Shown here: piece by piece, positions 1 to 64,000 of the stretch
Position numbering within the stretch: position 1 is the first letter of the stretch
Layout: every line of letters begins with the position of its first letter
Assembly (NCBI GenBank): GCA_035609245.1
Contig: CP141202.1
Coordinates: 806,001-870,000 of the forward strand
DNA from: Bacteroidales bacterium MB20-C3-3
Lineage (GTDB): Bacteria > Bacteroidota > Bacteroidia > Bacteroidales > UBA932
Length of the DNA: 64,000 nt
Direction: 5' to 3'
Translations under genes and position numbers: made by a program
The notes under the pieces: model-generated
Seen by the model: the letters and a program-made list of their open reading frames with translations, nothing else
The model's database searches: none
What the model was told of the DNA's origin: nothing

Positions 1-542
1 CCAACAGCATAAAATGCGGGGGAGGCGGGGGCAATTATGGCGCCGGCTTCGGTGAGGGTGGTCATGTTGCGGAGGTGGATGAGGGAGTAGGGTGTCTCGC
101 GGGGGACGATAATCAGAGGGCGGCGCTCCTTCAGCTGGACATCGGCAACGCGACAAATGAGGTCATCAGAGGTGCCCGCGGCAATCCTGGCCAGAGTACC
201 CATTGTGCATGGTATGATTATGAAGGCGTCAGGGGCGTTGGAGCCCGAGGCGTTTCTGTTGTAGTAGGTGTCGTTTGGGGTTAGGCCGAGAGGGAGGGGC
301 AGTCCGGTTTCGTGGGGGTAGACCTGGCGGGCGGTGTCGGTGAAGATGAGGTCAAGGTCGATGCGGGGTGCGGAGGCGGGAGCCCCCGGGGCACCCGCCT
401 CTGCACTAGCGGCGGTTTGCAGGTGGCGGACGACCTCAATTATGCGGGCGGCGTAGATCTGGCCGGAGGCACCGGTGACGCCAATCACCAGGCGGCGTGC
501 CGCAGGCGCTGCGCCCGCGGCCGCAAGGGTGTTGCTTTCCAT
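1..542 (-). CDS. ubiX: Flavin prenyltransferase UbiX (3' end cut by window edge)
   Basis: UbiX transfers a dimethylallyl group to FMN, giving the prenyl-FMN cofactor used by UbiD-type decarboxylases. Reading the minus strand from the ATG at 542 gives an N-terminus rich in Ala followed by IGVTGASGQIYAARI, the FMN-binding glycine motif of the family. Further on come CTMGTLARIAAG and RRPLIIVPRETPYSLIHL, both hallmark UbiX segments. The reading frame stays open to base 1, so the C-terminal few residues lie outside. The start lies 4 bases after the stop of the metallophosphoesterase gene, so the two are probably co-transcribed. An unusual Ala/Pro-rich insertion (about residues 44-55) sits in the first third. 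The family call is firm; the UbiD partner is not in the window. Confidence 0.93.
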   Translation of the reverse strand, partial: MESNTLAAAGAAPAARRLVIGVTGASGQIYAARIIEVVRHLQTAASAEAGAPGAPASAPRIDLDLIFTDTARQVYPHETGLPLPLGLTPNDTYYNRNASGSNAPDAFIIIPCTMGTLARIAAGTSDDLICRVADVQLKERRPLIIVPRETPYSLIHLRNMTTLTEAGAIIAPASPAFYAV

Positions 543-546
543 GGCG

Positions 547-2610
547 TTATTTTTTAGGCTGGATCTCGAGAAGGGCGACGCGGCCGTCCATTGAGCTTAC
601 AAGGAGGCGGCCGGCGCCTACGGGCTGCACAAGGTTGATGAGTGCACCGGAGAAAGGAATCACACCCGCAAGAGAGCCATCGGCCTCATTAAGAATAAAG
701 ATATTCCCCTTGTCGGTAGGTATGAAGATGTAGCCATAGGCGGCTGTGATGGGCGAAGGGGCAATCTCGTAACCGTAACCGGTGTGGGTGGACCAGAGAC
801 GAACCGATTTGTCTGCATTCGGAACCGGTCCATTAAATTCAGCATCGGTACGGTACGCGAAAACTGTGTCCTGCATGGTTTTGATGTAGAGGGTATTGCC
901 ATCCGGCGAGAGGCCGACAGATTCGCGTCCGCCTTTTGCACGCCAGAGCTCTTTACCGGTGGCAGCATCAATTGCGTGGGTCATACGCTCGGGAGTTGCA
1001 ATAAATACCTTACCATTGGCTACAAGTGGCCATACAGCTGCAGGAGATAAACCCCTACCCTTGTTGTTTGTCCAGCTCCAGAGCAGTGAGCCCGATTTTG
1101 GATCCAGTTTGTAGAGGGTAGAGCCCCAGCTTCCAAAATAGACACCATCGTTATCAACAAAGGCCTTTGACTCCACAAAACTCTTAACATCGTTAAACTC
1201 CCATACAGGTTTGCCGGTATTTATGTCAAGAGCACGGAAGATGTTGTCAGAGGCACCTATGTATACAATATTGTTGTGAATAGTGGGCGAACCGAGAACA
1301 GACTTATTTGCTTTGGTTTTCCAGATAAGCTTTCCATTGTCTTTATCCAGACAATATATATAGGTATCGGTGGCACCGAAAATTATCTTGTTGTCGTGTA
1401 TCGCAGGGGTGGAGAAGACCTTGGAGCCGGTGACAAAGCTCCAGCGGGGCTTCGCAGCTGCGGTAGCTGCAGGTGCTGCGGCCGGCGCCGCGCTTCGCGC
1501 GCCTTTGCTACCGGCTTTGCCGGTCGCGCCGGCCGCCGCATCAAACGCCTTCACCTCACCATTGGCATTCACCCAGTAAATTCTACCCTTAGCTGCACCT
1601 GAGGTAGCAGGATCCATAACAGCAGCAGAACCAATATCGGAGTTATCCTGGTAATTGAAAAGTACTTTGTGGGCAAATTTCGGGAGCGGAGTATTCATCT
1701 TAAGAGTGTGCCAGGGCTTTTTCTCTACACCGCCTGCCCTCTCGACAAATGATATATTACCGGAGCTCTTGTCAAAAGTTATGATGTTGTAGCCATGGGC
1801 CCCTTTCCCTGCACGCAGGTTCGAGCGGCCCATCACCCCGCGGATGTTTGTCAGCGGGAGATATTGCGCCCGGGAAATTTCTGCACGAAGATTTAAACCT
1901 GCAGGTGAGGCGGCCGGCTCTCCCGCCGCCTCCACCTTGTAATTATATGCCCTGTTATTGTGCCCGTGTCCGCACAAAGCAACCTCAACATTCAATCTTG
2001 AGAGAGATGTCAAAATATCAGAGTAGTTAAGCATTGCATCATCAAGCGGATAGTGATTTACAAAGACCACCGGGGTGGCGGGCGCGATTCGCTTAGACAA
2101 AGAGTCAAGCCACAGAACCGCATCCCTTGGCACAAGAGCCGGAGCCATCCTCATATTAGGCCCCGAATTTGTCCCGATAAAGCGAACCCCGCCCGCCTCA
2201 AAATCAAAAAACTCATACCCAAAAACCTCCTTAAAGGTATTACAGCCACTCTCGCTCCACTTTGAGTCGTGGTTACCGCCTACAATATACCATGGAATAC
2301 GAAGCTCATTTATAATAGAATATGCTCTGGCTATCTCCTCATCACTTCCAAATTCAGTAATATCACCACCAAAAATCACAAAATCTACCGCACTTTCAGA
2401 ACCGGAGGCGGCGGCGGCGTTGATATCTGCCACGGAGAGGCGTAAATCCTCAGAGTTTGTAGCAACATCAGATATATGAAGGTCAGTCAGAAAAGCAAAT
2501 TTAACAAGTCCGGAATTATTTTCTTTAACAATTTTGTTTTGTGAAAAAGCTGCCGGTGAAATCAGGAAAACAAGCAGCAGTAATGAAATTAGAACGAACT
2601 TTTTTCTCAT
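547..2610 (-). CDS. Secreted metallophosphoesterase fused to a PQQ-type beta-propeller
   Basis: The 687-residue protein has a signal peptide (residues 1-23) and then a calcineurin-like phosphoesterase domain. Its metal ligands can be read in order: D43-x-H45, GGD at 81-83, GNHD at 112-115, H186 and GHGH at 214-217. After a low-complexity Ala/Pro/Lys linker (around 370-390) the C-terminal half (about 395-680) holds repeats of the PQQ/BamB propeller type, for example YCLDKDNGKLIWKTKA and RALDINTGKPVWEF. It probably acts in the periplasm or on the cell surface on a phosphate ester; the substrate is unknown. The pairing of a phosphoesterase with a propeller suggests substrate or envelope binding. 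Its promoter diverges from that of the polysaccharide operon. Confidence 0.85.
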   Translation of the reverse strand: MRKKFVLISLLLLVFLISPAAFSQNKIVKENNSGLVKFAFLTDLHISDVATNSEDLRLSVADINAAAASGSESAVDFVIFGGDITEFGSDEEIARAYSIINELRIPWYIVGGNHDSKWSESGCNTFKEVFGYEFFDFEAGGVRFIGTNSGPNMRMAPALVPRDAVLWLDSLSKRIAPATPVVFVNHYPLDDAMLNYSDILTSLSRLNVEVALCGHGHNNRAYNYKVEAAGEPAASPAGLNLRAEISRAQYLPLTNIRGVMGRSNLRAGKGAHGYNIITFDKSSGNISFVERAGGVEKKPWHTLKMNTPLPKFAHKVLFNYQDNSDIGSAAVMDPATSGAAKGRIYWVNANGEVKAFDAAAGATGKAGSKGARSAAPAAAPAATAAAKPRWSFVTGSKVFSTPAIHDNKIIFGATDTYIYCLDKDNGKLIWKTKANKSVLGSPTIHNNIVYIGASDNIFRALDINTGKPVWEFNDVKSFVESKAFVDNDGVYFGSWGSTLYKLDPKSGSLLWSWTNNKGRGLSPAAVWPLVANGKVFIATPERMTHAIDAATGKELWRAKGGRESVGLSPDGNTLYIKTMQDTVFAYRTDAEFNGPVPNADKSVRLWSTHTGYGYEIAPSPITAAYGYIFIPTDKGNIFILNEADGSLAGVIPFSGALINLVQPVGAGRLLVSSMDGRVALLEIQPKK

Positions 2611-2640
2611 TGTGTAGTTATTAATAAATGAAACCTGTCA

Positions 2641-2677
2641 CAAATATAGCGATTCGCTGTTAAATTAAAGTTACAAA
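2641..2677 (-). promoter_or_regulatory. Promoter of the metallophosphoesterase-ubiX operon
   Basis: On the minus strand TATATTTG (2648-2641) fits the Bacteroidota -7 consensus TAnnTTTG. A TTTG (2677-2674) 25 bases upstream could be the -33 element, although this spacing is long. The expected start of transcription is about 24 bases before the ATG at 2610. Confidence 0.5.
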
Positions 2678-2679
2678 AC

Positions 2680-2710
2680 TTTGAAATTGAGAGCAGATAT
2701 ACTATATTTG
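2680..2710 (+). promoter_or_regulatory. Promoter of the polysaccharide operon
   Basis: TTTG at 2680-2683 and TATATTTG at 2703-2710 are separated by 19 bases, a good match to the Bacteroidota primary sigma promoter (TTTG, spacer, TAnnTTTG). It would give a leader of about 70 bases before the ATG at 2787. No upxY-type antiterminator gene and no inverted repeats that would mark an invertible promoter are visible here. Confidence 0.6.
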
Positions 2711-2786
2711 CATGATAAACAGAGCTAAGGAGAGGCACAAAAAATGTGACTCACCGGACATCTCTGTTTCAATACCTAACTAAACT

Positions 2787-4778
2787 ATGAACCAAATAAG
2801 GAACCGATTTAAGAGAATAGACCACCTATTCCTTAAAGTCATGGGCAGTTTTATGCCCCGCTGGACCATATTCCTCTTTGACGAGTTCATTGTTGTAATG
2901 GCATTCATCTCTCTCTGGTTCTTCAGAGACACCATTGCACCTGAGCCCGCACAGCACTTCACAATAAAGCTATTTATAGTGGCAGTTATTTTTGCTGCCA
3001 CATCCATGTTTTTCCGGACATACCACGGCGTAGTGAGGTTCTCCACAATGGCAGACCTCAAAAGACTCGCCTACTCAGCAGGAGCCGGATCCGCAATCTA
3101 CTTTGTTTTTGTTCTGATTTTCAACAACACCTACATTGAGGGTGAGACACACCTCACCTTCAACTACTGGTTCCCTCTGGTGATGGGGCTTATGACAATC
3201 GCCGGCCAGTTTATATTCCGCTTTACAGTCAGGAGCGTATTTGAAAGCATGGAGCAGAACTCAAACAGCAGTAAAAAGACACGCGCATTTATCCTGGGCA
3301 GCGACTACGAATCCATACTTCTCGGCAGCCATATATTATCAGACCGTACAAGCCGCTTCCACCCCGTAGCATTTATTGCTTTTCACAGCAACCAGGTGGG
3401 CAAAGTTGTAAGCGGCGTCCCAATAATCTCACTTGAAAAAGATCTCTCCAAACAGATGAAGGATTTCCGGACAAACACCCTCCTGCTCTACAAAAGCCAG
3501 CTGGATGCAATGCCAAAAGACTTCTACGACAAATGTATAGTTGAGGGAATGGATATATTCCTTGTGAGTATGTTCACAAAATATGACGGCAACGAAGCAA
3601 CCCCGGTTCCTCAGATCAATAAAATCAAGATTGAGGACCTGCTTGGACGAAACACAATAAAGATGGACCGCAGCCGGATAGAGAACCAGTTTACCGGCCA
3701 GACAATAATGATCACAGGTGCGGCAGGCTCAATAGGGAGCGAAATTGCCCGCCAGGTCTCTCAGTTTGACTGCAAAGAGATTATCCTTGTAGATCAGGCC
3801 GAGACACCTCTTAACGACCTCTGGCTGGACCTCACAGCAAAGAACACAGGCATAAAGATTAAGCCCATAATAGGCAATGTGAGCAATCAGATAAAGATGA
3901 GGCAGATATTTGAGTGCGGAAAACCATCACTCGTCTTCCATGCAGCAGCATACAAACATGTACCCATGATGGAGTTCCACCCATCGGCAGCAGTAGTGAC
4001 AAATGTAGGGGGGACCAAAGTTGTGGCCGACCTCTGCCTGGAGTTTGGGGTGAAGAGATTTGTAATGGTCTCCACAGACAAAGCTGTAAACCCCACAAAT
4101 GTAATGGGGGCCTCAAAAAGAGCAGCAGAAATTTATATCCAGTCACTATACCTTAAACAACTGGAAACCGGAGTTGAGAATCCAACCGAATTTATAACTA
4201 CAAGATTTGGCAATGTACTGGGCTCCAACGGATCCGTAGTCCCTCTGTTCAGAAAACAGATAGAGGCCGGCGGCCCCGTGACCGTCACACACCGCGATAT
4301 TACACGCTACTTTATGACAATACCGGAGGCCTGTTCGTTAGTTTTAGAGGCAGGGTGTACCGGAAAAGGCGGAGAAATATATATCTTTGATATGGGCGAG
4401 GCCGTAAAAATTTACGACCTCGCTGAGAAGATGATCAGACTAAGCGGTAAAATTCCACACGAGGATATCAGAATCGTAGAGACAGGCCTCCGTGAAGGCG
4501 AGAAGCTCTACGAAGAGCTCCTCGCCACCACGGAGAACACCCTCCCAACCTACCACAAAAAAGTTCTCATAGCCAAGGTGCGCCGTTATGACTACGATCT
4601 TATCCACCCCGCAATAAAAGAGCTGCTCTATACAGCAAACAAATTTGTTTACCCCCTTGAGGTTGTAAAAAGACTCAAACTGATGATCCCTGAGTTTAAA
4701 AGCGCAAACTCAAAATATGAGGCGCTGGACAGAGAGCTTGAGAGAGCAGATTTAGAAGAAGTTAAAGCACAAATATGA
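2787..4778 (+). CDS. Membrane-bound UDP-HexNAc 4,6-dehydratase (CapD/WbpM/PglF family)
   Basis: This 663-residue protein is the full-length membrane form of the family. About four hydrophobic segments lie in residues 25-150, followed by a CoA-binding-like domain and then a Rossmann dehydratase domain from about residue 305. The nucleotide-binding motif is GAAGSIGSEIAR; further motifs are HAAAYKHVPMMEFHP and STDKAVNPTNVMGASKRA. In the last one Met replaces the usual catalytic Tyr of short-chain dehydrogenases, as in WbpM and PglF. The expected reaction is UDP-GlcNAc to UDP-4-keto-6-deoxy-GlcNAc, the substrate for the DegT aminotransferase at 33035. It is the first gene of the polysaccharide operon. 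Confidence 0.9.
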   Translation: MNQIRNRFKRIDHLFLKVMGSFMPRWTIFLFDEFIVVMAFISLWFFRDTIAPEPAQHFTIKLFIVAVIFAATSMFFRTYHGVVRFSTMADLKRLAYSAGAGSAIYFVFVLIFNNTYIEGETHLTFNYWFPLVMGLMTIAGQFIFRFTVRSVFESMEQNSNSSKKTRAFILGSDYESILLGSHILSDRTSRFHPVAFIAFHSNQVGKVVSGVPIISLEKDLSKQMKDFRTNTLLLYKSQLDAMPKDFYDKCIVEGMDIFLVSMFTKYDGNEATPVPQINKIKIEDLLGRNTIKMDRSRIENQFTGQTIMITGAAGSIGSEIARQVSQFDCKEIILVDQAETPLNDLWLDLTAKNTGIKIKPIIGNVSNQIKMRQIFECGKPSLVFHAAAYKHVPMMEFHPSAAVVTNVGGTKVVADLCLEFGVKRFVMVSTDKAVNPTNVMGASKRAAEIYIQSLYLKQLETGVENPTEFITTRFGNVLGSNGSVVPLFRKQIEAGGPVTVTHRDITRYFMTIPEACSLVLEAGCTGKGGEIYIFDMGEAVKIYDLAEKMIRLSGKIPHEDIRIVETGLREGEKLYEELLATTENTLPTYHKKVLIAKVRRYDYDLIHPAIKELLYTANKFVYPLEVVKRLKLMIPEFKSANSKYEALDRELERADLEEVKAQI

Positions 4779-4782
4779 TAAT

Positions 4783-5583
4783 ATGAAAAAAGCAATACTA
4801 TTAACCCTGATGGGGGCCCTGGCCATATCCTGCGGCACCCCGGAGAAGATACCATATATGGTGGGGGCAGAGAGGGTTGACGAGACCTATCTGCACAACA
4901 ATGCAAAGATTTTTGAAGCGAAGATAATGCCCAAAGATGTTTTACAGATATCGGTAAACACCACAATCCCTGAGGCGGCAGCGCCGTTTAACCTGGGGTC
5001 AAGCGCCGGAAGCGGAGTAATGGTTCAGGGTGGGACAGTTCAGGGCGCAGAGCTCCAGACCTATATTGTTGACAACGAGGGGTTCATCAACTACCCTGTT
5101 GTGGGGGAGCTGAAGGTGGCCGGGATGACAAGGGTTGAACTTCAGAACTATATCAGGAGCCAGATTCACCCGCAGTATATCAAAGAGATTCCTGTTATTA
5201 ATGTAAGGTTTAAAAACTACAAGGTATCAGTACTTGGAGAGGTTACCAGACCGGGAACATTTACCCTTGTAAATGAGCAGTGCACAATTCTTGACGCACT
5301 GGCAATGGCGGGTGACCTCACAATCTACGGAAAGAGGGAGAATGTCCTTATTATCCGCGAGAGCGCAAAGGGGGAGAAGGTCTTCCTCAGGGTAGACCTG
5401 CAGGACCCCTATATTGTTGCAGACCACAACAGATTCTACCTCCAGCAGAATGATGTGGTATATGTGGAGCCAAACAAGACCCGTTCAAAAGCTGCGGCAA
5501 TAGGGACAGCTGAGACCCTGACAATATCAATAGTATCAACACTAATATCAATTGCAACATTGGTAATATCAATAGTAAGATAG
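4783..5583 (+). CDS. Polysaccharide export outer-membrane lipoprotein (Wza/BexD family)
   Basis: A 266-residue lipoprotein with the lipobox ending at Cys17 (LAISC). The N-terminal half is the Poly_export domain (PKDVLQISVNTTIPEAAAPF), followed by SLBB-like domains (YKVSVLGEVTRPGTFTL). A hydrophobic C-terminal helix of about 20 residues (ISIVSTLISIATLVISIV) matches the membrane-crossing helix of Wza-type channels. It would form the outer-membrane channel for the finished polymer. It follows the dehydratase by 4 bases and precedes the co-polymerase by 2 bases, so all three are translated from one message. Confidence 0.9.
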   Translation: MKKAILLTLMGALAISCGTPEKIPYMVGAERVDETYLHNNAKIFEAKIMPKDVLQISVNTTIPEAAAPFNLGSSAGSGVMVQGGTVQGAELQTYIVDNEGFINYPVVGELKVAGMTRVELQNYIRSQIHPQYIKEIPVINVRFKNYKVSVLGEVTRPGTFTLVNEQCTILDALAMAGDLTIYGKRENVLIIRESAKGEKVFLRVDLQDPYIVADHNRFYLQQNDVVYVEPNKTRSKAAAIGTAETLTISIVSTLISIATLVISIVR

Positions 5584-5585
5584 CA

Positions 5586-7955
5586 ATGGAACAACAGCAC
5601 ACAGAGGAGTCAATTGACCTAAGAGCCATAGTACACTCAGTAATTGATAACTGGTACTGGTATTTAATCTCAATAGTTCTGTGCACAGCCGCAGGGCTTG
5701 TATATCTTAAGATGGCAGACCCCATTTATGAGGTTACCTCATCAGTAATCCTTAAACAGGAGAAGTCTGCACCTGAGGAGATGCTTCTTCTTCAGGATTT
5801 TGGATTTGAGGGGGGGACAAACAATATTGACAATGAGATAGGGGTTTTTAAATCTTCAGACCTTATTACAAAGGTTGTAACAGCACAGGAGTTCTATATC
5901 TCCTACAGAGGGGAGAGGCGCTTCAACCTCTTCTACAGCCCTGAACTCTACAAAGAGTCTCCGGTATATGTAAGATGGGAGGATATTGAACCTGAAAACA
6001 TTCCCTACACCGTTCACCTTGAACTCTCAAAAAAGAGGGATGGAATTGAGGTTTTGGCAAAATTCACAACAGATGGTAATGAGCATAGCGAAAAGGCTCT
6101 CCTCACCTCTCTGCCGGGTTATATTGAGATAGCACCGGGTAAATTCTACATAACAGCACAGGACTCAACAAATCAGGAGTGGAGCTATATTGTTGCTTCA
6201 ATCTCAAACCCTGTTGCTGTAGCCAAAAACATCTCAAACAACCTCTCTGTAAGCACCAGAACAAAGACATCATCTCAACTTGAGATTACACTAAAGACAG
6301 CTAACAGTAGGAAGGGTGTTGACTTTCTTAAAGCACTCATAGAGGAGTACAACAGAGATGCGGTTAAGGATAAAAACCAGATTGCATACAACACAGCTGT
6401 ATTTATTGAGGAGAGGCTAAAGGAGATCTCCTCAGAGCTGGGGGCTGTAGAGAGCCAGGTGGAGGAGTTCCAGCGCGCAAATGAGATTGCCGATATCCCT
6501 ACCCAGGTTGCCGGCTATATTCAGAAGGATGAGGGGTACACCGTCAAGAGAAACGAGATTGAGACCCAGCTGAACCTAATTACATACATTGAGCAGTTTA
6601 TAGTAAAACCTGAAAATAAAAACAAACTAATCCCCAACCTGGGGGTAAAGGATCCGGGCCTCTCTGCGGTAATCCACAACTATAACGAGCTCCTCATTGA
6701 GAAGAGCCGTGTTGAGAGCGCCTCCTCAGAGGCAAACCCTGCCCTTAAACAGATGAACGCAAGGGTTGATAATATGCTCCAGAGCATCCGCGCCTCACTT
6801 GCTAACGAGAAGAGCGCCTCACAGATTGCACTGAGGGATATGGAGAGGGAGAATGCAGTAAACAACCTCCAGATGAGGAGGCTCCCTACAGTATCAAGAC
6901 AGTACAATGATATCCTGAGGCAGCAGGAGGTAAAGTCGAGCCTCTTTGTATATCTTCTCCAGAAGAGGGAGGAGACCAACCTGACCCAGGCGGCTGTTGC
7001 GCCCAAGGCAAAGATCATTGCGAAACCAATAGCCGGAACATCCCCCGTTGCCCCAAGAAAGATGATAATCCTCCTTGCTGCACTGATGATTGGTATAATA
7101 ATCCCCGCAGGAATTTTATGGCTCAGGGAGATGTTCAAGACTAAAATTGAAAATATAAACGACCTGAACGACCTCAGGGATATAAGCATTATTGGAGATA
7201 TCGCGGCAGTTAAAGATTTTGGGGCAGATGAGAGCAGGGTTGTTGTAAAGGCAAATGACCACTCCCCTGTCAACGAGATGTTCCGCACACTACGCAGCAA
7301 CCTCCTCTTTATGATAAGCGAGAAGGATCAGAGCGTTATACTTGTAACCTCCACAATCTCAAAAGAGGGTAAGACATTTGTAGCCTCAAACCTTGCCAAG
7401 GTGCTCTCCCTTATGGAGAAAAAGGTACTTTTGGTTGGGGCCGATATCCGCAATCCGCAGATATCAAACACAATGACAATTAAAAAGTCATCAACAGGTC
7501 TCACCTCTTACCTGGCAGGAATCACAAACGACTACCACGAGATCATTGAGAAGGTTGATGAGCACCTCTATGTGATGCAGACAGGACCAATACCGCCAAA
7601 CCCCAACGAACTCCTTGCCAAACCAAGAACAGGCGACCTTATCCAGAGGCTTAAGAAGGAGTTTGACTATGTTGTAATTGACTCGGCACCGGTAGGGCTG
7701 GTATCAGACACATTTACAATTGCAAAATATGCAGATGCAACCATATTTGTAATGAGGGAGAAATTCACTGAAAAAGACTCAATTCACTTCCTCAACAACC
7801 TATATGCAGAGAAGAGAATCCACAATGTGGCTGTTGTCCTTAACCAGACCGAGACCCTCACCAGGATGGGGAGATATGGCTACGGCTACAAATACTCCTA
7901 CAGGTACAAATACGGCTACAACAATAAAGAGGAGAAAAAGAGCAGATGGTTCTAG
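5586..7955 (+). CDS. Polysaccharide co-polymerase / BY-kinase (Wzc-like)
   Basis: The 789-residue protein has two membrane segments (about 23-43 and 494-515) that enclose a periplasmic Wzz domain with coiled-coil stretches (about 260-310 and 340-460). The cytoplasmic BY-kinase domain follows. Its Walker A region reads TISKEGKTF, Walker A' VLLVGADIRNP and Walker B VVIDSAP. The tail carries eight tyrosines in 15 residues (RYGYGYKYSYRYKYGY), the autophosphorylation cluster typical of Wzc. It would control chain length and couple polymerisation to the Wza-like channel. The Walker A loop is atypical because the usual Gly before EGK is Lys; GKT itself is intact. It overlaps the next gene by 10 bases. 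Confidence 0.9.
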   Translation: MEQQHTEESIDLRAIVHSVIDNWYWYLISIVLCTAAGLVYLKMADPIYEVTSSVILKQEKSAPEEMLLLQDFGFEGGTNNIDNEIGVFKSSDLITKVVTAQEFYISYRGERRFNLFYSPELYKESPVYVRWEDIEPENIPYTVHLELSKKRDGIEVLAKFTTDGNEHSEKALLTSLPGYIEIAPGKFYITAQDSTNQEWSYIVASISNPVAVAKNISNNLSVSTRTKTSSQLEITLKTANSRKGVDFLKALIEEYNRDAVKDKNQIAYNTAVFIEERLKEISSELGAVESQVEEFQRANEIADIPTQVAGYIQKDEGYTVKRNEIETQLNLITYIEQFIVKPENKNKLIPNLGVKDPGLSAVIHNYNELLIEKSRVESASSEANPALKQMNARVDNMLQSIRASLANEKSASQIALRDMERENAVNNLQMRRLPTVSRQYNDILRQQEVKSSLFVYLLQKREETNLTQAAVAPKAKIIAKPIAGTSPVAPRKMIILLAALMIGIIIPAGILWLREMFKTKIENINDLNDLRDISIIGDIAAVKDFGADESRVVVKANDHSPVNEMFRTLRSNLLFMISEKDQSVILVTSTISKEGKTFVASNLAKVLSLMEKKVLLVGADIRNPQISNTMTIKKSSTGLTSYLAGITNDYHEIIEKVDEHLYVMQTGPIPPNPNELLAKPRTGDLIQRLKKEFDYVVIDSAPVGLVSDTFTIAKYADATIFVMREKFTEKDSIHFLNNLYAEKRIHNVAVVLNQTETLTRMGRYGYGYKYSYRYKYGYNNKEEKKSRWF

Positions 7956-8383
7956 CTGTAGATTTTGACGGAACAATTGTAGAGAACCGCTACCCTGCCA
8001 TAGGGAGGGAGATTCCGTTTGCAATTGAGACTCTTATACTAATCCAGAAGGAGCTTAAACACACCCTTATTCTCTGGACCGTAAGGGAGGGGCGTGAGCT
8101 ACAGGATGCCCTGGATTTCTGCAGAGAGCGCGGACTCACCTTCTACGCCGCCAACCGCAACCACCCGGAACCCATCCCCCCCGGCGAGGCAAGAAAGCTA
8201 AATGCCGATATGTTTATTGACGACCGCAACTTTGGCGGCGTCCCCGATTGGGGGTTTATATATCAGGCGCTAAAGAGGTATCCGGATGAGTGCCTGACAC
8301 CGGAGATCTTCTGCAAGATGGTTGACTCAACTGTCAGGATAGTTGAGAAGGGAGGTATCATTAGCAGATTATTAAAAAAATAG
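7946..8383 (+). CDS. Small HAD-superfamily phosphatase (BT0820-like)
   Basis: A 145-residue HAD-like hydrolase. The catalytic motif DFDGT is at residues 6-10, motif II is in ILWTVREG, and the acidic motif near residue 92 is MFIDDRN. It has no large cap domain. Proteins of this size occur in many Bacteroidales capsule loci directly after the kinase. Whether the substrate is a sugar phosphate or a phosphotyrosine is not clear from sequence. The ATG overlaps the end of the kinase gene, which indicates translational coupling. Confidence 0.8.
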   Translation: MVLAVDFDGTIVENRYPAIGREIPFAIETLILIQKELKHTLILWTVREGRELQDALDFCRERGLTFYAANRNHPEPIPPGEARKLNADMFIDDRNFGGVPDWGFIYQALKRYPDECLTPEIFCKMVDSTVRIVEKGGIISRLLKK

Positions 8384-8387
8384 AGTA

Positions 8388-9557
8388 TTGAAAAAAGTTA
8401 TGCTCGTCTTTGGGACCCGTCCTGAGGCAATTAAAATGGCTCCGCTTGTTAAGGAGCTGCAGCGCCGTTCTGATAAATTTCAAACAATTGTAGCAGTAAC
8501 AGCCCAGCACAGAGAGATGCTTGATCAGGTATTAAATCTGTTTAAAATAGTTCCTGATTATGACCTAAATATAATGAAACCGGGTCAGGATCTCTACGAT
8601 GTAACATCAAATGTATTGCTTGGGATGAGGGATGTGCTTAAAGAGTCAAAACCTGATATCGTTCTTGTGCACGGAGATACCGGCACCTCAACAGCAGCGG
8701 CACTTGCAGCCTTTTATGCCCAGATTCCTGTAGGACACATTGAGGCCGGATTAAGGACAGATAATATATATAGTCCCTGGCCTGAGGAGATGAACCGCAG
8801 AATTACAGGCAGGATATCTACACTTCACTTTGCTCCTACTCCACTTAGCAGAGAAAATCTTCTAAAGGAGAACACTTCTGAGAGCTCAATATTTGTAACA
8901 GGGAATACTGTTATTGATGCTCTCCACATGGTGGTTAATCAAATAAAAGATACAAAAGGTATCACTGAGGAGATACAAAACATTTTAATAAAAGCGGGAA
9001 TTAATAAAGATAAAATATCATCATGGATTAGTGGTTCCCGAAAAATGGTACTTATTACCGGCCATAGAAGGGAGAATTTTGGTGACGGCTTTATTAATAT
9101 ATGCTCTGCAATAAAAGAGCTTGCTGAAACACACCCTGATACCGATTTTCTTTACCCTATGCACCTCAACCCAAATGTTAGAAGAGCAATCAAAGAGGTC
9201 TTCGGAGAGATAAAAGAGCAAGCTAGTAATACGATATTCATTGAACCGCTTGACTATTTACCATTTGTCTATCTAATGAACATCTGCACCATTGTTCTTA
9301 CAGACAGTGGTGGAATTCAGGAGGAGGCACCCGGACTGGGAAAACCTGTCCTTGTGATGAGAGATACAACCGAGAGACCTGAGGCACTATCAGCAGGTAC
9401 GGTAAAACTTGTTGGCACAAACAGAGATCTGATTATTGTAGAGACAAACAAGCTACTAACAGAAACAGATTATTACAATAAAATGAGTAAGGCAAATAAT
9501 CCTTACGGTGATGGATTAGCCTGCATAAGAATCGCAGAGGAGTTAATTAAATTTTAA
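8388..9557 (+). CDS. wecB: UDP-N-acetylglucosamine 2-epimerase (non-hydrolysing)
   Basis: Interconverts UDP-GlcNAc and UDP-ManNAc. The 389-residue sequence has the family signature FGTRPEAIKMAPL near the N-terminus, then LVHGDTGTSTAAALAAFY, HIEAGLRTDNIYSPWPEE, ITGHRRENFG and LTDSGGIQEEAP, covering the UDP- and sugar-binding residues. The start is written at a TTG (8388), 4 bases after the previous stop; an ATG at 8400 is an equally reasonable start and loses only four residues. It sits next to wecC, and the pair makes UDP-ManNAcA. Confidence 0.92.
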   Translation: MKKVMLVFGTRPEAIKMAPLVKELQRRSDKFQTIVAVTAQHREMLDQVLNLFKIVPDYDLNIMKPGQDLYDVTSNVLLGMRDVLKESKPDIVLVHGDTGTSTAAALAAFYAQIPVGHIEAGLRTDNIYSPWPEEMNRRITGRISTLHFAPTPLSRENLLKENTSESSIFVTGNTVIDALHMVVNQIKDTKGITEEIQNILIKAGINKDKISSWISGSRKMVLITGHRRENFGDGFINICSAIKELAETHPDTDFLYPMHLNPNVRRAIKEVFGEIKEQASNTIFIEPLDYLPFVYLMNICTIVLTDSGGIQEEAPGLGKPVLVMRDTTERPEALSAGTVKLVGTNRDLIIVETNKLLTETDYYNKMSKANNPYGDGLACIRIAEELIKF

Positions 9558-9563
9558 ACATAT

Positions 9564-10763
9564 ATGAGGGCACTTTTTATGGGGTTGGGCTATATAGGCC
9601 TTCCCACAGCAGCAGTCGCCGCAAAAAGCGGAATAGATGTCACAGGAGTTGATATAAATCCAGAGGTTGTAGATACAATAAACCGTGGAGAGATACATAT
9701 TATTGAACCAGGTTTAGGCGATGTTGTAAAGGATGTCGTTCTCAAGGGAAAGATGAAAGCCCAAACCACACCAAAAGAGGCAGATGTTTTTCTCATCGTG
9801 GTACCCACCCCGTTCAAACAAAACCACAGGGCAGACATCTCCTATGTAGAGAGTGCAACCAGGGCAGTAATCCCCTACCTCAAACCCGGCAACCTATTCA
9901 TCATAGAAAGCACCTCTCCCGTAATGACCACCGAAAAGATGGCCGAGCTCATCTTCAAAACCCGCCCGGAACTTAAAGACAAAATATACATCGCCTACTG
10001 CCCCGAACGGGTCCTCCCAGGTAATGTGATTTACGAACTGGAGCATAACGACCGGGTTATAGGAGGCATCAACCAAGAATCATCCCAAAAAGCCACAGAG
10101 TTTTACAAACACTTTGTAAAAGGCAACCTCCATATAACCAATGCACGCACGGCCGAAATGTGCAAACTCACCGAAAACAGCTCCCGCGATGCACAAATAG
10201 CATTTGCCAACGAACTCTCAATAATTTGCGATAAAGCCGGCATAAATGTATGGGAACTGATAGAACTTGCAAATAAACACCCAAGGGTAAACATACTGCA
10301 ACCCGGCAGCGGAGTAGGCGGCCACTGCATAGCAGTAGACCCATGGTTCATAGTAAGCGACTTTCCCGAACAAGCCCAAATCATAAAACGCGCCCGTGAA
10401 ACCAACGATTACAAAGCCGACTGGTGCGCCAACAAAGTGATAGAGGCCTGCAATCAATTCGAAGCAAAATACAACCGAGAACCCGTAGTCGCCTGCATGG
10501 GACTAGCATTCAAACCCGACATTGACGACCTCCGCGAATCACCCGCCAAATACATCACCAGCCGCATAATCAGCGAAGCCCGCGCCCAGGTACTTGTGGT
10601 AGAACCAAACATCAAAACCCACAAAAGTTTCAACATAACAGACCACAAAGAAGCCTACCAAAAAGCCGACATCGTAGCCTGGCTGGTAAGGCATAAGGAA
10701 TTCATTCACTACCCAAATACACCCGAAAAAGAAGAATACGACTTTTGCGGGGTAAGAAAATAG
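9564..10763 (+). CDS. wecC: UDP-N-acetyl-D-mannosamine dehydrogenase
   Basis: Oxidises UDP-ManNAc to UDP-ManNAcA with two rounds of NAD reduction. The 399-residue protein starts with the Rossmann motif GLGYIGLPTAAVAA, has the central helix with TENSSRDAQIAFANE, and the catalytic cysteine near residue 255 in GSGVGGHCIAVDP. The C-terminal UDP-binding domain carries GLAFKPDIDDLRESP. Codon use changes within the gene: the first third resembles the upstream operon, and the remainder is richer in C-ending codons. It follows wecB by 6 bases. Confidence 0.92.
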   Translation: MRALFMGLGYIGLPTAAVAAKSGIDVTGVDINPEVVDTINRGEIHIIEPGLGDVVKDVVLKGKMKAQTTPKEADVFLIVVPTPFKQNHRADISYVESATRAVIPYLKPGNLFIIESTSPVMTTEKMAELIFKTRPELKDKIYIAYCPERVLPGNVIYELEHNDRVIGGINQESSQKATEFYKHFVKGNLHITNARTAEMCKLTENSSRDAQIAFANELSIICDKAGINVWELIELANKHPRVNILQPGSGVGGHCIAVDPWFIVSDFPEQAQIIKRARETNDYKADWCANKVIEACNQFEAKYNREPVVACMGLAFKPDIDDLRESPAKYITSRIISEARAQVLVVEPNIKTHKSFNITDHKEAYQKADIVAWLVRHKEFIHYPNTPEKEEYDFCGVRK

Positions 10764-10800
10764 GTTTTTACATAATATAAATTACAAAACTTAATCAATA

Positions 10801-12126
10801 TTGATTAATAAAGTGTTATCCAAGATTATTTTCCACATTTATGCTCTGAAAGAACGAATTTTTAGGAGTCTTTTTATACGAGATTCCTTTTGGGCATTGA
10901 CTGGTAATACTCTTGGTAGTGGACTATCTTTAATAGCTGGTATATTTGTTGCCCGTTATCTTGGCAAAGATATATATGGAGAATATGGCATCATTAAAAA
11001 TACAATAATATCATTATCCATTTTTTCAACATTTGGATTAGGATATACTTCAACAAAATATGTTGCAGAATATAAAGAAACCAGACCAGAGTTTTTAGAC
11101 TTAATAATTAGATATTCGAAATTTATATCTTTAACTGTCAGCGGACTAGTAGCTTTATCTCTTTTTATTTTCGCAAAAACATTATCAGAACAAATCCTTG
11201 ATGCACCACACCTGTACAAATCAATCAGAGTGGTTTCAGTTTGGGTTGTAATTAGATCACTTACAACCACTCAAATTGGTGTAATGGCTGGTTTTGGCCA
11301 ATTTAAGAAAATGGCTTATATCGAAGGTATAGTTGGTGTATTAACCTTTACTTTAAGTATATTATTCACATATGAATGGGGTCTATTAGGTGCATTATTT
11401 GCCCTTTTGATTGCACAGATAATTAATTTAATTCTTAATTATCAGGTAGTATTAAAATTAAAGCCGAAATCAAAAGCTTTAACAAATAATATCCCAATAT
11501 TAAAAGATATCATATCATTTTCAGCTCCAATTGCGTTACAAGAAATCACTTATTCAGTGATGAGTTGGATATTACACTTAATGCTTATTAAGATCACAAA
11601 CTATGGTGAACTTGGTCTGTTTTCAGCAGCAATGCAATGGAATGCACTTATTCTTTTTATTCCAGGAGTGTTAAGAAATGTCCTATTATCACATTTATCT
11701 TCGAATTCAAATAATGATATAACACATAACAGAATACTGAAAAACGCTTTACTAATTAATTTTATAGCAACTTTTATTCCTGTTCTTGTTATATATTTTT
11801 TCAGCAACTTTATAATTCACATATATGGAAATTCGTTTATTGATTTGAGAAAAGTACTACAAGTATCCGTTTTTTCTACAATGTTTATCAGCTTAAGTAA
11901 CGTTTACTCTCAAGCATATCTCTCAAAAGGAAAAAGTTGGTTGATGTTTTATATCAGATTTTTTAGGGACTTTGGTATGATAGCACTAGGTTACATATTG
12001 CTAACATACTCAAAAACTCTTGGAGGTGCAATTTCTCTTGCTTATTCTCAACTAGTTGCTAGCATCTTTTTTCTTTGTGTAATGGCTATTATATATAAAA
12101 ACATCCGTCAGTTTAGCAAAACATAA
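10801..12126 (+). CDS. wzx: Oligosaccharide-unit flippase (Wzx-like)
   Basis: A 441-residue hydrophobic protein with about 12 predicted membrane helices and the N-terminal pattern RDSFWALTGNTLGSGLSLIAGIFVARYLGKDIYGEYGI, shown here only as its position (residues 27-64), which is typical of polysaccharide flippases of the MOP superfamily. It would move the lipid-linked repeat unit across the inner membrane. There is no ATG near the N-terminus; the TTG at 10801 is used, with GTG at 10813 as an alternative. From here on the DNA becomes markedly AT-rich compared with wecB/wecC, a sign of separate origin. Confidence 0.87.
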   Translation: MINKVLSKIIFHIYALKERIFRSLFIRDSFWALTGNTLGSGLSLIAGIFVARYLGKDIYGEYGIIKNTIISLSIFSTFGLGYTSTKYVAEYKETRPEFLDLIIRYSKFISLTVSGLVALSLFIFAKTLSEQILDAPHLYKSIRVVSVWVVIRSLTTTQIGVMAGFGQFKKMAYIEGIVGVLTFTLSILFTYEWGLLGALFALLIAQIINLILNYQVVLKLKPKSKALTNNIPILKDIISFSAPIALQEITYSVMSWILHLMLIKITNYGELGLFSAAMQWNALILFIPGVLRNVLLSHLSSNSNNDITHNRILKNALLINFIATFIPVLVIYFFSNFIIHIYGNSFIDLRKVLQVSVFSTMFISLSNVYSQAYLSKGKSWLMFYIRFFRDFGMIALGYILLTYSKTLGGAISLAYSQLVASIFFLCVMAIIYKNIRQFSKT

Positions 12127-12142
12127 TCCTGAATTTAAGATA

Positions 12143-13384
12143 ATGGGGAAATATAACTATACGAAGCTCAATGTTTTTTTTTCAACTCTGAATTTTATTT
12201 TGCTATTTGTAGGCTATCAACTTGCCACTAGTTTATTATTACCAATATCATCAAGTATTGAAGGGATTTCTCGTTCAGTAACGGTCCCATATAGAGGATT
12301 TGCATTACTTATATCACTTGTAGTTATTTTTCTTAACATCAAACGAAAAATAGGTAAGACTCCCGTTGCATTGAAAGTGCTATGGATATTTTGGATTGCT
12401 CTGATAATAAGGATTTTTTATGACACAAATATTCGTACTGATGTTCACTTGAACGATACAAGACAACTGTGGCTGTATGTGTTTGGCATATGTCTACCAG
12501 CAATGTTTTCTGTAATGAAGAGCATTAAGATGATAGATCTTGAGAAAGCGTTGAAATGGGTTTATTTTGGAACTGTTCTTACGCTATTTCTTTCTCTGTT
12601 CACCAATACATCGCTCTTATTAGATTCTGCTGAAGTTACAGGTAGAGCAGAAGCTAATTTAGCCTTTGATTCAATAGCATTTGGCCATTTGGGTACAACA
12701 GGCGTAATATTGTCTATGTTCTTGCTATCGAAAGCAGGTGTATCTCTAATTAGAAAATTCATCTATTTAGCTGTAATTTTATTATCTTTCTTTGTAATTG
12801 TGAGGGCCGGAAGTAGAAGCCCTGTTATGGCACTAACTGTTATTGTCCTTTTTTGGTTATTCGCTAGAGGTAGAAATATATTGTTTGGTACAGTGTTTAT
12901 TGCAATAGCAACAACATTATTGGTTGTTTTCATTAAGCCAATTCTTAATTTCATGGGTAATATATCACCTGTGATGGAGTCTAGATTAAGACTTGGAATA
13001 TATGAACAAGATTCAAGTGGACGTGATCTTCTTTATGAGAGAGCTATTAATTTATTTACGAAAAGTCCTATTCTTGGCGAGCAATTTGCTCTATTTGATA
13101 ATTATGGTGGTTTTACATATTCACATAATATCATTTTAGATGCTTTTATGGGTTTGGGTATTTTAGGAGGATTATCGATGATTTATTTTTTGTGGAATTC
13201 TCTTAAAAAAAGCTATTTGGCTATAAAATATAATGATCCTATTTTTTGGGTTTCACTATTATTAATTCAACAGATTGTTCTCAATTTGTTTTCAAGTGCT
13301 TTCTATTATAATCAACTGTTAAATGCTTTGCTAGTTTTTATATTTCTATATTCAGTTAAGAGACCAACAAAAAAACTATATTGA
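12143..13384 (+). CDS. wzy: O-antigen/capsule repeat-unit polymerase (Wzy-like)
   Basis: A 413-residue membrane protein with about 10-12 hydrophobic segments. A long periplasmic loop (about residues 270-330) contains SSGRDLLYERAINLFTKSP and a conserved-looking YSHNIILDAFMGLGILGG, as in the Wzy/WaaL superfamily. It would polymerise the flipped repeat units. The gene starts 16 bases after wzx and is equally AT-rich. Family assignment rests on topology and the loop pattern, because Wzy sequences diverge strongly. Confidence 0.75.
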   Translation: MGKYNYTKLNVFFSTLNFILLFVGYQLATSLLLPISSSIEGISRSVTVPYRGFALLISLVVIFLNIKRKIGKTPVALKVLWIFWIALIIRIFYDTNIRTDVHLNDTRQLWLYVFGICLPAMFSVMKSIKMIDLEKALKWVYFGTVLTLFLSLFTNTSLLLDSAEVTGRAEANLAFDSIAFGHLGTTGVILSMFLLSKAGVSLIRKFIYLAVILLSFFVIVRAGSRSPVMALTVIVLFWLFARGRNILFGTVFIAIATTLLVVFIKPILNFMGNISPVMESRLRLGIYEQDSSGRDLLYERAINLFTKSPILGEQFALFDNYGGFTYSHNIILDAFMGLGILGGLSMIYFLWNSLKKSYLAIKYNDPIFWVSLLLIQQIVLNLFSSAFYYNQLLNALLVFIFLYSVKRPTKKLY

Positions 13385-13413
13385 AATAGATTGAAATAGA
13401 TTGAAAAAGACTG
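13385..13413. repeat. Triple direct repeat of ATTGAAATAG
   Basis: Three near-identical decamers (ATTGAAATAG, ATTGAAATAG, ATTGAAAAAG) lie directly after the wzy stop codon. No function is apparent. They mark the edge of the IS remnant region that follows. Confidence 0.5.
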
Positions 13414-13509
13414 ATAAAGGAATACTCTACTCCATAGTTTTGGAGTTGTTTATAATACCCTAAAAAAATTGGACCATGTACTTAATTGAAAAAAAACACA
13501 AATTAACCC

Positions 13510-13590
13510 ATGGAAAAAAGAGGAACCGACGCAAATTTAGCTCAAGTTTCAAGGCTTTGATAGCCATTGAGGCATTATATTGAGGCATTA
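13510..13590 (+). pseudogene. Remnant of an IS3-family orfA
   Basis: After ATGGAAAAAAGAGGA the +1 frame from 13524 reads NRRKFSSSFKALIAIEAL, the N-terminal helix of IS3-type OrfA proteins (RRxFSxEFKAxVALEAL). A frameshift right after the ATG and stops soon after break it. The rest of the element is not recognisable. It lies in the 780-base gene-free stretch between wzy and the next glycosyltransferase. Confidence 0.55.
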
Positions 13591-13773
13591 TAGGAGAGGA
13601 AAATCACTTTAGGAAATCAACGTAAGGTTTGAAGCTACCCAAATCATTTATCTCATAGAAAACAAGAGTTTCTATATAACCTTTCAAGTTTTTTTGGTAA
13701 ATCGGTTGTAATAACAGCAAAAAAATATCCAAACTCATAGTATTACTAAAAATCATCAAGTACAAGTTTAATA

Positions 13774-14061
13774 TATGACATTTTTTACAATAATTTCGTC
13801 TAATATATTGTTATTAAGGCAATTGTATTTGCAAAAGGCCCTAAAAATCAGTATTTTTAAGGAAAACTTATGACTTTATTCTATGAGTTATTGTATTGGT
13901 ATTTACAGGAAAGAACATATTAGAAAGATAAGAATGTTAAAACCACAAACGGCGTGCAGTGAACTTGTTTAAATATGGACTTGACCTTGTATCTGACTAC
14001 CTTTTAAACCCTTACTCAAACTGTAAAATTGATATATTTTAAATTTTTGTAATGTACTTAG
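13774..14061 (+). mobile_element. Internally deleted IS4-like element, copy A
   Basis: This segment is colinear with the element at 24715-25299 on the other strand. The shared left part begins near ATGACATTTTTT, runs through TTTGCAAAAGGCCCTAAAAA and ends at TTCTATGAG. It then jumps straight to the transposase C-terminus (CYCIGIYRKEHIRKIRMLK), a frameshift, and LFKYGLDLVSDYLLNPYSN, and ends at ..TGTACTTAG. Nearly all of the transposase is missing, so the copy is dead. Confidence 0.7.
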
Positions 14062-14167
14062 AAGAACAAGTTCAAAATAATACGCTGTTGGATATTTGCT
14101 GTAATCATTTTGTAAGCTTCCTATGAGTAGGATGGTGCAACTTAAAATAGAATAGTTAGAAAATTGA

Positions 14168-15274
14168 TTGAAATATGGAAATATGGAAATAGAATCAAAA
14201 ATTCATAAAAAAAAGAAGTTATTAATTTTATACAATAAGTTATTTCATTATAGAATTCCAATTTTCAATCTTTTAGCTGAAGAATATGATTTGACTGTTG
14301 TTTATTCATATAATTCAAATGAAAAAATCATTTCTCAATGTAATTTTAAGACAAAGTTTATTCCAATAATTAAAATTTGGAAGTTTGTCTTTCATAAAAC
14401 TAATATATCAAAATTTTGCGATAATTATGATATTGTTATAGCTTATGGTCAATCTACATGGTTAAGCTATTCGTCATTAGTATTAAAGAAGAATAGGAAA
14501 TTTAAGCTTATATTTTGGACTATTGGAGCACCTGCTTCTTATACTAGAAATTATGGAGAAGCCGGACGTTTGTATTTTGCATTTAATGATTTTTTTGATC
14601 ACAAAGCAGATGGATTGATTTTTTATTCAAATAATCCAATCGAAATGCATCATAAAAGAGGATATCCTAAAGAAAAGATGTTTGTAGCCGATAATACAGT
14701 AAAAGTCTTAAAACAAAATATCAATCCAGAAATAAAAAATGCAATTCTATTTATCGGTTCTTTATATTTAGAGAAAGGGTTAAATATATTATTGGATTCA
14801 TATTTAGCTGCATATAAAGAAAATATTGCTATTCCAGAATTAAATATTGTCGGTGGAGGAAATGAATATAACAATATATTTGAGTGGATCAAGCAGAATA
14901 ATTTATTAGATAAAATCCATCTTTTAGGTCCAATTTATGATGAGAAAACTAAAGCTGAAATATTTTCAAAATCTATAGCATCAATTTCTCCATTACAAGC
15001 CGGACTTTCTGTCCTTGAAAGTATGGGTTATGGAGTACCATATATTACAATGAAGAATGCTATTACGGGTGGAGAAGCATTTAATATAGACAATCATGTT
15101 AATGGATTAACTTTAGATGACATAAGTGAATTCAAAAACATCATATTAGATATTTCAATAGACAAGCCAAAATATATTCAATTTGGACTAAATGCTTATA
15201 ATCACTATTGGAAAAATAGAAAACCTGAAGATATGGTTAAAGGTATTAGATACGCAATTGAACAAAAAATATAA
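14168..15274 (+). CDS. Glycosyltransferase, GT4 type
   Basis: The 368-residue protein has a short N-terminal Rossmann half (LILYNKLFHYRIPIFNLLAE) and a GT-B C-terminal half with GSLYLEKGLNILLDSY, LNIVGGGNEYNNI and the donor-binding segment SISPLQAGLSVLESMGYGVPYI, where Glu follows the SxLE pattern of GT4 enzymes. It transfers a sugar to the lipid-linked repeat unit; donor and acceptor are not evident. The track start is a TTG at 14168; the ATG at 14183 (MEIESKIHKKKK) is more likely. Strongly AT-rich, like wzy. Confidence 0.82.
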   Translation: MKYGNMEIESKIHKKKKLLILYNKLFHYRIPIFNLLAEEYDLTVVYSYNSNEKIISQCNFKTKFIPIIKIWKFVFHKTNISKFCDNYDIVIAYGQSTWLSYSSLVLKKNRKFKLIFWTIGAPASYTRNYGEAGRLYFAFNDFFDHKADGLIFYSNNPIEMHHKRGYPKEKMFVADNTVKVLKQNINPEIKNAILFIGSLYLEKGLNILLDSYLAAYKENIAIPELNIVGGGNEYNNIFEWIKQNNLLDKIHLLGPIYDEKTKAEIFSKSIASISPLQAGLSVLESMGYGVPYITMKNAITGGEAFNIDNHVNGLTLDDISEFKNIILDISIDKPKYIQFGLNAYNHYWKNRKPEDMVKGIRYAIEQKI

Positions 15275-15277
15275 TAT

Positions 15278-15919
15278 ATGAAGAAATACATTTTAGGTTT
15301 ATTAAAATATCTTTTCTACAAGAGGGTTTCATTGTTAGCACAAGTCACCTTTGATTCAAACATTTCAAGAAAATCAAAGGTTAATAGATTTTCTAAAGTT
15401 TATTCATCTAATATATTAGATTATTCATATATTGGTCCAAATACTGAATTAGTCTTAGTCAATATTGGAAAGTTTTGTTCTATCGCTCAAAATTGCAGTA
15501 TTGGTTTGGCTACTCATACAATTGAAAACATTTCAACTTCTCCAATATTTACTGAAAAACATAATGGCACTTCTTTTTCATGGATTGAAAAAGATACTCT
15601 TAATTATAAACCAAAAATTGTAGAAATTGGAAATGATGTTTGGATTGGAAAAAATGCAACAATTCTTAGTAACATTAAGGTGGGTAATGGCGCAATTATT
15701 GGTACTGGTGCTATTGTTACAAAAGATGTTCCAGATTATGCTGTCGTTGCGGGAGTACCAGCCAATATTATCAAGTATAGATTTTCCAAGGAAATTATTA
15801 ATAAGCTTTTAGAAATTAGGTGGTGGGATCTACCAGAGATAAGTTTGAAGAAAAACATTCATATATTTCAAAAAGAAAAAATAACTCTAGAAGATTTAAA
15901 TAGGATTATCCTCAAATAA
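15278..15919 (+). CDS. Hexapeptide-repeat acyltransferase (XAT-type left-handed beta helix)
   Basis: 213 residues. Imperfect hexapeptide repeats run from about residue 45 ([20 protein letters not shown]) to the coil with [20 protein letters not shown] and [20 protein letters not shown], followed by the XAT signature [11 protein letters not shown]. The loop His at THTIENIS matches the catalytic His of the family. It should acetylate a hydroxyl or amino group of a sugar, possibly the 4-amino group made by the DegT enzyme at 33035; that link is inference. It starts 3 bases after the glycosyltransferase gene. Confidence 0.82.
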
Positions 15920-15922
15920 AAT

Positions 15923-16945
15923 ATGATACAATTTTCTAAGAAAACCCTACTAATAACTGGTGGCACCGGCTCTTTCGGTAACGCAGTTCTCAAACGCTTC
16001 ATTAATGATGATCGTTTCAAAGAAATTCGCATTTTTTCCCGTGACGAAAAAAAGCAGGACGATATGCGTCACTCCATACAGAATCCAAAAGTCAAGTTTT
16101 ATATTGGTGATGTACGGAATAAACGTTCGGTGGATGGAGCTATGCGGGGAGTGGATTATGTGTTTCATGCTGCTGCCTTGAAACAGGTTCCTTCTTGTGA
16201 GTTTTTCCCTATGCAGGCGGTTAGGACCAATGTGATAGGGACTGAAAATGTATTGGATTCGGCAATTGAACATGGTGTTAAGAATGTTGTGGTGCTTAGT
16301 ACCGATAAGGCGGCCTACCCTATCAACGCTATGGGAATCAGTAAGGCTATGATGGAAAAAGTTGCTATTGCCAAAGGGCGTTCTTTGGGTGTTGATGCAT
16401 CTACTACTATTTGTTGTACCCGTTATGGCAATGTGATGGCTAGTCGTGGGTCGGTGATTCCTTTGTGGGTGGAGCAGTTAAAAGCGGGCAAACCAATTAC
16501 AATAACCGACCCTAAGATGACTAGGTACATGATGACTCTTGACGATGCTGTGGATTTGGTGCTTTATGCATTTGAGCATGGTAAAAACGGTGATCTTTTT
16601 GTGCAAAAAGCTCCTGCTGCAACATTAACAGTATTAGCTGATGCGTTAAAAGGTCTTTATAAATCTAATAATGAAGTCAGGGTTATTGGAACACGCCATG
16701 GTGAAAAGCTATACGAAACCTTGGTTACCCGTGAAGAGATGTTCAAAGCCCAGGATATGGGAGACTACTACAGGATTCCTGCAGACAGCAGGGATCTGAA
16801 CTACGACAAGTTTTTTGTTGAGGGCGAAGAGGATATTTCTAAGGTCGAAGATTACCACTCCCACAACACAAAGCAACTGAATGTTGAGGAGATGACACAA
16901 TTGTTGCTCAAACTTGAGTTCATACGTGAAGATTTGAAATTATGA
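15923..16945 (+). CDS. capE: UDP-GlcNAc 4,6-dehydratase/5-epimerase CapE (FnlA/WbjB)
   Basis: First enzyme of UDP-N-acetyl-L-fucosamine synthesis; it makes the 4-keto-6-deoxy-L-sugar from UDP-GlcNAc. The 340-residue soluble SDR has TGGTGSFGNAVLKRF at the N-terminus, AALKQVPSCEFFPMQAV, and the catalytic region STDKAAYPINAMGISKAMMEK, with Met in place of the catalytic Tyr, as known for CapE. Composition is more balanced than the preceding genes. The stop overlaps the capF start by 4 bases, as expected for a coherent three-gene module. Confidence 0.93.
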   Translation: MIQFSKKTLLITGGTGSFGNAVLKRFINDDRFKEIRIFSRDEKKQDDMRHSIQNPKVKFYIGDVRNKRSVDGAMRGVDYVFHAAALKQVPSCEFFPMQAVRTNVIGTENVLDSAIEHGVKNVVVLSTDKAAYPINAMGISKAMMEKVAIAKGRSLGVDASTTICCTRYGNVMASRGSVIPLWVEQLKAGKPITITDPKMTRYMMTLDDAVDLVLYAFEHGKNGDLFVQKAPAATLTVLADALKGLYKSNNEVRVIGTRHGEKLYETLVTREEMFKAQDMGDYYRIPADSRDLNYDKFFVEGEEDISKVEDYHSHNTKQLNVEEMTQLLLKLEFIREDLKL

Positions 16946-18057
16946 TTAGGGTAGGAATTACAGGGCAGGCAGGGTTTGTCGGGACTCATCTTTACAACCA
17001 CCTTGGGCTGGCCCCGGATAAATACAAGCGGATACCATTTGAGGACCGCTTTTTTCGTGACTCTGCTTTGCTAAAGAGCTTTGTTAAGCAATGTGATGTT
17101 ATTGTCCACCTGGCTGCTATGAACCGCCACCCCGACCCTCAGGTGATTTATGACACCAATATCGGGTTGGTAAAGCAGTTGATTGATGCTATGGAAAGCG
17201 AGGGGGTTACTCCGCATGTGTTGTTCTCCTCATCTACCCAGGAAGAGTTGGACAACCTTTATGGGCAGTCAAAGAAAGATGGTCGTGAACTATTGGAGCA
17301 ATGGGCTTCAAGACATAATGCATCTTTCACCGGATTGGTGGTACCCAATGTTTATGGTGAGTTTTCCAGGCCAAACTACAACACTTTTATTGCCACATTT
17401 GCTCATAAGCTGGTCAATGGCGAGCAGCCTCAAATTATTACCGATAGCAGTGTGAAACTAATCTATGTGGGCTCACTCTGCAAGTTTATAATAGGTCAAT
17501 TTGAAAACAAGGGAGTGTCAAGGGTTAACGTACCATTTGATTTTGAACGCAAGGTGAGCAGCATACTCTGTCTTTTTGAGCAGTTTAATTCATTGTATGC
17601 ACACAATGGTTTCATTCCAAACTTGGCCGACATTAATGAGGTTAACCTTTTCAATACATTCAGGTCTTATCTTGATTATAAAAACAAATTCCCTGTCAAG
17701 CTGGTTAAACATTCCGACAACCGTGGGATGTTTGTTGAGACCATCAAACTTGGAGTTGGTGGCCAGGTATCCTTCTCCACTACCCTGCCGGGAATTACAC
17801 GTGGCAACCACTACCATACCCGCAAGATTGAGCGGTTTACAGTTATAAGGGGGAAAGCCAAAATACAGCTTCGCAAGATTGGGAGCGATGAGGTAATGGA
17901 CTTCTGCCTGGATGGGAACGAACCGTCATATGTGGACATGCCTGTATGGTATACCCACAACATCACCAATATCGGTAAAGAAGAACTTTATACACAATTT
18001 TGGATTAACGAATGGTACAATCCCGAGGATGGGGATACATTTTTTGAGGAGGTATAG
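16942..18057 (+). CDS. capF: Bifunctional epimerase/reductase CapF (FnlB/WbjC)
   Basis: Second step of UDP-L-FucNAc synthesis: 3-epimerisation and 4-keto reduction of the CapE product. The 371-residue protein has the two expected domains, an N-terminal SDR (GITGQAGFVGTHLYNHL, and STQEELDNLYGQSKKDG with catalytic Tyr/Lys) and a C-terminal cupin from about residue 250 (GNHYHTRKIERFTVIRGKA, with metal-binding His). Length matches the family. It overlaps capE and abuts capG exactly. Confidence 0.93.
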   Translation: MIRVGITGQAGFVGTHLYNHLGLAPDKYKRIPFEDRFFRDSALLKSFVKQCDVIVHLAAMNRHPDPQVIYDTNIGLVKQLIDAMESEGVTPHVLFSSSTQEELDNLYGQSKKDGRELLEQWASRHNASFTGLVVPNVYGEFSRPNYNTFIATFAHKLVNGEQPQIITDSSVKLIYVGSLCKFIIGQFENKGVSRVNVPFDFERKVSSILCLFEQFNSLYAHNGFIPNLADINEVNLFNTFRSYLDYKNKFPVKLVKHSDNRGMFVETIKLGVGGQVSFSTTLPGITRGNHYHTRKIERFTVIRGKAKIQLRKIGSDEVMDFCLDGNEPSYVDMPVWYTHNITNIGKEELYTQFWINEWYNPEDGDTFFEEV

Positions 18058-19206
18058 ATGAAAAAACTAAAGGTAATGACAGTTGTAGGCACAAGACCCG
18101 AGATAATCAGGCTTGCTTGTGTGCTGCAAAAACTGGATAAAAGCGAAGCAATACAACATACCCTGGTACATACAGGGCAAAATTACGATTACGAACTCAA
18201 TGAGGTCTTCTTCGAAGATTTGGGTCTTAGAAAACCAGATTACTTTTTGAATGCAGCAGGTAAAAATGCTACCGAAACAGCAGGACAAATCCTGATTAAT
18301 GTCGACCCGGTATTGGAGCAGGTTAAGCCCGATGCATTCCTTGTGCTGGGCGATACCAACTCATGCCTGTGTGCCATTGCAGCAAAGAAAAGACATATTC
18401 CCATCTTCCATATGGAAGCCGGAAACCGTTGTTTTGACCAACGTGTTCCCGAAGAGAGCAACCGTAAGATAGTCGACCACACTGCCGACATCAACCTTAC
18501 CTATAGCGATATTGCCCGTGAATATCTGCTTGCCGAAGGGTTGCGTCCGGACAGGATAATTAAGACGGGTAGCCCAATGTATGAAGTTTTGATGCAATAC
18601 CTGCCAAAAATTGAGAGCTCTGCAATAATAGAGAAATTGAATTTAGAGGAAGGAAAATACTTTGTTGTATCTGCTCACCGGGAGGAGAACATTAATTCCG
18701 AAAGGAACTTCAATAACCTGGTCCAAATCCTGAACGATATCTCTTCCAAATATGACTACCCTGTAATTATATCTACACATCCCCGCACCCGAAAGATGAT
18801 TGAGGCCAAAGGGGTTACTTTCCATAAGAATGTACAGTTGATGAAGCCAATGGGGCTTAGCGACTACAACAAACTTCAAATGAAATCATTTGCAGTATTG
18901 TCTGATAGTGGCACCATCTCCGAAGAGTCATCAATATTGAATTTTAGGGCATTGAACATCCGCGAAGCCCATGAACGCCCCGAAGCCATGGAAGAAGCCT
19001 CAGTTATGATGGTTGGGCTAAACCCTGAACGAGTGATGCAAGGGCTTGTGCAGTTGCAATACCAGACAATTGGCTCTGACCGTAATTTTAGACCGGTTGC
19101 AGACTACAGCATGCCAAATGTTAGTGATAAGGTTGTCAGGATTATTTTGAGTTATACAGATTATATTAAAAGAGTAGTTTGGAGTGAATACATCTCACTT
19201 ATTTAA
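18058..19206 (+). CDS. capG: UDP-sugar 2-epimerase CapG (FnlC/WbjD)
   Basis: Final step to UDP-L-FucNAc, a C2 epimerisation. It is a 382-residue paralogue of WecB with VVGTRPEIIRLACVLQKL, VHTGQNYDYELNEVFFEDL, HMEAGNRCFDQRVPEE, SAHREENI and LSDSGTISEESSIL. The ATG follows the capF stop directly (TAGATG). Position after capE-capF separates it from the true WecB at 8388. An IS remnant begins nine bases after its stop codon. Confidence 0.9.
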   Translation: MKKLKVMTVVGTRPEIIRLACVLQKLDKSEAIQHTLVHTGQNYDYELNEVFFEDLGLRKPDYFLNAAGKNATETAGQILINVDPVLEQVKPDAFLVLGDTNSCLCAIAAKKRHIPIFHMEAGNRCFDQRVPEESNRKIVDHTADINLTYSDIAREYLLAEGLRPDRIIKTGSPMYEVLMQYLPKIESSAIIEKLNLEEGKYFVVSAHREENINSERNFNNLVQILNDISSKYDYPVIISTHPRTRKMIEAKGVTFHKNVQLMKPMGLSDYNKLQMKSFAVLSDSGTISEESSILNFRALNIREAHERPEAMEEASVMMVGLNPERVMQGLVQLQYQTIGSDRNFRPVADYSMPNVSDKVVRIILSYTDYIKRVVWSEYISLI

Positions 19207-19213
19207 TCATAAT

Positions 19214-20169
19214 TTAGTTTCGCAAGTAAAAAATCAAGTAAAATTTTTGCATAAAAAAAGGCATAGGGAGTATCTGTAATACACAGATTATTAGTATATT
19301 TAAGTGCTAAAACAAAAAATACTATAAGCCCTATGCCAATACTCAAAAATAGCACGATTTTATCAGAAATCAGCATATTCTTCAAAAAGAATGATTCAAA
19401 CAACGCACTTCTTACCATCATGGAAATGCTAAATGGAATAAATATGTCAGAAAAGACCTTGCCGCCCGCTTTGTCAAGAAAAGGGATGAAGAATCTCCTG
19501 TAGAAGCGAGAATGTCTGAGTATAAACAAAGTAAGATCCATATGATGATTGTGATGATAACCCGAGCCATAAGGAAAGGGGTACGTTTTGATTACGTACT
19601 GGCAGACAGTTGGTTCACCTGTTCCGAAGTCGTTCGTTTCATCCGTTCCAGACACATCAAATGTCATTATTTGGGCATGATAAAAATTAGAGAAAAGGGC
19701 AAGACCAAATACGGCTTTGACAAAAAAGAGTTGACTGCTCCTGCTCTTATCAAGTTACTTGAAGCCAAGTGAGAGCGCCGATATAGTCGTAGGCTTGGTT
19801 GTTACTTGAGTGCGGACGTTATATTTGCCGACACAAAAGTCCGTCACTTTTTTGTAAAGAGAAACAAAAGAGGACCTTGGAACGGATTGATAATTGCTCT
19901 CCAATATAACATACTTTCTTTGGCCAAGAGGTTTTCTAGTTACGAAACAATAGGAGGTATCTTTAGGGATATGCAACGCAAAACAATTGAGCTTTCCGTT
20001 ACAGATCGGATTTGGGGAATCATCCTGGAACTGGTAACAATTATAGCAGAAATATTCACCATTGAAGATCAAGATATCTTCGATGCAGTAATTAATAGAT
20101 CGGATGAATTGGCTCACTTTATCGATTATTACAAACTAAAAACGGCAAGTTAGAAGCTTGCGAAACTTA
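19214..20169 (+). mobile_element. Defective IS4-type element with inverted ends and target duplication
   Basis: The ends are inverted repeats, TTAGTTTCGCAAG (from 19214) and CTTGCGAAACTTA (to 20169). They are flanked by the direct repeat AATCATAAT (19205-19213 and 20170-20178), which is extendable to 11 bases and within the 9-12-base duplication range of IS4-family elements. It inserted between capG and the GNAT acetyltransferase gene. The transposase inside is broken. Confidence 0.85.
19333..20153 (+). pseudogene. Broken IS4-type DDE transposase
   Basis: The N-terminal piece starts at the ATG 19333 (MPILKNSTILSEISIFFKK) and runs into a junction near 19500, where a large internal part is missing and the frame changes. 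The second piece from 19512 has DYVLADSWFTCSEVVRF, containing the DDE aspartate, followed by an in-frame TGA at 19770. It then continues in the same frame (RRLGCYLSADVIFADTKV) to the C-terminal end. Deletion, frameshift and nonsense codon together mean no active enzyme. Confidence 0.85.
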
Positions 20170-20192
20170 AATCATAATTTAATCTACACAAT

Positions 20193-21056
20193 ATGGATTA
20201 TAAAATTGAAAAAACAAATTTTGAAGGTAATCAGATGTTAAAACAATTAATCAACCTTCAAAATGCTGTCTATCCTAACAGAATTTTTACTGAAAAAAAC
20301 TTTAATCATTGGTATAATCATAATCCAATGGGATCTGTTATATCGTTTAATGCTTTTTATGAGGATAAAATGATAGCTCATTATGCATGCATTCCAGTAA
20401 AAATGAATTTTGATGGACGTATTGTTAATGGTTTACTGGACATTGCAACTGTGACTCATCCAGATCACAGAGGCAAAGGATTATTTAAATCTTTAGCAAA
20501 TGAAACCTTTAATTATGCAATAGAACAAAAATATGAATTTATTATTGGTGTAGCTAATGCAAATAGCTTTCCTGGTTACATGAAATATTTTAATTTTAAA
20601 TACATTGGGCCATTGGATGTAAAGATTGGTTTTGGTAATAAAATTTACAACCAAATTAACAAAAAAAATTCATTATCTTGGAATTACGAAAGCTTAAAAT
20701 GGAGATTGACAAGATCTTGTAATTATTTTGTCAATAGTAATACTATATACACAAAATTAAACTTTTGGAAGTTTCGTAGTATCTTAGGTATTAAAGCTAT
20801 CATGGCTTATATCCCAAGTGATGTAATTTCAGAGGTAAAAACTTATGTTGTTAAATCAAGATACCGATGGATTAGGCCTTTTAATTTATATATTGGATTA
20901 GGTGCAAATTATAAAAAAGGTTTCTATATATCATTACCCAAATTTATAAAGCGATCTCCTTTCCATCTTATCTTTCTAGATTTAACAAGTGGAGAGTTGC
21001 CGGAACTCACAAAAGAGAACATTTTCTTTCAACTTATGGATTTTGACGTTATTTGA
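20193..21056 (+). CDS. GNAT-family N-acetyltransferase
   Basis: 287 residues. The acetyl-CoA-binding signature is ATVTHPDHRGKGLFKSLANE (about residues 85-105), followed by the helix-strand NYAIEQKYEFIIGVANANS, as in GNAT enzymes. The C-terminal 130 residues are an extra domain I do not recognise. Within this locus it probably acylates an amino sugar. Strongly AT-rich. The IS remnant upstream ends 24 bases before the start and may have separated the gene from its earlier promoter. Confidence 0.75.
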   Translation: MDYKIEKTNFEGNQMLKQLINLQNAVYPNRIFTEKNFNHWYNHNPMGSVISFNAFYEDKMIAHYACIPVKMNFDGRIVNGLLDIATVTHPDHRGKGLFKSLANETFNYAIEQKYEFIIGVANANSFPGYMKYFNFKYIGPLDVKIGFGNKIYNQINKKNSLSWNYESLKWRLTRSCNYFVNSNTIYTKLNFWKFRSILGIKAIMAYIPSDVISEVKTYVVKSRYRWIRPFNLYIGLGANYKKGFYISLPKFIKRSPFHLIFLDLTSGELPELTKENIFFQLMDFDVI

Positions 21057-21198
21057 CACATGATATTGGTTTAAAGGTTATACATGCAACTTCGTCAACT
21101 ATTTAATAAAAAGCAGTATAAGTATCTATCAAATTATATTACGGCGTGCCTCATGAATTTGTTATGAATTTGTGAAGGTTATAAATTTTTTATAATAA

Positions 21199-22401
21199 AT
21201 GACAATGAACATCCTATTTTTATTCTGTTCTCTTCCAAATCTTTCAGATGACAAATCGCTATTCTCATCATTAATACACGAATTCAAACATCAAGGACAT
21301 AATGTTTTTGTTTCTGCAAAGGGTCAAAATACATCTAAAACCGAATTGGTTGAAGAAAATGGGATACCCGTTATTCGCATTCATTCGCAAGATTTCACAG
21401 GCGTAAGTAACAATTTCAAAAAGGCACTGGGATATATTGAATATTCCATTAAACAAGTATATTATACAAAAAAAAAACTAAGAAATCAGAAAATTGATTT
21501 AATTATATCTCACTCACTACCGCCAGAAATTGGATTAATTATTGGAAATCTGAAAAAGCACTTCATATGTCCGTTCTACTTGATTCATACAGATTTTACT
21601 TGGCAAGATGCTGTGGCATATGGTTATTTTGGCAAAAATAGCCCTATTGGCCTTTATTATCGTTACTGCGAAAGACGAATGCTCAAATTATCGAACTATA
21701 TATGTGTACCACTTAAACATACAGTTAAGTATATATGCAATTTCTATCCATGGCTTCCTGAGAGCCGTTTCCGAGTTTGTCAGTTCTGGCAAAAATCTTT
21801 TGAAATGGTAAAAAATGATGAATCTCGTAAGAAACTTGGTCTTGAGGGTAAGTTTGTGGCCATTTACGGTGGTTCTGTAGGCCAGGCTCAAAAAATTGAA
21901 TACATGGTTAACCTGGCTGAAGCGGTTAAAAACAATGAAATGATTATATTCTTGTTACTTGGCAAGGGTGCAAAATTAGATCAAATAAAGAATATGGTAC
22001 ACAACAAGGGACTTAAGAATTTCCTTTTTCTTGACTATATGCCAAAGCTAGAATATTTGCAATTACTATCCTCTTGTGATGCAGGTCTTATCATACTCAA
22101 TGATATTCACGGTTCTCCTAACTTTCCTAGCAAAACTGCATCATACTTTAATTTGCAGGTACCAGTGCTAGCTGCAATTGATAGTGAGAAAGGTTACGGT
22201 GAATTCCTTGACGAAACTCAGACCGGATTATGGTCTATAAGTGGTGATATAGATGCTTTTAAATCTAATCTGCTCAAGATGTATAATAATCCAACGCTTT
22301 GCTCTAAGATGAAAGAGAATGAGCTTAATTACTTCCGGGGAAAAATGACTGTAGAATATGCATATAAGCTTATTAATGACCATATTAAATCTAGCATATA
22401 A
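21199..22401 (+). CDS. Glycosyltransferase, GT4 type (WbuB-like)
   Basis: The 400-residue GT-B enzyme opens with MNILFLFCSLPNLSDDKSLF, has an N-terminal half resembling WbuB-type fucosaminyltransferases (IIGNLKKHFICPFYLIHTDF), and a donor domain with VAIYGGSVGQAQKIEYMVNL, FLLLGKGAK and FPSKTASYFNLQVPVLAAI. Because UDP-FucNAc genes lie just upstream, FucNAc transfer is a reasonable but unproven role. The true ATG is at 21199 or 21205. A 19-unit heptamer repeat starts four bases after its stop. Confidence 0.8.
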   Translation: MTMNILFLFCSLPNLSDDKSLFSSLIHEFKHQGHNVFVSAKGQNTSKTELVEENGIPVIRIHSQDFTGVSNNFKKALGYIEYSIKQVYYTKKKLRNQKIDLIISHSLPPEIGLIIGNLKKHFICPFYLIHTDFTWQDAVAYGYFGKNSPIGLYYRYCERRMLKLSNYICVPLKHTVKYICNFYPWLPESRFRVCQFWQKSFEMVKNDESRKKLGLEGKFVAIYGGSVGQAQKIEYMVNLAEAVKNNEMIIFLLLGKGAKLDQIKNMVHNKGLKNFLFLDYMPKLEYLQLLSSCDAGLIILNDIHGSPNFPSKTASYFNLQVPVLAAIDSEKGYGEFLDETQTGLWSISGDIDAFKSNLLKMYNNPTLCSKMKENELNYFRGKMTVEYAYKLINDHIKSSI

Positions 22402-22405
22402 TTAT

Positions 22406-22538
22406 TGTGCTATGTGCTATGTGCTATGTGCTATGTGCTATGTGCTATGTGCTATGTGCAATGTGCTATGTGCTATGTGCTATGTGCTATGTGCAATGTG
22501 CTATGTGCTATGTGCAATGTGCTAAGTGCAATGTGCAA
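22406..22538. repeat. Heptamer tandem repeat, 19 units of TGTGCTA
   Basis: Nineteen uninterrupted 7-base units: 13 are TGTGCTA, five are TGTGCAA and one is AGTGCAA. Variant units are concentrated at the downstream end. The array lies between the stop of a glycosyltransferase (22401) and the ATG of an ATP-grasp gene (22583), 44 bases before that start. It is non-coding as placed. Such arrays change length by slipped-strand mispairing. Confidence 0.97.
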
Positions 22539-22582
22539 TATTTAAAAATGCAAATATTCAAAAAACAAGCAAACTATTGTAA

Positions 22583-23692
22583 ATGAAGATACTCATCATA
22601 GGTGGAGGTCTCCAAGGATTGTCTTTTGCTTCTTCACTTTACAATAAGCACCAGATATCAGTAGTAAGTGATGATATTCAAACAAAATATTGTAGGTTTT
22701 ATAAGAAGGTATATGACACTTCTTATAGTAACGGTGCTAAACTAATCGAGTTACTGAATTTGGAGCATTATAATGTACTTATACCGATAAGCGATATATC
22801 AGTGTCAGTAATTAGTCAGCAAAAGACTGAAATTGAGTCAAGAACAAAATGCAAGGTAGCAGTACCTGATTATGAAAAAGTATATAAGGTAGAAAGCAAA
22901 AGTCGCTTCATGGAGTTCTGCAAGAACAATGCTGTTCCACACCCAAAAACATTACAGCTTCCTTTAACTTCACATAGCTTTTCTTTCCCAGCTCTCATCA
23001 AACCCGATTATTCTGTTGGAGCTCGTGGTATTACCCGGATAAATTCCATCGTAGAACTGGATGAGAAATTTTCTGCTGTGGAAAAAAGGTTTGGATCATG
23101 TACAATCCAGGAGTTTATAGAAAATACTGATTATTACTATAATGTAATGCTTTATCGTAATCCAATAGGAGAGTTCCTAGGCCATACAATAACAAAGATT
23201 GTGCGTATGTATCCCGTGAATGCGGGGAGTAGTTCGTGTTGTATCACAGTGGAGAATGATGAGTTGTTGGACATTTGCAAGGATTGCCTGAATAAATTAG
23301 ATTGGGAGGGCATGGCAGACTTTGATGTATTACAGCGTTTAGATAATGGAGAATACAAAATAATTGAAATAAATGCGCGTGTTCCAGCAAGTTTGAAGGC
23401 AGCAGAAATTAGTGGTGTAAATTTTCCAGAAATTATTGTATGTGACACAATGGGTTTACCAGTACCATCTTATTCATATAAACCTGGAAAAATTATGAGG
23501 TATTTGGGCATTGATATAATGTGGCAACTCAGATCTCCTCGCAGATTTTCGACAAAACCTAGCTGGTTTAAGTTCTTTGGAAAAAATATTTACTATCAAG
23601 ACATATACAAGGCTGACCCTTCTACTTGGTGGACTTGGTTTGCTGAGGGACTTAGGAAGATGAGAAGTAGGATTAATAATTTAAAGAGATGA
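22583..23692 (+). CDS. ATP-grasp ligase
   Basis: 369 residues. An N-terminal nucleotide-binding-like domain (ILIIGGGLQGLSFASSLYNK) precedes the ATP-grasp core: FPALIKPDYSVGARGITRI (ATP-lysine strand and glycine loop), CTIQEFIENTDYYYNVML, and the Mg site DFDVLQRLDNGEYKIIEINA. ATP-grasp enzymes couple a carboxylate to an amine through an acyl-phosphate. The gene overlaps the deacetylase gene by 4 bases, so ligation to an amine uncovered by the deacetylase is an attractive idea; the real substrate is unknown. Confidence 0.82.
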   Translation: MKILIIGGGLQGLSFASSLYNKHQISVVSDDIQTKYCRFYKKVYDTSYSNGAKLIELLNLEHYNVLIPISDISVSVISQQKTEIESRTKCKVAVPDYEKVYKVESKSRFMEFCKNNAVPHPKTLQLPLTSHSFSFPALIKPDYSVGARGITRINSIVELDEKFSAVEKRFGSCTIQEFIENTDYYYNVMLYRNPIGEFLGHTITKIVRMYPVNAGSSSCCITVENDELLDICKDCLNKLDWEGMADFDVLQRLDNGEYKIIEINARVPASLKAAEISGVNFPEIIVCDTMGLPVPSYSYKPGKIMRYLGIDIMWQLRSPRRFSTKPSWFKFFGKNIYYQDIYKADPSTWWTWFAEGLRKMRSRINNLKR

Positions 23693-24510
23693 ACATACTA
23701 ACATTCGACATTGAAGAGTGGTACACTTACAAAGGTATTGGATCCGATTTGGAAACATCTAATCGTTTGGAGGGGTATTTGGATATTTTCTTGGATCTGT
23801 TTTGTGCTCAGGATATTTGTGCGACATTCTTTGTTTTGGGAGCAATTGTTCGTAGCCATCCACACATTATCAAAAAAATCCATGATGCCGGGCATGAAAT
23901 CGGGTGCCATTCCGATGTACACAGATGGCTTACCGAGTTCAATGAAGCTCAGTTCGAAGAGGATACTCATAGGGCTATTTCTTCTATCGAAGATGTTATT
24001 GGCACCAAGGTTTTGTGTTACCGGGCCCCTGCTTTTTCGATTACCCCACAAAACAAATGGGCTTTAGAGATTCTGCATAAAAACGGTATAGAATATGACT
24101 GCTCAATATTTCCTGCCAGCAGGGATTTTGGTGGATTTGCCTGTTTCTCTGCCGACACTCCTTCCATAATTGAGTATGCTGGAATAGAGATGAAGGAGTT
24201 TCCTATGGGAGTAACTACTATCTTGGGTAAAAAAATTGCTTATTCCGGTGGGGGATACTTTAGACTACTACCCTACTCCAAAATAAAAAGCATTATCTCT
24301 GCACGTGACTACAATATGACCTATTTCCACCTTCGTGATTTCGATAAGGAACAGTCCCGGCAACTTACACTGAGATATTTCAAAAACTATTACGGCATCA
24401 ACTCGGCAATGGACAAGTTCGATAACCTGATCTCTGACTTCAACTTTATAAACATAGCCCAAGCAAACGACAGAATCTACTGGCCCACGGTTCCGGTAAT
24501 CAAGTTATAG
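23689..24510 (+). CDS. Polysaccharide deacetylase (NodB/CE4, DUF3473 type)
   Basis: 273 residues. Residues 6-11 FDIEEW supply the catalytic-base and metal Asp. GHEIGCHSDVHRW gives the H-x3-H metal site and CYRAPAFSI the active-site Arg-containing motif. The C-terminal part (FHLRDFDKEQSRQ) matches the DUF3473 extension of capsule-linked deacetylases. It removes N- or O-acetyl from a sugar, probably on the lipid-linked unit in the cytoplasm because no signal peptide is present. Its start overlaps the ATP-grasp gene. Confidence 0.87.
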   Translation: MNILTFDIEEWYTYKGIGSDLETSNRLEGYLDIFLDLFCAQDICATFFVLGAIVRSHPHIIKKIHDAGHEIGCHSDVHRWLTEFNEAQFEEDTHRAISSIEDVIGTKVLCYRAPAFSITPQNKWALEILHKNGIEYDCSIFPASRDFGGFACFSADTPSIIEYAGIEMKEFPMGVTTILGKKIAYSGGGYFRLLPYSKIKSIISARDYNMTYFHLRDFDKEQSRQLTLRYFKNYYGINSAMDKFDNLISDFNFINIAQANDRIYWPTVPVIKL

Positions 24511-24666
24511 CTAGTTCATCCCTCGGATATATTCACAACTTATTGACATTTTGAGATTTAAAGTCAAATACTTATTTCAAAAAATTACTATTATGTGGTA
24601 ATAATGAAACACATCTCCATAAACACAACCTTAAATAGATGATATCCAATAAATAAAGAACACAAC

Positions 24667-24726
24667 ATGAATAAAGATTTTAGTGAAGAATATAAAAAGT
24701 GGATACAAAAATTGCTAAGTACATGA
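24667..24726 (+). pseudogene. Possible 5' stub of a gene cut by the IS insertion
   Basis: A short frame reading MNKDFSEEYKKWIQKLLST ends within the terminal repeat of the IS4-like element that begins at 24715. It may be the beginning of a gene lost on insertion. The start of transcription and any homology are not visible, so this is weak. The stretch 24511-24666 otherwise holds only AT-rich sequence in which I see nothing. Confidence 0.25.
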
Positions 24727-25185
24727 CAAAAATTTAAATATATCAATTTTACGGTTAGAGTAAGGGTTTAAAAGATAGTCAGATACAAGGTCAAGGCCAT
24801 ATTTAAACAAGCTCACTGCACGCCGTTTGTGTTTTAACATTCTTATCTTTTTAATATGTTCATTCCGGTATATACCAATACAATAACACCAGGTAAAGGC
24901 TACAATTACGATCGAAAGGAGCTTTCCAATCCTTTCAATGTCGCTCAAATGGGTCTGTTCGATATTGAATCCGCTGGATTTCAGGGCTCTGAATGCCGTT
25001 TCTATTTGCCATCTTTTTTTGTAAGTCTCCAATGCTTTTTCAGGATTGCAGAATGATACAAGTATCTGTAGCTCGGGTTTACCATAGAACTTTATTCTTG
25101 CCATATTCATGCTTTTCCCAAAATGGGTGTACAGTTTATGGCTTATTTCATTATTTTTGTACCGGGCCCTGGAATTATATCTCAT
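24715..25185 (-). pseudogene. C-terminal part of an IS4-family transposase
   Basis: 156 residues with the IS4 YREK-type motif: TYKKRWQIETAFRALKSSGF (Y, R, E and K in the required spacing), followed by LLSIVIVAFTWCYCIGIY. Only the C-terminal third is present: the two DDE aspartates are missing, and the frame opens directly after the leader with MRYNSRARYKNNE. It cannot transpose by itself. Confidence 0.8.
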
Positions 25186-25299
25186 AGAAAAAAGTCAGAA
25201 GTTTTCCTTAAAGATACTAATTTTCAGGGCCCTTTGCAAATATAATTACCTAAATATCAACATAGTAAATGATGTTTTCTTAAAAAATGTCATGTACAA
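24715..25299 (-). mobile_element. Internally deleted IS4-like element, copy B
   Basis: On the minus strand the element runs from about 25299 to 24715. The ends carry the inverted decamer GTACATGACA (24719-24728) / TGTCATGTAC (25288-25297). ACAAAAATT just outside the left end and ACAAAAAATT at the right end look like a target duplication of about 9-10 bases. It is about 580 bases long, too short for a complete IS4-family element. Copy A at 13774 shares both ends in the opposite orientation. Confidence 0.75.
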
Positions 25300-26467
25300 A
25301 AAATTAACTATTACAATATGGAATATACATATACTACATCTTATCAAAACAAGTCAAGGAGCTAGTTGGGCTCTCAATTTAATAAAGGAAATTACTATTC
25401 TAAAACCTGAAATAACATTTAGTGTTGCAATTCCAATAGGTGGAATACATACTAAAGAGTATAAAAAAATTTGCAGAAATGTATATCAACTTAATTATTC
25501 TATAGATGTAAATATATTCAACCAAGGCAAAAAGCTAAAAGAAATTGTAGAAATTGATAAACCCGATATCATCCATAGCTGGTTTGCACATACAACGCTA
25601 TATGCCAGGCTGTTTCTACGGAACTCTAAAACTCCACGATTGTTTGAAGTTGTAGGGCCGCTTCATCTTGAAACATTTCTTTATCGATTTTTTGATGTGA
25701 AAAGTGCTCAAAACAATGATTATTGGAAAGCTACTACAAAATACACTTACAACAAATATTTGAAAAGTGGTGTTTTACCTCAAAAACTGTTTTTAAATTA
25801 TATATGGATTGATCTTGATAAGGTCATGGAGTTTGAAAAAAGTAGTCCTATTCTTAACATTAGGAAACAATACTGTATCCCAGATCACATAAAAATAATT
25901 GGCACTGCTTCAAATATGTATCCTCCAAAGTTATTTAATAAAAAAGGAGTTAAAAATCACGAAACTCTTTTAAAGGTATTTAAAAGAGTTTTAGAGAAAA
26001 GAGATGATGTTGTCTTAATTATTGGAGGTAAAGCCTATGGAGAGAATAAGAATTATGAGGAGAAACTTAAGAAGAAAGCTAATAAAATTAGTAAAACTAA
26101 GATTATATTTACAGGCTTTGTCCCTAACTTGGGGAGGTTAATTACAGAGTTTGATGTCTTTGTTTTCCTTTCTTTATCAGAAAATCTTGGAGGCGTATAT
26201 GAAAGCTTACTTTTTAAAGTTCCGACTGTAGCTTCTAATAGAGGAGGAATACCTGAGTTAGTCATTGATAACATTACAGGATATACATGTGATCTAAATT
26301 CAATTGATAAAATTGTCGAAAAAATAGAAATACTTTTAGATAATCATGAAATAGGTAGTCATTTCAGAGAAGAAGGCTACAAGCGAGTATTTGATATTCT
26401 TGATAAAGAAAAATCAATTGCAACATCTATTGATATCTATTACGAACTACATAATGATAAAAACTAA
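25292..26467 (+). CDS. Glycosyltransferase, GT4 type
   Basis: GT-B enzyme with an N-terminus of the form HILHLIKTSQGASWALNLIKE and a donor domain containing KIIFTGFVPNLGRLITEFDV, VFLSLSENLGGVYESLLFKV and PTVASNRGGIPELVI, the E-x7-E-like region of GT4. The open frame extends upstream to 25109, but that part lies inside IS copy B on the other strand. The plausible start is the ATG at 25292 (MYKKLTITIWNIHILHL), which itself lies in the IS terminal repeat, giving 391 residues. The original start may have been lost. Role: sugar transfer to the repeat unit; the donor is unknown. Confidence 0.8.
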   Translation: MYKKLTITIWNIHILHLIKTSQGASWALNLIKEITILKPEITFSVAIPIGGIHTKEYKKICRNVYQLNYSIDVNIFNQGKKLKEIVEIDKPDIIHSWFAHTTLYARLFLRNSKTPRLFEVVGPLHLETFLYRFFDVKSAQNNDYWKATTKYTYNKYLKSGVLPQKLFLNYIWIDLDKVMEFEKSSPILNIRKQYCIPDHIKIIGTASNMYPPKLFNKKGVKNHETLLKVFKRVLEKRDDVVLIIGGKAYGENKNYEEKLKKKANKISKTKIIFTGFVPNLGRLITEFDVFVFLSLSENLGGVYESLLFKVPTVASNRGGIPELVIDNITGYTCDLNSIDKIVEKIEILLDNHEIGSHFREEGYKRVFDILDKEKSIATSIDIYYELHNDKN

Positions 26468-26631
26468 TCTCAAGATCTTTCAAATGAAGTATTTGAAACA
26501 TAATGCTTGAATTAAAGCAGCATGTAGTGAATTGTTTAACAATAACCAAAACCTAGTTTAACACTGACTTTCATGTCTTTTTTTCTAATTATTAAATTCA
26601 CTTACTTCCATTTTATAAGAACTTAGAATAT

Positions 26632-27243
26632 ATGTACAACCGATTTATTAAACGTTTTTTTGATTTCACTATAGCATTCTTGGTGATTATTTCAATTAGT
26701 TGGATCCTGATAATCATAGCTATATGGCTTTATATTGTCAACAAAGGTACTAGTGTTTTATTTTTTCAGGAACGGCCAGGTAAGAGAGGAAAGATGTTTA
26801 AGGTCATTAAGTTCAAGTCTATGACCGATGAGCGAGATACCGAAGGGAACCTACTTCCCAATGATCAACGTATTACTAATATAGGAAATTTTATCCGTAA
26901 ATATTCTATTGATGAACTTCCCCAATTGTTCAATGTACTCAAGGGCGACATGTCCTTAATAGGGCCACGTCCATTAATGCCTCGTTATCTACATTTATAT
27001 TCTTCTGAACAGATGCGTAGACATGAAGTACGTCCAGGCATCACCGGATGGGCACAGGTTAACGGAAGAAACAATATAACGTGGACAGAGAAATTTAAGC
27101 TAGATGTATGGTATGTTGACCATTGCAACTTATGGTTAGATATTAAAATTTTGTGGATGACAGTTATAAAAGTTTTGGCAGGTAATGATACCAGGTATGA
27201 AGGTTCATCTGTCAACTCTGAGGGTTTTAATGGACACAATTGA
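26632..27243 (+). CDS. Initiating sugar-phosphate transferase (PglC type)
   Basis: Transfers a sugar phosphate from a UDP-sugar to undecaprenyl phosphate, starting the repeat unit. It is the short 203-residue form: one N-terminal membrane helix (about residues 11-36), then [41 protein letters not shown] with the catalytic Asp-Glu, PRPLMPRYL, and [14 protein letters not shown]. The single-helix topology matches PglC-like enzymes rather than the longer WcaJ/WbaP. A related but truncated copy lies at 35735. UDP-diNAcBac or a related amino sugar is a plausible substrate, given the dehydratase and DegT genes. Confidence 0.9.
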   Translation: MYNRFIKRFFDFTIAFLVIISISWILIIIAIWLYIVNKGTSVLFFQERPGKRGKMFKVIKFKSMTDERDTEGNLLPNDQRITNIGNFIRKYSIDELPQLFNVLKGDMSLIGPRPLMPRYLHLYSSEQMRRHEVRPGITGWAQVNGRNNITWTEKFKLDVWYVDHCNLWLDIKILWMTVIKVLAGNDTRYEGSSVNSEGFNGHN

Positions 27244-27249
27244 ATTTGA

Positions 27250-28479
27250 ATGAAAAAGAAAGTGATGGTGCTAGCTGGTGGGAACGACCAGATTGCGTTA
27301 ATAGAAGAACTTAGACTTTTTTTCCATGGCTATGTCGAAATAATACTTGTTGATGGTTCCGACAAAGTACGTGCTATCCCCTATGCCGATAAATTTCTGC
27401 ATATCAGCACAATGGACAAATCAGCAGTATTACGAGCAGCTCGCAAAGAAAAGATAGCATATATATTGACAGCATGTGGTGATCAGCCTCTATCAACTAT
27501 GGTATATGTTGCAACAGAAATGGGTCTGCCCACATACTTAACAGATCAAGATGTGCGTGACTTGACCAATAAACGATTTATGAAGGAAAAGATGATCAAG
27601 TCTGGTATACCAACAGCCAAGTATATTTATATTAATAAAAATTGGGATGGAAAACTCCCTGACTTTGATTATCCCCTAGTTGTAAAACCAGTAGATAGCA
27701 ATGGCTCCAAAGGAGTAAAAAAGGTTTTTTCGCCTTCAGGGCTTAAACAGTCACTTAAAGAATCTTTCCAATATTCTTTATCTGGAGATGTTATCATTGA
27801 GGAATATAAAGCTGGAGTAGAGTTATCGATTGATTTATATGTTGAAGGGACATCTGCAAAACTTCTTTCTATCACAGCATCTAAAAAGATATCTGAGAAT
27901 AAGGATTCCTTTACTATTGTTCAAAGTTTTTATCCAGCACCAACTGATTTCAATGAAAAAAGGGTACTCGAAATATGTCAGGCAATTGTAAATGCCTGGA
28001 ATCTTCATGACACTCCACTTCTTGTACAAATGATCCATAATGGAAATCAATACAATGTTCTGGAATTTAGTGCTCGCATGGGAGGTGGATCAAAATATCG
28101 GCTTATACAGGTTTTGTCAAGTGTTGACATTATGAAAGTTTATGTTGAAATGATTATGGGGGGGAAACCTTACGTTACACCACAAAAACAGTATAATTAT
28201 GCTATTATGAACTATGTATACTGCTATCCGGGTATTTTCAAATCTATTGAAGGAATTGACACATTAATGTCTGATGGAATTATTCTCGACTTCTTTAATT
28301 ACAGAGTATCTGGATCATTAATTGAAAAGTCAAACACAAGTAGTGATAGGGTAGCTGGCTTTGTAGTTGTAGGCGCATCTAAAAAAGAAGTTGAAAAGAA
28401 ATTAGAAAAAGCTAATAAAGCACTAAAAGTATTAAACGATGAAGGTAATGATATTATGCGGCATGATTTACTATCATAG
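27250..28479 (+). CDS. ATP-grasp ligase (carbamoyl-phosphate-synthase-like fold)
   Basis: 409 residues. N-terminal domain VMVLAGGNDQIALIEELRL, then DLTNKRFMKEKMIKSGIP, the ATP-binding segment DYPLVVKPVDSNGSKGVKKV, VIIEEYKAGVELSIDLYVEG, and the Mg-binding region with YNVLEFSARMGGGSKYR. This is the type used to join amino acids or other carboxylates to amines. It starts 6 bases after the PglC-type gene and lies 59 bases before the opine dehydrogenase, so the three form one transcription unit with the cobalamin protein. The substrate is unknown. Confidence 0.83.
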   Translation: MKKKVMVLAGGNDQIALIEELRLFFHGYVEIILVDGSDKVRAIPYADKFLHISTMDKSAVLRAARKEKIAYILTACGDQPLSTMVYVATEMGLPTYLTDQDVRDLTNKRFMKEKMIKSGIPTAKYIYINKNWDGKLPDFDYPLVVKPVDSNGSKGVKKVFSPSGLKQSLKESFQYSLSGDVIIEEYKAGVELSIDLYVEGTSAKLLSITASKKISENKDSFTIVQSFYPAPTDFNEKRVLEICQAIVNAWNLHDTPLLVQMIHNGNQYNVLEFSARMGGGSKYRLIQVLSSVDIMKVYVEMIMGGKPYVTPQKQYNYAIMNYVYCYPGIFKSIEGIDTLMSDGIILDFFNYRVSGSLIEKSNTSSDRVAGFVVVGASKKEVEKKLEKANKALKVLNDEGNDIMRHDLLS

Positions 28480-28538
28480 CGTAGGATACATTTAGCTTAC
28501 GTCTTCCAAATATAAATCAATTTAAAAATCAAATCCCA

Positions 28539-29606
28539 ATGAAAACATGTGTAATAGGTACAGGTAATGGAGGACAAGCGATTGCAGCTTGGCTTTCATC
28601 GCAGGGCAATACTGTGTCATTATATGGTCGTAATTCCGACACTATCTCGGCATTATCGTCACGTGGAAGTATTCAGTTGATTGGGGCAGTTACAGGAGTT
28701 GGTCCCCTATCAGAAGTTACTACAAATATACATAAATCGGTTTCCGGGGCAGAATTAATTATGGTAGTAACAACTGCTAATGGTCATGGTTCCATTGCTG
28801 AGCAAATAGCTGGCGATTTAACTAATAACCAGATCATTATCTTGAATCCAGGACGTACAGGTGGGGCTTTGGAATTCCAACGTGCGTTGGAGGCAAATGG
28901 GTGCAAGGCCCGTGTTTACGTGGCCGAAGCGCAATCACTGGTTTATGCATGTCGACTAGTAGAGAATGGCATAGTCAACATAATTGGAGTGAAAGACAAG
29001 GTATTACTATCTGCTGCCCCAGCTTCTGATACATCTTTTGTATTGGAAAAAATTTCTACAATATATCGATGTTTTTGTGCGGCAGAAAATGTACTTCAAA
29101 CTTCTTTGGAGAATATTGGTGCGATATTTCACCCGTGTGTTCTCTTGTTCAATGCAGCTACCATTGAGCGTAACGATGTATTTTGGTTTTACAGAGACAT
29201 GACTCCAGAGATTGCCAATTTCATTGAAGAATTTGATCGCGAACGCTTGGCGGTAGGAAAAGCATATGGAATAGACCTCCTTAGTGTAAACGAATGGATT
29301 AGTTATGCCTATCCAGACACAAAAGGCACAACACTTTGTGAAAAAATGCGGAGTAATCCTGCCTATTACAATATTAAGTCGCCTTCATCGTTATATACTC
29401 GTCAGTTAACAGAAGATATCCCTACTGGTGTTCTTCCTATTATGGAGCTTGGGGAAGTAGCAGGAGTTGATGTATCTCTACTCCGCTCTATGGTTGATAT
29501 CTGTAGTCGTTTATTAAGAAAAGACTTTCGTAAGGAAGGGCGCACTCTCAAACGATTGGGCTTGGACGGATTGTCAAAAGATGATATTATAAAAAGACTA
29601 TCCTAA
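28539..29606 (+). CDS. NAD/NADP octopine/nopaline (opine) dehydrogenase family protein
   Basis: Opine dehydrogenases reductively join the amino group of an amino acid to a 2-keto acid, giving N-(carboxyalkyl)amino acids. The 355-residue protein has the Rossmann motif CVIGTGNGGQAIAAWLSSQG, the second dinucleotide contact LNPGRTGGALEF, and the C-terminal family domain with ENIGAIFHPCVLLFNAA, containing the catalytic His of the His-Asp pair, and YDIDLL-like YGIDLLSVNEWISYAY. In a surface-polysaccharide locus it probably makes an opine-like substituent; alanopine and N-(1-carboxyethyl)lysine are known in O-antigens of Providencia. That role is inferred. Confidence 0.85.
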   Translation: MKTCVIGTGNGGQAIAAWLSSQGNTVSLYGRNSDTISALSSRGSIQLIGAVTGVGPLSEVTTNIHKSVSGAELIMVVTTANGHGSIAEQIAGDLTNNQIIILNPGRTGGALEFQRALEANGCKARVYVAEAQSLVYACRLVENGIVNIIGVKDKVLLSAAPASDTSFVLEKISTIYRCFCAAENVLQTSLENIGAIFHPCVLLFNAATIERNDVFWFYRDMTPEIANFIEEFDRERLAVGKAYGIDLLSVNEWISYAYPDTKGTTLCEKMRSNPAYYNIKSPSSLYTRQLTEDIPTGVLPIMELGEVAGVDVSLLRSMVDICSRLLRKDFRKEGRTLKRLGLDGLSKDDIIKRLS

Positions 29607-29723
29607 GAGCATTCAATTGTGAAAAAATTTGCTACTCTACGACAGAAGTTTAAAGGCAATTTATCATAAAATCATACATGCATCAAGGGGTGAAAGAGGA
29701 GTGATTAATAAAAATTGTAAACA

Positions 29724-31586
29724 ATGAAAAAGAAAATAAATTGTTCCGACGTCTTCGGGTTCGTCAAGCCACTGGTTGATATTCATACATTAGGTTTATC
29801 CACTATCGCAAATCTACTTATGGATTGTGGTTATAAAGTATATATTGCAAATAATGATGTCAACGAGGCTGTTCAGAATCTCCGGAAGCTCAATAATTAT
29901 GGATTATTTAAAAAGTGGATACTTGAAAAGCATATTACTAGACTAGGTGTTAGCTATCGACTTGACCCTGTTGAAGGATATAACTACTTTATGTCCATAT
30001 ATGAACATCTTCTTGTAGACAAGATGTTTACTGCAGATGGTGGTCCTTTGACCCAACTTATTTTTGCTGGTTTGCCAGAAACCTCTATTCGAGTTAAAGA
30101 AAACACTAATAGTACAGTTATTGTTTTCCCTGGAAACGAGACTCCAATTGAATCTTTGACAAAGTTAAATGTACCGCAAGAATACCTTCCTAACGAATTA
30201 ATTCAGGATAATGCCTATGACAATATGCGATGGGATTTCGCCAAGAAACTTATTGAATCCGGTAAATGGCGCTTGGAGTCGTATCAAGACCATTACGGTT
30301 ATCCATCATGTGGCTCAAATAGGGATCGCTATGAAGACCGATTGAATTATGCCAAAACAAAGAAATCTTTACCCATTATCCGTACTCATACTGGCCCATA
30401 CAATCCAGATCGTTTGGAGGCATTAAAGGAGTATAATTCATGGGTAAAGGACCTTGCGCAGTCTAAATTATTGGATGTTCTTTCTATTGGCAGTTCTCAA
30501 TTAACTCAATCACATTTTGGGGAAAATTGGAAAGACATGCCTAATGGAGGTGGGGTTCCTGTAAACTCCGATGTAGAATATAGCATTATCCGTGATAATG
30601 CTTATCCGATGCTAGTCCGTACCTATTCTGGAACCAAGAATATACCTGAACTTGCTAGAATTCATGAGCGCTCTCTCAATATTTCATGGCATGCCTTGTC
30701 ATTCTGGTGGTTCAATGAATTAGATGGTCGTGGAAATAGCACTTTGTTGGACAACTTGAAGGAACATTTTGAGACGGTACGTTATGCTGTTTCTACTGAC
30801 AAACCGGTTGAACCAAACGTACCACATCATTTTGCTTTTCGTGGAGCAGATGACATCACTTACATATTATCTGGTTATCTTGCTGCAAAAGCTTGTAAAA
30901 AAATGGGGTTGAGGCACTTGATACTCCAAAATATGCTTAATACCCCTAAATACACCTGGGGCTCTCAGGATTTAGCAAAGAGTCGAACAATGGTTAATCT
31001 TGTCCGTAGTCTTGAAGATACTAATTTCAAGGTTAGTGTTCAAACTCGCGCAGGTCTCGATTACTTTGCTCCTGACTTGGAAAATGCCAAGATTCAGTTG
31101 GCAGCGGTAACTTGTTTGATGGACGATATAGATCCCGGCAATAATAACAGTCCCGAAATCATCCACGTGGTCAACTACTCAGAAGCCGTATGTCTCGCTA
31201 CACCTACTATTATCAAAGAAAGTATCCAGATAACTCTTTCAGCCCTTCACGAGTACCGTCTTGCCCGTAAACTTGGAAAAATTCCCGTTATGAGGTTTAA
31301 TCCAGATGTAAAGGAAAGAACCGACTCGTTATATGAAGAATGTCGTGCATCAATTGAACTCCTGGAAAAAGCAATCCCTAATCTATACACTCCTGAAGGA
31401 TTCTATAAGGTATTTGTTGAAGGATTTCTCCCAGTTCCTTATCTGATGGACCATAATCGTAAATACCCTAAAGCTACACAACACAAAACAGCTATAAAAA
31501 ACGGTGGTATTCGCGTTGTAGATGATGAAAGTAATATCATCTATACTCCGACCCGATTCAAAAAGATTATTGAACAAATGCAGTAA
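29724..31586 (+). CDS. Cobalamin-binding mutase-like protein (glutamate-mutase-like)
   Basis: 620 residues. Residues about 13-38 read FVKPLVDIHTLGLSTIANLL followed by MDCGYKVYIAN; DIHTLG fits the cobalamin signature DxHxxG with the expected helix and GY-V strand. A second half-motif is LGVSYRLDP and later LIFAGLPE. The remaining 450 residues look like a TIM-barrel mutase domain. Short stretches (NGGGVPVNSD; FRGADDITYILSGYLAAKAC) resemble the glutamate mutase E chain in order and character. It could therefore rearrange an amino acid in the opine pathway next to it. The B12 domain is moderately sure; the reaction is not known. Confidence 0.6.
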   Translation: MKKKINCSDVFGFVKPLVDIHTLGLSTIANLLMDCGYKVYIANNDVNEAVQNLRKLNNYGLFKKWILEKHITRLGVSYRLDPVEGYNYFMSIYEHLLVDKMFTADGGPLTQLIFAGLPETSIRVKENTNSTVIVFPGNETPIESLTKLNVPQEYLPNELIQDNAYDNMRWDFAKKLIESGKWRLESYQDHYGYPSCGSNRDRYEDRLNYAKTKKSLPIIRTHTGPYNPDRLEALKEYNSWVKDLAQSKLLDVLSIGSSQLTQSHFGENWKDMPNGGGVPVNSDVEYSIIRDNAYPMLVRTYSGTKNIPELARIHERSLNISWHALSFWWFNELDGRGNSTLLDNLKEHFETVRYAVSTDKPVEPNVPHHFAFRGADDITYILSGYLAAKACKKMGLRHLILQNMLNTPKYTWGSQDLAKSRTMVNLVRSLEDTNFKVSVQTRAGLDYFAPDLENAKIQLAAVTCLMDDIDPGNNNSPEIIHVVNYSEAVCLATPTIIKESIQITLSALHEYRLARKLGKIPVMRFNPDVKERTDSLYEECRASIELLEKAIPNLYTPEGFYKVFVEGFLPVPYLMDHNRKYPKATQHKTAIKNGGIRVVDDESNIIYTPTRFKKIIEQMQ

Positions 31587-31817
31587 TCTTTATTGCATTC
31601 CTCTGATAATAAAGCAGCAACTGTTCCAAATAGTCTTTTCTGTAAACGGATTGATAATCGAAATATTCATACCCAAAAACATTTTGTAGAACTTTCTACA
31701 AAAACTGAAGCATTTAACAGGTTAATGTGTCGGACCCCCTATGAGTGTCGGACCCCTCTGAGTAGGACAGTGACTCTTTAGACAAATTTCAATAAATTTG
31801 TAAAGAGAAACGACAAG

Positions 31818-32084
31818 ATGAAAAAGACAAGAATTAGCGAATCACAGATTATTAAAGCTCTCAAAGAGTATGAATCTGGCACATCAACAGAGATTATTTG
31901 CAGGGAGTATGGCATTTCAAGAGCTACTCTCTATCTGTTGAAGAAGAAGTATTCCGGGGTTGATGTAAGCCAGCTTAAACGATTAAAAGAGCTAGAGGAG
32001 GAGAATCGCCGGCTTAAGCATATGTATGCTGAACTATCAATAGATAACAAGATACTAAAAGAGGTCATTGAAAAAAAGCTCTAA
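31818..32084 (+). CDS. IS3-family transposase OrfA
   Basis: 88 residues. A helix-turn-helix (ISESQIIKALKEYESGTSTE..CREYGISRATLYLLKKKY, residues 6-44) is followed by a leucine-zipper-like helix (LKRLKELEEENRRLKHMYAE), as in IS3 OrfA proteins. The last sense codons run over A AAA AAA G (32071-32078), a slippery site for -1 frameshifting to make the OrfAB transposase. Confidence 0.88.
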   Translation: MKKTRISESQIIKALKEYESGTSTEIICREYGISRATLYLLKKKYSGVDVSQLKRLKELEEENRRLKHMYAELSIDNKILKEVIEKKL

Positions 32085-32920
32085 AGCCCGAAGCTAAACG
32101 AGCAATAGTTGAAGAGATAGTATCGGAAAACGAAGCCAGCATCATTCGGGCGTGTAGATTACTAAATGTTCATAGATCCAGGTACTATTACAAAAAGAAG
32201 AGAGATGATAATGAGGTCATTGAAGCGATAAGGGAAAAAGCTGAACATTCAAAAGATGGTTTTTGGAAGATCTACTGCAGACTAAGGAATGATGGATATC
32301 CTTGGAACCACAAGAGAGTTTACAGGGTTTATAAATTAATGAATTTGAACTATAGGAGGAAACTAAAACGCAGACTGCCAAACAGAGAGAAGGAGACACT
32401 TTTAACGCCTAATGGGAAAAATATAAGTTGGTCTATGGACTTCGTTAGCAATGTTCTGACAAATGGAAGGAGATTTAGAGTTCTGAATATTATTGATGAT
32501 TTTAACAGAGAGGCCGTTGCAATGGAAATTGGAACATCAATGCCAGCTGAAAGAGTGATCAGGATAATGGAGAAAGTAACCTGGTGCTATGGTAAACCTG
32601 AAAGTATAAGAGTTGATAATGGTCCTGAGTTCATTGCAGAGACATTTAAATCGTGGTGCAATGGTAACGATATTAAGATTAAATATATCCAGCCAGGTAA
32701 ACCAACGCAGAATAGTTTCATCGAACGCTTTAACGGAAGTTACAGAAAGAGCATTCTTGATTCATACCTTTTTGACAACCTCAATGAGATTAGGGAATTA
32801 ACCGAGCAGTGGATGGTAGATTACAATGAACACAGACCCCATGAATCCTTAGGTGATATATCACCTAAGGCCTATTTAGAAAAGATGAAATTAAACGAAA
32901 CTATTAAAGAAGCAATTTAA
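32072..32920 (+). CDS. IS3-family transposase OrfB (made as OrfAB by -1 frameshift)
   Basis: In the -1 frame relative to OrfA the reading frame is open from the A7G site through KPEAKRAIVEEIVSENEASI, HTH_21-type YYYKKKRDDNEVIEAIREKA, and the rve integrase core. The DDE residues are in SMDFVSN, VDNGPEF and NSFIERFNGSYR. It ends with NEHRPHESLGDISPKAYLE. An ATG at 32339 exists but would leave out the N-terminal domain, so translation by frameshift is more likely. No internal stop is visible. Confidence 0.85.
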   Translation, partial: KKALKPEAKRAIVEEIVSENEASIIRACRLLNVHRSRYYYKKKRDDNEVIEAIREKAEHSKDGFWKIYCRLRNDGYPWNHKRVYRVYKLMNLNYRRKLKRRLPNREKETLLTPNGKNISWSMDFVSNVLTNGRRFRVLNIIDDFNREAVAMEIGTSMPAERVIRIMEKVTWCYGKPESIRVDNGPEFIAETFKSWCNGNDIKIKYIQPGKPTQNSFIERFNGSYRKSILDSYLFDNLNEIRELTEQWMVDYNEHRPHESLGDISPKAYLEKMKLNETIKEAI

Positions 32921-33034
32921 ACCAAAAAGTCTAATAAGTTAATGTACTAAAATGGGGATTTCGACAAAACGGGGATTTTGACATCAGTAAATTGAGAATA
33001 TCATAATTATATTTTTTAATCCTTTAACTATCAC

Positions 33035-34231
33035 ATGATAAAAAAAATCTGGCTCTCACTGGCCCATATGGGCGGTATGGAGCAAAAATTTATACAATCG
33101 GCCTTTGATACAAACTGGGTAGTTCCGCTCGGCCCAAATGTGGATGGATTCGAAAAGGATCTGGAAGCTTATATCAGCGGCGATAAACATATAGTGGCTC
33201 TGAGTTCGGGAACGGCGGCTATACATCTGGCGCTTATTCAGTTGGGAGTGCAGTCGGGGGATGAGGTAATTTGCCAATCCTTTACTTTTAGCGCAAGTGC
33301 TAACCCAATTAAATATGTTGGGGCAACGCCTGTATTTGTGGATAGTGAGGAGGAGACATGGAATATGGATCCAAAGCTGCTTGAGATTGCAATTGAGGAT
33401 AGGATTAAGATAACAGGTAAGAAACCTAAGGCGATTATTCCGGTGCATCTTTATGGAATGCCGGCAAAGATGGATGAAATCATGGGAATTGCCGACAGGT
33501 ATGGGATTCCGGTACTTGAGGATGCGGCCGAGGCTCTGGGTTCAAAATATAAGGGAAGATGCTGTGGTACTTTTGGGGAGTTTGCTTGTCTCTCTTTTAA
33601 TGGAAATAAGATAATAACTACTTCGGGTGGTGGGGCTCTGGTTTGCTCTAATGCCGAGGCCGCCGGTGTTACAAAGTTTCTGGCTACTCAGGCTCGTGAT
33701 AATGCGCCGCACTATCAGCACTCTCATATTGGATATAACTATCGGCTTAGCAATATCTGCGCCGGAATTGGAAGGGGGCAGATGTTGGTGCTGGATGAGC
33801 ATATCTCCGCAAGAAGGGAGATAAATAATAAATATAAAAAGTTGCTGCAGGGCTTACCAGGGATATCATTCCTTACAAACCCTTCAGATGAATTTGAATC
33901 AAATATGTGGTTAACCTGTATATTGGTTGACCCTAAAGTTACCGGCTTCACTCGTGAAGATTTAAGATTAGCAATGGAGGCTGCAAACATTGAAACCCGG
34001 CCTCTTTGGAAACCGATGCATATGCAACCTGTGTTTGAAGAGGCACCGTTTTATGGACACAACGACAGCAGCTGCTTTACCAGCTTTAACAAAGACTCAG
34101 ATATAGAACCGGAGAGAGAGAATAGCGTTTGCGGACAGTTATTTGAGAAGGGATTATGCCTTCCCTCCCACCCTGGTTTGAGTGACGAAGATTTGGAGAG
34201 AGTTGTGGGGGTGGTGAACACCTTGCCATAG
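33035..34231 (+). CDS. DegT/DnrJ/EryC1/StrS sugar aminotransferase (PglE-like)
   Basis: PLP enzyme that aminates a 4-keto-6-deoxy nucleotide sugar, probably the product of the dehydratase at 2787. In 398 residues it shows LSSGTAAIHLALIQLGVQSG, QSFTFSASANPIKYVGATPV, VLEDAAEALGSKYKG, and the PLP lysine in SFNGNKIITTSGGG (about residue 191). The start WLSLAHMGGMEQKFI is typical of PglE/LegC types. Its last codons AAC ACC TTG CCA TAG are formed by a family 1 repeat half (34220-34243), where CCACAG has become CCATAG. The IS3 element ends about 50 bases before the start. Confidence 0.9.
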   Translation: MIKKIWLSLAHMGGMEQKFIQSAFDTNWVVPLGPNVDGFEKDLEAYISGDKHIVALSSGTAAIHLALIQLGVQSGDEVICQSFTFSASANPIKYVGATPVFVDSEEETWNMDPKLLEIAIEDRIKITGKKPKAIIPVHLYGMPAKMDEIMGIADRYGIPVLEDAAEALGSKYKGRCCGTFGEFACLSFNGNKIITTSGGGALVCSNAEAAGVTKFLATQARDNAPHYQHSHIGYNYRLSNICAGIGRGQMLVLDEHISARREINNKYKKLLQGLPGISFLTNPSDEFESNMWLTCILVDPKVTGFTREDLRLAMEAANIETRPLWKPMHMQPVFEEAPFYGHNDSSCFTSFNKDSDIEPERENSVCGQLFEKGLCLPSHPGLSDEDLERVVGVVNTLP

Positions 34232-34243
34232 TTTTTGGCAAGT
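34220..34243. repeat. Family 1 REP half-unit (a)
   Basis: Single copy of the REP core, ACCTTGCC-A-T-AGTTTTTGGCAAGT, with the 6-bp stem CTTGCC/GGCAAG. It overlaps the 3' end of the aminotransferase gene and supplies its stop codon. The partner half in inverse orientation is missing. Confidence 0.85.
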
Positions 34244-34324
34244 AACGCAATCTGAGAGGGTTGCGTTTTTAAGAATTTGGCTATTTAACATAATTATTAT
34301 TGTTGGAGGTAAGCGGAAGGGGAC

Positions 34325-34348
34325 ACTTTGCCACAGTTTTTGGCAAGT
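34325..34348. repeat. Family 1 REP half-unit (b)
   Basis: A second half in the same orientation as (a), 105 bases away, with one change (ACTTTGCC) at its edge. A normal unit has inverted halves, so (a) and (b) are not one REPIN. Confidence 0.8.
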
Positions 34349-34367
34349 GATTGATAAATAAAGATAT

Positions 34368-34416
34368 CCTATTCTACCCTTAATATGTTGGACCAACATA
34401 TTAAGGGTAGAATAGG
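34368..34416. repeat. Perfect 24-bp inverted repeat with 1-base centre
   Basis: Left arm 34368-34391 (begins CCTATTCTACCC, ends ATATGTTGG) and right arm 34393-34416 are exact reverse complements around a single A. It stands at the left border of the segment that carries the DUF4143 ATPase gene and is followed at once by a fragment of a sugar transferase gene. Confidence 0.95.
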
Positions 34417-34476
34417 TGGGACCTCGGCCTCTGCTGGTGCAGTACCTTCCGCTATATACCGAGAGGCAGGCGAGGG
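34413..34476 (+). pseudogene. Fragment of a PglC-type sugar transferase gene
   Basis: The frame reads [19 protein letters not shown], nearly identical to residues 29-47 of the truncated transferase at 35735 and to its DNA (GGGACCTCGGCCT.TGCTGGT). It is a detached or captured duplicate of that stretch, with no start or active site. Confidence 0.7.
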
Positions 34477-34493
34477 GGTCCAACACATTTAAT

Positions 34494-34540
34494 AATTTCT
34501 TTGCAAATATGGAATCCTATTCCATATTTGCAAAGAAATT
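34494..34540. repeat. Perfect 22-bp inverted repeat upstream of the DUF4143 ATPase gene
   Basis: Arms 34494-34515 and 34519-34540 (AATTTCTTTGCAAATATGGAAT and its reverse complement, given by position) are separated by CCT. It lies 26 bases before the ATG of the ATPase gene. TTTG in the right arm and TATCTTTG at 34555-34562 could be -33 and -7 elements, so it may act as an operator. Alternatively it is an end structure of a mobile cassette. Confidence 0.9.
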
Positions 34541-34565
34541 CAAAAATATAAATGTATCTTTGTGT

Positions 34566-35732
34566 ATGATACGACGAGAAATCAGCAGTCAACTGCAGAA
34601 AATGGCAACCAAAATGCCTGTTATATCAATTACAGGTCCACGCCAGTCCGGGAAAACCACATTGGCCCGGATGTGTTTTCCGGAATATAGTTATGTAAAC
34701 CTTGAAAGTCCGGATGTGTACGAAGCTGCTGTTTCTGATCCGCGTTTGTTCTTGTCGCAATTCCCCAGGGGTGTTATTATTGATGAGGTGCAGCGGTTTC
34801 CCGCTCTGTTTTCTTACATTCAAACTATGAGCGATGAGCGGAACAGGCCGGGAGAATATGTTTTGACCGGATTGCAAAACTTTCTGCTTTCTGAGAAAAT
34901 TTCACAAAGTCTGGCAGGCCGAGTTTTTGTTACCCATTTGCTCCCTCTAAGCGTATCGGAGTTGCGCAGCACTGATGAAGTGAAGTCCACCGATCTGGAG
35001 GCGACTCTATTCAGGGGATTTTATCCGCGTATTCATCAAATGGATATTGAACCCGAATTATTCTTTCCATCGTATATCCAAACATACATTGAACGCGATG
35101 TACGACAAATAGTGAATGTCACTAATTTATTTCTTTTTCAGAAGTTTCTCCGAATAGCAGCAGGCAGAGTGGGGCAACTGCTTAATTACAATAACATAGC
35201 CAACGAGGTAGGCGTCGATTTGAAAACAATTAAATCATGGTTCTCTATTTTGGAAACTAGTTTTATCGTCTTTTTTCTTCAACCGCATCATCGCAATTTC
35301 TCAAAAAGAATTCTGAAAACACCCAAGCTCTACTTTTACGATACAGGATTGGCATGTAGCCTGCTAGGAATACGAAAAAAGGAAGAGCTATCGGCTCATT
35401 GGGCTAAGGGTGCATTGTTTGAAAATATGATTATTGCAGATTTAACAAAAGAGTATTTGAACCGATGTATTACTCCTCCTATCTATTTCTGGCGAGACTC
35501 TTCCGGCAATGAAGTAGATTGCCTGATAGATACCGGCGACAAAATCCAATGTATAGAGATAAAATCGGCTACCACCATATCATCCGATTTTTTCAAAGGG
35601 CTTGATTTTTATCGCAGGTTAAACTCAGAAGCAGAACCAATTTTAATATACGGTGGCGACACAAACGGCGTTCGGAAAAATGGAAAAATCCTGGCCTGGA
35701 ATAATTCCGGCGAATTGACATCTTTAAATTAA
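34566..35732 (+). CDS. AAA ATPase with DUF4143 domain
   Basis: 388 residues from the ATG at 34566. The family-typical start [19 protein letters not shown] is followed by Walker [14 protein letters not shown], Walker B-like [11 protein letters not shown], and the sensor region [21 protein letters not shown] (AAA_14). The DUF4143 C-terminal domain follows with [17 protein letters not shown]-type winged helix, [12 protein letters not shown] and the nuclease-like [21 protein letters not shown]. The role of this very common family is unclear. The frame extends upstream to 34416 only through unrelated sequence. A -7-like TATCTTTG ends just 3 bases before this ATG, so the message may be leaderless or the ATG at 34602 may be used. 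Confidence 0.85.
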
Positions 35733-35737
35733 AAATG

Positions 35738-36091
35738 TTGGTACGCTCTTTGTCCATTGATGAGCTTCCTCAGCTGATAAATGTACTGAAGGGGGATATG
35801 AGCCTGGTGGGACCTCGGCCTTTGCTGGTACAATACCTTCCGCTCTATCCCGATAGGCAGGCGAGGCGGCATGAGGTGAAGCCGGGAATGATCGTATGGG
35901 CGCAGGTGAACGGGAGGAATGCGATATCGTGGGAGCAGAAGTTTGAGTATGATGTGTGGTATGTGGATAATTTGAGTTTGTGGCTGGATATAAAAATTCT
36001 ATTTTTAACTTTTAAGAGGGTCTTTTTCAGGGATGGGATTAATGCGGGGAGTGATGTAAAGGAGCACCTTGCCACAGTTTTTGGCAAGTAA
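35738..36091 (+). pseudogene. 5'-truncated PglC-type sugar transferase
   Basis: About 116 residues: [20 protein letters not shown] with the catalytic Asp-Glu, [33 protein letters not shown], then the C-terminal helix. The membrane helix and the first active-site segment (RPG..FxxxKFRSM) are missing, so it is probably inactive. The break lies where the ATPase-bearing segment ends (about 35737). The last eight residues HLATVFGK and the stop codon TAA come from the family 1 repeat at 36066. The intact enzyme for this step is at 26632. Confidence 0.85.
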
Positions 36092-36203
36092 TTGATTTTC
36101 TGTTACATAAAAAGTACATTTTTCCTCAAGCACCAATTTTTGCAAAAAAATGGTTGAAGCAATTATCTCTATATCTGACACTTGCCAAAAACTGTGGCAA
36201 GGT
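36066..36203. repeat. Family 1 REPIN-like unit (c), 138 bp
   Basis: Outer halves ACCTTGCCACAGTTTTTGG.. and ..CCAAAAACTGTGGCAAGGT are inverted. Each contains the stem CTTGCC/GGCAAG around a 9-base loop. The central part differs more from the consensus than in other copies. The left half encodes the C-terminus of the truncated sugar transferase. Confidence 0.9.
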
Positions 36204-36437
36204 GCCTTCCCGCCCCCAGGCGCAGCCCCCCCTGCGCAGCCCCCTTGCTCACCCCCCCCTGCTAACAGAACAGTGATGGCGAACAGCTAAACCGGCGGAG
36301 CACCGCTTAAACCGGCCGGAACCGGCCGTATAAAATGCGAAGCACCATATAAACTGGGCGGAAGACGGTGAATTGGGTTTGAGTGGGATATTCGTTTATC
36401 TAACTGATAATTTAATGATAAAAATTGATTTCTATAA
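36204..36437. repeat. Composite-block tail and truncated family 3 half
   Basis: A C-rich stretch (36207-36262) precedes a segment with AAACCGGCCGGAACCGGCC, GTATAAAATGCGAAGCACC and GGCGGAAGACGGTGAATTGG, also found at 52600-52670 and 61755-61815. From 36379 TTGAGTGGGATATTCGTTTA matches the left end of family 3. That copy is cut after about 42 bases by the family 2 unit. No coding potential is seen. Confidence 0.7.
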
Positions 36438-36541
36438 AAGTTATTTCCCGCAGCGGAAAGGCGGGTTATTTCCCGCTCATTTAGCAAGCTCTTTAGTGGC
36501 TTGCAGCGCGCGGGAATAACCCGGGCTGCGAGAATAACTTC
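36438..36541. repeat. Family 2 nested-hairpin unit (copy A), 104 bp
   Basis: The ends AAGTTATTTCCCGCAGC and GCTGCGAGAATAACTTC are nearly inverted. Inside, CGGGTTATTTCCCGC pairs with GCGGGAATAACCCG and GCAAGC pairs with GCTTGC, so the whole unit folds into one long stem. Confidence 0.9.
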
Positions 36542-36774
36542 AGGGGAGGCGCTGTAACTTGTTGATTTTTTTGTTTATTGACACTTTATCCGAGGGCTCA
36601 CCCCTCGGATAAAGTGTTAATGCATTGAAATACATTTCGTTGCAGCGACACGGGGTGTGAGGGTTTTTCTGCCAAAAGGCTAGACACTGCGGAGCACCGA
36701 ATAAATTTGCGGAAGGCAATGCGGAAGGTGGGAAAGGCGAACGAAGGAGCCCACAGGCTCGCCTGTGGGCTGGC
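36542..36774. repeat. Conserved tail of family 2 block with covarying hairpin
   Basis: Contains GCTGTAACTTGTTGAT, the hairpin ACACTTTATCCGAGGG / CCCTCGGATAAAGTGT (36583-36620), ATGCATTGAAATACATTTCG and TGCAGCGACACGGGG, all shared with the blocks at 52433, 58269 and 61580. In this copy both stem sides read CTTTATCC/GGATAAAG, where others have CTTAATCC/GGATTAAG. The palindrome CCCACAGGCTCGCCTGTGGGC at 36750-36770 (given by position) precedes the next family 1 unit. Confidence 0.75.
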
Positions 36775-36911
36775 ACCTTGCCACAGTTTTTGGCAAGTAG
36801 TTGTATTTCTGGTATTTGCGAACAGCATTTTTTGACAGCATCTGCGTTTCTCAAAAAATGGTTTCTGCAAATCACTCTAAACCTGATACTTGCCAAAAAC
36901 TGTGGCAAGGT
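36775..36911. repeat. Family 1 REPIN-like unit (d), 137 bp, upstream of RAYT gene
   Basis: Complete unit with inverted REP halves, internal TTTGCGAACAGCATTTTTTG and CAGCATCTGCGTTTCTC as in the other copies. It ends 123 bases before the RAYT start codon. Confidence 0.95.
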
Positions 36912-36940
36912 GCCCGTGGCAAGGTGCCCGCGGCAAGGTG
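36899..36940. repeat. Three tandem copies of the REP outer end
   Basis: GTGGCAAGGTGCC occurs three times in a row (the last with CGCGGCAAGG). The triplet extends the right edge of unit (d). It may reflect slippage or repeated end processing. The following 60 bases are C-rich and carry no gene. Confidence 0.75.
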
Positions 36941-37034
36941 CCTCCCCCCTCCCCGCGCCAAGGCGCCTCCCCTCCCCGCAGCAAGGTGTGGATTTTTTTG
37001 TATATTGCGGTTGAAATTTGTGGGAGGGATTGTG

Positions 37035-37922
37035 ATGAGGGATTTTTCGTCTTTGGTTGGTGCGGCTGATAGGGCTATCTTTTCTGTTGGTAGTGAGAGT
37101 TTAGCAAGTGAATTTAAGAATCTGAAAATCAGGGAGGAGCCCAGGCGGGTTCAGGTCGGGTTTTTCCATGTGTGGATAAGGGGGAGTAGTCGGTATAATG
37201 TTTTTTACAATACCGATGATTTTGTCGGCTTTCTGGAAAGGTGCGACAGGGCGGCAAAAAATAATAAAACCTTTGTGTCGGCGTTTGTACTGATGGACAA
37301 TCATGTTCATTTACAGATATATACGCATTGCCTGAATGATTTTATGAGGTCTTTGCTGATGAGTTTTAATCAGTGGTATAACCGGCGGAAGGGGCTCAGC
37401 GGGCAGCTTTTCAACAGTCCGTTTTGTAGCAAACTCATTGATGATGAGGATTATCTGAGGTATAATTATTTATACATACTTACCAACCCTGTGCGGGCGG
37501 GGATTTGCGAAAATATAACGAAGTATCGGTGGAGTTCGTATCATTTCACGAAGAAGGGGTATTATAATTACTTGAGTAAGTTTTTGGATATTAATTACTT
37601 GGTGAATGATTTTTTGTTTAAGTCTTATAGTGACTTGCATGCCGGTGCCGAAAAGCATTTGAGGGATTGGTGGTCTGCTGAAGAGGCCGGGAATGGTGTT
37701 AAAAATTATTCTAAGGAGCTGATTCGGCCTACTGATAATGAAGTCGCTAAGTACCTGAATTTCATTTTAAAAGGGAAGAGTCTGAGCGATATTAGTCGTA
37801 GTGAACTTGTTAAAACGATGCAAATTCTCCGGGAGCGAGGCGGGGCAACATATCGGCAGATCTCAGCCGTTACCCGAGTGAGTTTTTATGATGTGATCAG
37901 GATGCTGAGGGGGGAGCGGTGA
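37035..37922 (+). CDS. REP-associated tyrosine transposase (RAYT, HUH/Y1 family)
   Basis: 295 residues from the ATG at 37035, which is preceded by GGGAGGGATT; the longer upstream frame runs through repeat (d) and is not genuine. The catalytic HUH motif is NHVHL (H90, H92), the single tyrosine is in SFNQWYNRR (Y115), and the family segment YLYILTNPVRAGI..YRWSSYHF follows. The C-terminal 60 residues form a helical DNA-binding region (GATYRQISAVTRVSFYDVIR). RAYT proteins cut and join single-stranded DNA at REP hairpins. Here the gene is flanked on both sides by family 1 units (d) and (e), which are most likely its substrate. Confidence 0.9.
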   Translation: MRDFSSLVGAADRAIFSVGSESLASEFKNLKIREEPRRVQVGFFHVWIRGSSRYNVFYNTDDFVGFLERCDRAAKNNKTFVSAFVLMDNHVHLQIYTHCLNDFMRSLLMSFNQWYNRRKGLSGQLFNSPFCSKLIDDEDYLRYNYLYILTNPVRAGICENITKYRWSSYHFTKKGYYNYLSKFLDINYLVNDFLFKSYSDLHAGAEKHLRDWWSAEEAGNGVKNYSKELIRPTDNEVAKYLNFILKGKSLSDISRSELVKTMQILRERGGATYRQISAVTRVSFYDVIRMLRGER

Positions 37923-37942
37923 GAGGCGGCCCGCCGGGGGGG

Positions 37943-38079
37943 ACCTTGCCACAGTTTTTGGCAAGTAATTGTTTATCTGAAATTTGCGAAGAGCATTTTT
38001 TTGACAGCATCTTCGTTTCTCAAAAATGGTTGCAGTAAATAGCTCTAAACCTGATACTTGCCAAAAACTGCGGCAAGGT
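37943..38079. repeat. Family 1 REPIN-like unit (e), 137 bp, downstream of RAYT gene
   Basis: Complete unit starting 21 bases after the RAYT stop. Inner sequence TTTGCGAAGAGCATTTTTTT..CAGCATCTTCGTTTCTC is near the consensus, with CGAAGA/TCTTCG able to pair. One change in the right half (CTGCGGCAAGG). Confidence 0.95.
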
Positions 38080-38090
38080 GCCTGCCCAAG

Positions 38091-38118
38091 GTGGGACTTG
38101 ACTTGACTTGACTTGACG
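38091..38118. repeat. Short tandem repeat of ACTTG
   Basis: Five-base unit ACTTG repeated four times followed by ACGTC. It lies between the REPIN and the promoter region of the RloA-like gene. Confidence 0.6.
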
Positions 38119-38194
38119 TCAGATTAGACATGACAAAACTTCATGTTATATTTGTATTTTTTGTATTTTTTATACATTTTTCATGTTTTCAGCA

Positions 38195-38225
38195 TTGCTT
38201 TTATCATTTTTCTTTTCTATTTTTG
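38195..38225 (+). promoter_or_regulatory. Candidate promoter of the RloA/RloB operon
   Basis: TATTTTTG (38218-38225) fits TAnnTTTG with TTG at 38195-38197 about 20 bases upstream; the ATG follows 29 bases later. A second match, TATATTTG at 38147-38154, lies further upstream, so two promoters are possible. Confidence 0.45.
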
Positions 38226-38254
38226 CAATATAATTACATTAACCAGAATTAGCC

Positions 38255-39535
38255 ATGATACTTGAGTTAAAATTCAAGAACTTCCTCTCTTTTAAAGATG
38301 AGGTAGTTTTTTCATTTGAAGCAACATCCGATAAATATCTTGAAGACTACTATGTTGCAGAACCGGAACCTGGTGTCAGAATCCTCAAAATGGCCATGAT
38401 ATACGGAGCAAATGCATCTGGCAAGAGCAATGTATTGCACGCCTTTGATTTCGTTAGGAGCTTTGTTAAACGAATCCCTACTCAATCTGAAAAGTCTACT
38501 GAATTTATTCCTTTTAAATTTGTTGATAATCAAGACTTGCCTGGTAGCTTTGATATGATTTTCTATATTGAAGGTACTAAATACAAATACTCCCTCGTTT
38601 TAGATGAAGAAAAAGTTCATTCAGAAATACTCCATTATTATCCCGGGACTCAACCTGCAATTATTTTTGAAAGAACTTTAGATATTAAAAACGATACTTC
38701 TATCCTAAAATTTGGCTCAAAAATAAAGTTGTCAGACCAGGCAATTGAGGCAATACAACTGAAAACTTTAAAGAATATGTCTGTATTTGCGGCATTTACA
38801 CAAGTGAACATTTCGTTACCTCAATTAAACATTCCATTGAATTGGTTTAGAAAACAATTTATGCCAATGATTGATCCATATTCATCACTAACAAATTATT
38901 CAGATAGTTATATTAAAAAGGACGAGAGAGTTAAAAATCAAGCTCTTGACTTTATCAATAAGGCTGATTTTAATATATCTGCTGTTTCTTTCAAAAAACA
39001 AACAACTTGGCTGGATGATGAAGTCTTAAAATTGATAGAAGCTGGCTCAATGCCTGATGAACAAAAACATAAACTTCTAAATGAAAAGGCTATTCATATT
39101 GATAAAAGACTCTTTGAACACAAAATCATAATTAATAACAAAGCAAAATACTATTCGCTACCTGATGAACTTGAATCAAAAGGTACATTGAGATATTATG
39201 GATTGTCTGCACCGTTCTTTAATGCTATTTCTAATGATTCATTTTTATCAATTGACGAAATTGGAACAGCATTACATCCATTGCTTGTTATGCATTTTTT
39301 GAAAGAATTCTTAAAAAAGTCCAATAAAGCACAATTGCTATTTTCAACTCATAATGATTCTCTTTTAAGTGAAAAAGATATTATTAGGAAAGATGCCATC
39401 TGGTTTACAGAAAAAGATAAGCAAGGAATAACTTCTCTTTATTCATTATCGGACTTTAATATCCGGAAAGAGTTATCTTACTACAATGCATATAAGCAGG
39501 GTAAATTTGGGGCAATACCTAATTTAAATGAATAG
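38255..39535 (+). CDS. AAA-family ATPase, RloA/AbiL-like defence component
   Basis: 426 residues of the SMC/ABC-like AAA_21 type. N-terminal LKFKNFLSFKDEVVFSFEA, Walker A YGANASGKSNVLHAF (about residue 50), a long helical insertion (about 215-290), Walker B FLSIDEIGTALHP (about 333) and the switch His in LLFSTHNDSLL. Together with a following RloB protein this matches the RloA/RloB pair, which also corresponds to AbiLi/AbiLii of Lactococcus. Such proteins are thought to sense phage infection and trigger a nuclease partner. It ends 2 bases before rloB. Confidence 0.82.
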   Translation: MILELKFKNFLSFKDEVVFSFEATSDKYLEDYYVAEPEPGVRILKMAMIYGANASGKSNVLHAFDFVRSFVKRIPTQSEKSTEFIPFKFVDNQDLPGSFDMIFYIEGTKYKYSLVLDEEKVHSEILHYYPGTQPAIIFERTLDIKNDTSILKFGSKIKLSDQAIEAIQLKTLKNMSVFAAFTQVNISLPQLNIPLNWFRKQFMPMIDPYSSLTNYSDSYIKKDERVKNQALDFINKADFNISAVSFKKQTTWLDDEVLKLIEAGSMPDEQKHKLLNEKAIHIDKRLFEHKIIINNKAKYYSLPDELESKGTLRYYGLSAPFFNAISNDSFLSIDEIGTALHPLLVMHFLKEFLKKSNKAQLLFSTHNDSLLSEKDIIRKDAIWFTEKDKQGITSLYSLSDFNIRKELSYYNAYKQGKFGAIPNLNE

Positions 39536-39537
39536 TT

Positions 39538-40155
39538 ATGGCTAGAAGATCTCAAAGAAGAGAGACAAGGAAAACCTTTGTCGTACTCGGAGACGGAATC
39601 ACTGAGCAATACTACTTAAAGCATTTAAAAGAAATTAAAGGCTATAAGTATTCAATCCGTCCATCACTTTTTGAAAGGATAAATTTTGAAAAGGCCGAAC
39701 GGATTATTGATGAATATTTGTGTGGAGGCTGCAATAATATTATTTACCTGACTGATTATGACACAATAATTAATCAGAATAAACTATATGATTTCAGGGC
39801 ATTTAAATTAAAGTATTCCGCCTTTCCAGAAGTTCTAATATGCGAAACAATGCCCAGTATTGAATTTTGGTTTTTAATTCATTACGAATATACTACCAGT
39901 GAGTTTAGAAATTCTGGCGAAGTAGAAAGAAGGCTTAGAACATATATTTCTGATTATTCAAAATCAAAATCATTCTTAGAATCAAGAAGATGGGTAGAAA
40001 ACCTTATGGCAGACAATAAACTTGAAAAGGCAAAAATAAATTCAAAGAGAATTATTAAACGAATGAGGGAAGAAGTACGTGGCCCCCATTTTGCTTTTTC
40101 TGAAGTTCATAATGCTATAAACCTATTTGAGAATAATGAAGAATCGGCAAGATAA
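39538..40155 (+). CDS. rloB: RloB family protein (TOPRIM-like), putative defence effector
   Basis: 205 residues starting MARRSQRRETRKTFVVLGDG. Acidic motifs in TOPRIM-like order are visible: GDGITEQYYLKHL (Glu), IIYLTDYDT (DxD) and ETMPSIEFWFLIHY (E..P..E-W), which are the conserved marks of RloB. It probably acts as the nuclease of the pair. Two-base spacing from the ATPase gene and three bases to the next gene indicate one operon. Confidence 0.85.
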   Translation: MARRSQRRETRKTFVVLGDGITEQYYLKHLKEIKGYKYSIRPSLFERINFEKAERIIDEYLCGGCNNIIYLTDYDTIINQNKLYDFRAFKLKYSAFPEVLICETMPSIEFWFLIHYEYTTSEFRNSGEVERRLRTYISDYSKSKSFLESRRWVENLMADNKLEKAKINSKRIIKRMREEVRGPHFAFSEVHNAINLFENNEESAR

Positions 40156-40158
40156 AAA

Positions 40159-41751
40159 ATGAATATTATGGGCGATTCAATGAAAGTATTGCATACAAAC
40201 AGGTGGCTTCTGCAGCCGCATATTATTGATTTTATTATTCACAAAACATTTATCAAGGATGGACCTATTCGGCTTAACAAACTGTCTGCGGAGGAGTATT
40301 CGGCGATTCCTCTTTTCAGACAAGTTAAGTCTCTTTGCTCAATCGTTAAAAGCGAAGGCTATGTTAAATTAACGGCAACCGGGAATCTCCCGTTAAGGGT
40401 TGTTACTGAAATGTATAAACTTGGCGTTCCGTTTTATTATTATGAAAAGTATCCGACTCGGCTACGGAAGGAGACCGATTCAGGTACAGTGCATTTTGCA
40501 AGGCTGGTTGCCGAGATAGGCGGGCTGGTGAAGAAGAGGGGTAACAGCTTAACAGTAACAAAAAAAGGAGAAAATTGTCTGCTTGATAACCACCTTTTAT
40601 TGCAATCCATACTCGTAACTTTGGGATACAAATTGAGCTGGGCTTATCTTGATGGATATGAGGATAAAAGAATCGGCCAGTATGGATTCGGCTTTTCGTT
40701 GATGCTTTTTGCTCTTTTTGGTGATGAGATAAGGGGCGGTCAATTTTATTCTAAAATTTATTTTGACGAATTCAGACATTTGTGTTATAGTGAAAGGGAC
40801 TACACCTGCTATGCGTTCAGAACTTTTGACAGATTTATGGAAAATTTGGGGTTAATCAATATTGAGGGAGACAGATTCTGTTTTATGAAAGATGGATATT
40901 TGGTGAGTAAAACTGCTCTCTTTGACAAAATGATCACCATAGATGCCAACTTTGGTAAAATTGCATATGATTCTCAGTCCGGAACTCCTCTTTATAAATT
41001 TAGAATTACCATCATTGACTCTATACCAAAAATATGGCGTGAATTTATTGTCCCTTCCGATATTTCACTGGAACAATTTCACATTGTTATTCAAACCGTT
41101 ATGGGTTGGACAAATAGCCATCTACACGATTTTATTAAAGGTGACGAGAGATATTCAAAAAAATATTCTGACTTTTTGGAATATGATGATTTAGGTAACA
41201 TTGATTATGAAGGAATAAGACTCTGTGATTTAGTTCATAATGATTGCCGGTATATTGAGTATCTGTATGACTATGGTGATAGTTGGAGACATAAGCTTGA
41301 ACTAATTGAGGTTATTAATGGTAGTGAGGAGTTTCTAACCGGCAATGACGGGTTTCTAACTTGCACAGCCGGTGAAAGGCGCTGCCCTCCTGAGGATTGC
41401 GGCGGAATAAGAGCATATACCCAAATTCTTGAAATTCTTAAAGACCCTGACAATGAAGAGTACGAAGAATACACAACCTGGCTCGGAGATAATTTTGATC
41501 CAGAGCACTTCGACTTGAAATCTGTGAGGGAAGAGCTTGCCGCTCTTTTAGACCTTGCCGCAGTTTTGCTCTTGCAAATTCAGGCCGGAAATTGTAGCTT
41601 GCAGAAAATCTCTGTCAAAATGTTTAAGATCAAACTAATGAAAAGCGAATCGGCCTTACCTGCGGGTGGGCAGATTCCTCCGGCTAAGGGGCAGACTCCT
41701 CCGGGTGTCCATTTTGTGGAGGAGAGTGGTCCGGATTTTTGGAGGGGGTGA
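40159..41751 (+). CDS. pRiA4b ORF-3 family protein with chimeric C-terminus
   Basis: 530 residues. The N-terminal 270 residues are not recognised (winged-helix-like stretches NSLTVTKKGENCLL and LVSKTALFDKM). The PRiA4_ORF3 domain spans about 275-460: YKFRITIIDSIPKIWREFIV, MGWTNSHLHDF, YLYDYGDSWRHKLELIEV, CPPEDCGGIRAY. After about residue 463 (LAALLDLAAVLLLQ) the frame runs through a decayed REP and then into MKSESALPAGG..TPPGVHFVEES, which resembles the start of a tail sheath protein. The natural stop was probably lost. Start could be 40159, 40168 or 40180. Function unknown; a role in the RloAB operon is only suggested by spacing. Confidence 0.72.
   Translation: MNIMGDSMKVLHTNRWLLQPHIIDFIIHKTFIKDGPIRLNKLSAEEYSAIPLFRQVKSLCSIVKSEGYVKLTATGNLPLRVVTEMYKLGVPFYYYEKYPTRLRKETDSGTVHFARLVAEIGGLVKKRGNSLTVTKKGENCLLDNHLLLQSILVTLGYKLSWAYLDGYEDKRIGQYGFGFSLMLFALFGDEIRGGQFYSKIYFDEFRHLCYSERDYTCYAFRTFDRFMENLGLINIEGDRFCFMKDGYLVSKTALFDKMITIDANFGKIAYDSQSGTPLYKFRITIIDSIPKIWREFIVPSDISLEQFHIVIQTVMGWTNSHLHDFIKGDERYSKKYSDFLEYDDLGNIDYEGIRLCDLVHNDCRYIEYLYDYGDSWRHKLELIEVINGSEEFLTGNDGFLTCTAGERRCPPEDCGGIRAYTQILEILKDPDNEEYEEYTTWLGDNFDPEHFDLKSVREELAALLDLAAVLLLQIQAGNCSLQKISVKMFKIKLMKSESALPAGGQIPPAKGQTPPGVHFVEESGPDFWRG
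41552..41622. repeat. Decayed family 1-like repeat inside the 3' end of the pRiA4b gene
   Basis: ACCTTGCCGCAGTTTTGCTC and, inverted, GCTTGCAGAAAATCTCTGTCAA resemble the two REP halves with several changes and a short centre, as in the short unit (g). The stem and the stop codon that intact units provide are lost. Confidence 0.35.
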
Positions 41752-42745
41752 TTCGGCCCCGCTAAGCTATACGCTCTATTATTGCATATTCCTCTATTTT
41801 GCGAACGGAGGGTCTGAATGTGTGGTGGTCTCTGCGGGGGGGCTTGAGGGGGAGCGATATGCAGACGACCTGATAAAGGGGCTTTGGGCTTTGAAGGCCG
41901 ACAGTAGTGCTGCGATTGTTGCTGTTCCGGAGGCTGTAATGTTGCCTAAAGTGGGAGATTGTCTTGCTGTTCAGAGGGAGATGCTCAGGTTTTGCGGAGA
42001 GAGTAATTATATGAGGTTTGCGATTCTGGATGTTTATGGCGGTGATGAGGAGATGGATACTTCTGTGAAAGAGTTCCGGGCCGGGATTGGGAATTCATAT
42101 CTGGATTGCGGTGCGGCATATTTTCCGTGGGTTAAACTGCCTCTTTACAGAATAAACTCTGAGCTGATTCTGCCTGCCTCTCCTTTGGTTGCGGCTATTT
42201 ATGGCAGGGTCGATAACTCCCGCGGGGTGTGGAAGGCACCGGCAAATGAGTCGGCCCGCAATGTGACCGGATGCAGTTTCAAACTTAGTCAGCCTCAGGT
42301 TTTGAATCTTACATCTCCTTCTGATGGTGGTGTTAATATTAATTCAATTATTCTTTCTCCGGGTAAGGGTGTTTTATTGTGGGGCGCGAGGACTCTTATT
42401 CCTGATGCTGTGCCGACTCGTTATATAAATGTGAAAAGGACTCTCGGTTTTTTGAAGAGCACTATCTCAAGCTCTCTGAACTGTTTCCTGTACGAGCCAA
42501 ACACTCCTTCCACCTGGAAAAACATCGAAAAGACTATTGGTGCATATCTTGAGGGTTTCCGGCTCCGGGGAGGAGTTTATGGCCATAGCTATGCCGAATG
42601 CTTCAGGGTTTCTGCCTGGTCGCCGGCTGCGGCGACAGCGACTGCATCGACTGTGGCGGCGGCGCCTGCATCACCAGCGGATCAGACCATCCTCGTTAAA
42701 GTGGAGGTAGCCCTGGTCAAGCCAGGTGAGTTTATTGAGTTGTGA
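41638..42745 (+). pseudogene. Truncated contractile-tail sheath protein gene
   Basis: The C-terminal half is clearly a phage-type sheath protein: GVWKAPANESARNVTGCSF, LNLTSPSDGGVNINSIILSP, GKGVLLWGARTLIPDAVPTR, YINVKRTLGFLKSTISSSL, FEPN-type FLYEPNTPSTWKNIEKTI and the end VKPGEFIEL. The part before (LSYTLYYCIFLYFANGGSEC, VVVSAGG) is the N-terminal domain from its middle on. The opening TPGVYVEE motif survives only as TPPGVHFVEE in another frame (about 41700), so an internal deletion and frameshift occurred. Sheath proteins build contractile phage tails, R-bacteriocins and injection systems; no other tail gene is present. Confidence 0.75.
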
Positions 42746-42797
42746 AGGAGGCGGGTGCAAGATAGCACCTTACAAACTTGGCGGGAGGCGGTGAGGT

Positions 42798-42922
42798 TTG
42801 ACAGTGACATTCGTCTATCTAACAGGTTGTTAGATATTTAAAAATTGGTTTTTTAAAAAGTTTTTAAACACTCGATTTCTAATTGCTTGTTATCTAAGCA
42901 CATAAACGAATATCCCTGTCAA
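42798..42922. repeat. Family 3 MITE-like unit, 125 bp (copy A)
   Basis: The ends TTGACAGTGACATTCGTCTA and ATAAACGAATATCCCTGTCAA (given by position at 42902-42922) are inverted. Internal AAAAAGTTTTT is shared with the other copies. It sits 53 bases after the sheath remnant, inside a 449-base gap (42746-43194) that also holds a family 4 element and otherwise nothing recognisable. Confidence 0.92.
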
Positions 42923-43068
42923 CACACTCTGTTGCGGGGAGGAGGCATTATAGGGTGTGTGTGTTAAACATTAATTACCGTCAATAATCACAGATAAACT
43001 ACGAATAACATTGGCATAGTAAATTTTTTGTTAAAATTTTCTATAAATAATACTGTATTTTAAATTAA

Positions 43069-43143
43069 AATATTAACTTTAATAGCTGATTTTCAGTTAC
43101 CAATAGCTCTTTTATTGCCCCAAAAATTAGCCGCTCGGGCTCC
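43069..43143 (+). promoter_or_regulatory. Family 4 upstream element (copy A)
   Basis: AATATTAACTTTAATAGCTG..TTTTCAGTTACC and CTAGCCGCTCGGGCTCC-like end correspond to the elements upstream of the genes starting at 50456 and 51615, in the same orientation relative to each gene. It ends 51 bases before the ATG at 43195. Confidence 0.65.
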
Positions 43144-43194
43144 AGTATTGTTCCTGCAATTCTAAATTCATTATTTTATTTAATATTAAACACT

Positions 43195-46131
43195 ATGGGT
43201 GTTGTAAAATTTTCATTTCAGAGAATTTTATCTTTTGTGATAATTCTCTTTGTGTTGTCTTTTTTATCTTGTAAGAAAGAGCCGGTAATTTCTTTACCCT
43301 CTCTCTCAACAACAGAGGCTTCTAGTATTACAAATGAGTCTGCTTCGAGTGGAGGGCAGATTTCAAATGATGGTGAAGCTGAAATATTATCAAGGGGGGT
43401 TTGCTGGAATACGAATCCAAATCCCACTACTGATAACGGCAAAACTTCTGATGGCAAAGGGAGTGGTTCATTCACTTCTGACGTAAGGGGGCTCTCTCCC
43501 GGTGTTAAATATTACCTTAGGGCTTATGCAACTAATTCTTTGGGAACCGCTTACGGTAATCAAATTGAGTTTTCTACCGAGTCCAGGCAGCCTGAGAAGT
43601 TTATAACAGCTTCTGTCGGGGGAACGATAACCACATACGAGTCAATTAAACTTGTGATTCCTCCTAATGCACTTACTAAAGATGGTATCGTTTCTATCGG
43701 CAGAACAGGAAACGAGCCAACAACAATGCCGAATAATCGGCTTGCCGTAACAGGAGTGCCCATTAGCCTAAAATTACCATCGGATACACTTAATAAACCG
43801 CTTATATTGTCATACCCTATTAATGAGAACATAGCTGATACAGCCTTGTATTCAGCCTATGCTTTTAATGGCACCTCTTATCTTCCATTAAAATGCAGTA
43901 TTAAAGACAAAGTTGTTACTGTTGAAATTGAGTTTAACAAGATAGGTTCAACACCTGCCGGGACTAAGAGTGTTCTTGGGTATATTACAATTATTGGTGC
44001 TATGGTATCGCAGAATGCTGCCACTCTTTTTGGAGAGATGGGTTTAAAGGAGGTCAGTATAAACAACGGAAAGATGAGTTTGTCTCAAATTAATACTCAA
44101 AACATAACTGCTGACACAAAAATTCTGTTAATGATTCATGGTTGGTGCGGATGGCCTTCTACTTGGGAGTATTTTGCTAATCTTATTATGAACGATAATA
44201 GTGTCCTGAAATATGATAAGTTGTGGACTTTTGGTTATAATTCGTCTAAGCCGATTGATGACAATGGAGAGATTCTAAAAAATTTACTTCAGCAAAATGG
44301 TAATGGTGCCGCTATTGATATAGTTGCACATAGTATGGGAGGCTTGGTTGCAAGATCCATGATTGAGAAGAAGAGTGGTGCAAATTATGTTTATAGATTG
44401 GTTACTTTAGGAACTCCTCATAATGGGTCACCTCTTGCTGCATTAAGAGATGCAATTGGGTTAATTGTAGCTAGCGGAAGTTCGCTTGCACAGCTAATGT
44501 ATAATTACGCGACAAGAGGTTTTGATGATTTATACACAAACTCGGACTTTATCAAGTCTTTAAGTACTTCTCCAAATACCAATGTGCCATACTATGTCGT
44601 TGCTTGTAAAAATAGCGTAACATCTCCTTTCATTGACGGGGAGGATGATGGAGTTGTATCTGTTGCAAGTGCGTTGGGCGTAATTAGTGCTGAGAAACCT
44701 GAAACCAATCTCATAATTCCTGTTTTTCTGGCTCATTTGGAGATGCGGGAGAGGGAAAGCATCTATCTGCAGGTAAAATCATTTTTGTTGAAGTCCAAGC
44801 CTGCGGTCAGTCTTTCTCAGATTGTTAATATAACATATAAATCTGCAAATATTACTGGAACAATAAGCAGCAATGGAGGCTATCCTATTACTGAGAGTGG
44901 GCTATACTGGGGAGAAAATTCTGATCCTCTAAATAATGGTAACAAAATAAAATTTAATAATAATACCGGACCTTTTACATCTATACTAAATGGGTTATCT
45001 CCAAGCACAAAATATTACATTGTAGCTTTTGCCAGAAATAAACTTGGGATATCGTATTCAGAAAAGATATCTTTCACTACTTCTCCTCTGCCTGCAAATT
45101 CTATCTATGTAACCTCTTTGCCACCGGGAGCAAGTATCTATTTGAACGGAGCAAATATGAATTTATTAACCCCTAATATTATTAATTCAGTCAACCCCGG
45201 AACTCATCATATTAGAGTATATAAATATGGTTATAACGAGTATAATAAAACTGTAACCCTTGAGACAGGCTCATCGGCATCTATACATGCAAACCTTGGG
45301 AATCCTTTGCCCCCTTTACCATTCTTTACAATAACAAATCCTTCTCAAAATATCAGTTACTCCCGAAATGTATTAACAGTTACCGGAACAGTTGTTTTAA
45401 AGAGTGCAACAGGTGCAACAACAGCATTTACAGGGAATAAGGCAATATTGACTTTAAACGGGGTGGATCAGGAGATTTATGTTAATAACGGAACTTTTAG
45501 CCAGGAGATTTTGATAAAATCCGGCCAAAATAAATTGAGATTAAGGGCTAATAGTCCAAACGGGGACACCGGAACTAGTGAGGAGATTGTATTCAACGGG
45601 GAATTTACAACACAAGACATTCAGATTCTGCTTAGGTGGAATAATGGAACCACTTATAGTCCAAAAGATGTAGACTTGCATGTTTTTGACTCATACAACA
45701 GACACACATACTGGCTTTGTACTGATAAATATAGTGATCACTCCGGTTATTATAATGCTATCTCTGGCATGATTCCTGGGAGTAATCTGGATTTTGACAA
45801 CATAATTGGTTATGGTCCGGAAACATTCTCTTTAAACAGGAGTACAAATACAGTGTATACTGTTAAGGTTCATTTTTACCAGGGATATGATGCTTATAAT
45901 CCCACTGATGCAAATATCCAGATAATCCTGGGTGGAACCGTACTGAAAACTTATGGTCCTTTCAGGTTTAGGAATAGTTATGCCGATACAGACACTTATT
46001 ATGAAGACCCCGACTGTTGGTGGGATGTCGTGTCGTTCCGATATATTAATGGTGAATTTACTATCGTAAATAGTGCACAGACAAATAATAATGAACACAC
46101 AAAAAAAACCTATAAAAAGGACTTAAAATAA
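43195..46131 (+). CDS. Large lipoprotein with PGAP1-like lipase domain and adhesion-type domains
   Basis: 978 residues. Lipobox FLSC at Cys26. Domains in order: a fibronectin-type segment (about 34-128), a ZU5-like segment (TASVGGTITTYESIKLVIPP, about 140-250), and an alpha/beta hydrolase domain (about 295-545). The hydrolase has ILLMIHGWCGWPSTWEY, the nucleophile in VAHSMGGLVARSM (Ser near 379), and LVTLGTPHNGSPL. Then a second fibronectin-like repeat (about 548-640), a PEGA domain (SLPPGASIYLNGANMNLL, about 640-705), an Ig-like region, and a DUF2135-like end (WNNGTTYSPKDVDLHVFD). It is probably a surface lipase or esterase; the substrate is unknown. Confidence 0.8.
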   Translation: MGVVKFSFQRILSFVIILFVLSFLSCKKEPVISLPSLSTTEASSITNESASSGGQISNDGEAEILSRGVCWNTNPNPTTDNGKTSDGKGSGSFTSDVRGLSPGVKYYLRAYATNSLGTAYGNQIEFSTESRQPEKFITASVGGTITTYESIKLVIPPNALTKDGIVSIGRTGNEPTTMPNNRLAVTGVPISLKLPSDTLNKPLILSYPINENIADTALYSAYAFNGTSYLPLKCSIKDKVVTVEIEFNKIGSTPAGTKSVLGYITIIGAMVSQNAATLFGEMGLKEVSINNGKMSLSQINTQNITADTKILLMIHGWCGWPSTWEYFANLIMNDNSVLKYDKLWTFGYNSSKPIDDNGEILKNLLQQNGNGAAIDIVAHSMGGLVARSMIEKKSGANYVYRLVTLGTPHNGSPLAALRDAIGLIVASGSSLAQLMYNYATRGFDDLYTNSDFIKSLSTSPNTNVPYYVVACKNSVTSPFIDGEDDGVVSVASALGVISAEKPETNLIIPVFLAHLEMRERESIYLQVKSFLLKSKPAVSLSQIVNITYKSANITGTISSNGGYPITESGLYWGENSDPLNNGNKIKFNNNTGPFTSILNGLSPSTKYYIVAFARNKLGISYSEKISFTTSPLPANSIYVTSLPPGASIYLNGANMNLLTPNIINSVNPGTHHIRVYKYGYNEYNKTVTLETGSSASIHANLGNPLPPLPFFTITNPSQNISYSRNVLTVTGTVVLKSATGATTAFTGNKAILTLNGVDQEIYVNNGTFSQEILIKSGQNKLRLRANSPNGDTGTSEEIVFNGEFTTQDIQILLRWNNGTTYSPKDVDLHVFDSYNRHTYWLCTDKYSDHSGYYNAISGMIPGSNLDFDNIIGYGPETFSLNRSTNTVYTVKVHFYQGYDAYNPTDANIQIILGGTVLKTYGPFRFRNSYADTDTYYEDPDCWWDVVSFRYINGEFTIVNSAQTNNNEHTKKTYKKDLK

Positions 46132-46151
46132 TAATCTTAAATTTTAATCTT

Positions 46152-46487
46152 ATGAAAAAACTTCTTTTGCTTACTTTAGTATTGTCTTCGTTGTTCTTTC
46201 TCTCTTGCCAGAAAGAGAGCATAAAACTTTCCGGCACTGAATGGAAGTCTTTTGATGTTGATACTCGTTATGAAGAGTATATTTTAATTAAATTCAAAAC
46301 AACTACATTTGAGATGTGGTATAAGGATATTGGAGATCCCATATTTATGGGATATCAAGGAATATATACTACAACAGACAATACTCTTACCTTGATGAAG
46401 GACGGGAATGAGCTTGTTGGAGTTATTAATAAAAACATTTTAACTTTTTCAGAAGACGGGGAGATATATACATTTACTAAGCAGTAG
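46152..46487 (+). CDS. Small lipoprotein of unknown function
   Basis: 111 residues with lipobox LSC (Cys19) in MKKLLLLTLVLSSLFFLSCQ. The rest is a predicted small beta-rich fold (YTTTDNTLTLMKDGNELVG), resembling lipocalin-like DUF families of Bacteroidota, but I do not recognise it. It lies 20 bases after the lipase gene and ends the operon before a terminator. Confidence 0.7.
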   Translation: MKKLLLLTLVLSSLFFLSCQKESIKLSGTEWKSFDVDTRYEEYILIKFKTTTFEMWYKDIGDPIFMGYQGIYTTTDNTLTLMKDGNELVGVINKNILTFSEDGEIYTFTKQ

Positions 46488-46537
46488 ATATAAGGTAGTA
46501 CCTGGTGCTTTTCATCAACATTATTGTTAAATAAAGA

Positions 46538-46564
46538 AGAGAGCCTCGCGGCTCTCTTTTTTAT
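46538..46564. terminator. Rho-independent terminator, bidirectional
   Basis: AGAGAGCC-TCGC-GGCTCTCT forms a perfect 8-bp stem followed by T7 on the plus strand and a T-rich run on the minus strand. It lies between the convergent genes 46152-46487 (+) and 46591-47850 (-). Confidence 0.93.
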
Positions 46565-46590
46565 TCACACTGATTCTTAATTTTTTTTCT

Positions 46591-47850
46591 TTATTGTTTA
46601 TTATTAATCGATTCTTCCATTTTCCTAACACTTCTCTGAATAGAAAGAAATGCCAGGAAAGTTCCTACAAATACAATCAAAATAATGCCCAAGCCTATTC
46701 CGGCTATACTTTTCATTCTAAGATTTTCCTTAGTTAACTTTCTAGAACTATACTCCATTTGTGCAATTATCTGATCCTCTTCAAATTTTTCATCTATTTG
46801 CCTCACTAATTCTTCATAATCAGTATCAATTTGCCTGATTTTCATATTTCTTGCATCATTCTTTCTAGCAAAAACAATATAATATTGAGAAAGTATGGTT
46901 GCCTGATTTTTGGGATCAATCTGACTTAACATTTGTATAAAAAGATCTGTAGCATCTTTCAATAAATTAATGTTACCATCAAAATGTCTATTGTAACCAT
47001 TTATCATTAAACTTAATGTTTGGTATTGCTGAGCAGGAGCAAATTTATCAGCTATGCTTGTAACATATTCAATAAAAGATATACCATCGGCCCTCCTGTT
47101 ACAAAAATTTAAAAGCATTCCAATTATCTTTATATTGTCATCAATATTAAGATCAATTTTTTTTGTAATTGGCACTATCGCATTCAAAGCATTGTTATTT
47201 AAAGAGAAGTCCTTTATAACATTAGAAGTAATTTGATCAAGAGACTGAATCCTTTTGCTTTCAGGAATGTTTTTCAGAAAATTAACATAACTCTTAAGTT
47301 GATCTCTTTTTAAGTAATAATTATTGGCATTAGTTTTAACATATGAGCTGTTTATTCTATCCATTAACCCCTCTTTTGTTATAACCCATTTGCGATAAAT
47401 TTCTCTTTGATAGAATTCCCAGTATGCTTCTCCCTTAGGGTATATATAGTGTCCTTCACCTTCCCATTTATATTTTGAGGGAGGAATAAGTATCTTTAAA
47501 GTATCAACAACAGCATCATATTCTGTTTTTCCTCTCAAATCCTCTTGGGGTTTAACTTCTTTAGTCTCTTCCTGTATTTCTGTTTCTGCAGCATAACTTG
47601 GTTGAGCTGGTGGTAGTTTTTTTATAATTAATTCATTTAATGAAACAGAAACAGGTGAAGGGTATTCTACCTTCTCAGGATAAGGTGTCTTTTCAACCTT
47701 TGGTGATGAAGGAGGTATAAGCCCCCATAAGAAAACCAATAACGAAATAACAATGGCGATGGATGCTAGTGCAATAATCAGATGCCAGATTATAAGTGAA
47801 ACATTGAATACATATTTGTTTTCAATTTTGGTAAAATAGTTAGTTTTCAT
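46591..47850 (-). CDS. Two-helix membrane protein of unknown function
   Basis: 419 residues. One membrane helix near the N-terminus (about 17-44, SLIIWHLIIALASIAIVISL) and one near the C-terminus (about 378-402) enclose a 330-residue soluble part. That part starts with a Pro-rich linker (SSPKVEKTPYPEKVEYPSP) and continues mostly helical. The short tail RSVRKMEESINNKQ is cytoplasmic if both helices span. No known domain is seen. It is the last gene of a minus-strand group that begins at 51615. Confidence 0.65.
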   Translation of the reverse strand: MKTNYFTKIENKYVFNVSLIIWHLIIALASIAIVISLLVFLWGLIPPSSPKVEKTPYPEKVEYPSPVSVSLNELIIKKLPPAQPSYAAETEIQEETKEVKPQEDLRGKTEYDAVVDTLKILIPPSKYKWEGEGHYIYPKGEAYWEFYQREIYRKWVITKEGLMDRINSSYVKTNANNYYLKRDQLKSYVNFLKNIPESKRIQSLDQITSNVIKDFSLNNNALNAIVPITKKIDLNIDDNIKIIGMLLNFCNRRADGISFIEYVTSIADKFAPAQQYQTLSLMINGYNRHFDGNINLLKDATDLFIQMLSQIDPKNQATILSQYYIVFARKNDARNMKIRQIDTDYEELVRQIDEKFEEDQIIAQMEYSSRKLTKENLRMKSIAGIGLGIILIVFVGTFLAFLSIQRSVRKMEESINNKQ

Positions 47851-47895
47851 TTGCTTATGTTTAAACTGATTTATAACAAGTTTTTAATAAGGGCA

Positions 47896-49350
47896 TTACA
47901 ATGTTCCTGTCATAATACCTAGAAACCCTATCCCCACAAGAAGGGCAACTCCCCCAATACCTTTAAGAACCCTATTCGTTGTTTTGTTTGCACCATATCT
48001 CTCTTGGACTACCCTCCTGCCATTTTTATAAACGCCAGCTACTTTTGGCTTTCCATTAGCATAATTTTCGTGAAAAGCTCCATTCTTCTGATTAAGAGAG
48101 TACAAGTAAGAACTTATTTCGAGTCCATTGTTGTAATTTGATTCTGAAACTATACCTCCCCTTTCATCATAGACAAAATATTGTCCGTCTACTACTTTAC
48201 CATTTTTATATTTCATTGAACTAAGTACCTGTCCGTTTTTATGCCATTTTGTGTGACTTCCTTCTATTAAGGAATTTGCAAGGAATTTTTCCTCTTTATT
48301 CTGGCCGTTATCATACCACTCTTTGAAGTCTCCATTTATATTTTCTCCTTTGTTAAATACAATTTCAGATTTCTTAGAGCCATTGCTATAGTATGCTTTC
48401 CAGAGACCCTCTTTCAAGTTATTATCAAATTCACCCTCCTCCCACGATTTATCTGAAAAAGTAACGATAAATTTCCCATTCTTAACTCCAGATGTCCATT
48501 GCCCTTTGTATAATATTCTGCCATCCAGGAGCACACCATTTCCGTTTATTTTATCATTAGAAAACTCACCTTCCCATAACAGTTCTCCATATGAATTATA
48601 TTCTTTTCCAAATCCCTCCCGAATATCATCTTTATATTCTCCTTCAAAAGAGATTTGTCCATTAGAGAATCTCTCAATCCAAAGCCCATTTTTACGATTA
48701 TTTATAATTTTTCCCTCCTCTTTTTTGATATTTGAGCTATAATCATGATAGACGGTAAGTATTTTTTCAACAGTATTATACTTTGATTGAATTACCCCCG
48801 ATCTTGCTTTAATCTCGATTATCTGAATTCCTTTATCGTCGTATTCTGAATAAGTTCCATCCTTAATTTTATCATCGAGATAATCAATAGCTAATTTAAA
48901 TTGTCCATTTTCATAGTACTCCGAGCATAATCCAACTTTTTTCCCCAGCTTATAAATAGATTTTTTATTAATTTTCCCATTGTGATAAAATTCGATAAAT
49001 TCTCCATCAAGTACATCCTGCCTGAAATTGGCTAATATTCGTTTTGTGCCGTTTTCATAGTAATCGATATGCAATCCATCTCTTAGTCCATTAATGAAGA
49101 GTCCTTCAAATTTTGTATTTCCGTTATCAAAATACTCTGTAAAATTTCCGTTTTTCAGGCCATTTCTAAATTGTCCCAGCGCTTTCTTTGTCTTTATATC
49201 AAAAAGAATTCCTGTAAATAATTCATTATCTACATAAGCCCTACCATTTCTGTAAGTAATATCATTAACTGTTGCCGGTTTTAAGTCTTGCTGAGCTGCA
49301 GCGGGGCATTCTAAAAGAAATACCATTAATATTGTAAATATTAGTCTCAT
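47896..49350 (-). CDS. Secreted MORN-repeat (YwqK-like) protein
   Basis: 484 residues with a signal peptide (MRLIFTILMVFLLECPAAAQ) and at least fifteen MORN-type repeats of the pattern G-x-Y-x-N-G-x2-x-x-G, for example FTEYFDNGNTKFEGLFINGL and WKAYYSNGSKKSEIVFNKG. A hydrophobic C-terminal helix (LKGIGGVALLVGIGFLGIM) may anchor it. Databases often name such proteins YwqK-type antitoxins, but here a structural or envelope role is as likely; there is no toxin gene alongside. Confidence 0.82.
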   Translation of the reverse strand: MRLIFTILMVFLLECPAAAQQDLKPATVNDITYRNGRAYVDNELFTGILFDIKTKKALGQFRNGLKNGNFTEYFDNGNTKFEGLFINGLRDGLHIDYYENGTKRILANFRQDVLDGEFIEFYHNGKINKKSIYKLGKKVGLCSEYYENGQFKLAIDYLDDKIKDGTYSEYDDKGIQIIEIKARSGVIQSKYNTVEKILTVYHDYSSNIKKEEGKIINNRKNGLWIERFSNGQISFEGEYKDDIREGFGKEYNSYGELLWEGEFSNDKINGNGVLLDGRILYKGQWTSGVKNGKFIVTFSDKSWEEGEFDNNLKEGLWKAYYSNGSKKSEIVFNKGENINGDFKEWYDNGQNKEEKFLANSLIEGSHTKWHKNGQVLSSMKYKNGKVVDGQYFVYDERGGIVSESNYNNGLEISSYLYSLNQKNGAFHENYANGKPKVAGVYKNGRRVVQERYGANKTTNRVLKGIGGVALLVGIGFLGIMTGTL

Positions 49351-49400
49351 AGCTATTAAGTATTAAGTTAAAAAATATTGTTATTAAGATATATTGTGAT

Positions 49401-49919
49401 TTAAACTTTAGTTTCCATCAACCCCTCTTGAATCTTAAGCCATCCGAAAACGCTTACAATTAAAATTACTATTGAGAAGAATGACACTATCAATCCTGTC
49501 ATCGGGAAAAGGTCTATGAAATTCACAAAGCCGGCGCCTATGGAAGCGCCTAAAAGCAGACCCGCTCCGTTGATTCCGTTAACTCCGATAACTGCCGATT
49601 GTTTTAAAGAGACAAATGCCATTATTTGCATTATGTAGGCGATTATGAACAGAATTCCGGTAAGTATTCCGGTCAAGGGGAAGAAATTTATTAAACCGGC
49701 AACTATTGATAATATTACGGAATTAAAAAGCAAACTCATCCCTTTGTTTCCCGGCTCGTCCAAATTTGTTTTTAATCTGGACAGGCCGATAAGCATCATT
49801 ATCAGCCCAAAGAGTGTTATGATTTTAAGCTGCCACACATCGGCAATGAATATGAAATACTGCAATAGTGTTCCTACCAGTACATATGATACTGCTATAA
49901 CTTTATCTTTCGTTTCCAT
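49401..49919 (-). CDS. Small integral membrane protein of unknown function
   Basis: 172 residues with about five hydrophobic helices (VIAVSYVLVGTLLQYFIFIA; IITLFGLIMMLIGL; LLFNSVILSIVAGLINFF and others). Two similar blocks, LINFFPLTGILTGILFII and FVNFIDLFPMTGLIVSFFS, suggest an internal duplication. Family not recognised. It lies 12 bases before the porin-like gene's end, in the same direction, so the two are probably co-transcribed. Confidence 0.65.
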   Translation of the reverse strand: METKDKVIAVSYVLVGTLLQYFIFIADVWQLKIITLFGLIMMLIGLSRLKTNLDEPGNKGMSLLFNSVILSIVAGLINFFPLTGILTGILFIIAYIMQIMAFVSLKQSAVIGVNGINGAGLLLGASIGAGFVNFIDLFPMTGLIVSFFSIVILIVSVFGWLKIQEGLMETKV

Positions 49920-49931
49920 ACTATAGTATTA

Positions 49932-50456
49932 TTAAAAGTTTACTCCTATTCGCAAATTAATAAGATTGGGGGACTCATAAGCCCTTAAATCGGTTTCAGT
50001 GAAATACTGAAACTGAAGTGCTATATTTAAGAAATTAAGGAGTTTAACTCCAACAATGGGCGAGATTGTAAAAAGAGGATCTATTTTGTTTTTTGCAAAG
50101 AGTGCCAATCCTGTTTTTAAGCCGGCATAGAAAATATTTCCAAAATAATAGTTGGCGCCTAATGTGACTGGAATTATACCAAAACCGTCGTTTAAATCGA
50201 CAAAACTGTCTGAAAAATACATCAAGCCTGTATTGAAATTCACCCCAACCTGAGGTAACAGTCTGTACTCGGCATTTAAATCTAATCCTAATGATGGAAA
50301 TTCATCTGAATAGTAGGAGGTAGACACAATACCAACTCCAATGTTAAGGCCAACTCCAAATGAGAGTTTTTTAATGTTTGAGGATGATTGCGCATTTGAG
50401 GAATTTACAAATAAGAGGAGCAGAACAGTGGAAATTAAAGCAAGTTTAGTTTTCAT
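49932..50456 (-). CDS. Outer-membrane beta-barrel protein (porin family)
   Basis: 174 residues with a signal peptide (MKTKLALISTVLLLLFVNSSNA). Alternating hydrophobic strands such as LSFGVGLNIGVGIVSTSYY, VGVNFNTGLMYF, VTLGANYYFGNIFYAGLKTG end with an aromatic C-terminal strand (LINLRIGVNF) ending in Phe, the outer-membrane assembly signal. This fits an eight-stranded OMP_b-brl barrel. A family 4 element lies upstream. Confidence 0.78.
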   Translation of the reverse strand: MKTKLALISTVLLLLFVNSSNAQSSSNIKKLSFGVGLNIGVGIVSTSYYSDEFPSLGLDLNAEYRLLPQVGVNFNTGLMYFSDSFVDLNDGFGIIPVTLGANYYFGNIFYAGLKTGLALFAKNKIDPLFTISPIVGVKLLNFLNIALQFQYFTETDLRAYESPNLINLRIGVNF

Positions 50457-50558
50457 AGTGTAAGTTTTTGGTTAGAAGTTTAATGAATAATAAATGGATA
50501 TTCCTTTATTATTATTTCAAATGCATATTATATTGTTTTATTAAGCTGCTTTACAAAA

Positions 50559-50630
50559 CGGAGCCGAACGGCTATTTTCAAGAGAGCAGGTGGAAACTGA
50601 AAATCAGCTATTAAAATTAATAATATTTAT
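50559..50630 (-). promoter_or_regulatory. Family 4 upstream element (copy B)
   Basis: On the minus strand it reads AATATTATTAATTTTAATAG, CTGATTTTCAGTTTCC..., GAAAATAGCCGTTCGGCTCC. The last part contains the small stem AGCCG/CGGCT. It lies 103 bases before the start codon at 50456. Confidence 0.65.
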
Positions 50631-50726
50631 TTCTATAACGAATATTTCCAACCTACTATTTATCACGAAATTGTAAAATATTCCATTTTATACTTTATTG
50701 TGATTTAGAATATTATATTATGATCT

Positions 50727-51329
50727 TTAGTTGGCACCTCTTGTTACTACTATTTGAAAGGAATCTTGCTCTAAAAATTTATAAGGATGAAAAGGCTTGT
50801 CAATTTCAAATCCAGTTAAGAAGAATGGAGATACTTTTCTGTAAATTATCCAAACTAATTCGGAACAGTATATCTGAGACTGGTCTCTGTTATTAAAGTC
50901 ATAATCAAAAGGGACATTTAAATGTCTGAATCTGGAAATTTCTTCAGACAATATCTCTTTTTCGGTCTGATTTAAATTCGACAATCTAAGCACAGTGTAT
51001 TTATTCACATCACTTAAATCAATAAACTTTTGAATTTCATCATATCTTATACCATTCTCTTTTGTCCCATCCGGAGTTGAATGCAAGACAAATATTTTAT
51101 TATTCTCACATATTAATATACCTATATGGGAGTAATTATCCAACGAGAAATTATTTATATTTATTAACCTGCTATAAAAAGATTGGCCGCAAGTTATTAT
51201 TATATCATAACTTTTGAAATAGGTAATATCATTCTCATTTATCTCAATTTTGTGATTTTTTAAACTGAAGATAAATAGAAAAACAAACAAAATGATGGAT
51301 GTAACTAAACTAGTTTTTAGCGGTTGCAT
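50727..51329 (-). CDS. YiiX/YebB-like permuted NlpC/P60 cysteine peptidase
   Basis: 200 residues with an N-terminal membrane anchor (SLVTSIILFVFLFIFSL). The permuted papain-like fold is indicated by DIIITCGQSFYSRLI, the catalytic-type His in NYSHIGILICENNKIFVLHS, and the Cys in QIYCSELVWIIYRKV. Members act as amidases or peptidases on the cell envelope, or on lipids. The start overlaps the upstream gene (51310-51615) by 20 bases. Confidence 0.77.
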   Translation of the reverse strand: MQPLKTSLVTSIILFVFLFIFSLKNHKIEINENDITYFKSYDIIITCGQSFYSRLININNFSLDNYSHIGILICENNKIFVLHSTPDGTKENGIRYDEIQKFIDLSDVNKYTVLRLSNLNQTEKEILSEEISRFRHLNVPFDYDFNNRDQSQIYCSELVWIIYRKVSPFFLTGFEIDKPFHPYKFLEQDSFQIVVTRGAN

Positions 51330-51615
51330 TCATTGAATCAATGATATAACCTAATATCGCACCAATAATTCCAAAAACAACTACTCCAAAAAAGACATTA
51401 ATAGCTAAATCGCCTTCACTTAAAATATCTCCAAAGTTTTCCATGTACCCACCAATTCCACCAACTTTTGCTCTTACCATTTCTGATTGAAAATAGTAGC
51501 TCAATGGAATGCCAATTAGAGCACCCACAATAGCAAGTAAAGTAGTCATTTTTCTGTTTGATCCAGCACCACTCTGTTCTTCTGGTGTTTGAATTTGATT
51601 ATCTTCTGTTCCCAT
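51310..51615 (-). CDS. Small membrane protein of unknown function
   Basis: 101 residues with two hydrophobic helices (MTTLLAIVGALIGIPLSYYF; LAINVFFGVVVFGIIGAILG) separated by a 30-residue loop. The N-terminal 22 residues are polar. Family not recognised. First gene of the minus-strand group and translationally coupled to the peptidase gene by overlap. A family 4 element lies 49 bases upstream. Confidence 0.65.
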   Translation of the reverse strand: MGTEDNQIQTPEEQSGAGSNRKMTTLLAIVGALIGIPLSYYFQSEMVRAKVGGIGGYMENFGDILSEGDLAINVFFGVVVFGIIGAILGYIIDSMNATAKN

Positions 51616-51663
51616 AACAAACCATTTTTATTGTGTTTATAAAATGTAAATTCAACTTAAAAG

Positions 51664-51734
51664 ATGGAGCCGACCGGCTATTTTCATGAGAGCGATTGAG
51701 TACTGAAAATCAGACATTAAAATTAATAATATTA
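51664..51734 (-). promoter_or_regulatory. Family 4 upstream element (copy C)
   Basis: On the minus strand: AATATTATTAATTTTAATGT, CTGATTTTCAGTACTC.., GAAAATAGCCGGTCGGCTCC, closely matching copy B. It lies 49 bases before the start at 51615 and 39 bases before the divergent gene at 51773. Confidence 0.65.
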
Positions 51735-51772
51735 TTTTATCAATTTGCTATATTTAAAATAAATTTCATTTT

Positions 51773-52198
51773 ATGCTCATTCGTGTTACATCTAAACTTT
51801 TGACCATTTCCAGAATTAGTGCTGAAAGGTGCGATTCGCTGCCGGCTGAGGGGTTCCCGGGCGAGTGGTACGCAAATCTGTATCCTGCTTTTCAGGCCGA
51901 TACGGATTGTACTATTTATGCCACTTCAAGCCGAAGTCTTCTTGCTGTGATGTCTCAGATGGGGATTAGTATTGAGAGCGCATTCTGGGACTTGCGCGAC
52001 TCTGTTGGCTGGGACCCTGACTGGGATCCCGCCGATTCAGATTTTGTTTCTCTTGAAAACCGATATCTTGACTATCTCATTGGTGGCCAGACAGCTAAAC
52101 AACGCGGGGAAATGTATGTTAGCGCCAGAGAGCTGCTTGAGCACCTTGCCGTGCCCGGACACCTTGCCGGGCACCTTGCCACAGTTTTTGGCAAGTGA
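51773..52198 (+). CDS. Hypothetical protein ending in a REP-encoded tail (possibly DUF6933-like)
   Basis: 141 residues, acidic. The opening MLIRVTSKLL and PGEWYANLYPAFQADTDCTI, YATSSRSLLAVM have the look of DUF6933 proteins, but I am not sure. The last part [18 protein letters not shown] is encoded by two partial and one full copy of the family 1 outer end; the stop TGA belongs to repeat (f). The original C-terminus was therefore replaced or extended. Confidence 0.55.
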   Translation: MLIRVTSKLLTISRISAERCDSLPAEGFPGEWYANLYPAFQADTDCTIYATSSRSLLAVMSQMGISIESAFWDLRDSVGWDPDWDPADSDFVSLENRYLDYLIGGQTAKQRGEMYVSARELLEHLAVPGHLAGHLATVFGK

Positions 52199-52310
52199 TT
52201 ATATATCTGATATTTGAGAAGAGCATTTTCTTGACAGCATCTTCGTTTTGCAAAAAATGGTTGCAGCAAATAGCTCTATATCTGATACTTGCCAAAAACT
52301 GTGACAAGGT
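52173..52310. repeat. Family 1 REPIN-like unit (f), 138 bp
   Basis: Complete unit with inverted halves; two extra outer-end fragments CACCTTGCC lie directly before it (52142 and 52160). The left half is the 3' end of the gene 51773-52198. The right half has CTGTGACAAGGT, one change from the consensus. Confidence 0.93.
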
Positions 52311-52328
52311 CTCTCGGCCGGGCTGCAC

Positions 52329-52432
52329 AAGTTATTTCCCGCAGCGGAAGGGCGGGTTATTTCCCGCTCATTTCGCAAGCCCTTTATGGGCTTGAGGCGC
52401 GCGGGAATAACCCGGGCTGCGAGAATAACTTC
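52329..52432. repeat. Family 2 nested-hairpin unit (copy B), 104 bp
   Basis: Nearly identical to copies A and C; starts 18 bases after unit (f). Changes in the loop (CCCTTTATGGG) keep the short stem. Confidence 0.92.
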
Positions 52433-52678
52433 AGGGCAGGTGGCTGTAACTTATTGAATTTTTGGTTATTGACACTTTAACCGAGGGGTCACCCCTCGGA
52501 TTAAGTGTTAATGCATTGAAATACACTTCATAGCAGCGACACGGGGAACTAAGGTTTTTCTGCCGAACGGCTGGACACGGCGGGGCACAACTTAAACCGG
52601 ACGGGAACCGGCCGTATAAACTGCGAAGCACCTTTTAGACTTGGCGGGAGGCGGTGAATTGGCGGGAGGCGGTGAGGT
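52433..52678. repeat. Conserved tail of family 2 block
   Basis: Shares CTGTAACTTATTGA, the hairpin CGAGGGGTCACCCCTCG (52479-52495 region), GTGTTAATGCATTGAAATAC, CAGCGACACGGGGAACTAAG, CTTAAACCGGACGGGAACCG, GTATAAACTGCGAAGCACC and GGCGGGAGGCGGTGA with the other blocks. No gene is seen; short frames here are by-products of the GC-rich repeat. Confidence 0.78.
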
Positions 52679-52803
52679 TTGACAGGGATATTTGTTTATC
52701 TAACAGTATGTTAGGTGTTTAAAAATTAGGTTTTTAAAAAGTTTTTCAAAAAGCGATTTGCAATCACATGTTTTCTAAGCACATAAACGAATATCACTGT
52801 CAA
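52679..52803. repeat. Family 3 MITE-like unit, 125 bp (copy B)
   Basis: TTGACAGGGATATTTGTTTA..ATAAACGAATATCACTGTCAA ends; same length as copies A and C. It follows the family 2 tail directly. Confidence 0.93.
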
Positions 52804-52824
52804 CCCGTGCCGGGCGTGAGGCTT

Positions 52825-52838
52825 GGCGGTTAACCGCC
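52825..52838. repeat. Palindrome GGCGGTTAACCGCC in a shared segment
   Basis: Perfect 14-bp palindrome, followed by CGGCTTTATGTTAGCCATTC and GGCAGA. The same segment occurs at 62217-62260, so it is a further part of the composite block. Confidence 0.85.
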
Positions 52839-52872
52839 ATCCCGGCTTTATGTTAGCCATTCGGCAGAAGAC

Positions 52873-52975
52873 ACCTTGCCACAGTTTTTGGCAGGTAGCT
52901 AACTAACTGCAAGTTGCAAAAATCGATTCTTTAAACACCTAAATTTCTGCTACTTGCAAAAAACTGCGGCAAGGT
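52873..52975. repeat. Family 1 short unit (g), 103 bp
   Basis: Inverted REP halves with changes (GGCAGGT; ACTTGCAAAAAACTGCGG) around a shorter centre that differs from the other copies (CTGCAAGTTGCAAAAATCG). It may be an independent pairing of two REPs or a divergent subfamily. A GC-rich 60-base stretch then leads to the susD stop codon. Confidence 0.85.
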
Positions 52976-53041
52976 GTCTCCCGGGCGGGGCGCTCGCCGG
53001 GCGCCAAGCCGGGCGGGGGCCAGGAGCCGGGGCCGCGCCGG

Positions 53042-54502
53042 TTACTCAGTATACCCCGGATTTTGCTGGAGCTCGGGGTAGATTTTGCGTTCGGTGTGTG
53101 AGATTGGAAGGACTATTTTGTTGAAGTTCCAGTCGATGGTGCCGGGGCAGCCTGCCGATTGGGCGAAGTTGTGGCCGTCGCCGTCAAGGCGGGTTATGGA
53201 TTTGCCCAGGCGCATCTGGTCAAAGAATCGGTGTCCCTCTCCTATAAACTCTTTGCGGCGCTCAATCTGGATGAGGTCGTCTGTGGCGGTGACTTTGGTC
53301 ACGGCCGGATTAGCGCGTTTGCGGATCACATCAAGGTAGTTGCTTGCGGCGGTTGCTCCGGCACTCCCTTTGAGGGCTCCCTCGGCAGCAATCAGGTATG
53401 CCTCTGATAGTCTGAGGAGTTTAGGGTTGTTAAGCCTGAAGTTTGTTCCTCCGTTGCCCGGGAACTTGTTTAGCCAGGCTTTCGGTTTGTCGTATTGTGA
53501 GTCGTATCTGACAAACTGGGCGCGGATGTCGGCAGGGTCGGCCTCAATAATGTTTATCCAGGCAACGGTCGGGATAAGGGAGGCTCCGGCCGATGGGGCT
53601 CCGTGCCACAGGTTGTGCCAGTATGAGGCATATCCGCCGTCGGCATCTATATTGGATTGGGCCGATACAAATAGCTCCAGCAGGGTCTCTGGTGCGCCGG
53701 TCTCTTTCCAGTAGTTTATGTACTGGTCGCGGGTTGCGAGGGCGTATGGTGATTGGTCAATAACCTCTTTTGCTGCGTTGTGTGCATTATCCCACTCGCC
53801 TTTGTAGAGGAATACCCTTGCCTGGAGGAGTTTTGCTGCCCAGTAGTTGAAGTGTCCGGTATTCTTGGATTTTGAGAGGAGCGGAAGTGCTGTTGTAAGG
53901 TCCTGCAACACTTGTGTGTATGTTTGGGCTACGGTACTTCTAGGGAGTTTGGAGTTTGACGGGGCCAGGATCTCGGTAATGAGAACTGCTCCGAGTGATG
54001 CTCCGTTGTCTTTCATGTATGGGTATCCGTAGAGCCTTGCAAGGTCAAAGTAAACCAGTGCCCTTACAGCGAGTGCCTGTCCCAGAAAGTCGTTTTTCTT
54101 GGCTATGTCTGATGCTGTAGTGGCGTTGAGGTTGCCAATATTTGCAATTAAGGTGTTGCATCTCATTATGGTCTGGTAACATTTTTTCCAGATTTCAAAG
54201 TAGGTGTTGCTCTCTGATTCGTATCCGAATGTGTAGATCTGTACCCATCCTGTACTCATTACCCTTGGCTGGATATTGTCACCGCGCTGGTCTCCCATAA
54301 GCTGCATAAGGGTTCCGTAATAGTCGGAATATTTCATATCCACATAGAGTCCGTTTACCGCCACTCCTGCGTCGTATATGGTCTTCATTGCTGTCTCGGC
54401 TACCACTACATTGGTGGGTCTTGTATCCAGAAAGTCCTGACAGGATCCAAGAGTGAGTATCACTAGCGGAATGAGAATCAGTTGTTTTATTTTATTTTTC
54501 AT
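53042..54502 (-). CDS. susD: SusD/RagB-type nutrient-binding lipoprotein
   Basis: Surface lipoprotein that binds the ligand and closes over its SusC partner. From the ATG at 54502 (MKNKIKQLILIPLVILTLGS then Cys) it has 486 residues; an upstream ATG would start inside the susC end and lacks the signal peptide logic. SusD features: QDFLDTRPTN after the lipobox, TPR-like helices (AVRALVYFDLARLYGYPYMK), LLQARVFLYKGEWDNAHNAA, and the C-terminal RRKEFIGEGHRFFDQMRLGK, LPISHTERKIYPELQQNPGY. It follows susC by 19 bases. No hydrolase gene is next to the pair, so the ligand is unknown. Confidence 0.93.
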   Translation of the reverse strand: MKNKIKQLILIPLVILTLGSCQDFLDTRPTNVVVAETAMKTIYDAGVAVNGLYVDMKYSDYYGTLMQLMGDQRGDNIQPRVMSTGWVQIYTFGYESESNTYFEIWKKCYQTIMRCNTLIANIGNLNATTASDIAKKNDFLGQALAVRALVYFDLARLYGYPYMKDNGASLGAVLITEILAPSNSKLPRSTVAQTYTQVLQDLTTALPLLSKSKNTGHFNYWAAKLLQARVFLYKGEWDNAHNAAKEVIDQSPYALATRDQYINYWKETGAPETLLELFVSAQSNIDADGGYASYWHNLWHGAPSAGASLIPTVAWINIIEADPADIRAQFVRYDSQYDKPKAWLNKFPGNGGTNFRLNNPKLLRLSEAYLIAAEGALKGSAGATAASNYLDVIRKRANPAVTKVTATDDLIQIERRKEFIGEGHRFFDQMRLGKSITRLDGDGHNFAQSAGCPGTIDWNFNKIVLPISHTERKIYPELQQNPGYTE

Positions 54503-54521
54503 AATTATCATTATTAGTGAG

Positions 54522-57500
54522 TTATAGTGATATCTCCAATCCAATTGTCACAGTCCTGAGTGCAGGGAATGTGAAGTTGTAGAATCCGTTTGACTGTACC
54601 TCAGGGTCAAAATTGAGTCCTGTGAATGTAAGCAGGTTATTGCCTGAGAGGTAGATTCTGGCGTTTGATACCTTCACCGCATCTGTGAGGTGTTTAGGGA
54701 AGAGGTATGATATTGTCATATTTTTTAACCTCAGATAGTCTCCCTTTTTAAGGGCTCTGCTTGAGTCGTAGTAACCACCCTGAGTATTTCCGGCTACACG
54801 GCGCGGAACATCGGTTATGTCTCCAGGTTTCTGCCATCTGCGGAGCTGCTCTTTAGATGTGTTTTTATATGAGTTGTAACCATCGTCCTCAATGTCGTCA
54901 ACTGAGTTGTCAAAAACATAGTGTCCGTATTTGTAAGCCCAGCTGAATGCTGCCTGGAATGACTTCCAGCTGAATGAGGCGTTGAATCCGCCGAATCCTT
55001 TTGGTATTGCTGTCATTCCCTCCAGAATTGTTGAGGAGGCCTTAGCTCTGGAAACAAGAGTTCTGTCTCTGCTTCCGTCAGGGAGAGTTGCATTTGAGTA
55101 GTATTGCGGATTACCTGTTTGCGGGTCAACTCCTGCATACTCTCTTGTGTAGTACTGAACATAAGAGTAGCCGGCTTTCCAGATGTGCGGCCTGCTTACA
55201 ATCTGCTCACCCTCTGCGGACAGAGAAAGCACTTCGTTGTGAAGTGTTGCCCAGTTGAGGCCGGCTGTAAGGGTCATATCTTTGTTCTTAATAATATCCA
55301 CATTCACAGCTAGCTCTACTCCTCTGTTTTCCATTGAGCCGATGTTTGTCAGCGCGCTGCCGAATCCTGTTGTGGATGGTACGGTTGCGTTCATCAGCAG
55401 GTCTTTTGTTGTTTTATGGTAGTACTCTGCGGTTAGTCCAACCCTGTCAAAGAGTCTGGCGTCCAGACCTATATTCCAGTTGTTGTTCTTCTCCCAGGTG
55501 AGATCCTTGTTTGCAAGGTTACTTGGGTAGCCTGCCGCCCCGGTGTCATATATTCCATAGCCGAAAACTGCCATATACCCGTAAAAATCAGAAGGCAGGG
55601 TACCGCTGGTTCCGTATGATCCCCTTAGTCTAAGGTCGTTTATCCATTTAACATCTTTTATAAACGCTTCGTTGCTGAGTCTCCAGGAGGCTGCCACAGA
55701 CCAGAAATTACCCCATCTTTTGTCCGGTCCAAGTCTTGAGGAGCCGTCCCTTCTGAAGGAGCCAGATATATAGTATCTTGTGTCATAGTCATAGTTTGCG
55801 CTTGAGACTGCCGATAGCAGGTTGGAGTTGCTTCTGTATGTGTATCCCGATTGGTAGTTTGTTGCCAGGGCCGATTCGGTTGCTCCGTAGTTGGAGAAGT
55901 CCATCTTCGCAAGGCGGGTATAGAGGAACTCCTCTTTCTCGGCCTCCCACCCTGCCATGATTGCAAAGTTGTGTTTCTTTATTGATTTGCTATAGTTTGC
56001 AATTGTGCTGCTTACTGTCCTTCCCACCATTCTGTATCGGTCCGATGCGTATCCCTGACCGTATGCGGTAAAGTTAATGTGGCCGTAAAGCCAGTGGAAC
56101 CGGTCGTGCATCTTGAGGTAGTCGTGACTAACTATACTCTTTATTTTAAGATCTTTTGTGATTTCAAGTTCGGCCCAACCCTTTAAAAGGAGTCTGAGCT
56201 GATTAGCGTCATTTATCTGGAGATCAAATTGCGGAACAGGATTTACCCTTGTTCCTCCGTCATAGTACTCCATCCAGTATGAGCCATCATCATACTTAAA
56301 AGGCCAGCGCGGAGTAAGGTGTACCTTCCAGAGATAGAAGACATTATCCTTTGCCTGTCCATCCTGGTGACCGCTCTGATCCTGGCTTGAATATTGGAAT
56401 GAACCGCCCACCTTAAGTCGGTTTGACATCTGATGTTCAGCATTAATACTTGCTGTAAGTCTGTCCAGATATTGTATTCTGTTAATACCTTTATCATCTG
56501 TGTATGCAACTGATGCAAATACCTTCGATCTCTCATTTCCGCCTGAGACGGATAGTTCATAATTTTGTGAAACTGCTGTTCTGAAGAGCTGCTTCTCCCA
56601 ATCTTCATAAATCAGGTTAGATTTTCTTGAAGGGTAGTACTTCTCTGTCTGGGCGTTCACATAGTTCTCAAGAGAGCCGTATGACTGCCAGAATACCGGA
56701 TTGTCCTTTCCATAGTTTGTCCAGGCCTCTCTGGTAAGCATCTCCCCTTCATCCTCTGACACCATTGGGTAGTTATTAACTGCAAAATATGAGACGGCCA
56801 GATTACCTTTAAATGTAGTAATCACTCTTCCTGCTTTACCCTTTTTAGTAGTAATCAGAATAACTCCGTTTGATGCCCTTGAGCCATACAGAGATGAGGC
56901 CGCAGCATCTTTAAGAACTGTAATTGTCTCTATGTCACCTGGATTCAGAAAATTCATTGAGCTGGTGTACATATTTCCCGAGCCCCAGTCACCGCTGGTT
57001 ACAGGCACACCATCTATTACATAAAGAGGTTCGTTACCTGCATTGAATGATCCGAATCCCCTGATTCGTATCTCCGGTAGTGATCCGGGCTGTCCCGATT
57101 TTTGCGCTATCTGTACTCCGGGTACTGCTCCTACTATTGCCTGTTCAAAACTCACAACAGGGATATCTTTAAAGTTCTCCTGTTTGAGCTGGGTTGCCGA
57201 GCCGGAATATGAACCCTTTGTAACTGTTCCGTAGGCTACAACCATCACCTCATCAAGCCCCACCGCCTGCTGAACCAGAATAACATCAACCTCCCCTCTT
57301 CCGTTCACGGGCACCTCCTGTGTCTGATACCCTATAAAAGTGAATACAAGTGTTCCTGTTGATGGAACATTGTTAAGTGAGTATATACCTTTAATATCTG
57401 TTGCTGTTCCGTGTGAAGTTCCCTTCACCATAACAGAGACATAAGGTACAGGCGTTCCGTCGATCGCATCAGTTACCCTTCCGGTAACTTTAATCTGGGC

Positions 57501-57563
57501 ATAGGAATAGCTGCATAGCGCAGACAGAATCCCCATTAATAGTAGAATCCGCTTAACCATCAT
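54522..57563 (-). CDS. susC: SusC/RagA-type TonB-dependent outer-membrane transporter
   Basis: 1013 residues. Signal peptide (about 1-22), carboxypeptidase-regulatory-like domain (KVTGRVTDAIDGTPVPYVSV), then the plug with the SusC signature (TVLKDAAASSLYGSRASNGV, ILITTKKGKAG) and the 22-stranded barrel ending in VTIGLEISL. A short stretch VDVILVQQAVGLDEVMVVAYGT is the usual SusC link (TonB-box region) to the plug, given by position (residues 88-109). Imports glycans or peptides with SusD. There is no sigma/anti-sigma or hybrid sensor gene nearby. Confidence 0.95.
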   Translation of the reverse strand: MMVKRILLLMGILSALCSYSYAQIKVTGRVTDAIDGTPVPYVSVMVKGTSHGTATDIKGIYSLNNVPSTGTLVFTFIGYQTQEVPVNGRGEVDVILVQQAVGLDEVMVVAYGTVTKGSYSGSATQLKQENFKDIPVVSFEQAIVGAVPGVQIAQKSGQPGSLPEIRIRGFGSFNAGNEPLYVIDGVPVTSGDWGSGNMYTSSMNFLNPGDIETITVLKDAAASSLYGSRASNGVILITTKKGKAGRVITTFKGNLAVSYFAVNNYPMVSEDEGEMLTREAWTNYGKDNPVFWQSYGSLENYVNAQTEKYYPSRKSNLIYEDWEKQLFRTAVSQNYELSVSGGNERSKVFASVAYTDDKGINRIQYLDRLTASINAEHQMSNRLKVGGSFQYSSQDQSGHQDGQAKDNVFYLWKVHLTPRWPFKYDDGSYWMEYYDGGTRVNPVPQFDLQINDANQLRLLLKGWAELEITKDLKIKSIVSHDYLKMHDRFHWLYGHINFTAYGQGYASDRYRMVGRTVSSTIANYSKSIKKHNFAIMAGWEAEKEEFLYTRLAKMDFSNYGATESALATNYQSGYTYRSNSNLLSAVSSANYDYDTRYYISGSFRRDGSSRLGPDKRWGNFWSVAASWRLSNEAFIKDVKWINDLRLRGSYGTSGTLPSDFYGYMAVFGYGIYDTGAAGYPSNLANKDLTWEKNNNWNIGLDARLFDRVGLTAEYYHKTTKDLLMNATVPSTTGFGSALTNIGSMENRGVELAVNVDIIKNKDMTLTAGLNWATLHNEVLSLSAEGEQIVSRPHIWKAGYSYVQYYTREYAGVDPQTGNPQYYSNATLPDGSRDRTLVSRAKASSTILEGMTAIPKGFGGFNASFSWKSFQAAFSWAYKYGHYVFDNSVDDIEDDGYNSYKNTSKEQLRRWQKPGDITDVPRRVAGNTQGGYYDSSRALKKGDYLRLKNMTISYLFPKHLTDAVKVSNARIYLSGNNLLTFTGLNFDPEVQSNGFYNFTFPALRTVTIGLEISL

Positions 57564-57934
57564 TAATGTTTAATTAGTGTGGATTAATAGTTTAGATTAG
57601 TTGGAAAAAAAGTGGAGCAAATCTGCAAGTACATTCACAAATTTGAATTCAACATTCAGATTATAACACTCTGAATGCCAGTGTAGCATAGTTAAGTTAA
57701 GAAATAGGGTTAATTAAGAGCACATAAAGTTAATAAAACGCAGATATTTTTACAACTTTTTATACAAAAATTATAAAGATTTCCTCCACAAGTCTTTAAT
57801 CTCCTTATTAATTGAGCATTAGCTAGTTTAATTTTTAAAGAAGCCCCGCGCTCGGGAGGTGGCGCGCAGGGCGGGCCCTGGAGACGGCGCGAGGGGCGGG
57901 CGGCGGGCCCGGGGGCCCGAGGGGCCCGAGGGGC
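57564..57934. other. Gene-free stretch upstream of susC
   Basis: 57564-57835 is AT-rich and should hold the susC promoter, but I find no convincing TAnnTTTG with a spaced TTTG. 57836-57934 is extremely GC-rich (GGCGCGCAGGGCGGGCCC type) and joins family 1 unit (h). No gene is seen. Confidence 0.5.
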
Positions 57935-58071
57935 ACCTTGCCACAGTTTTTTGCAAGTAATTGTTATTCTTGCTCTTACTAATAGCATTTTTTGATAATT
58001 TCCATGCTTCTAAAAAAATGATTTCATTAAATACTTCTATATCTGATACTTGCCAAAAACTGTGGCAAGGT
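57935..58071. repeat. Family 1 REPIN-like unit (h), 137 bp
   Basis: Complete unit; the left REP has TTTTTTGCAAGT instead of TTTTTGGCAAGT, weakening its stem, and the centre diverges from the consensus (CTTGCTCTTACTAATAGC). The right half is canonical. Confidence 0.92.
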
Positions 58072-58164
58072 CTCTCGGCCGGGGCGGAGCGCGAGCCAGA
58101 AGCCGGGGCGCTGGCCGTGGCGGGGCGCTGGAAGCGCGGCGGGGCGCTGGAAGCGGAGCTGCTC

Positions 58165-58268
58165 AAGTTATTTCCCGCAGCGGAAGGGCGGGTTATTTCC
58201 CGCTCATTTCGCAAGCTCTTTAAGGGCTTGCGGCGCGCGGGAATAACCCGGGCTGCGAGAATAACTTC
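58165..58268. repeat. Family 2 nested-hairpin unit (copy C), 104 bp
   Basis: Same structure as copies A and B; separated from unit (h) by 93 GC-rich bases. The short stem CGCAAGC/GCTTGCG is complete here. Confidence 0.92.
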
Positions 58269-58304
58269 AGGACAGACGGCTGTAACTTGTTGATATTTTG
58301 TTTA

Positions 58305-58347
58305 TTAACACTTAATCCGAGGGGTCACCCCTCGGATTAAGTGTTAA
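58305..58347. repeat. Perfect 21-bp hairpin in family 2 tail
   Basis: Arms 58305-58325 and 58327-58347 around a single C: outer TTAACACTTAATCC, inner GAGGGGT. The same place in other blocks holds hairpins with paired changes (36583-36620; 61892-61934). Confidence 0.93.
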
Positions 58348-58680
58348 TGCATTGAAATACATTTCATTGCAGCGACACGGGGAACTAAGTTTTTATGCCG
58401 AACGGCTAAACACGGCGAAGCACAACTTAAACCGGCCGGGAATCGGCCGGTTATCTTCCCCGGTTGTTCGTCTGCCCTACCCGCAGCGCTGTAACACGCT
58501 GATTACCTAAACATAAGCAATCCACCTGTCAGGTGATCTGACAGGTAGATTGTCTATGCGCTGATAATCTGGGACTTAGAACCGCACGGGTTTCGCAAAA
58601 ATCATCTGCCGAATGGCTAATACGGGTAGCTCACCAGCTTGAGCATCACCTGCACATATGCGTCGCAGTTGTAAAAAATA
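58348..58680. repeat. Rest of the family 2 tail and a CTGTCAG hairpin
   Basis: Shared block sequence (ATGCATTGAAATACATTTCA, GCAGCGACACGGGGAACTAA, CTTAAACCGGCCGGGAATCG) continues to about 58452. A separate stem follows, CAATCCACCTGTCAG / CTGACAGGTAGATTG (58518-58552). The stretch to 58680 has CTGCCGAATGGCTAA, a motif found at the edges of other blocks. No gene is seen. Confidence 0.65.
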
Positions 58681-58682
58681 AA

Positions 58683-58714
58683 TTTGGTTTATATTATAAA
58701 CTTATTTATATTTG
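58683..58714 (+). promoter_or_regulatory. Promoter of the membrane protein / wHTH operon
   Basis: TTTG (58683-58686), a 20-base spacer and TATATTTG (58707-58714) match the Bacteroidota consensus. The -7 element covers the TTG at 58712 that would otherwise open a longer frame, so translation must begin at the ATG 58739. Confidence 0.7.
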
Positions 58715-58738
58715 CAACAACAAAACAACATTGAAATT

Positions 58739-59311
58739 ATGGAAGAGAAAAATTTAACACAAAATGAGAGTCTGGAATTAATTTCCAGAATGATCAAAGA
58801 GACTCGGACAAATCTGGAAAAAAATGGTGGCGGAATTTATCTGCTATGGGGCTATTTATGGTTGGTTATTTCGCTGGCAATATATTTTTTGCTGGTGAAG
58901 AGCGGTGATTACAGGGTGCAGTGGTTATGGTTTGCCATGCCGATAATTGGCTATCCTTCAATGATATATATGATTAAGAAGAGGGAAAAGGGGGCCGTAA
59001 CTTTTATCGGTAGAGTGATCGGCTGTGTATGGATAACTATCGGTGTGGCTGCCGGCTTGCTATCACTCTATATGTTCATTGATTACAGCGCATTTCCAAT
59101 TTTGTTTGTGATGGCTCTTCTTATAAATGTGGGGGTGGCAATCAGCGGGCTTGTGATTAAATTCAAACCTGTTATTATTGCCGGATTTCTGGGTATTGCG
59201 CTTAGCTTTGTTATGCTGATGGTCTCAGGTCCCAGTCAGATTCTTGTCTCTGCGGGGTTTGCTGTTATTATGCTGATTATTCCGGGGCATATTCTGAATC
59301 GCCATGTTTAA
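58739..59311 (+). CDS. Membrane protein of unknown function, co-transcribed with a wHTH regulator
   Basis: 190 residues from the ATG at 58739. A helical cytoplasmic start (MEEKNLTQNESLELISRMIK) is followed by six or so hydrophobic helices (GIYLLWGYLWLVISLAIYFL; WLWFAMPIIGYPSMIYMI; and others to VIMLIIPGHIL). Proteins of this build are often paired with a small PadR/MarR-like regulator, as here: the regulator's ATG overlaps its end by 8 bases. Transport or signalling role unknown. Confidence 0.75.
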   Translation: MEEKNLTQNESLELISRMIKETRTNLEKNGGGIYLLWGYLWLVISLAIYFLLVKSGDYRVQWLWFAMPIIGYPSMIYMIKKREKGAVTFIGRVIGCVWITIGVAAGLLSLYMFIDYSAFPILFVMALLINVGVAISGLVIKFKPVIIAGFLGIALSFVMLMVSGPSQILVSAGFAVIMLIIPGHILNRHV

Positions 59312-59582
59312 AGAGCTGGACCCCCTACTCCACTCTCAGCTGCGGCTGGCGGTGGTTTCCATTCTGGTTTCGGTGGAGGAGGCCGATTTTGTCTTCCTCC
59401 GCGAAAAGACATCGGCAACGGCCGGAAACCTGAGTGTGCAACTGGAAAAACTGAGCGAGGCAGGATATATCTCTATTGAGAAAGGGTTCAGCGGCAAACG
59501 CCCCCGGACTACCTGCCGGATTACTGAAACGGGTAGGAAGGCGTTTGAGAATTATGTTGAGGCGCTGAAGAGCTATTTCTAA
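59304..59582 (+). CDS. Small winged-helix transcriptional regulator
   Basis: 92 residues, a single wHTH domain (HTH_34/ArsR-MarR-like): LDPLLHSQLRLAVVSILVSV, then ADFVFLREKTSATAGNLSVQ as the recognition region, LEKLSEAGYISIEKGFSGKR and the wing PRTTCRITETGRKAFENYVE. It overlaps the membrane protein gene and probably controls the operon. Ligand unknown. Confidence 0.87.
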   Translation: MFKELDPLLHSQLRLAVVSILVSVEEADFVFLREKTSATAGNLSVQLEKLSEAGYISIEKGFSGKRPRTTCRITETGRKAFENYVEALKSYF

Positions 59583-59734
59583 AATCCACAATTGGTAGTT
59601 AAAATAAATATTTTTTATAGATTTGTAAAAGACCTCATTAGAGAATTCCAGAAAGCTTTAAAGCTTGTCACCCTCACAGATCTGTCCAGGCATCGGCATT
59701 TACTTGCACTTATTATAAACTAAAATTTAAAATT

Positions 59735-60415
59735 ATGAAAAGACTGATTAAATTTAGCTTTCAGCTATTTTTTGTGTCTGCCTTAGCTATGGCGACATCT
59801 TGTGGTGGTGGAAAAACCGGGAATGGTGGCAGCAAAAGTAAATCTGTGGTAATCGGAGAGCAGGAGTGGATGGTGGAAAACCTTAATGTAACCATTTTTA
59901 GGGATGGGAGTGAAATTGAGTACATTGAATATGAGGACGACTGGAACGATGTACATAAGGAGAAGAGTCCTGCATTCTGCTACTATGAATTTAATGAGGA
60001 GAACGAAAAGATTAGCGGGAAATTATATAACTGGTATGCTGTCTCAGATCCCAGGGGAATTTGTCCGGATGGATGGAGGGTACCTACTGATGCCGACTGG
60101 CAGCAACTAATTGAATTTCTTGGCGGAGCAGAATCGGCCTACGACAAAATGAAGTCGACTTCCGGCTGGGATAACGATGACAACGGGACCAACGAAAGTG
60201 GTTTTAATGCGAAACCTTCCGGTATAGTTGATATAGTTGGACAATCCGGATTGAAAGGCGTTGGGACTATTTGGTGGGCATCTGATCCTGTGGGTATTAA
60301 AAATGCTGCTACCAGGTTAATTTATCCGGGATACCGTTATATTTACACCGATGCGCTATCAAGGGGTCAGGGGCACTCAGTAAGGTGTATTAAGGAGAAA
60401 AGCTTAGATAGGTAA
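59735..60415 (+). CDS. FISUMP-domain lipoprotein
   Basis: 226 residues. The lipobox ATSC (Cys23) follows a hydrophobic leader. The body is the Fibrobacter succinogenes major paralogous domain: GEQEWMVENLNVTIFRDGSE, ISGKLYNWYAVSDPRGICPD, GWRVPTDADWQQLIEFLGG, SGFNAKPSG and the end GQGHSVRCIKE. Surface-exposed in related bacteria; function unknown. Expressed from its own upstream region; a short gap with no gene follows the regulator. Confidence 0.88.
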   Translation: MKRLIKFSFQLFFVSALAMATSCGGGKTGNGGSKSKSVVIGEQEWMVENLNVTIFRDGSEIEYIEYEDDWNDVHKEKSPAFCYYEFNEENEKISGKLYNWYAVSDPRGICPDGWRVPTDADWQQLIEFLGGAESAYDKMKSTSGWDNDDNGTNESGFNAKPSGIVDIVGQSGLKGVGTIWWASDPVGIKNAATRLIYPGYRYIYTDALSRGQGHSVRCIKEKSLDR

Positions 60416-60450
60416 TTAATATAAAAATAGTAAAAAAAAGGAAGCCTAAG

Positions 60451-60482
60451 TGAACATATGTTCATTTTAATTTATATCTTTG
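60451..60482 (+). promoter_or_regulatory. Promoter with palindromic operator for the DUF5320-DUF134 pair
   Basis: TATCTTTG (60475-60482) fits the -7 element. Ten bases before it, in the -33 position, is the perfect 14-bp palindrome TGAACATATGTTCA (60451-60464). A dimeric repressor bound there would block the promoter. The ATG is at 60524, 41 bases after the -7 element. Confidence 0.6.
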
Positions 60483-60523
60483 TGGCACAATTAACATTTA
60501 TTAATATTATAAAATTTAAAATT

Positions 60524-60733
60524 ATGCCAGGAAGAGACAAAACAGGTCCAATGGGACAAGGTTCAGGAACAGGAAGACAATTGGGCTTTTGCTCAGGTAG
60601 TGACACTCCGGGAAACAATGCAGGAAACGGAATGGGTAGAGGATTAGGCAGGCGAGGTGGTCGTGGCCTTGGTGCCGGAAATGGAGCCGGAAGAGGCTTA
60701 GGCAGACGAGGCGGGTCCAGAGGCCAGAGTTAA
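60524..60733 (+). CDS. DUF5320-like Gly/Arg-rich small protein
   Basis: 69 residues from ATG 60524; the frame upstream (from 60458) contains the promoter and is not used. The start MPGRDKTGPMGQGSGTGRQL with GFCSGSD matches small DUF5320 proteins. The rest is repeats of GRGLGRRGGRGLGAGNGAGR. Such genes often stand beside nitrogenase-cofactor-like (NifB/NifX, Mrp-type) and DUF134 genes; here only the DUF134 gene is present. Function unknown. Confidence 0.8.
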   Translation: MPGRDKTGPMGQGSGTGRQLGFCSGSDTPGNNAGNGMGRGLGRRGGRGLGAGNGAGRGLGRRGGSRGQS

Positions 60734-60749
60734 TGATTGCGTTTGAAAT

Positions 60750-61142
60750 ATGCCAAACAGAAAAAGAGACAGACGAATAACAATGCCTCCCAGGATGGAG
60801 GGTTATAAACCATTTGGAATTCCGAGGCGTGAACTCGACAGTGTAACCCTTTTATTTGAAGAGTATGAAGCAATTAAACTTGCTGATTATGAAAATCTCA
60901 CCCAAGAAGAGGCTGCCTTAAAGATGAATATTTCAAGACCCACATTTACAAGATTATACGACAAGGCCAGAAAAAATATCGCAAAAGCCTTTGTCGAGGG
61001 AAAGGTAATATTAATTCAGGGCGGAAACTATATTACTGACAGTAATTGGTATAAATGCCGAGTATGCAATGAAACAATGAACTCGACCAAAAGCGAAGAT
61101 CACTGTATTAACTGCGATTCAGAAAATTTAGATAAATTCTGA
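60750..61142 (+). CDS. DUF134-family DNA-binding protein with zinc-ribbon tail
   Basis: 130 residues. The DUF134 domain (sigma-70 region-4-like HTH) reads RRITMPPRMEGYKPFGIPRR, LFEEYEAIKLADYENLTQEE, AALKMNISRPTFTRLYDKAR. A C-terminal ribbon with four cysteines follows (CRVC..CINC, about residues 107-124), which could bind zinc or an iron-sulphur cluster. It lies 16 bases after the DUF5320 gene and may regulate the palindromic site at 60451. Confidence 0.87.
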   Translation: MPNRKRDRRITMPPRMEGYKPFGIPRRELDSVTLLFEEYEAIKLADYENLTQEEAALKMNISRPTFTRLYDKARKNIAKAFVEGKVILIQGGNYITDSNWYKCRVCNETMNSTKSEDHCINCDSENLDKF

Positions 61143-61166
61143 TTTTATAAATCAGCATTTCTAAAA

Positions 61167-61322
61167 TCAGTACTTAACAAAACTATATTTCTCCCTTAAC
61201 TCCTGTTTCTCTTCAGTGGTTAATGTGGAGAAATATCCTTTCCATCCGGGGCAGAAGTTGATGTGCCAACGCCAGAATCTACCGATAAATGATTTAGGAT
61301 TATTGTCATACTTAGCTCTCAT
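61167..61322 (-). CDS. Small conserved-looking protein (51 residues)
   Basis: From the ATG at 61322 the minus strand reads MRAKYDNNPKSFIGRFWRWH, then INFCPGWKGYFSTLTTEEKQ, ELREKYSFVKY. The composition, with two Trp pairs and a single Cys, looks like real protein, and proteins with this WRWH..CPGWK pattern are, to my recollection, common in Bacteroidota. The upstream frame extends into repeat (i) and is not genuine. Convergent with the DUF134 gene. Function unknown. Confidence 0.65.
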   Translation of the reverse strand: MRAKYDNNPKSFIGRFWRWHINFCPGWKGYFSTLTTEEKQELREKYSFVKY

Positions 61323-61352
61323 CGGGCACTCTTCAAATGTAGAAAGAGGGAG

Positions 61353-61490
61353 ACCTTGCCACAGTTTTTGGCAAGTTATTGTATTTCTTATGTTTGCGAA
61401 GAGAATTTTCTTGACAGCATCTTCGTTTTTCAAAAAATGACTGCAGCAAATAGCTCTAAACTTGATACTTGCCAAAAACTGTGGCAAGGT
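61353..61490. repeat. Family 1 REPIN-like unit (i), 138 bp
   Basis: Complete unit with canonical halves and central CGAAGAGAATTTTCTTGACA / CAGCATCTTCGTTTTTC. It starts 30 bases upstream of the small gene ending at 61167, on the side of its start codon, so here it is at a 5' side. Confidence 0.94.
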
Positions 61491-61500
61491 GCCGGAGCTG

Positions 61501-61579
61501 AAGTTATTTCCCGCTCATTTCGCTAGCTCTTTGCGGGCTTGCGGCGCGCGGGAATAACCCGGGCTGCGAGAATAACTTC
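61501..61579. repeat. Family 2 unit with internal deletion (copy D), 79 bp
   Basis: Starts AAGTTATTTCCCGCTCATTT: the first inner 25 bases (GCAGCGGAAGGGCGGGTTAT..) are missing, probably by recombination between the two TTATTTCCCGC copies. The right side is complete. Confidence 0.88.
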
Positions 61580-62011
61580 AGGTGAGAAAGAGAGACCCCG
61601 GTGAATATCAGGATAGTCAGGCAGCTGTAACTTGTTGTTTTTTGTTAATTGACACTTTAACCGAGGGGTGACCCGTCGGATGGAGTGTTAATGCATTGAA
61701 TTACACTTCATTGCAGCGACACGGGGATTGAAGATTTTTCTGCCGGATGGCTAAACCGGCGGAGCACCGCTTAAACCGGCCAGGAACCGGCCGTATAAAC
61801 TGCGAAGCACCTTATAAATTTGGCGGATGATGTGTCGGAAGGAGGTGAAGTGGTAGACCCGTGCGGCTGTATCTAGCTTACTGAGTGCGCGTTAACACTT
61901 AATCCCGCGGATGATCCGCGGGATTAAGTGTTAACTTGAAGATATACTGTGAGTTATAGCGGTGCGGATATATAGTTTACTAATGGTCTTTGATGTGGGA
62001 AACTTTAGGGG
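61580..62011. repeat. Family 2 tail, with a second hairpin variant
   Basis: The shared tail runs from CAGCTGTAACTTGTTG (about 61620) to GTATAAACTGCGAAGCACC and GGCGGATG at about 61830. Its first hairpin (GACACTTTAACCGAGGGGTG, 61650 region) has decayed. At 61892-61934 is another perfect hairpin: outer TTAACACTTAATCC, inner CGCGGAT-G-ATCCGCG. No gene is seen. Confidence 0.75.
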
Positions 62012-62136
62012 TTGAGTGGGATATTCGTTTATCTCACAGATAATTAGATAGTTAAAATTTAGTTTTTTAAAAAGTTTTTGAAAATATGATTTGCAATTAC
62101 TTGTTTTCTAGTACTATAAACGAATATCCCTGTCAA
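62012..62136. repeat. Family 3 MITE-like unit, 125 bp (copy C)
   Basis: TTGAGTGGGATATTCGTTTA and ATAAACGAATATCCCTGTCAA ends (given by position 62116-62136), the same length as copies A and B. GTTTTTTAAAAAGTTTTTGA in the centre is conserved. Confidence 0.93.
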
Positions 62137-62216
62137 CCCAATTTCTCTTTTGTCTCTGCTCCGGAGGAATTCTGCTGCCGGGAGGAGGCATTTATATGGT
62201 GCCGGGCGGGAGGCCT

Positions 62217-62266
62217 GGCGGTTAACCGCCCGCCCGGCTTTATGTTAGCCATTCGGCAGATAATTC
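62217..62266. repeat. GGCGGTTAACCGCC palindrome segment (second copy)
   Basis: Perfect palindrome at 62217-62230 followed by CCCGGCTTTATGTTAGCCAT and TCGGCAGA, matching 52825-52870. Confidence 0.82.
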
Positions 62267-62317
62267 TGGGAGACTGGTGCGGGTCGGAACAGACGCGCGT
62301 GTATAGAGTATGCAACG

Positions 62318-62441
62318 GGCTCGGGGATTGCCTCGCAAAGCGAGGCGTTCCCCAAAGGTGGGAGCCTAAAACTAGCAAAATCCAACTGCCATAGGCAGTT
62401 TAACCAAAAAACAGACCGCCTTCAAGCTAGCTTGAGGCGGT
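62318..62441. ncRNA. Run of three hairpins, candidate structured RNA or terminators
   Basis: Three stems in 124 bases: GGGGATTGCCTCGC / GCGAGGCGTTCCCC (62319-62350), AACTGCC-ATA-GGCAGTT (62384-62400), and ACCGCCTTCAAGC / GCTTGAGGCGGT (62415-62441). The last is followed by TTCTTTCTTTTTT on the plus strand and by CTGTTTTTT on the minus strand, so it can end transcription both ways, including that of the tRNA gene. A plus-strand small RNA is possible but I see no promoter. Confidence 0.35.
62415..62441. terminator. Bidirectional terminator downstream of tRNA-Ser
   Basis: A 12-bp stem with one bulged base around AGCTAGCT and T-rich flanks on both strands; placed 47 bases after the 3' end of the tRNA-Ser gene. 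Confidence 0.75.
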
Positions 62442-62487
62442 TCTTTCTTTTTTGGTTATTACCACTTCGTGGTGGGTTTTGTCTATT

Positions 62488-62578
62488 TGGCGGAGAGAGG
62501 GGGATTCGAACCCCCGATACCCTTTTGGGGTATACGCGCTTTCCAGGCGGGCCAGTTCAACCACTCCTGCATCTCTCC
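62488..62578 (-). tRNA. tRNA-Ser, anticodon GGA
   Basis: On the minus strand the 91-base gene runs from GGAGAGATGCAGGAGTGG to CCTCTCTCCGCCA. The 7-bp acceptor stem GGAGAGA/TCTCTCC, the anticodon loop CTGGAAA with GGA, a long variable arm (CGCGTATACCCCAAAAGGG..) as in class II tRNAs, and GGTTCGAATCC of the T arm are all present. CCA is encoded. Confidence 0.97.
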
Positions 62579-62689
62579 AGTTTTGCGGTCCGGGGGTGCA
62601 AAGATATAATTTTTTAATTAATGTTGGTTGTGGCGAGCCCGAATGTTGGGGTTAGTGCTTCAAGCTAATGCTTAGTGTAGTCTCTGAGG

Positions 62690-62947
62690 TTAGTGGTTAA
62701 GGCAGGTGAGGCGTTCGCACTCGCATCGGTTGTGGGCACGGGCGAGAGCTTCGTTGATGGTTTGTTGGGCAAATGGTGGAGGTGGGGTTCCTTCATGAAG
62801 GATTGGCTCACCGGGTCCGGGGTTGTTTAGGGTGGTAATGTTTGAATAGCAAACGGAGCAAAGAACTTCTGCATTGTTTAGGTTGTTGCCGCCATCTCTT
62901 TTAATGTGGTGTACAACCAAATTGTGGTTACTGTTGCATCGTGCCAT
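62690..62947 (-). CDS. Small HNH-nuclease-like protein
   Basis: 85 residues. Residues 10-34 (LVVHHIKRDGGNNLNNAEVL, CSVCY) match the core of an HNH motif: HH-I, GG and N preceding L-C-x2-C. The usual final His is absent (CYSN). The end (INEALARAHNRCECERLTC) resembles the N-terminal zinc part of HNH proteins (ALARxxxxCEC), so the two halves appear in swapped order, as if cut from a tandem array. Activity is doubtful. Confidence 0.55.
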   Translation of the reverse strand: MARCNSNHNLVVHHIKRDGGNNLNNAEVLCSVCYSNITTLNNPGPGEPILHEGTPPPPFAQQTINEALARAHNRCECERLTCLNH

Positions 62948-63117
62948 ACGAGTGTAGTTTTAAAGGGGTTTGTGTAAATATAATATATTATATTTTTATG
63001 TAAAAGTGAGGCGGGAAAAATGTGGTGAATGGTTGAGTTGATGATTGATTATTTGAGTAATTTTGCGGATAATATTTGTATTGTGTTATTTATATAGTGT
63101 TATCTGGATTGAATATT

Positions 63118-64000
63118 ATGGACAGGTCAAAATATAATTTGGTTGTAGGGTTACTGAATAAGAAAATTCTTGTGCTGGATGGTGCAATGGGTACAATGAT
63201 TCAGCGCAGAGGTCTTACTGAGGAGGATTACAGAGGTGAGCGTTTTGCCAAATACGACCGGTCGCTGAAGGGGAATAATGATTTGCTGTCCATTACAAGG
63301 GCTGATGTGATTGCCGATATCCACCGGGAGTATTTTGAGGCTGGTGCGGATATAGTTTCCACTAATACTTTTAACGCTAATGCAATCTCTATGGCCGATT
63401 ACGGGATGGAGGGGCTTGTCTATGAGCTTAATTTTGCCGGTGCTGAACTTGCTGCAAAGGTGGCAAAGGAGTTTGGAGGTAAACTGGTGGCGGGTTCAAT
63501 GGGGCCGACAAACAGGACGGCAAGCATGTCGGCTGATGTAAATGACCCTGGTTCAAGGGGGGTAACCTTTGATGAGCTGGCGGAGGCATATGCAGAGCAG
63601 GCTCGGGGTTTGATTGATGGTGGGGTTGATATTTTGCTTGTGGAGACAGTTTTTGATACTTTAAATGCAAAAGCTGCTCTTTTTGGAATTGACAAAGTTT
63701 TTCTGGAAAAAGATATTTTTTTACCTGTAATGGTGTCCGGAACAATTACTGATGCAAGTGGAAGAACACTTACAGGACAGACTCTTGAGGCATTTCTGGT
63801 GAGTATTTCTCATTTTCCACTGCTGAGTACCGGACTCAATTGTGCACTTGGGGCGGAGCAGCTGAGGCCGTTTATCAGGGAGATTAGCGAGAAGTCGCCC
63901 TTTTTTGTGTCGGCGCACCCAAATGCGGGGTTGCCAAATGAATTTGGTGGCTATGATCAGAGTGCAGCCTACATGGCCTCTATTGCTGAAGATTTTGTGA
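63118..64000 (+). CDS. metH: Methionine synthase, cobalamin-dependent (5' part; window ends inside)
   Basis: MetH transfers the methyl group of methyltetrahydrofolate to homocysteine via cobalamin. The visible 294 residues are the homocysteine-binding domain: [75 protein letters not shown], and the zinc-ligand region [15 protein letters not shown] with its Cys. A second zinc Cys pair (GGCCGT type) and the folate, B12 and activation domains lie beyond the window. No riboswitch is recognisable in the 170 bases upstream. Confidence 0.96.

Follow-up and report, generated by a model that had tools for sequence, protein, structure and literature searches.

A RAYT-type transposase gene bracketed by its probable REPIN substrate in a Bacteroidales chromosome

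Introduction

Transposases of the IS608 and TnpAREP types cut single-stranded DNA with a tyrosine and mobilise repeats in trans. RAYT/REPIN biology is known almost wholly from Proteobacteria, and the arrangement is hardly described in the Bacteroidales lineage. The structure 4ER8 holds a RAYT bound to a REP hairpin, and in class 2 proteins the catalytic tyrosine is carried by a Y---NP motif (PMC6006769). Pseudomonas fluorescens SBW25 has 430 REP doublets, and the spacers of REPINs are less conserved, fixed in length and able to fold back, with compensatory changes being common (PMC3116915). Subclass 2.6 includes RAYTs of Bacteroidetes whose flanks have non-canonical secondary structures, found again elsewhere in the genome, and for subclass 2.1, which is equated with the TIRYTs, REP-like sequences were not found near the gene (PMC6006769). 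Related TIRYTs have TIRs alongside, some of them organised as dimers (PMC3733652). No literature on Bacteroidales REPINs was found beyond PMC6006769; most subscription papers lay outside the coverage, so this is weak evidence.

The locus described here consists of a transposase gene, RAYT-A, and the repeat that brackets it, REP-A. It is a real RAYT/REPIN system, a Bacteroidales variant and not a new kind of element, and the interpretation given in an earlier note on this DNA is partly supported.

A RAYT gene between two REP units

The host chromosome is one closed contig of 2,379,874 bases (2.38 Mb), and its bases 806001-870000 form the window, the whole 64-kb stretch of DNA that was analysed. 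The RAYT-A ORF runs from an ATG at 37035 to a stop codon at 37920-37922 (295 aa), and this start is backed by the N-terminus M-R/K-D-F-S that close relatives have in common in the alignment. The features of the locus are as follows, in window positions.

37035-37922, plus strand: RAYT-A gene, encoding a 295-aa Y1/HUH transposase-like protein (N89-H90-V91-H92, Y147, N151-P152, C-terminal helix-turn-helix-like tail at about 255-292)
36775-36911, no strand assigned: upstream REPIN-like unit, 137 bp, folding as one long hairpin (DNA MFE -45 kcal/mol, z -12.3)
37943-38079, no strand assigned: downstream REPIN-like unit, 137 bp (z -6.6)
34220-34349, no strand assigned: two REPs in direct orientation, a degenerate pair
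36066-36203, no strand assigned: REPIN-like unit, 138 bp
52173-52310, no strand assigned: REPIN-like unit, 138 bp
52873-52975, no strand assigned: short REPIN-like unit, 103 bp
57935-58071, no strand assigned: REPIN-like unit, 137 bp, with a counterpart at the equivalent site of a second genome of the same species
61353-61490, no strand assigned: REPIN-like unit, 138 bp, with a counterpart at the equivalent site of a second genome of the same species

The observation of a RAYT gene bracketed by REP units, with which the earlier note began, is partly confirmed. The note had placed a 295-residue HUH/Y1 protein with NHVH between two 137-bp units of inverted CTTGCC/GGCAAG hairpins, and both the ORF and the two flanking units were found. 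The five further units that it reported within 24 kb are also present (36066-36203, 52173-52310, 52873-52975, 57935-58071 and 61353-61490), the third being the short one. As it had stated, none of them has its own transposase, no second RAYT being detected in the 64-kb window.

The REP pattern, with up to two mismatches, has 21 matches in the window, against 1.8 expected (mean of the shuffles; maximum 7), and none of 100 shuffles reached 21. Over the whole genome there are 12 inverted pairs, one pair in direct orientation (34220-34349) and three lone REPs, which have no partner (53137, 890045 and 2213176). As in REPINs, the inverted REPs stand at a fixed spacing, ten of the 12 inverted pairs measuring 137-138 bp and two 103 bp.

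Some REPs make up the 3' ends of genes and supply their last codons or stop (window 36068-36091 and 34222-34231; L034; L081:3480-3510). In unit 36066-36203, the left REP supplies the C-terminal residues ATVFGK of the sugar transferase ORF 35735-36091 together with its stop codon, while the left REP of the direct pair contains the stop codon of the aminotransferase ORF 33035-34231. The RAYT genes of two related genomes, G012 and G010, themselves end in a REP.

Upstream, an ORF for an AAA/DUF4143 ATPase (window 34416-36091) lies between duplicated 64-bp pieces of the sugar-transferase gene (34415-34478 and 35806-35869, 89%); the transferase ORF spans only the C-terminal half of its family, so the gene looks split. 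Directly downstream of RAYT-A (window 38255-40155) are an AAA_21 ATPase and then an RloB-like protein, which look like a candidate Abi/Rlo-type defence pair. The window also contains a tandem array of the 7-mer GTGCTAT (22378-22553).

The RAYT-A protein

RAYT-A was called a RAYT-type Y1 transposase in the earlier note, and both profile and fold comparisons agree with this. The model NF047646 (REP_Tyr_transpos) matches RAYT-A with E 2.7e-13, at 50-52 bits against a curated cut-off of 80 that RAYT-A does not reach; this cut-off is an annotation threshold and no biological criterion. NF047646 matches all 18 RAYTs of alignment A1, and all five RAYTs of this genome score under its cut-off, so the model seems not to cover the clade. 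A Pfam search with RAYT-A gave no match at E 1e-3 and a weak Y1_Tnp match (E 0.0019) at a loose threshold. A PDB search with the single sequence gave no useful match, and 4ER8 was the top match of a sequence-profile search (E 7e-4). For an AlphaFold2 model built from 24 related sequences (mean pLDDT 84), 4ER8 is again the best PDB fold match (E 4.9e-7, TM-score 0.69 on target), followed by the ISDra2 and IS608 transposases. Identity to E. coli TnpAREP, the protein of 4ER8, is 18% over the match.

The HUH motif of RAYT-A is N89-H90-V91-H92 and its Y---NP motif is Y147-ILT-N151-P152, with the HUH motif, Y147 and N151 being invariant across 18 aligned RAYTs. By alignment, Tyr147 is the predicted catalytic tyrosine. 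The earlier note had named Tyr115, which in RAYT-A is the tyrosine of QWYN; as the catalytic tyrosine of E. coli TnpAREP is Y115, the number given was that of the E. coli protein. RAYT-A thus has the features by which a RAYT is recognised, namely a predicted Y1/HUH core fold of the TnpAREP type with a Y---NP motif, and a gene with REPs on both sides, further copies of which are found elsewhere in the genome.

The C-terminal tail is modelled as three helices (255-267, 273-280 and 284-292). The motif ATYRQISAVT..S...V, conserved in these helices, can be aligned with the C-terminal tails of related proteins, Firmicutes RAYTs among them. No Pfam HTH match was obtained in the tail even at E 10, and it is therefore termed helix-turn-helix-like.

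Structure of the REP-A units

Folded as single-stranded DNA, a unit is predicted to form one hairpin along its whole length, closed by a terminal stem of 24 bp (z -12.3 and -6.6 for the two bracketing units). When the centres are aligned, their mean pairwise identity is 72% (range 59-92%), compared with 60% for shuffled centres and 96% for the unit ends. The centre is moderately conserved, and its description as a strongly conserved 85-base centre is not upheld. Four units (chromosome positions 842775, 843943, 858173 and 867353) have centres that are 82-88% identical and form a recent group.

Across 16 units from three species, the outer and inner stems lie on the same dyad axis and 95.9% of cells pair, falling to 37-55% when the partners are slid by one to three columns. 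Cells changed on both sides number eight, against 2.9 in shuffles (0/500), although related sequences inflate such counts, which are thus support and not proof. The units therefore show what characterises a REPIN: conserved ends, a less conserved spacer and a long fold-back with compensatory changes. The claimed departure from classical REPINs falls away, since fixed length, fold-back and compensatory changes are the pattern already described (PMC3116915).

On one strand the 5' feet of the REP-A hairpins are GATA, GACA or GCAA; those on the opposite strand are GCAC, GGAC or AGAC. Neither a GTAG nor a GGAG tetranucleotide occurs among them, so recognition as in E. coli would not be possible without some change. 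One unit of the related genome G017 (L078:8448-8615) has the palindrome of another repeat family (GTTATTCTCGCAGCCCGG...GGGAAATAAC) inserted in its centre.

Other RAYTs of the genome and their repeats

Five RAYTs are found in the genome, at chromosome positions 843035 (RAYT-A), 800441 (B), 2156187 (C), 1284809 (D) and 789356 (E). RAYTs B-E are 28-37% identical to RAYT-A. The tree places A, B, E and the C/D pair on separate branches, and the closest neighbours of each gene come from other genomes; E. coli rayT is too divergent (branch of about 8) for reliable rooting. The earlier note had spoken of a single master gene. Taken as one RAYT per genome this is contradicted by the five RAYTs with their different repeats, though only RAYT-A adjoins REP-A on both sides.

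At least four of the five RAYTs are bracketed by a repeat of their own (A, and B, C and D with different ones). As at least three of the other four have a different bracketing repeat, RAYT-A/REP-A is one of several parallel pairs. RAYT-B is bracketed by four copies of a 43-bp palindrome, TTAACACTTAACCCCGCGG.., in chromosome region 798236-801709, located as follows.

L026:12236-12370, 12705-12823, 15252-15383 and 15591-15709: RAYT-B palindrome copies

RAYT-C is bracketed by TACTACCTCAGGGGTAATTGGCC pairs and RAYT-D by ATCGCCTCAGAGGAAAAGTGTCAAAC pairs. An inverted unit of about 131 bp is present on both sides of RAYT-E, and its family (GGTTTGACAGGGATATTCGTTTATCTAAC...) is dispersed over the whole chromosome, at about 24 places, including window 42778-42923, 52676-52806 and 62009-62139. 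This family is probably the REPIN of RAYT-E, the two being paired by position only. The automatic flank test gave no shared repeat within 700 bp at RAYT-E and, at RAYT-B, only a match in simple flanking sequence; the repeats of these two genes were recognised through the repeat search and by eye.

Palindromes related to that of RAYT-B, with paired base changes, are found at window 36578, 52469, 58305, 61649 and 61892, as well as in a few distant places. Between the RAYT-B palindromes there is an IS3-like two-ORF insertion sequence with TGTGCCGTCCTGAAATAGGTTGACT ends (L026:12830-14215; read by eye). A closed 2.2-Mb genome of the same family and another genus, G027, has ten RAYT matches.

The direct bracketing of the gene by units, here and in G012, would also be expected if RAYT-A and its two units were a composite insertion sequence moving as a whole. 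There is, however, one copy in this genome, and the paralogues, at 28-37% identity, are on distant branches of the tree, which makes such an element very improbable.

Association of gene and repeat in relatives

Some 50 diverged RAYTs occur in one Bacteroidales genus, and for many of them the cognate repeat is easy to identify; the co-change of RAYT and REP can thus be tested in a setting without the GTAG foot. The flank test covered 48 RAYT loci with usable flanks, 47 from the genus and one from a neighbouring genus. At 30 of the 48, the upstream and downstream flanks share a repeat scoring above 36, the maximum of 150 mismatched pairs. Among 27 non-redundant RAYTs, protein identity is correlated with repeat similarity (Mantel r 0.63, 0/5000 permutations), but the rank-based Mantel test is weak (rho 0.15, 225/5000), so the correlation rests on close relatives.

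Exact REP-A is present in three of 61 relatives, each with a gene of the RAYT-A clade (RAYT-A itself, and genes with 85% and 65-69% identity). When 393 genomes from across the order were scanned with a pattern permitting the G004 variant, matches came from this genome and G004 alone. The repeat changes along with the gene: the RAYT of G004 is 64% identical to RAYT-A and its REP has a T-to-C variant, that of G010 is 54% identical and the REP is retained with changes, and that of G007 is 52% identical with CTTGCCTTACTTTTTCGCAAG as its REP. In G012, units directly bracket the RAYT-A relative. There are two exceptions. G061, of the same species and 84% complete, has at least two full units, its RAYT-A locus not being assembled, and G022, which is 85% complete, has a few REP-like matches and no RAYT-A relative. 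The G004 gene was considered as a pseudogene and this was rejected, as the apparent internal TGA is its own stop codon, read through by the search.

This genus-wide co-occurrence and co-divergence of gene and repeat bears out the proposal that the bracketing units are the probable substrate of RAYT-A. The earlier note had named equal abundance of the units in related genomes lacking the gene as a result that would count against its reading. This is not what was found: relatives without a RAYT-A-clade gene almost all lack the REP. The same data bear on the idea that the hairpins are maintained by the host, as bidirectional terminators or stabilisers of mRNA 3' ends, with the RAYT domesticated for another task. 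The hairpins are long and stable, REPs form the 3' ends of two window genes, and the RAYT lineages are single-copy and old, as this idea would have it. Yet the copies are few, clustered and absent from most related genomes, which need terminators too, and repeat identity tracks the RAYT and not the species. A host function of this kind is therefore quite unlikely.

The RAYTs of the genus form one clade (100/100) beside Firmicutes NHVH/LFQ/YIH.NP proteins, in a tree without labelled references for subclasses 2.1 and 2.3-2.8. The nearest relatives of RAYT-A outside Bacteroidetes look subclass 2.1-like, which is a provisional assignment. As subclass 2.1 is the TIRYT class (PMC6006769), and RAYT-A has a helix-turn-helix-like tail, the units may instead belong to a TIRYT-type transposase as non-autonomous TIR elements. 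In that case the protein would recognise the 24-bp terminal inverted repeat whole, with its ends paired, and the small hairpin would be incidental. The ends of the G007 unit are fully complementary to each other (CTTGCCTTACTTTTTCGCAAG / CTTGCGAAAAAGTAAGGCAAG) though the small hairpin lacks a sixth pair, and both ends have changed together in G004, which fits recognition of paired ends. On the other hand, the small hairpin is retained in nearly all copies of the RAYT-A clade proper, and single REPs without a partner exist (53137, 890045 and 2213176). REP-A also lacks the GGGGWSAS of TIRYT repeats, the GGGGAC form of which occurs beside the Firmicutes relatives. Recognition of a whole terminal repeat is thus possible but the less favoured of the two modes.

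Distribution of REP-A around the gene

Classical REPINs are dispersed, whereas REP-A units are clustered near the gene. Of the 16 REP-A sites, 13 are no more than 60 kb from RAYT-A, where 0.8 would be expected (binomial P 7e-15, which overstates the clustering since the copies are not independent); when the two bracketing units are left out, the count is 11 of 14. The only distant full unit, at chromosome position 1534237, has a centre 92% identical to that of unit 863935 (window 57935), 670 kb away, so long-range spread also happens. REP matches are mostly near the gene in G010 (closed) and G012 as well, and less so in G004 and G017. RAYTs B and E are located in the same region as RAYT-A, and the E-type repeat is enriched there too (7 of 24). 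No target-site duplications are visible beside the 12 units. G061 has units at two sites matching those of this genome (window 57935 and 61353), so it supplies no empty site.

The concentration of 13 of the 16 sites in one region may also arise if the units are passively carried along by larger intergenic repeat blocks that multiply in this variable region through recombination or gene conversion, with the transposase now irrelevant. Units 52173, 57935, 61353 and 36066 (window) are near a shared block of several hundred bp, and a 569-bp block beside unit 57935 (window 58072-58640) is absent at the same site in G061, indicating recent gain or loss of other intergenic repeats. However, the block was not found beside units 788297, 805769, 843943 and 1534237 (chromosome), the units have sharp edges and differing flanks, and the same REP brackets related RAYTs in other species. 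Passenger spread is accordingly an improbable account of the units.

Spread by the transposase may itself be local. It is conceivable, though doubtful, that in this Bacteroidales lineage REPINs driven by RAYTs with a helix-turn-helix-like tail spread chiefly in the neighbourhood of the RAYT gene. Such local spread would follow if the tail acted as a tether, or if units inserted within the same replication fork region. The local clustering of REP-A copies is unusual, and testable.

A probable REPtron

RAYT-A and REP-A are best explained as a REPtron, in which a single-copy chromosomal Y1 transposase probably recognises REPs with the CTTGCC hairpin, those of its own REPIN family. If it acts as E. 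coli TnpAREP and IS608 do, RAYT-A would cut single-stranded REP DNA with Tyr147 and an HUH metal site, probably at replication forks, and would move REPIN doublets in trans without moving its own gene. REP binding, cleavage and transposition are inferred, as is any role of the C-terminal tail.

Comparison with known RAYT/REPIN systems

Like E. coli TnpAREP, the REPtron protein of 4ER8, RAYT-A has a Y1/HUH core fold, as modelled, and a Y---NP motif. Unlike it, RAYT-A is extended at the N-terminus and has a helix-turn-helix-like tail at the C-terminus; GTAG is absent from its REP. As in subclass 2.6 (PMC6006769), a Bacteroidetes RAYT is flanked by non-canonical structures. However, the motifs of that subclass are NH[LIV]H, WQ and YIH[QN]NP, and RAYT-A has NHVH, yet LFNSPF and YILTNP. 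The median length of subclass 2.6 is also 179 aa, against 295 for RAYT-A, and no long C-terminal domain is listed for it (PMC6006769).

Subclass 2.1, or the TIRYTs (PMC6006769, PMC3733652), shares NHVH and F replacing W, and where that subclass has a C-terminal helix-turn-helix extension, RAYT-A has a tail modelled as helices that is helix-turn-helix-like. TIRYT repeats often (in the majority, not in all) have GGGGWSAS, which is absent from REP-A; the flank test on the Firmicutes relatives gave GGGGAC-type repeats. The RAYT-A locus suggests that RAYTs with a helix-turn-helix-like tail, a class reported without REPs, can have full REPIN doublets.

With the REPINs and RAYTs of SBW25 (Bertels and Rainey 2011, PMC3116915), the REP-A system shares an inverted REP doublet of fixed length with conserved ends, a variable, fold-back centre in which compensatory changes occur, the proximity of units to a single-copy RAYT, and several RAYT/REPIN families per genome. 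It differs in its unit of 137-138 bp with 24-bp paired ends and no GTAG foot. Its population is also small (12 pairs, against the 430 REP doublets of P. fluorescens SBW25; PMC3116915), and whereas SBW25 REPINs are randomly distributed, the dozen or so copies of REP-A are clustered near the gene.
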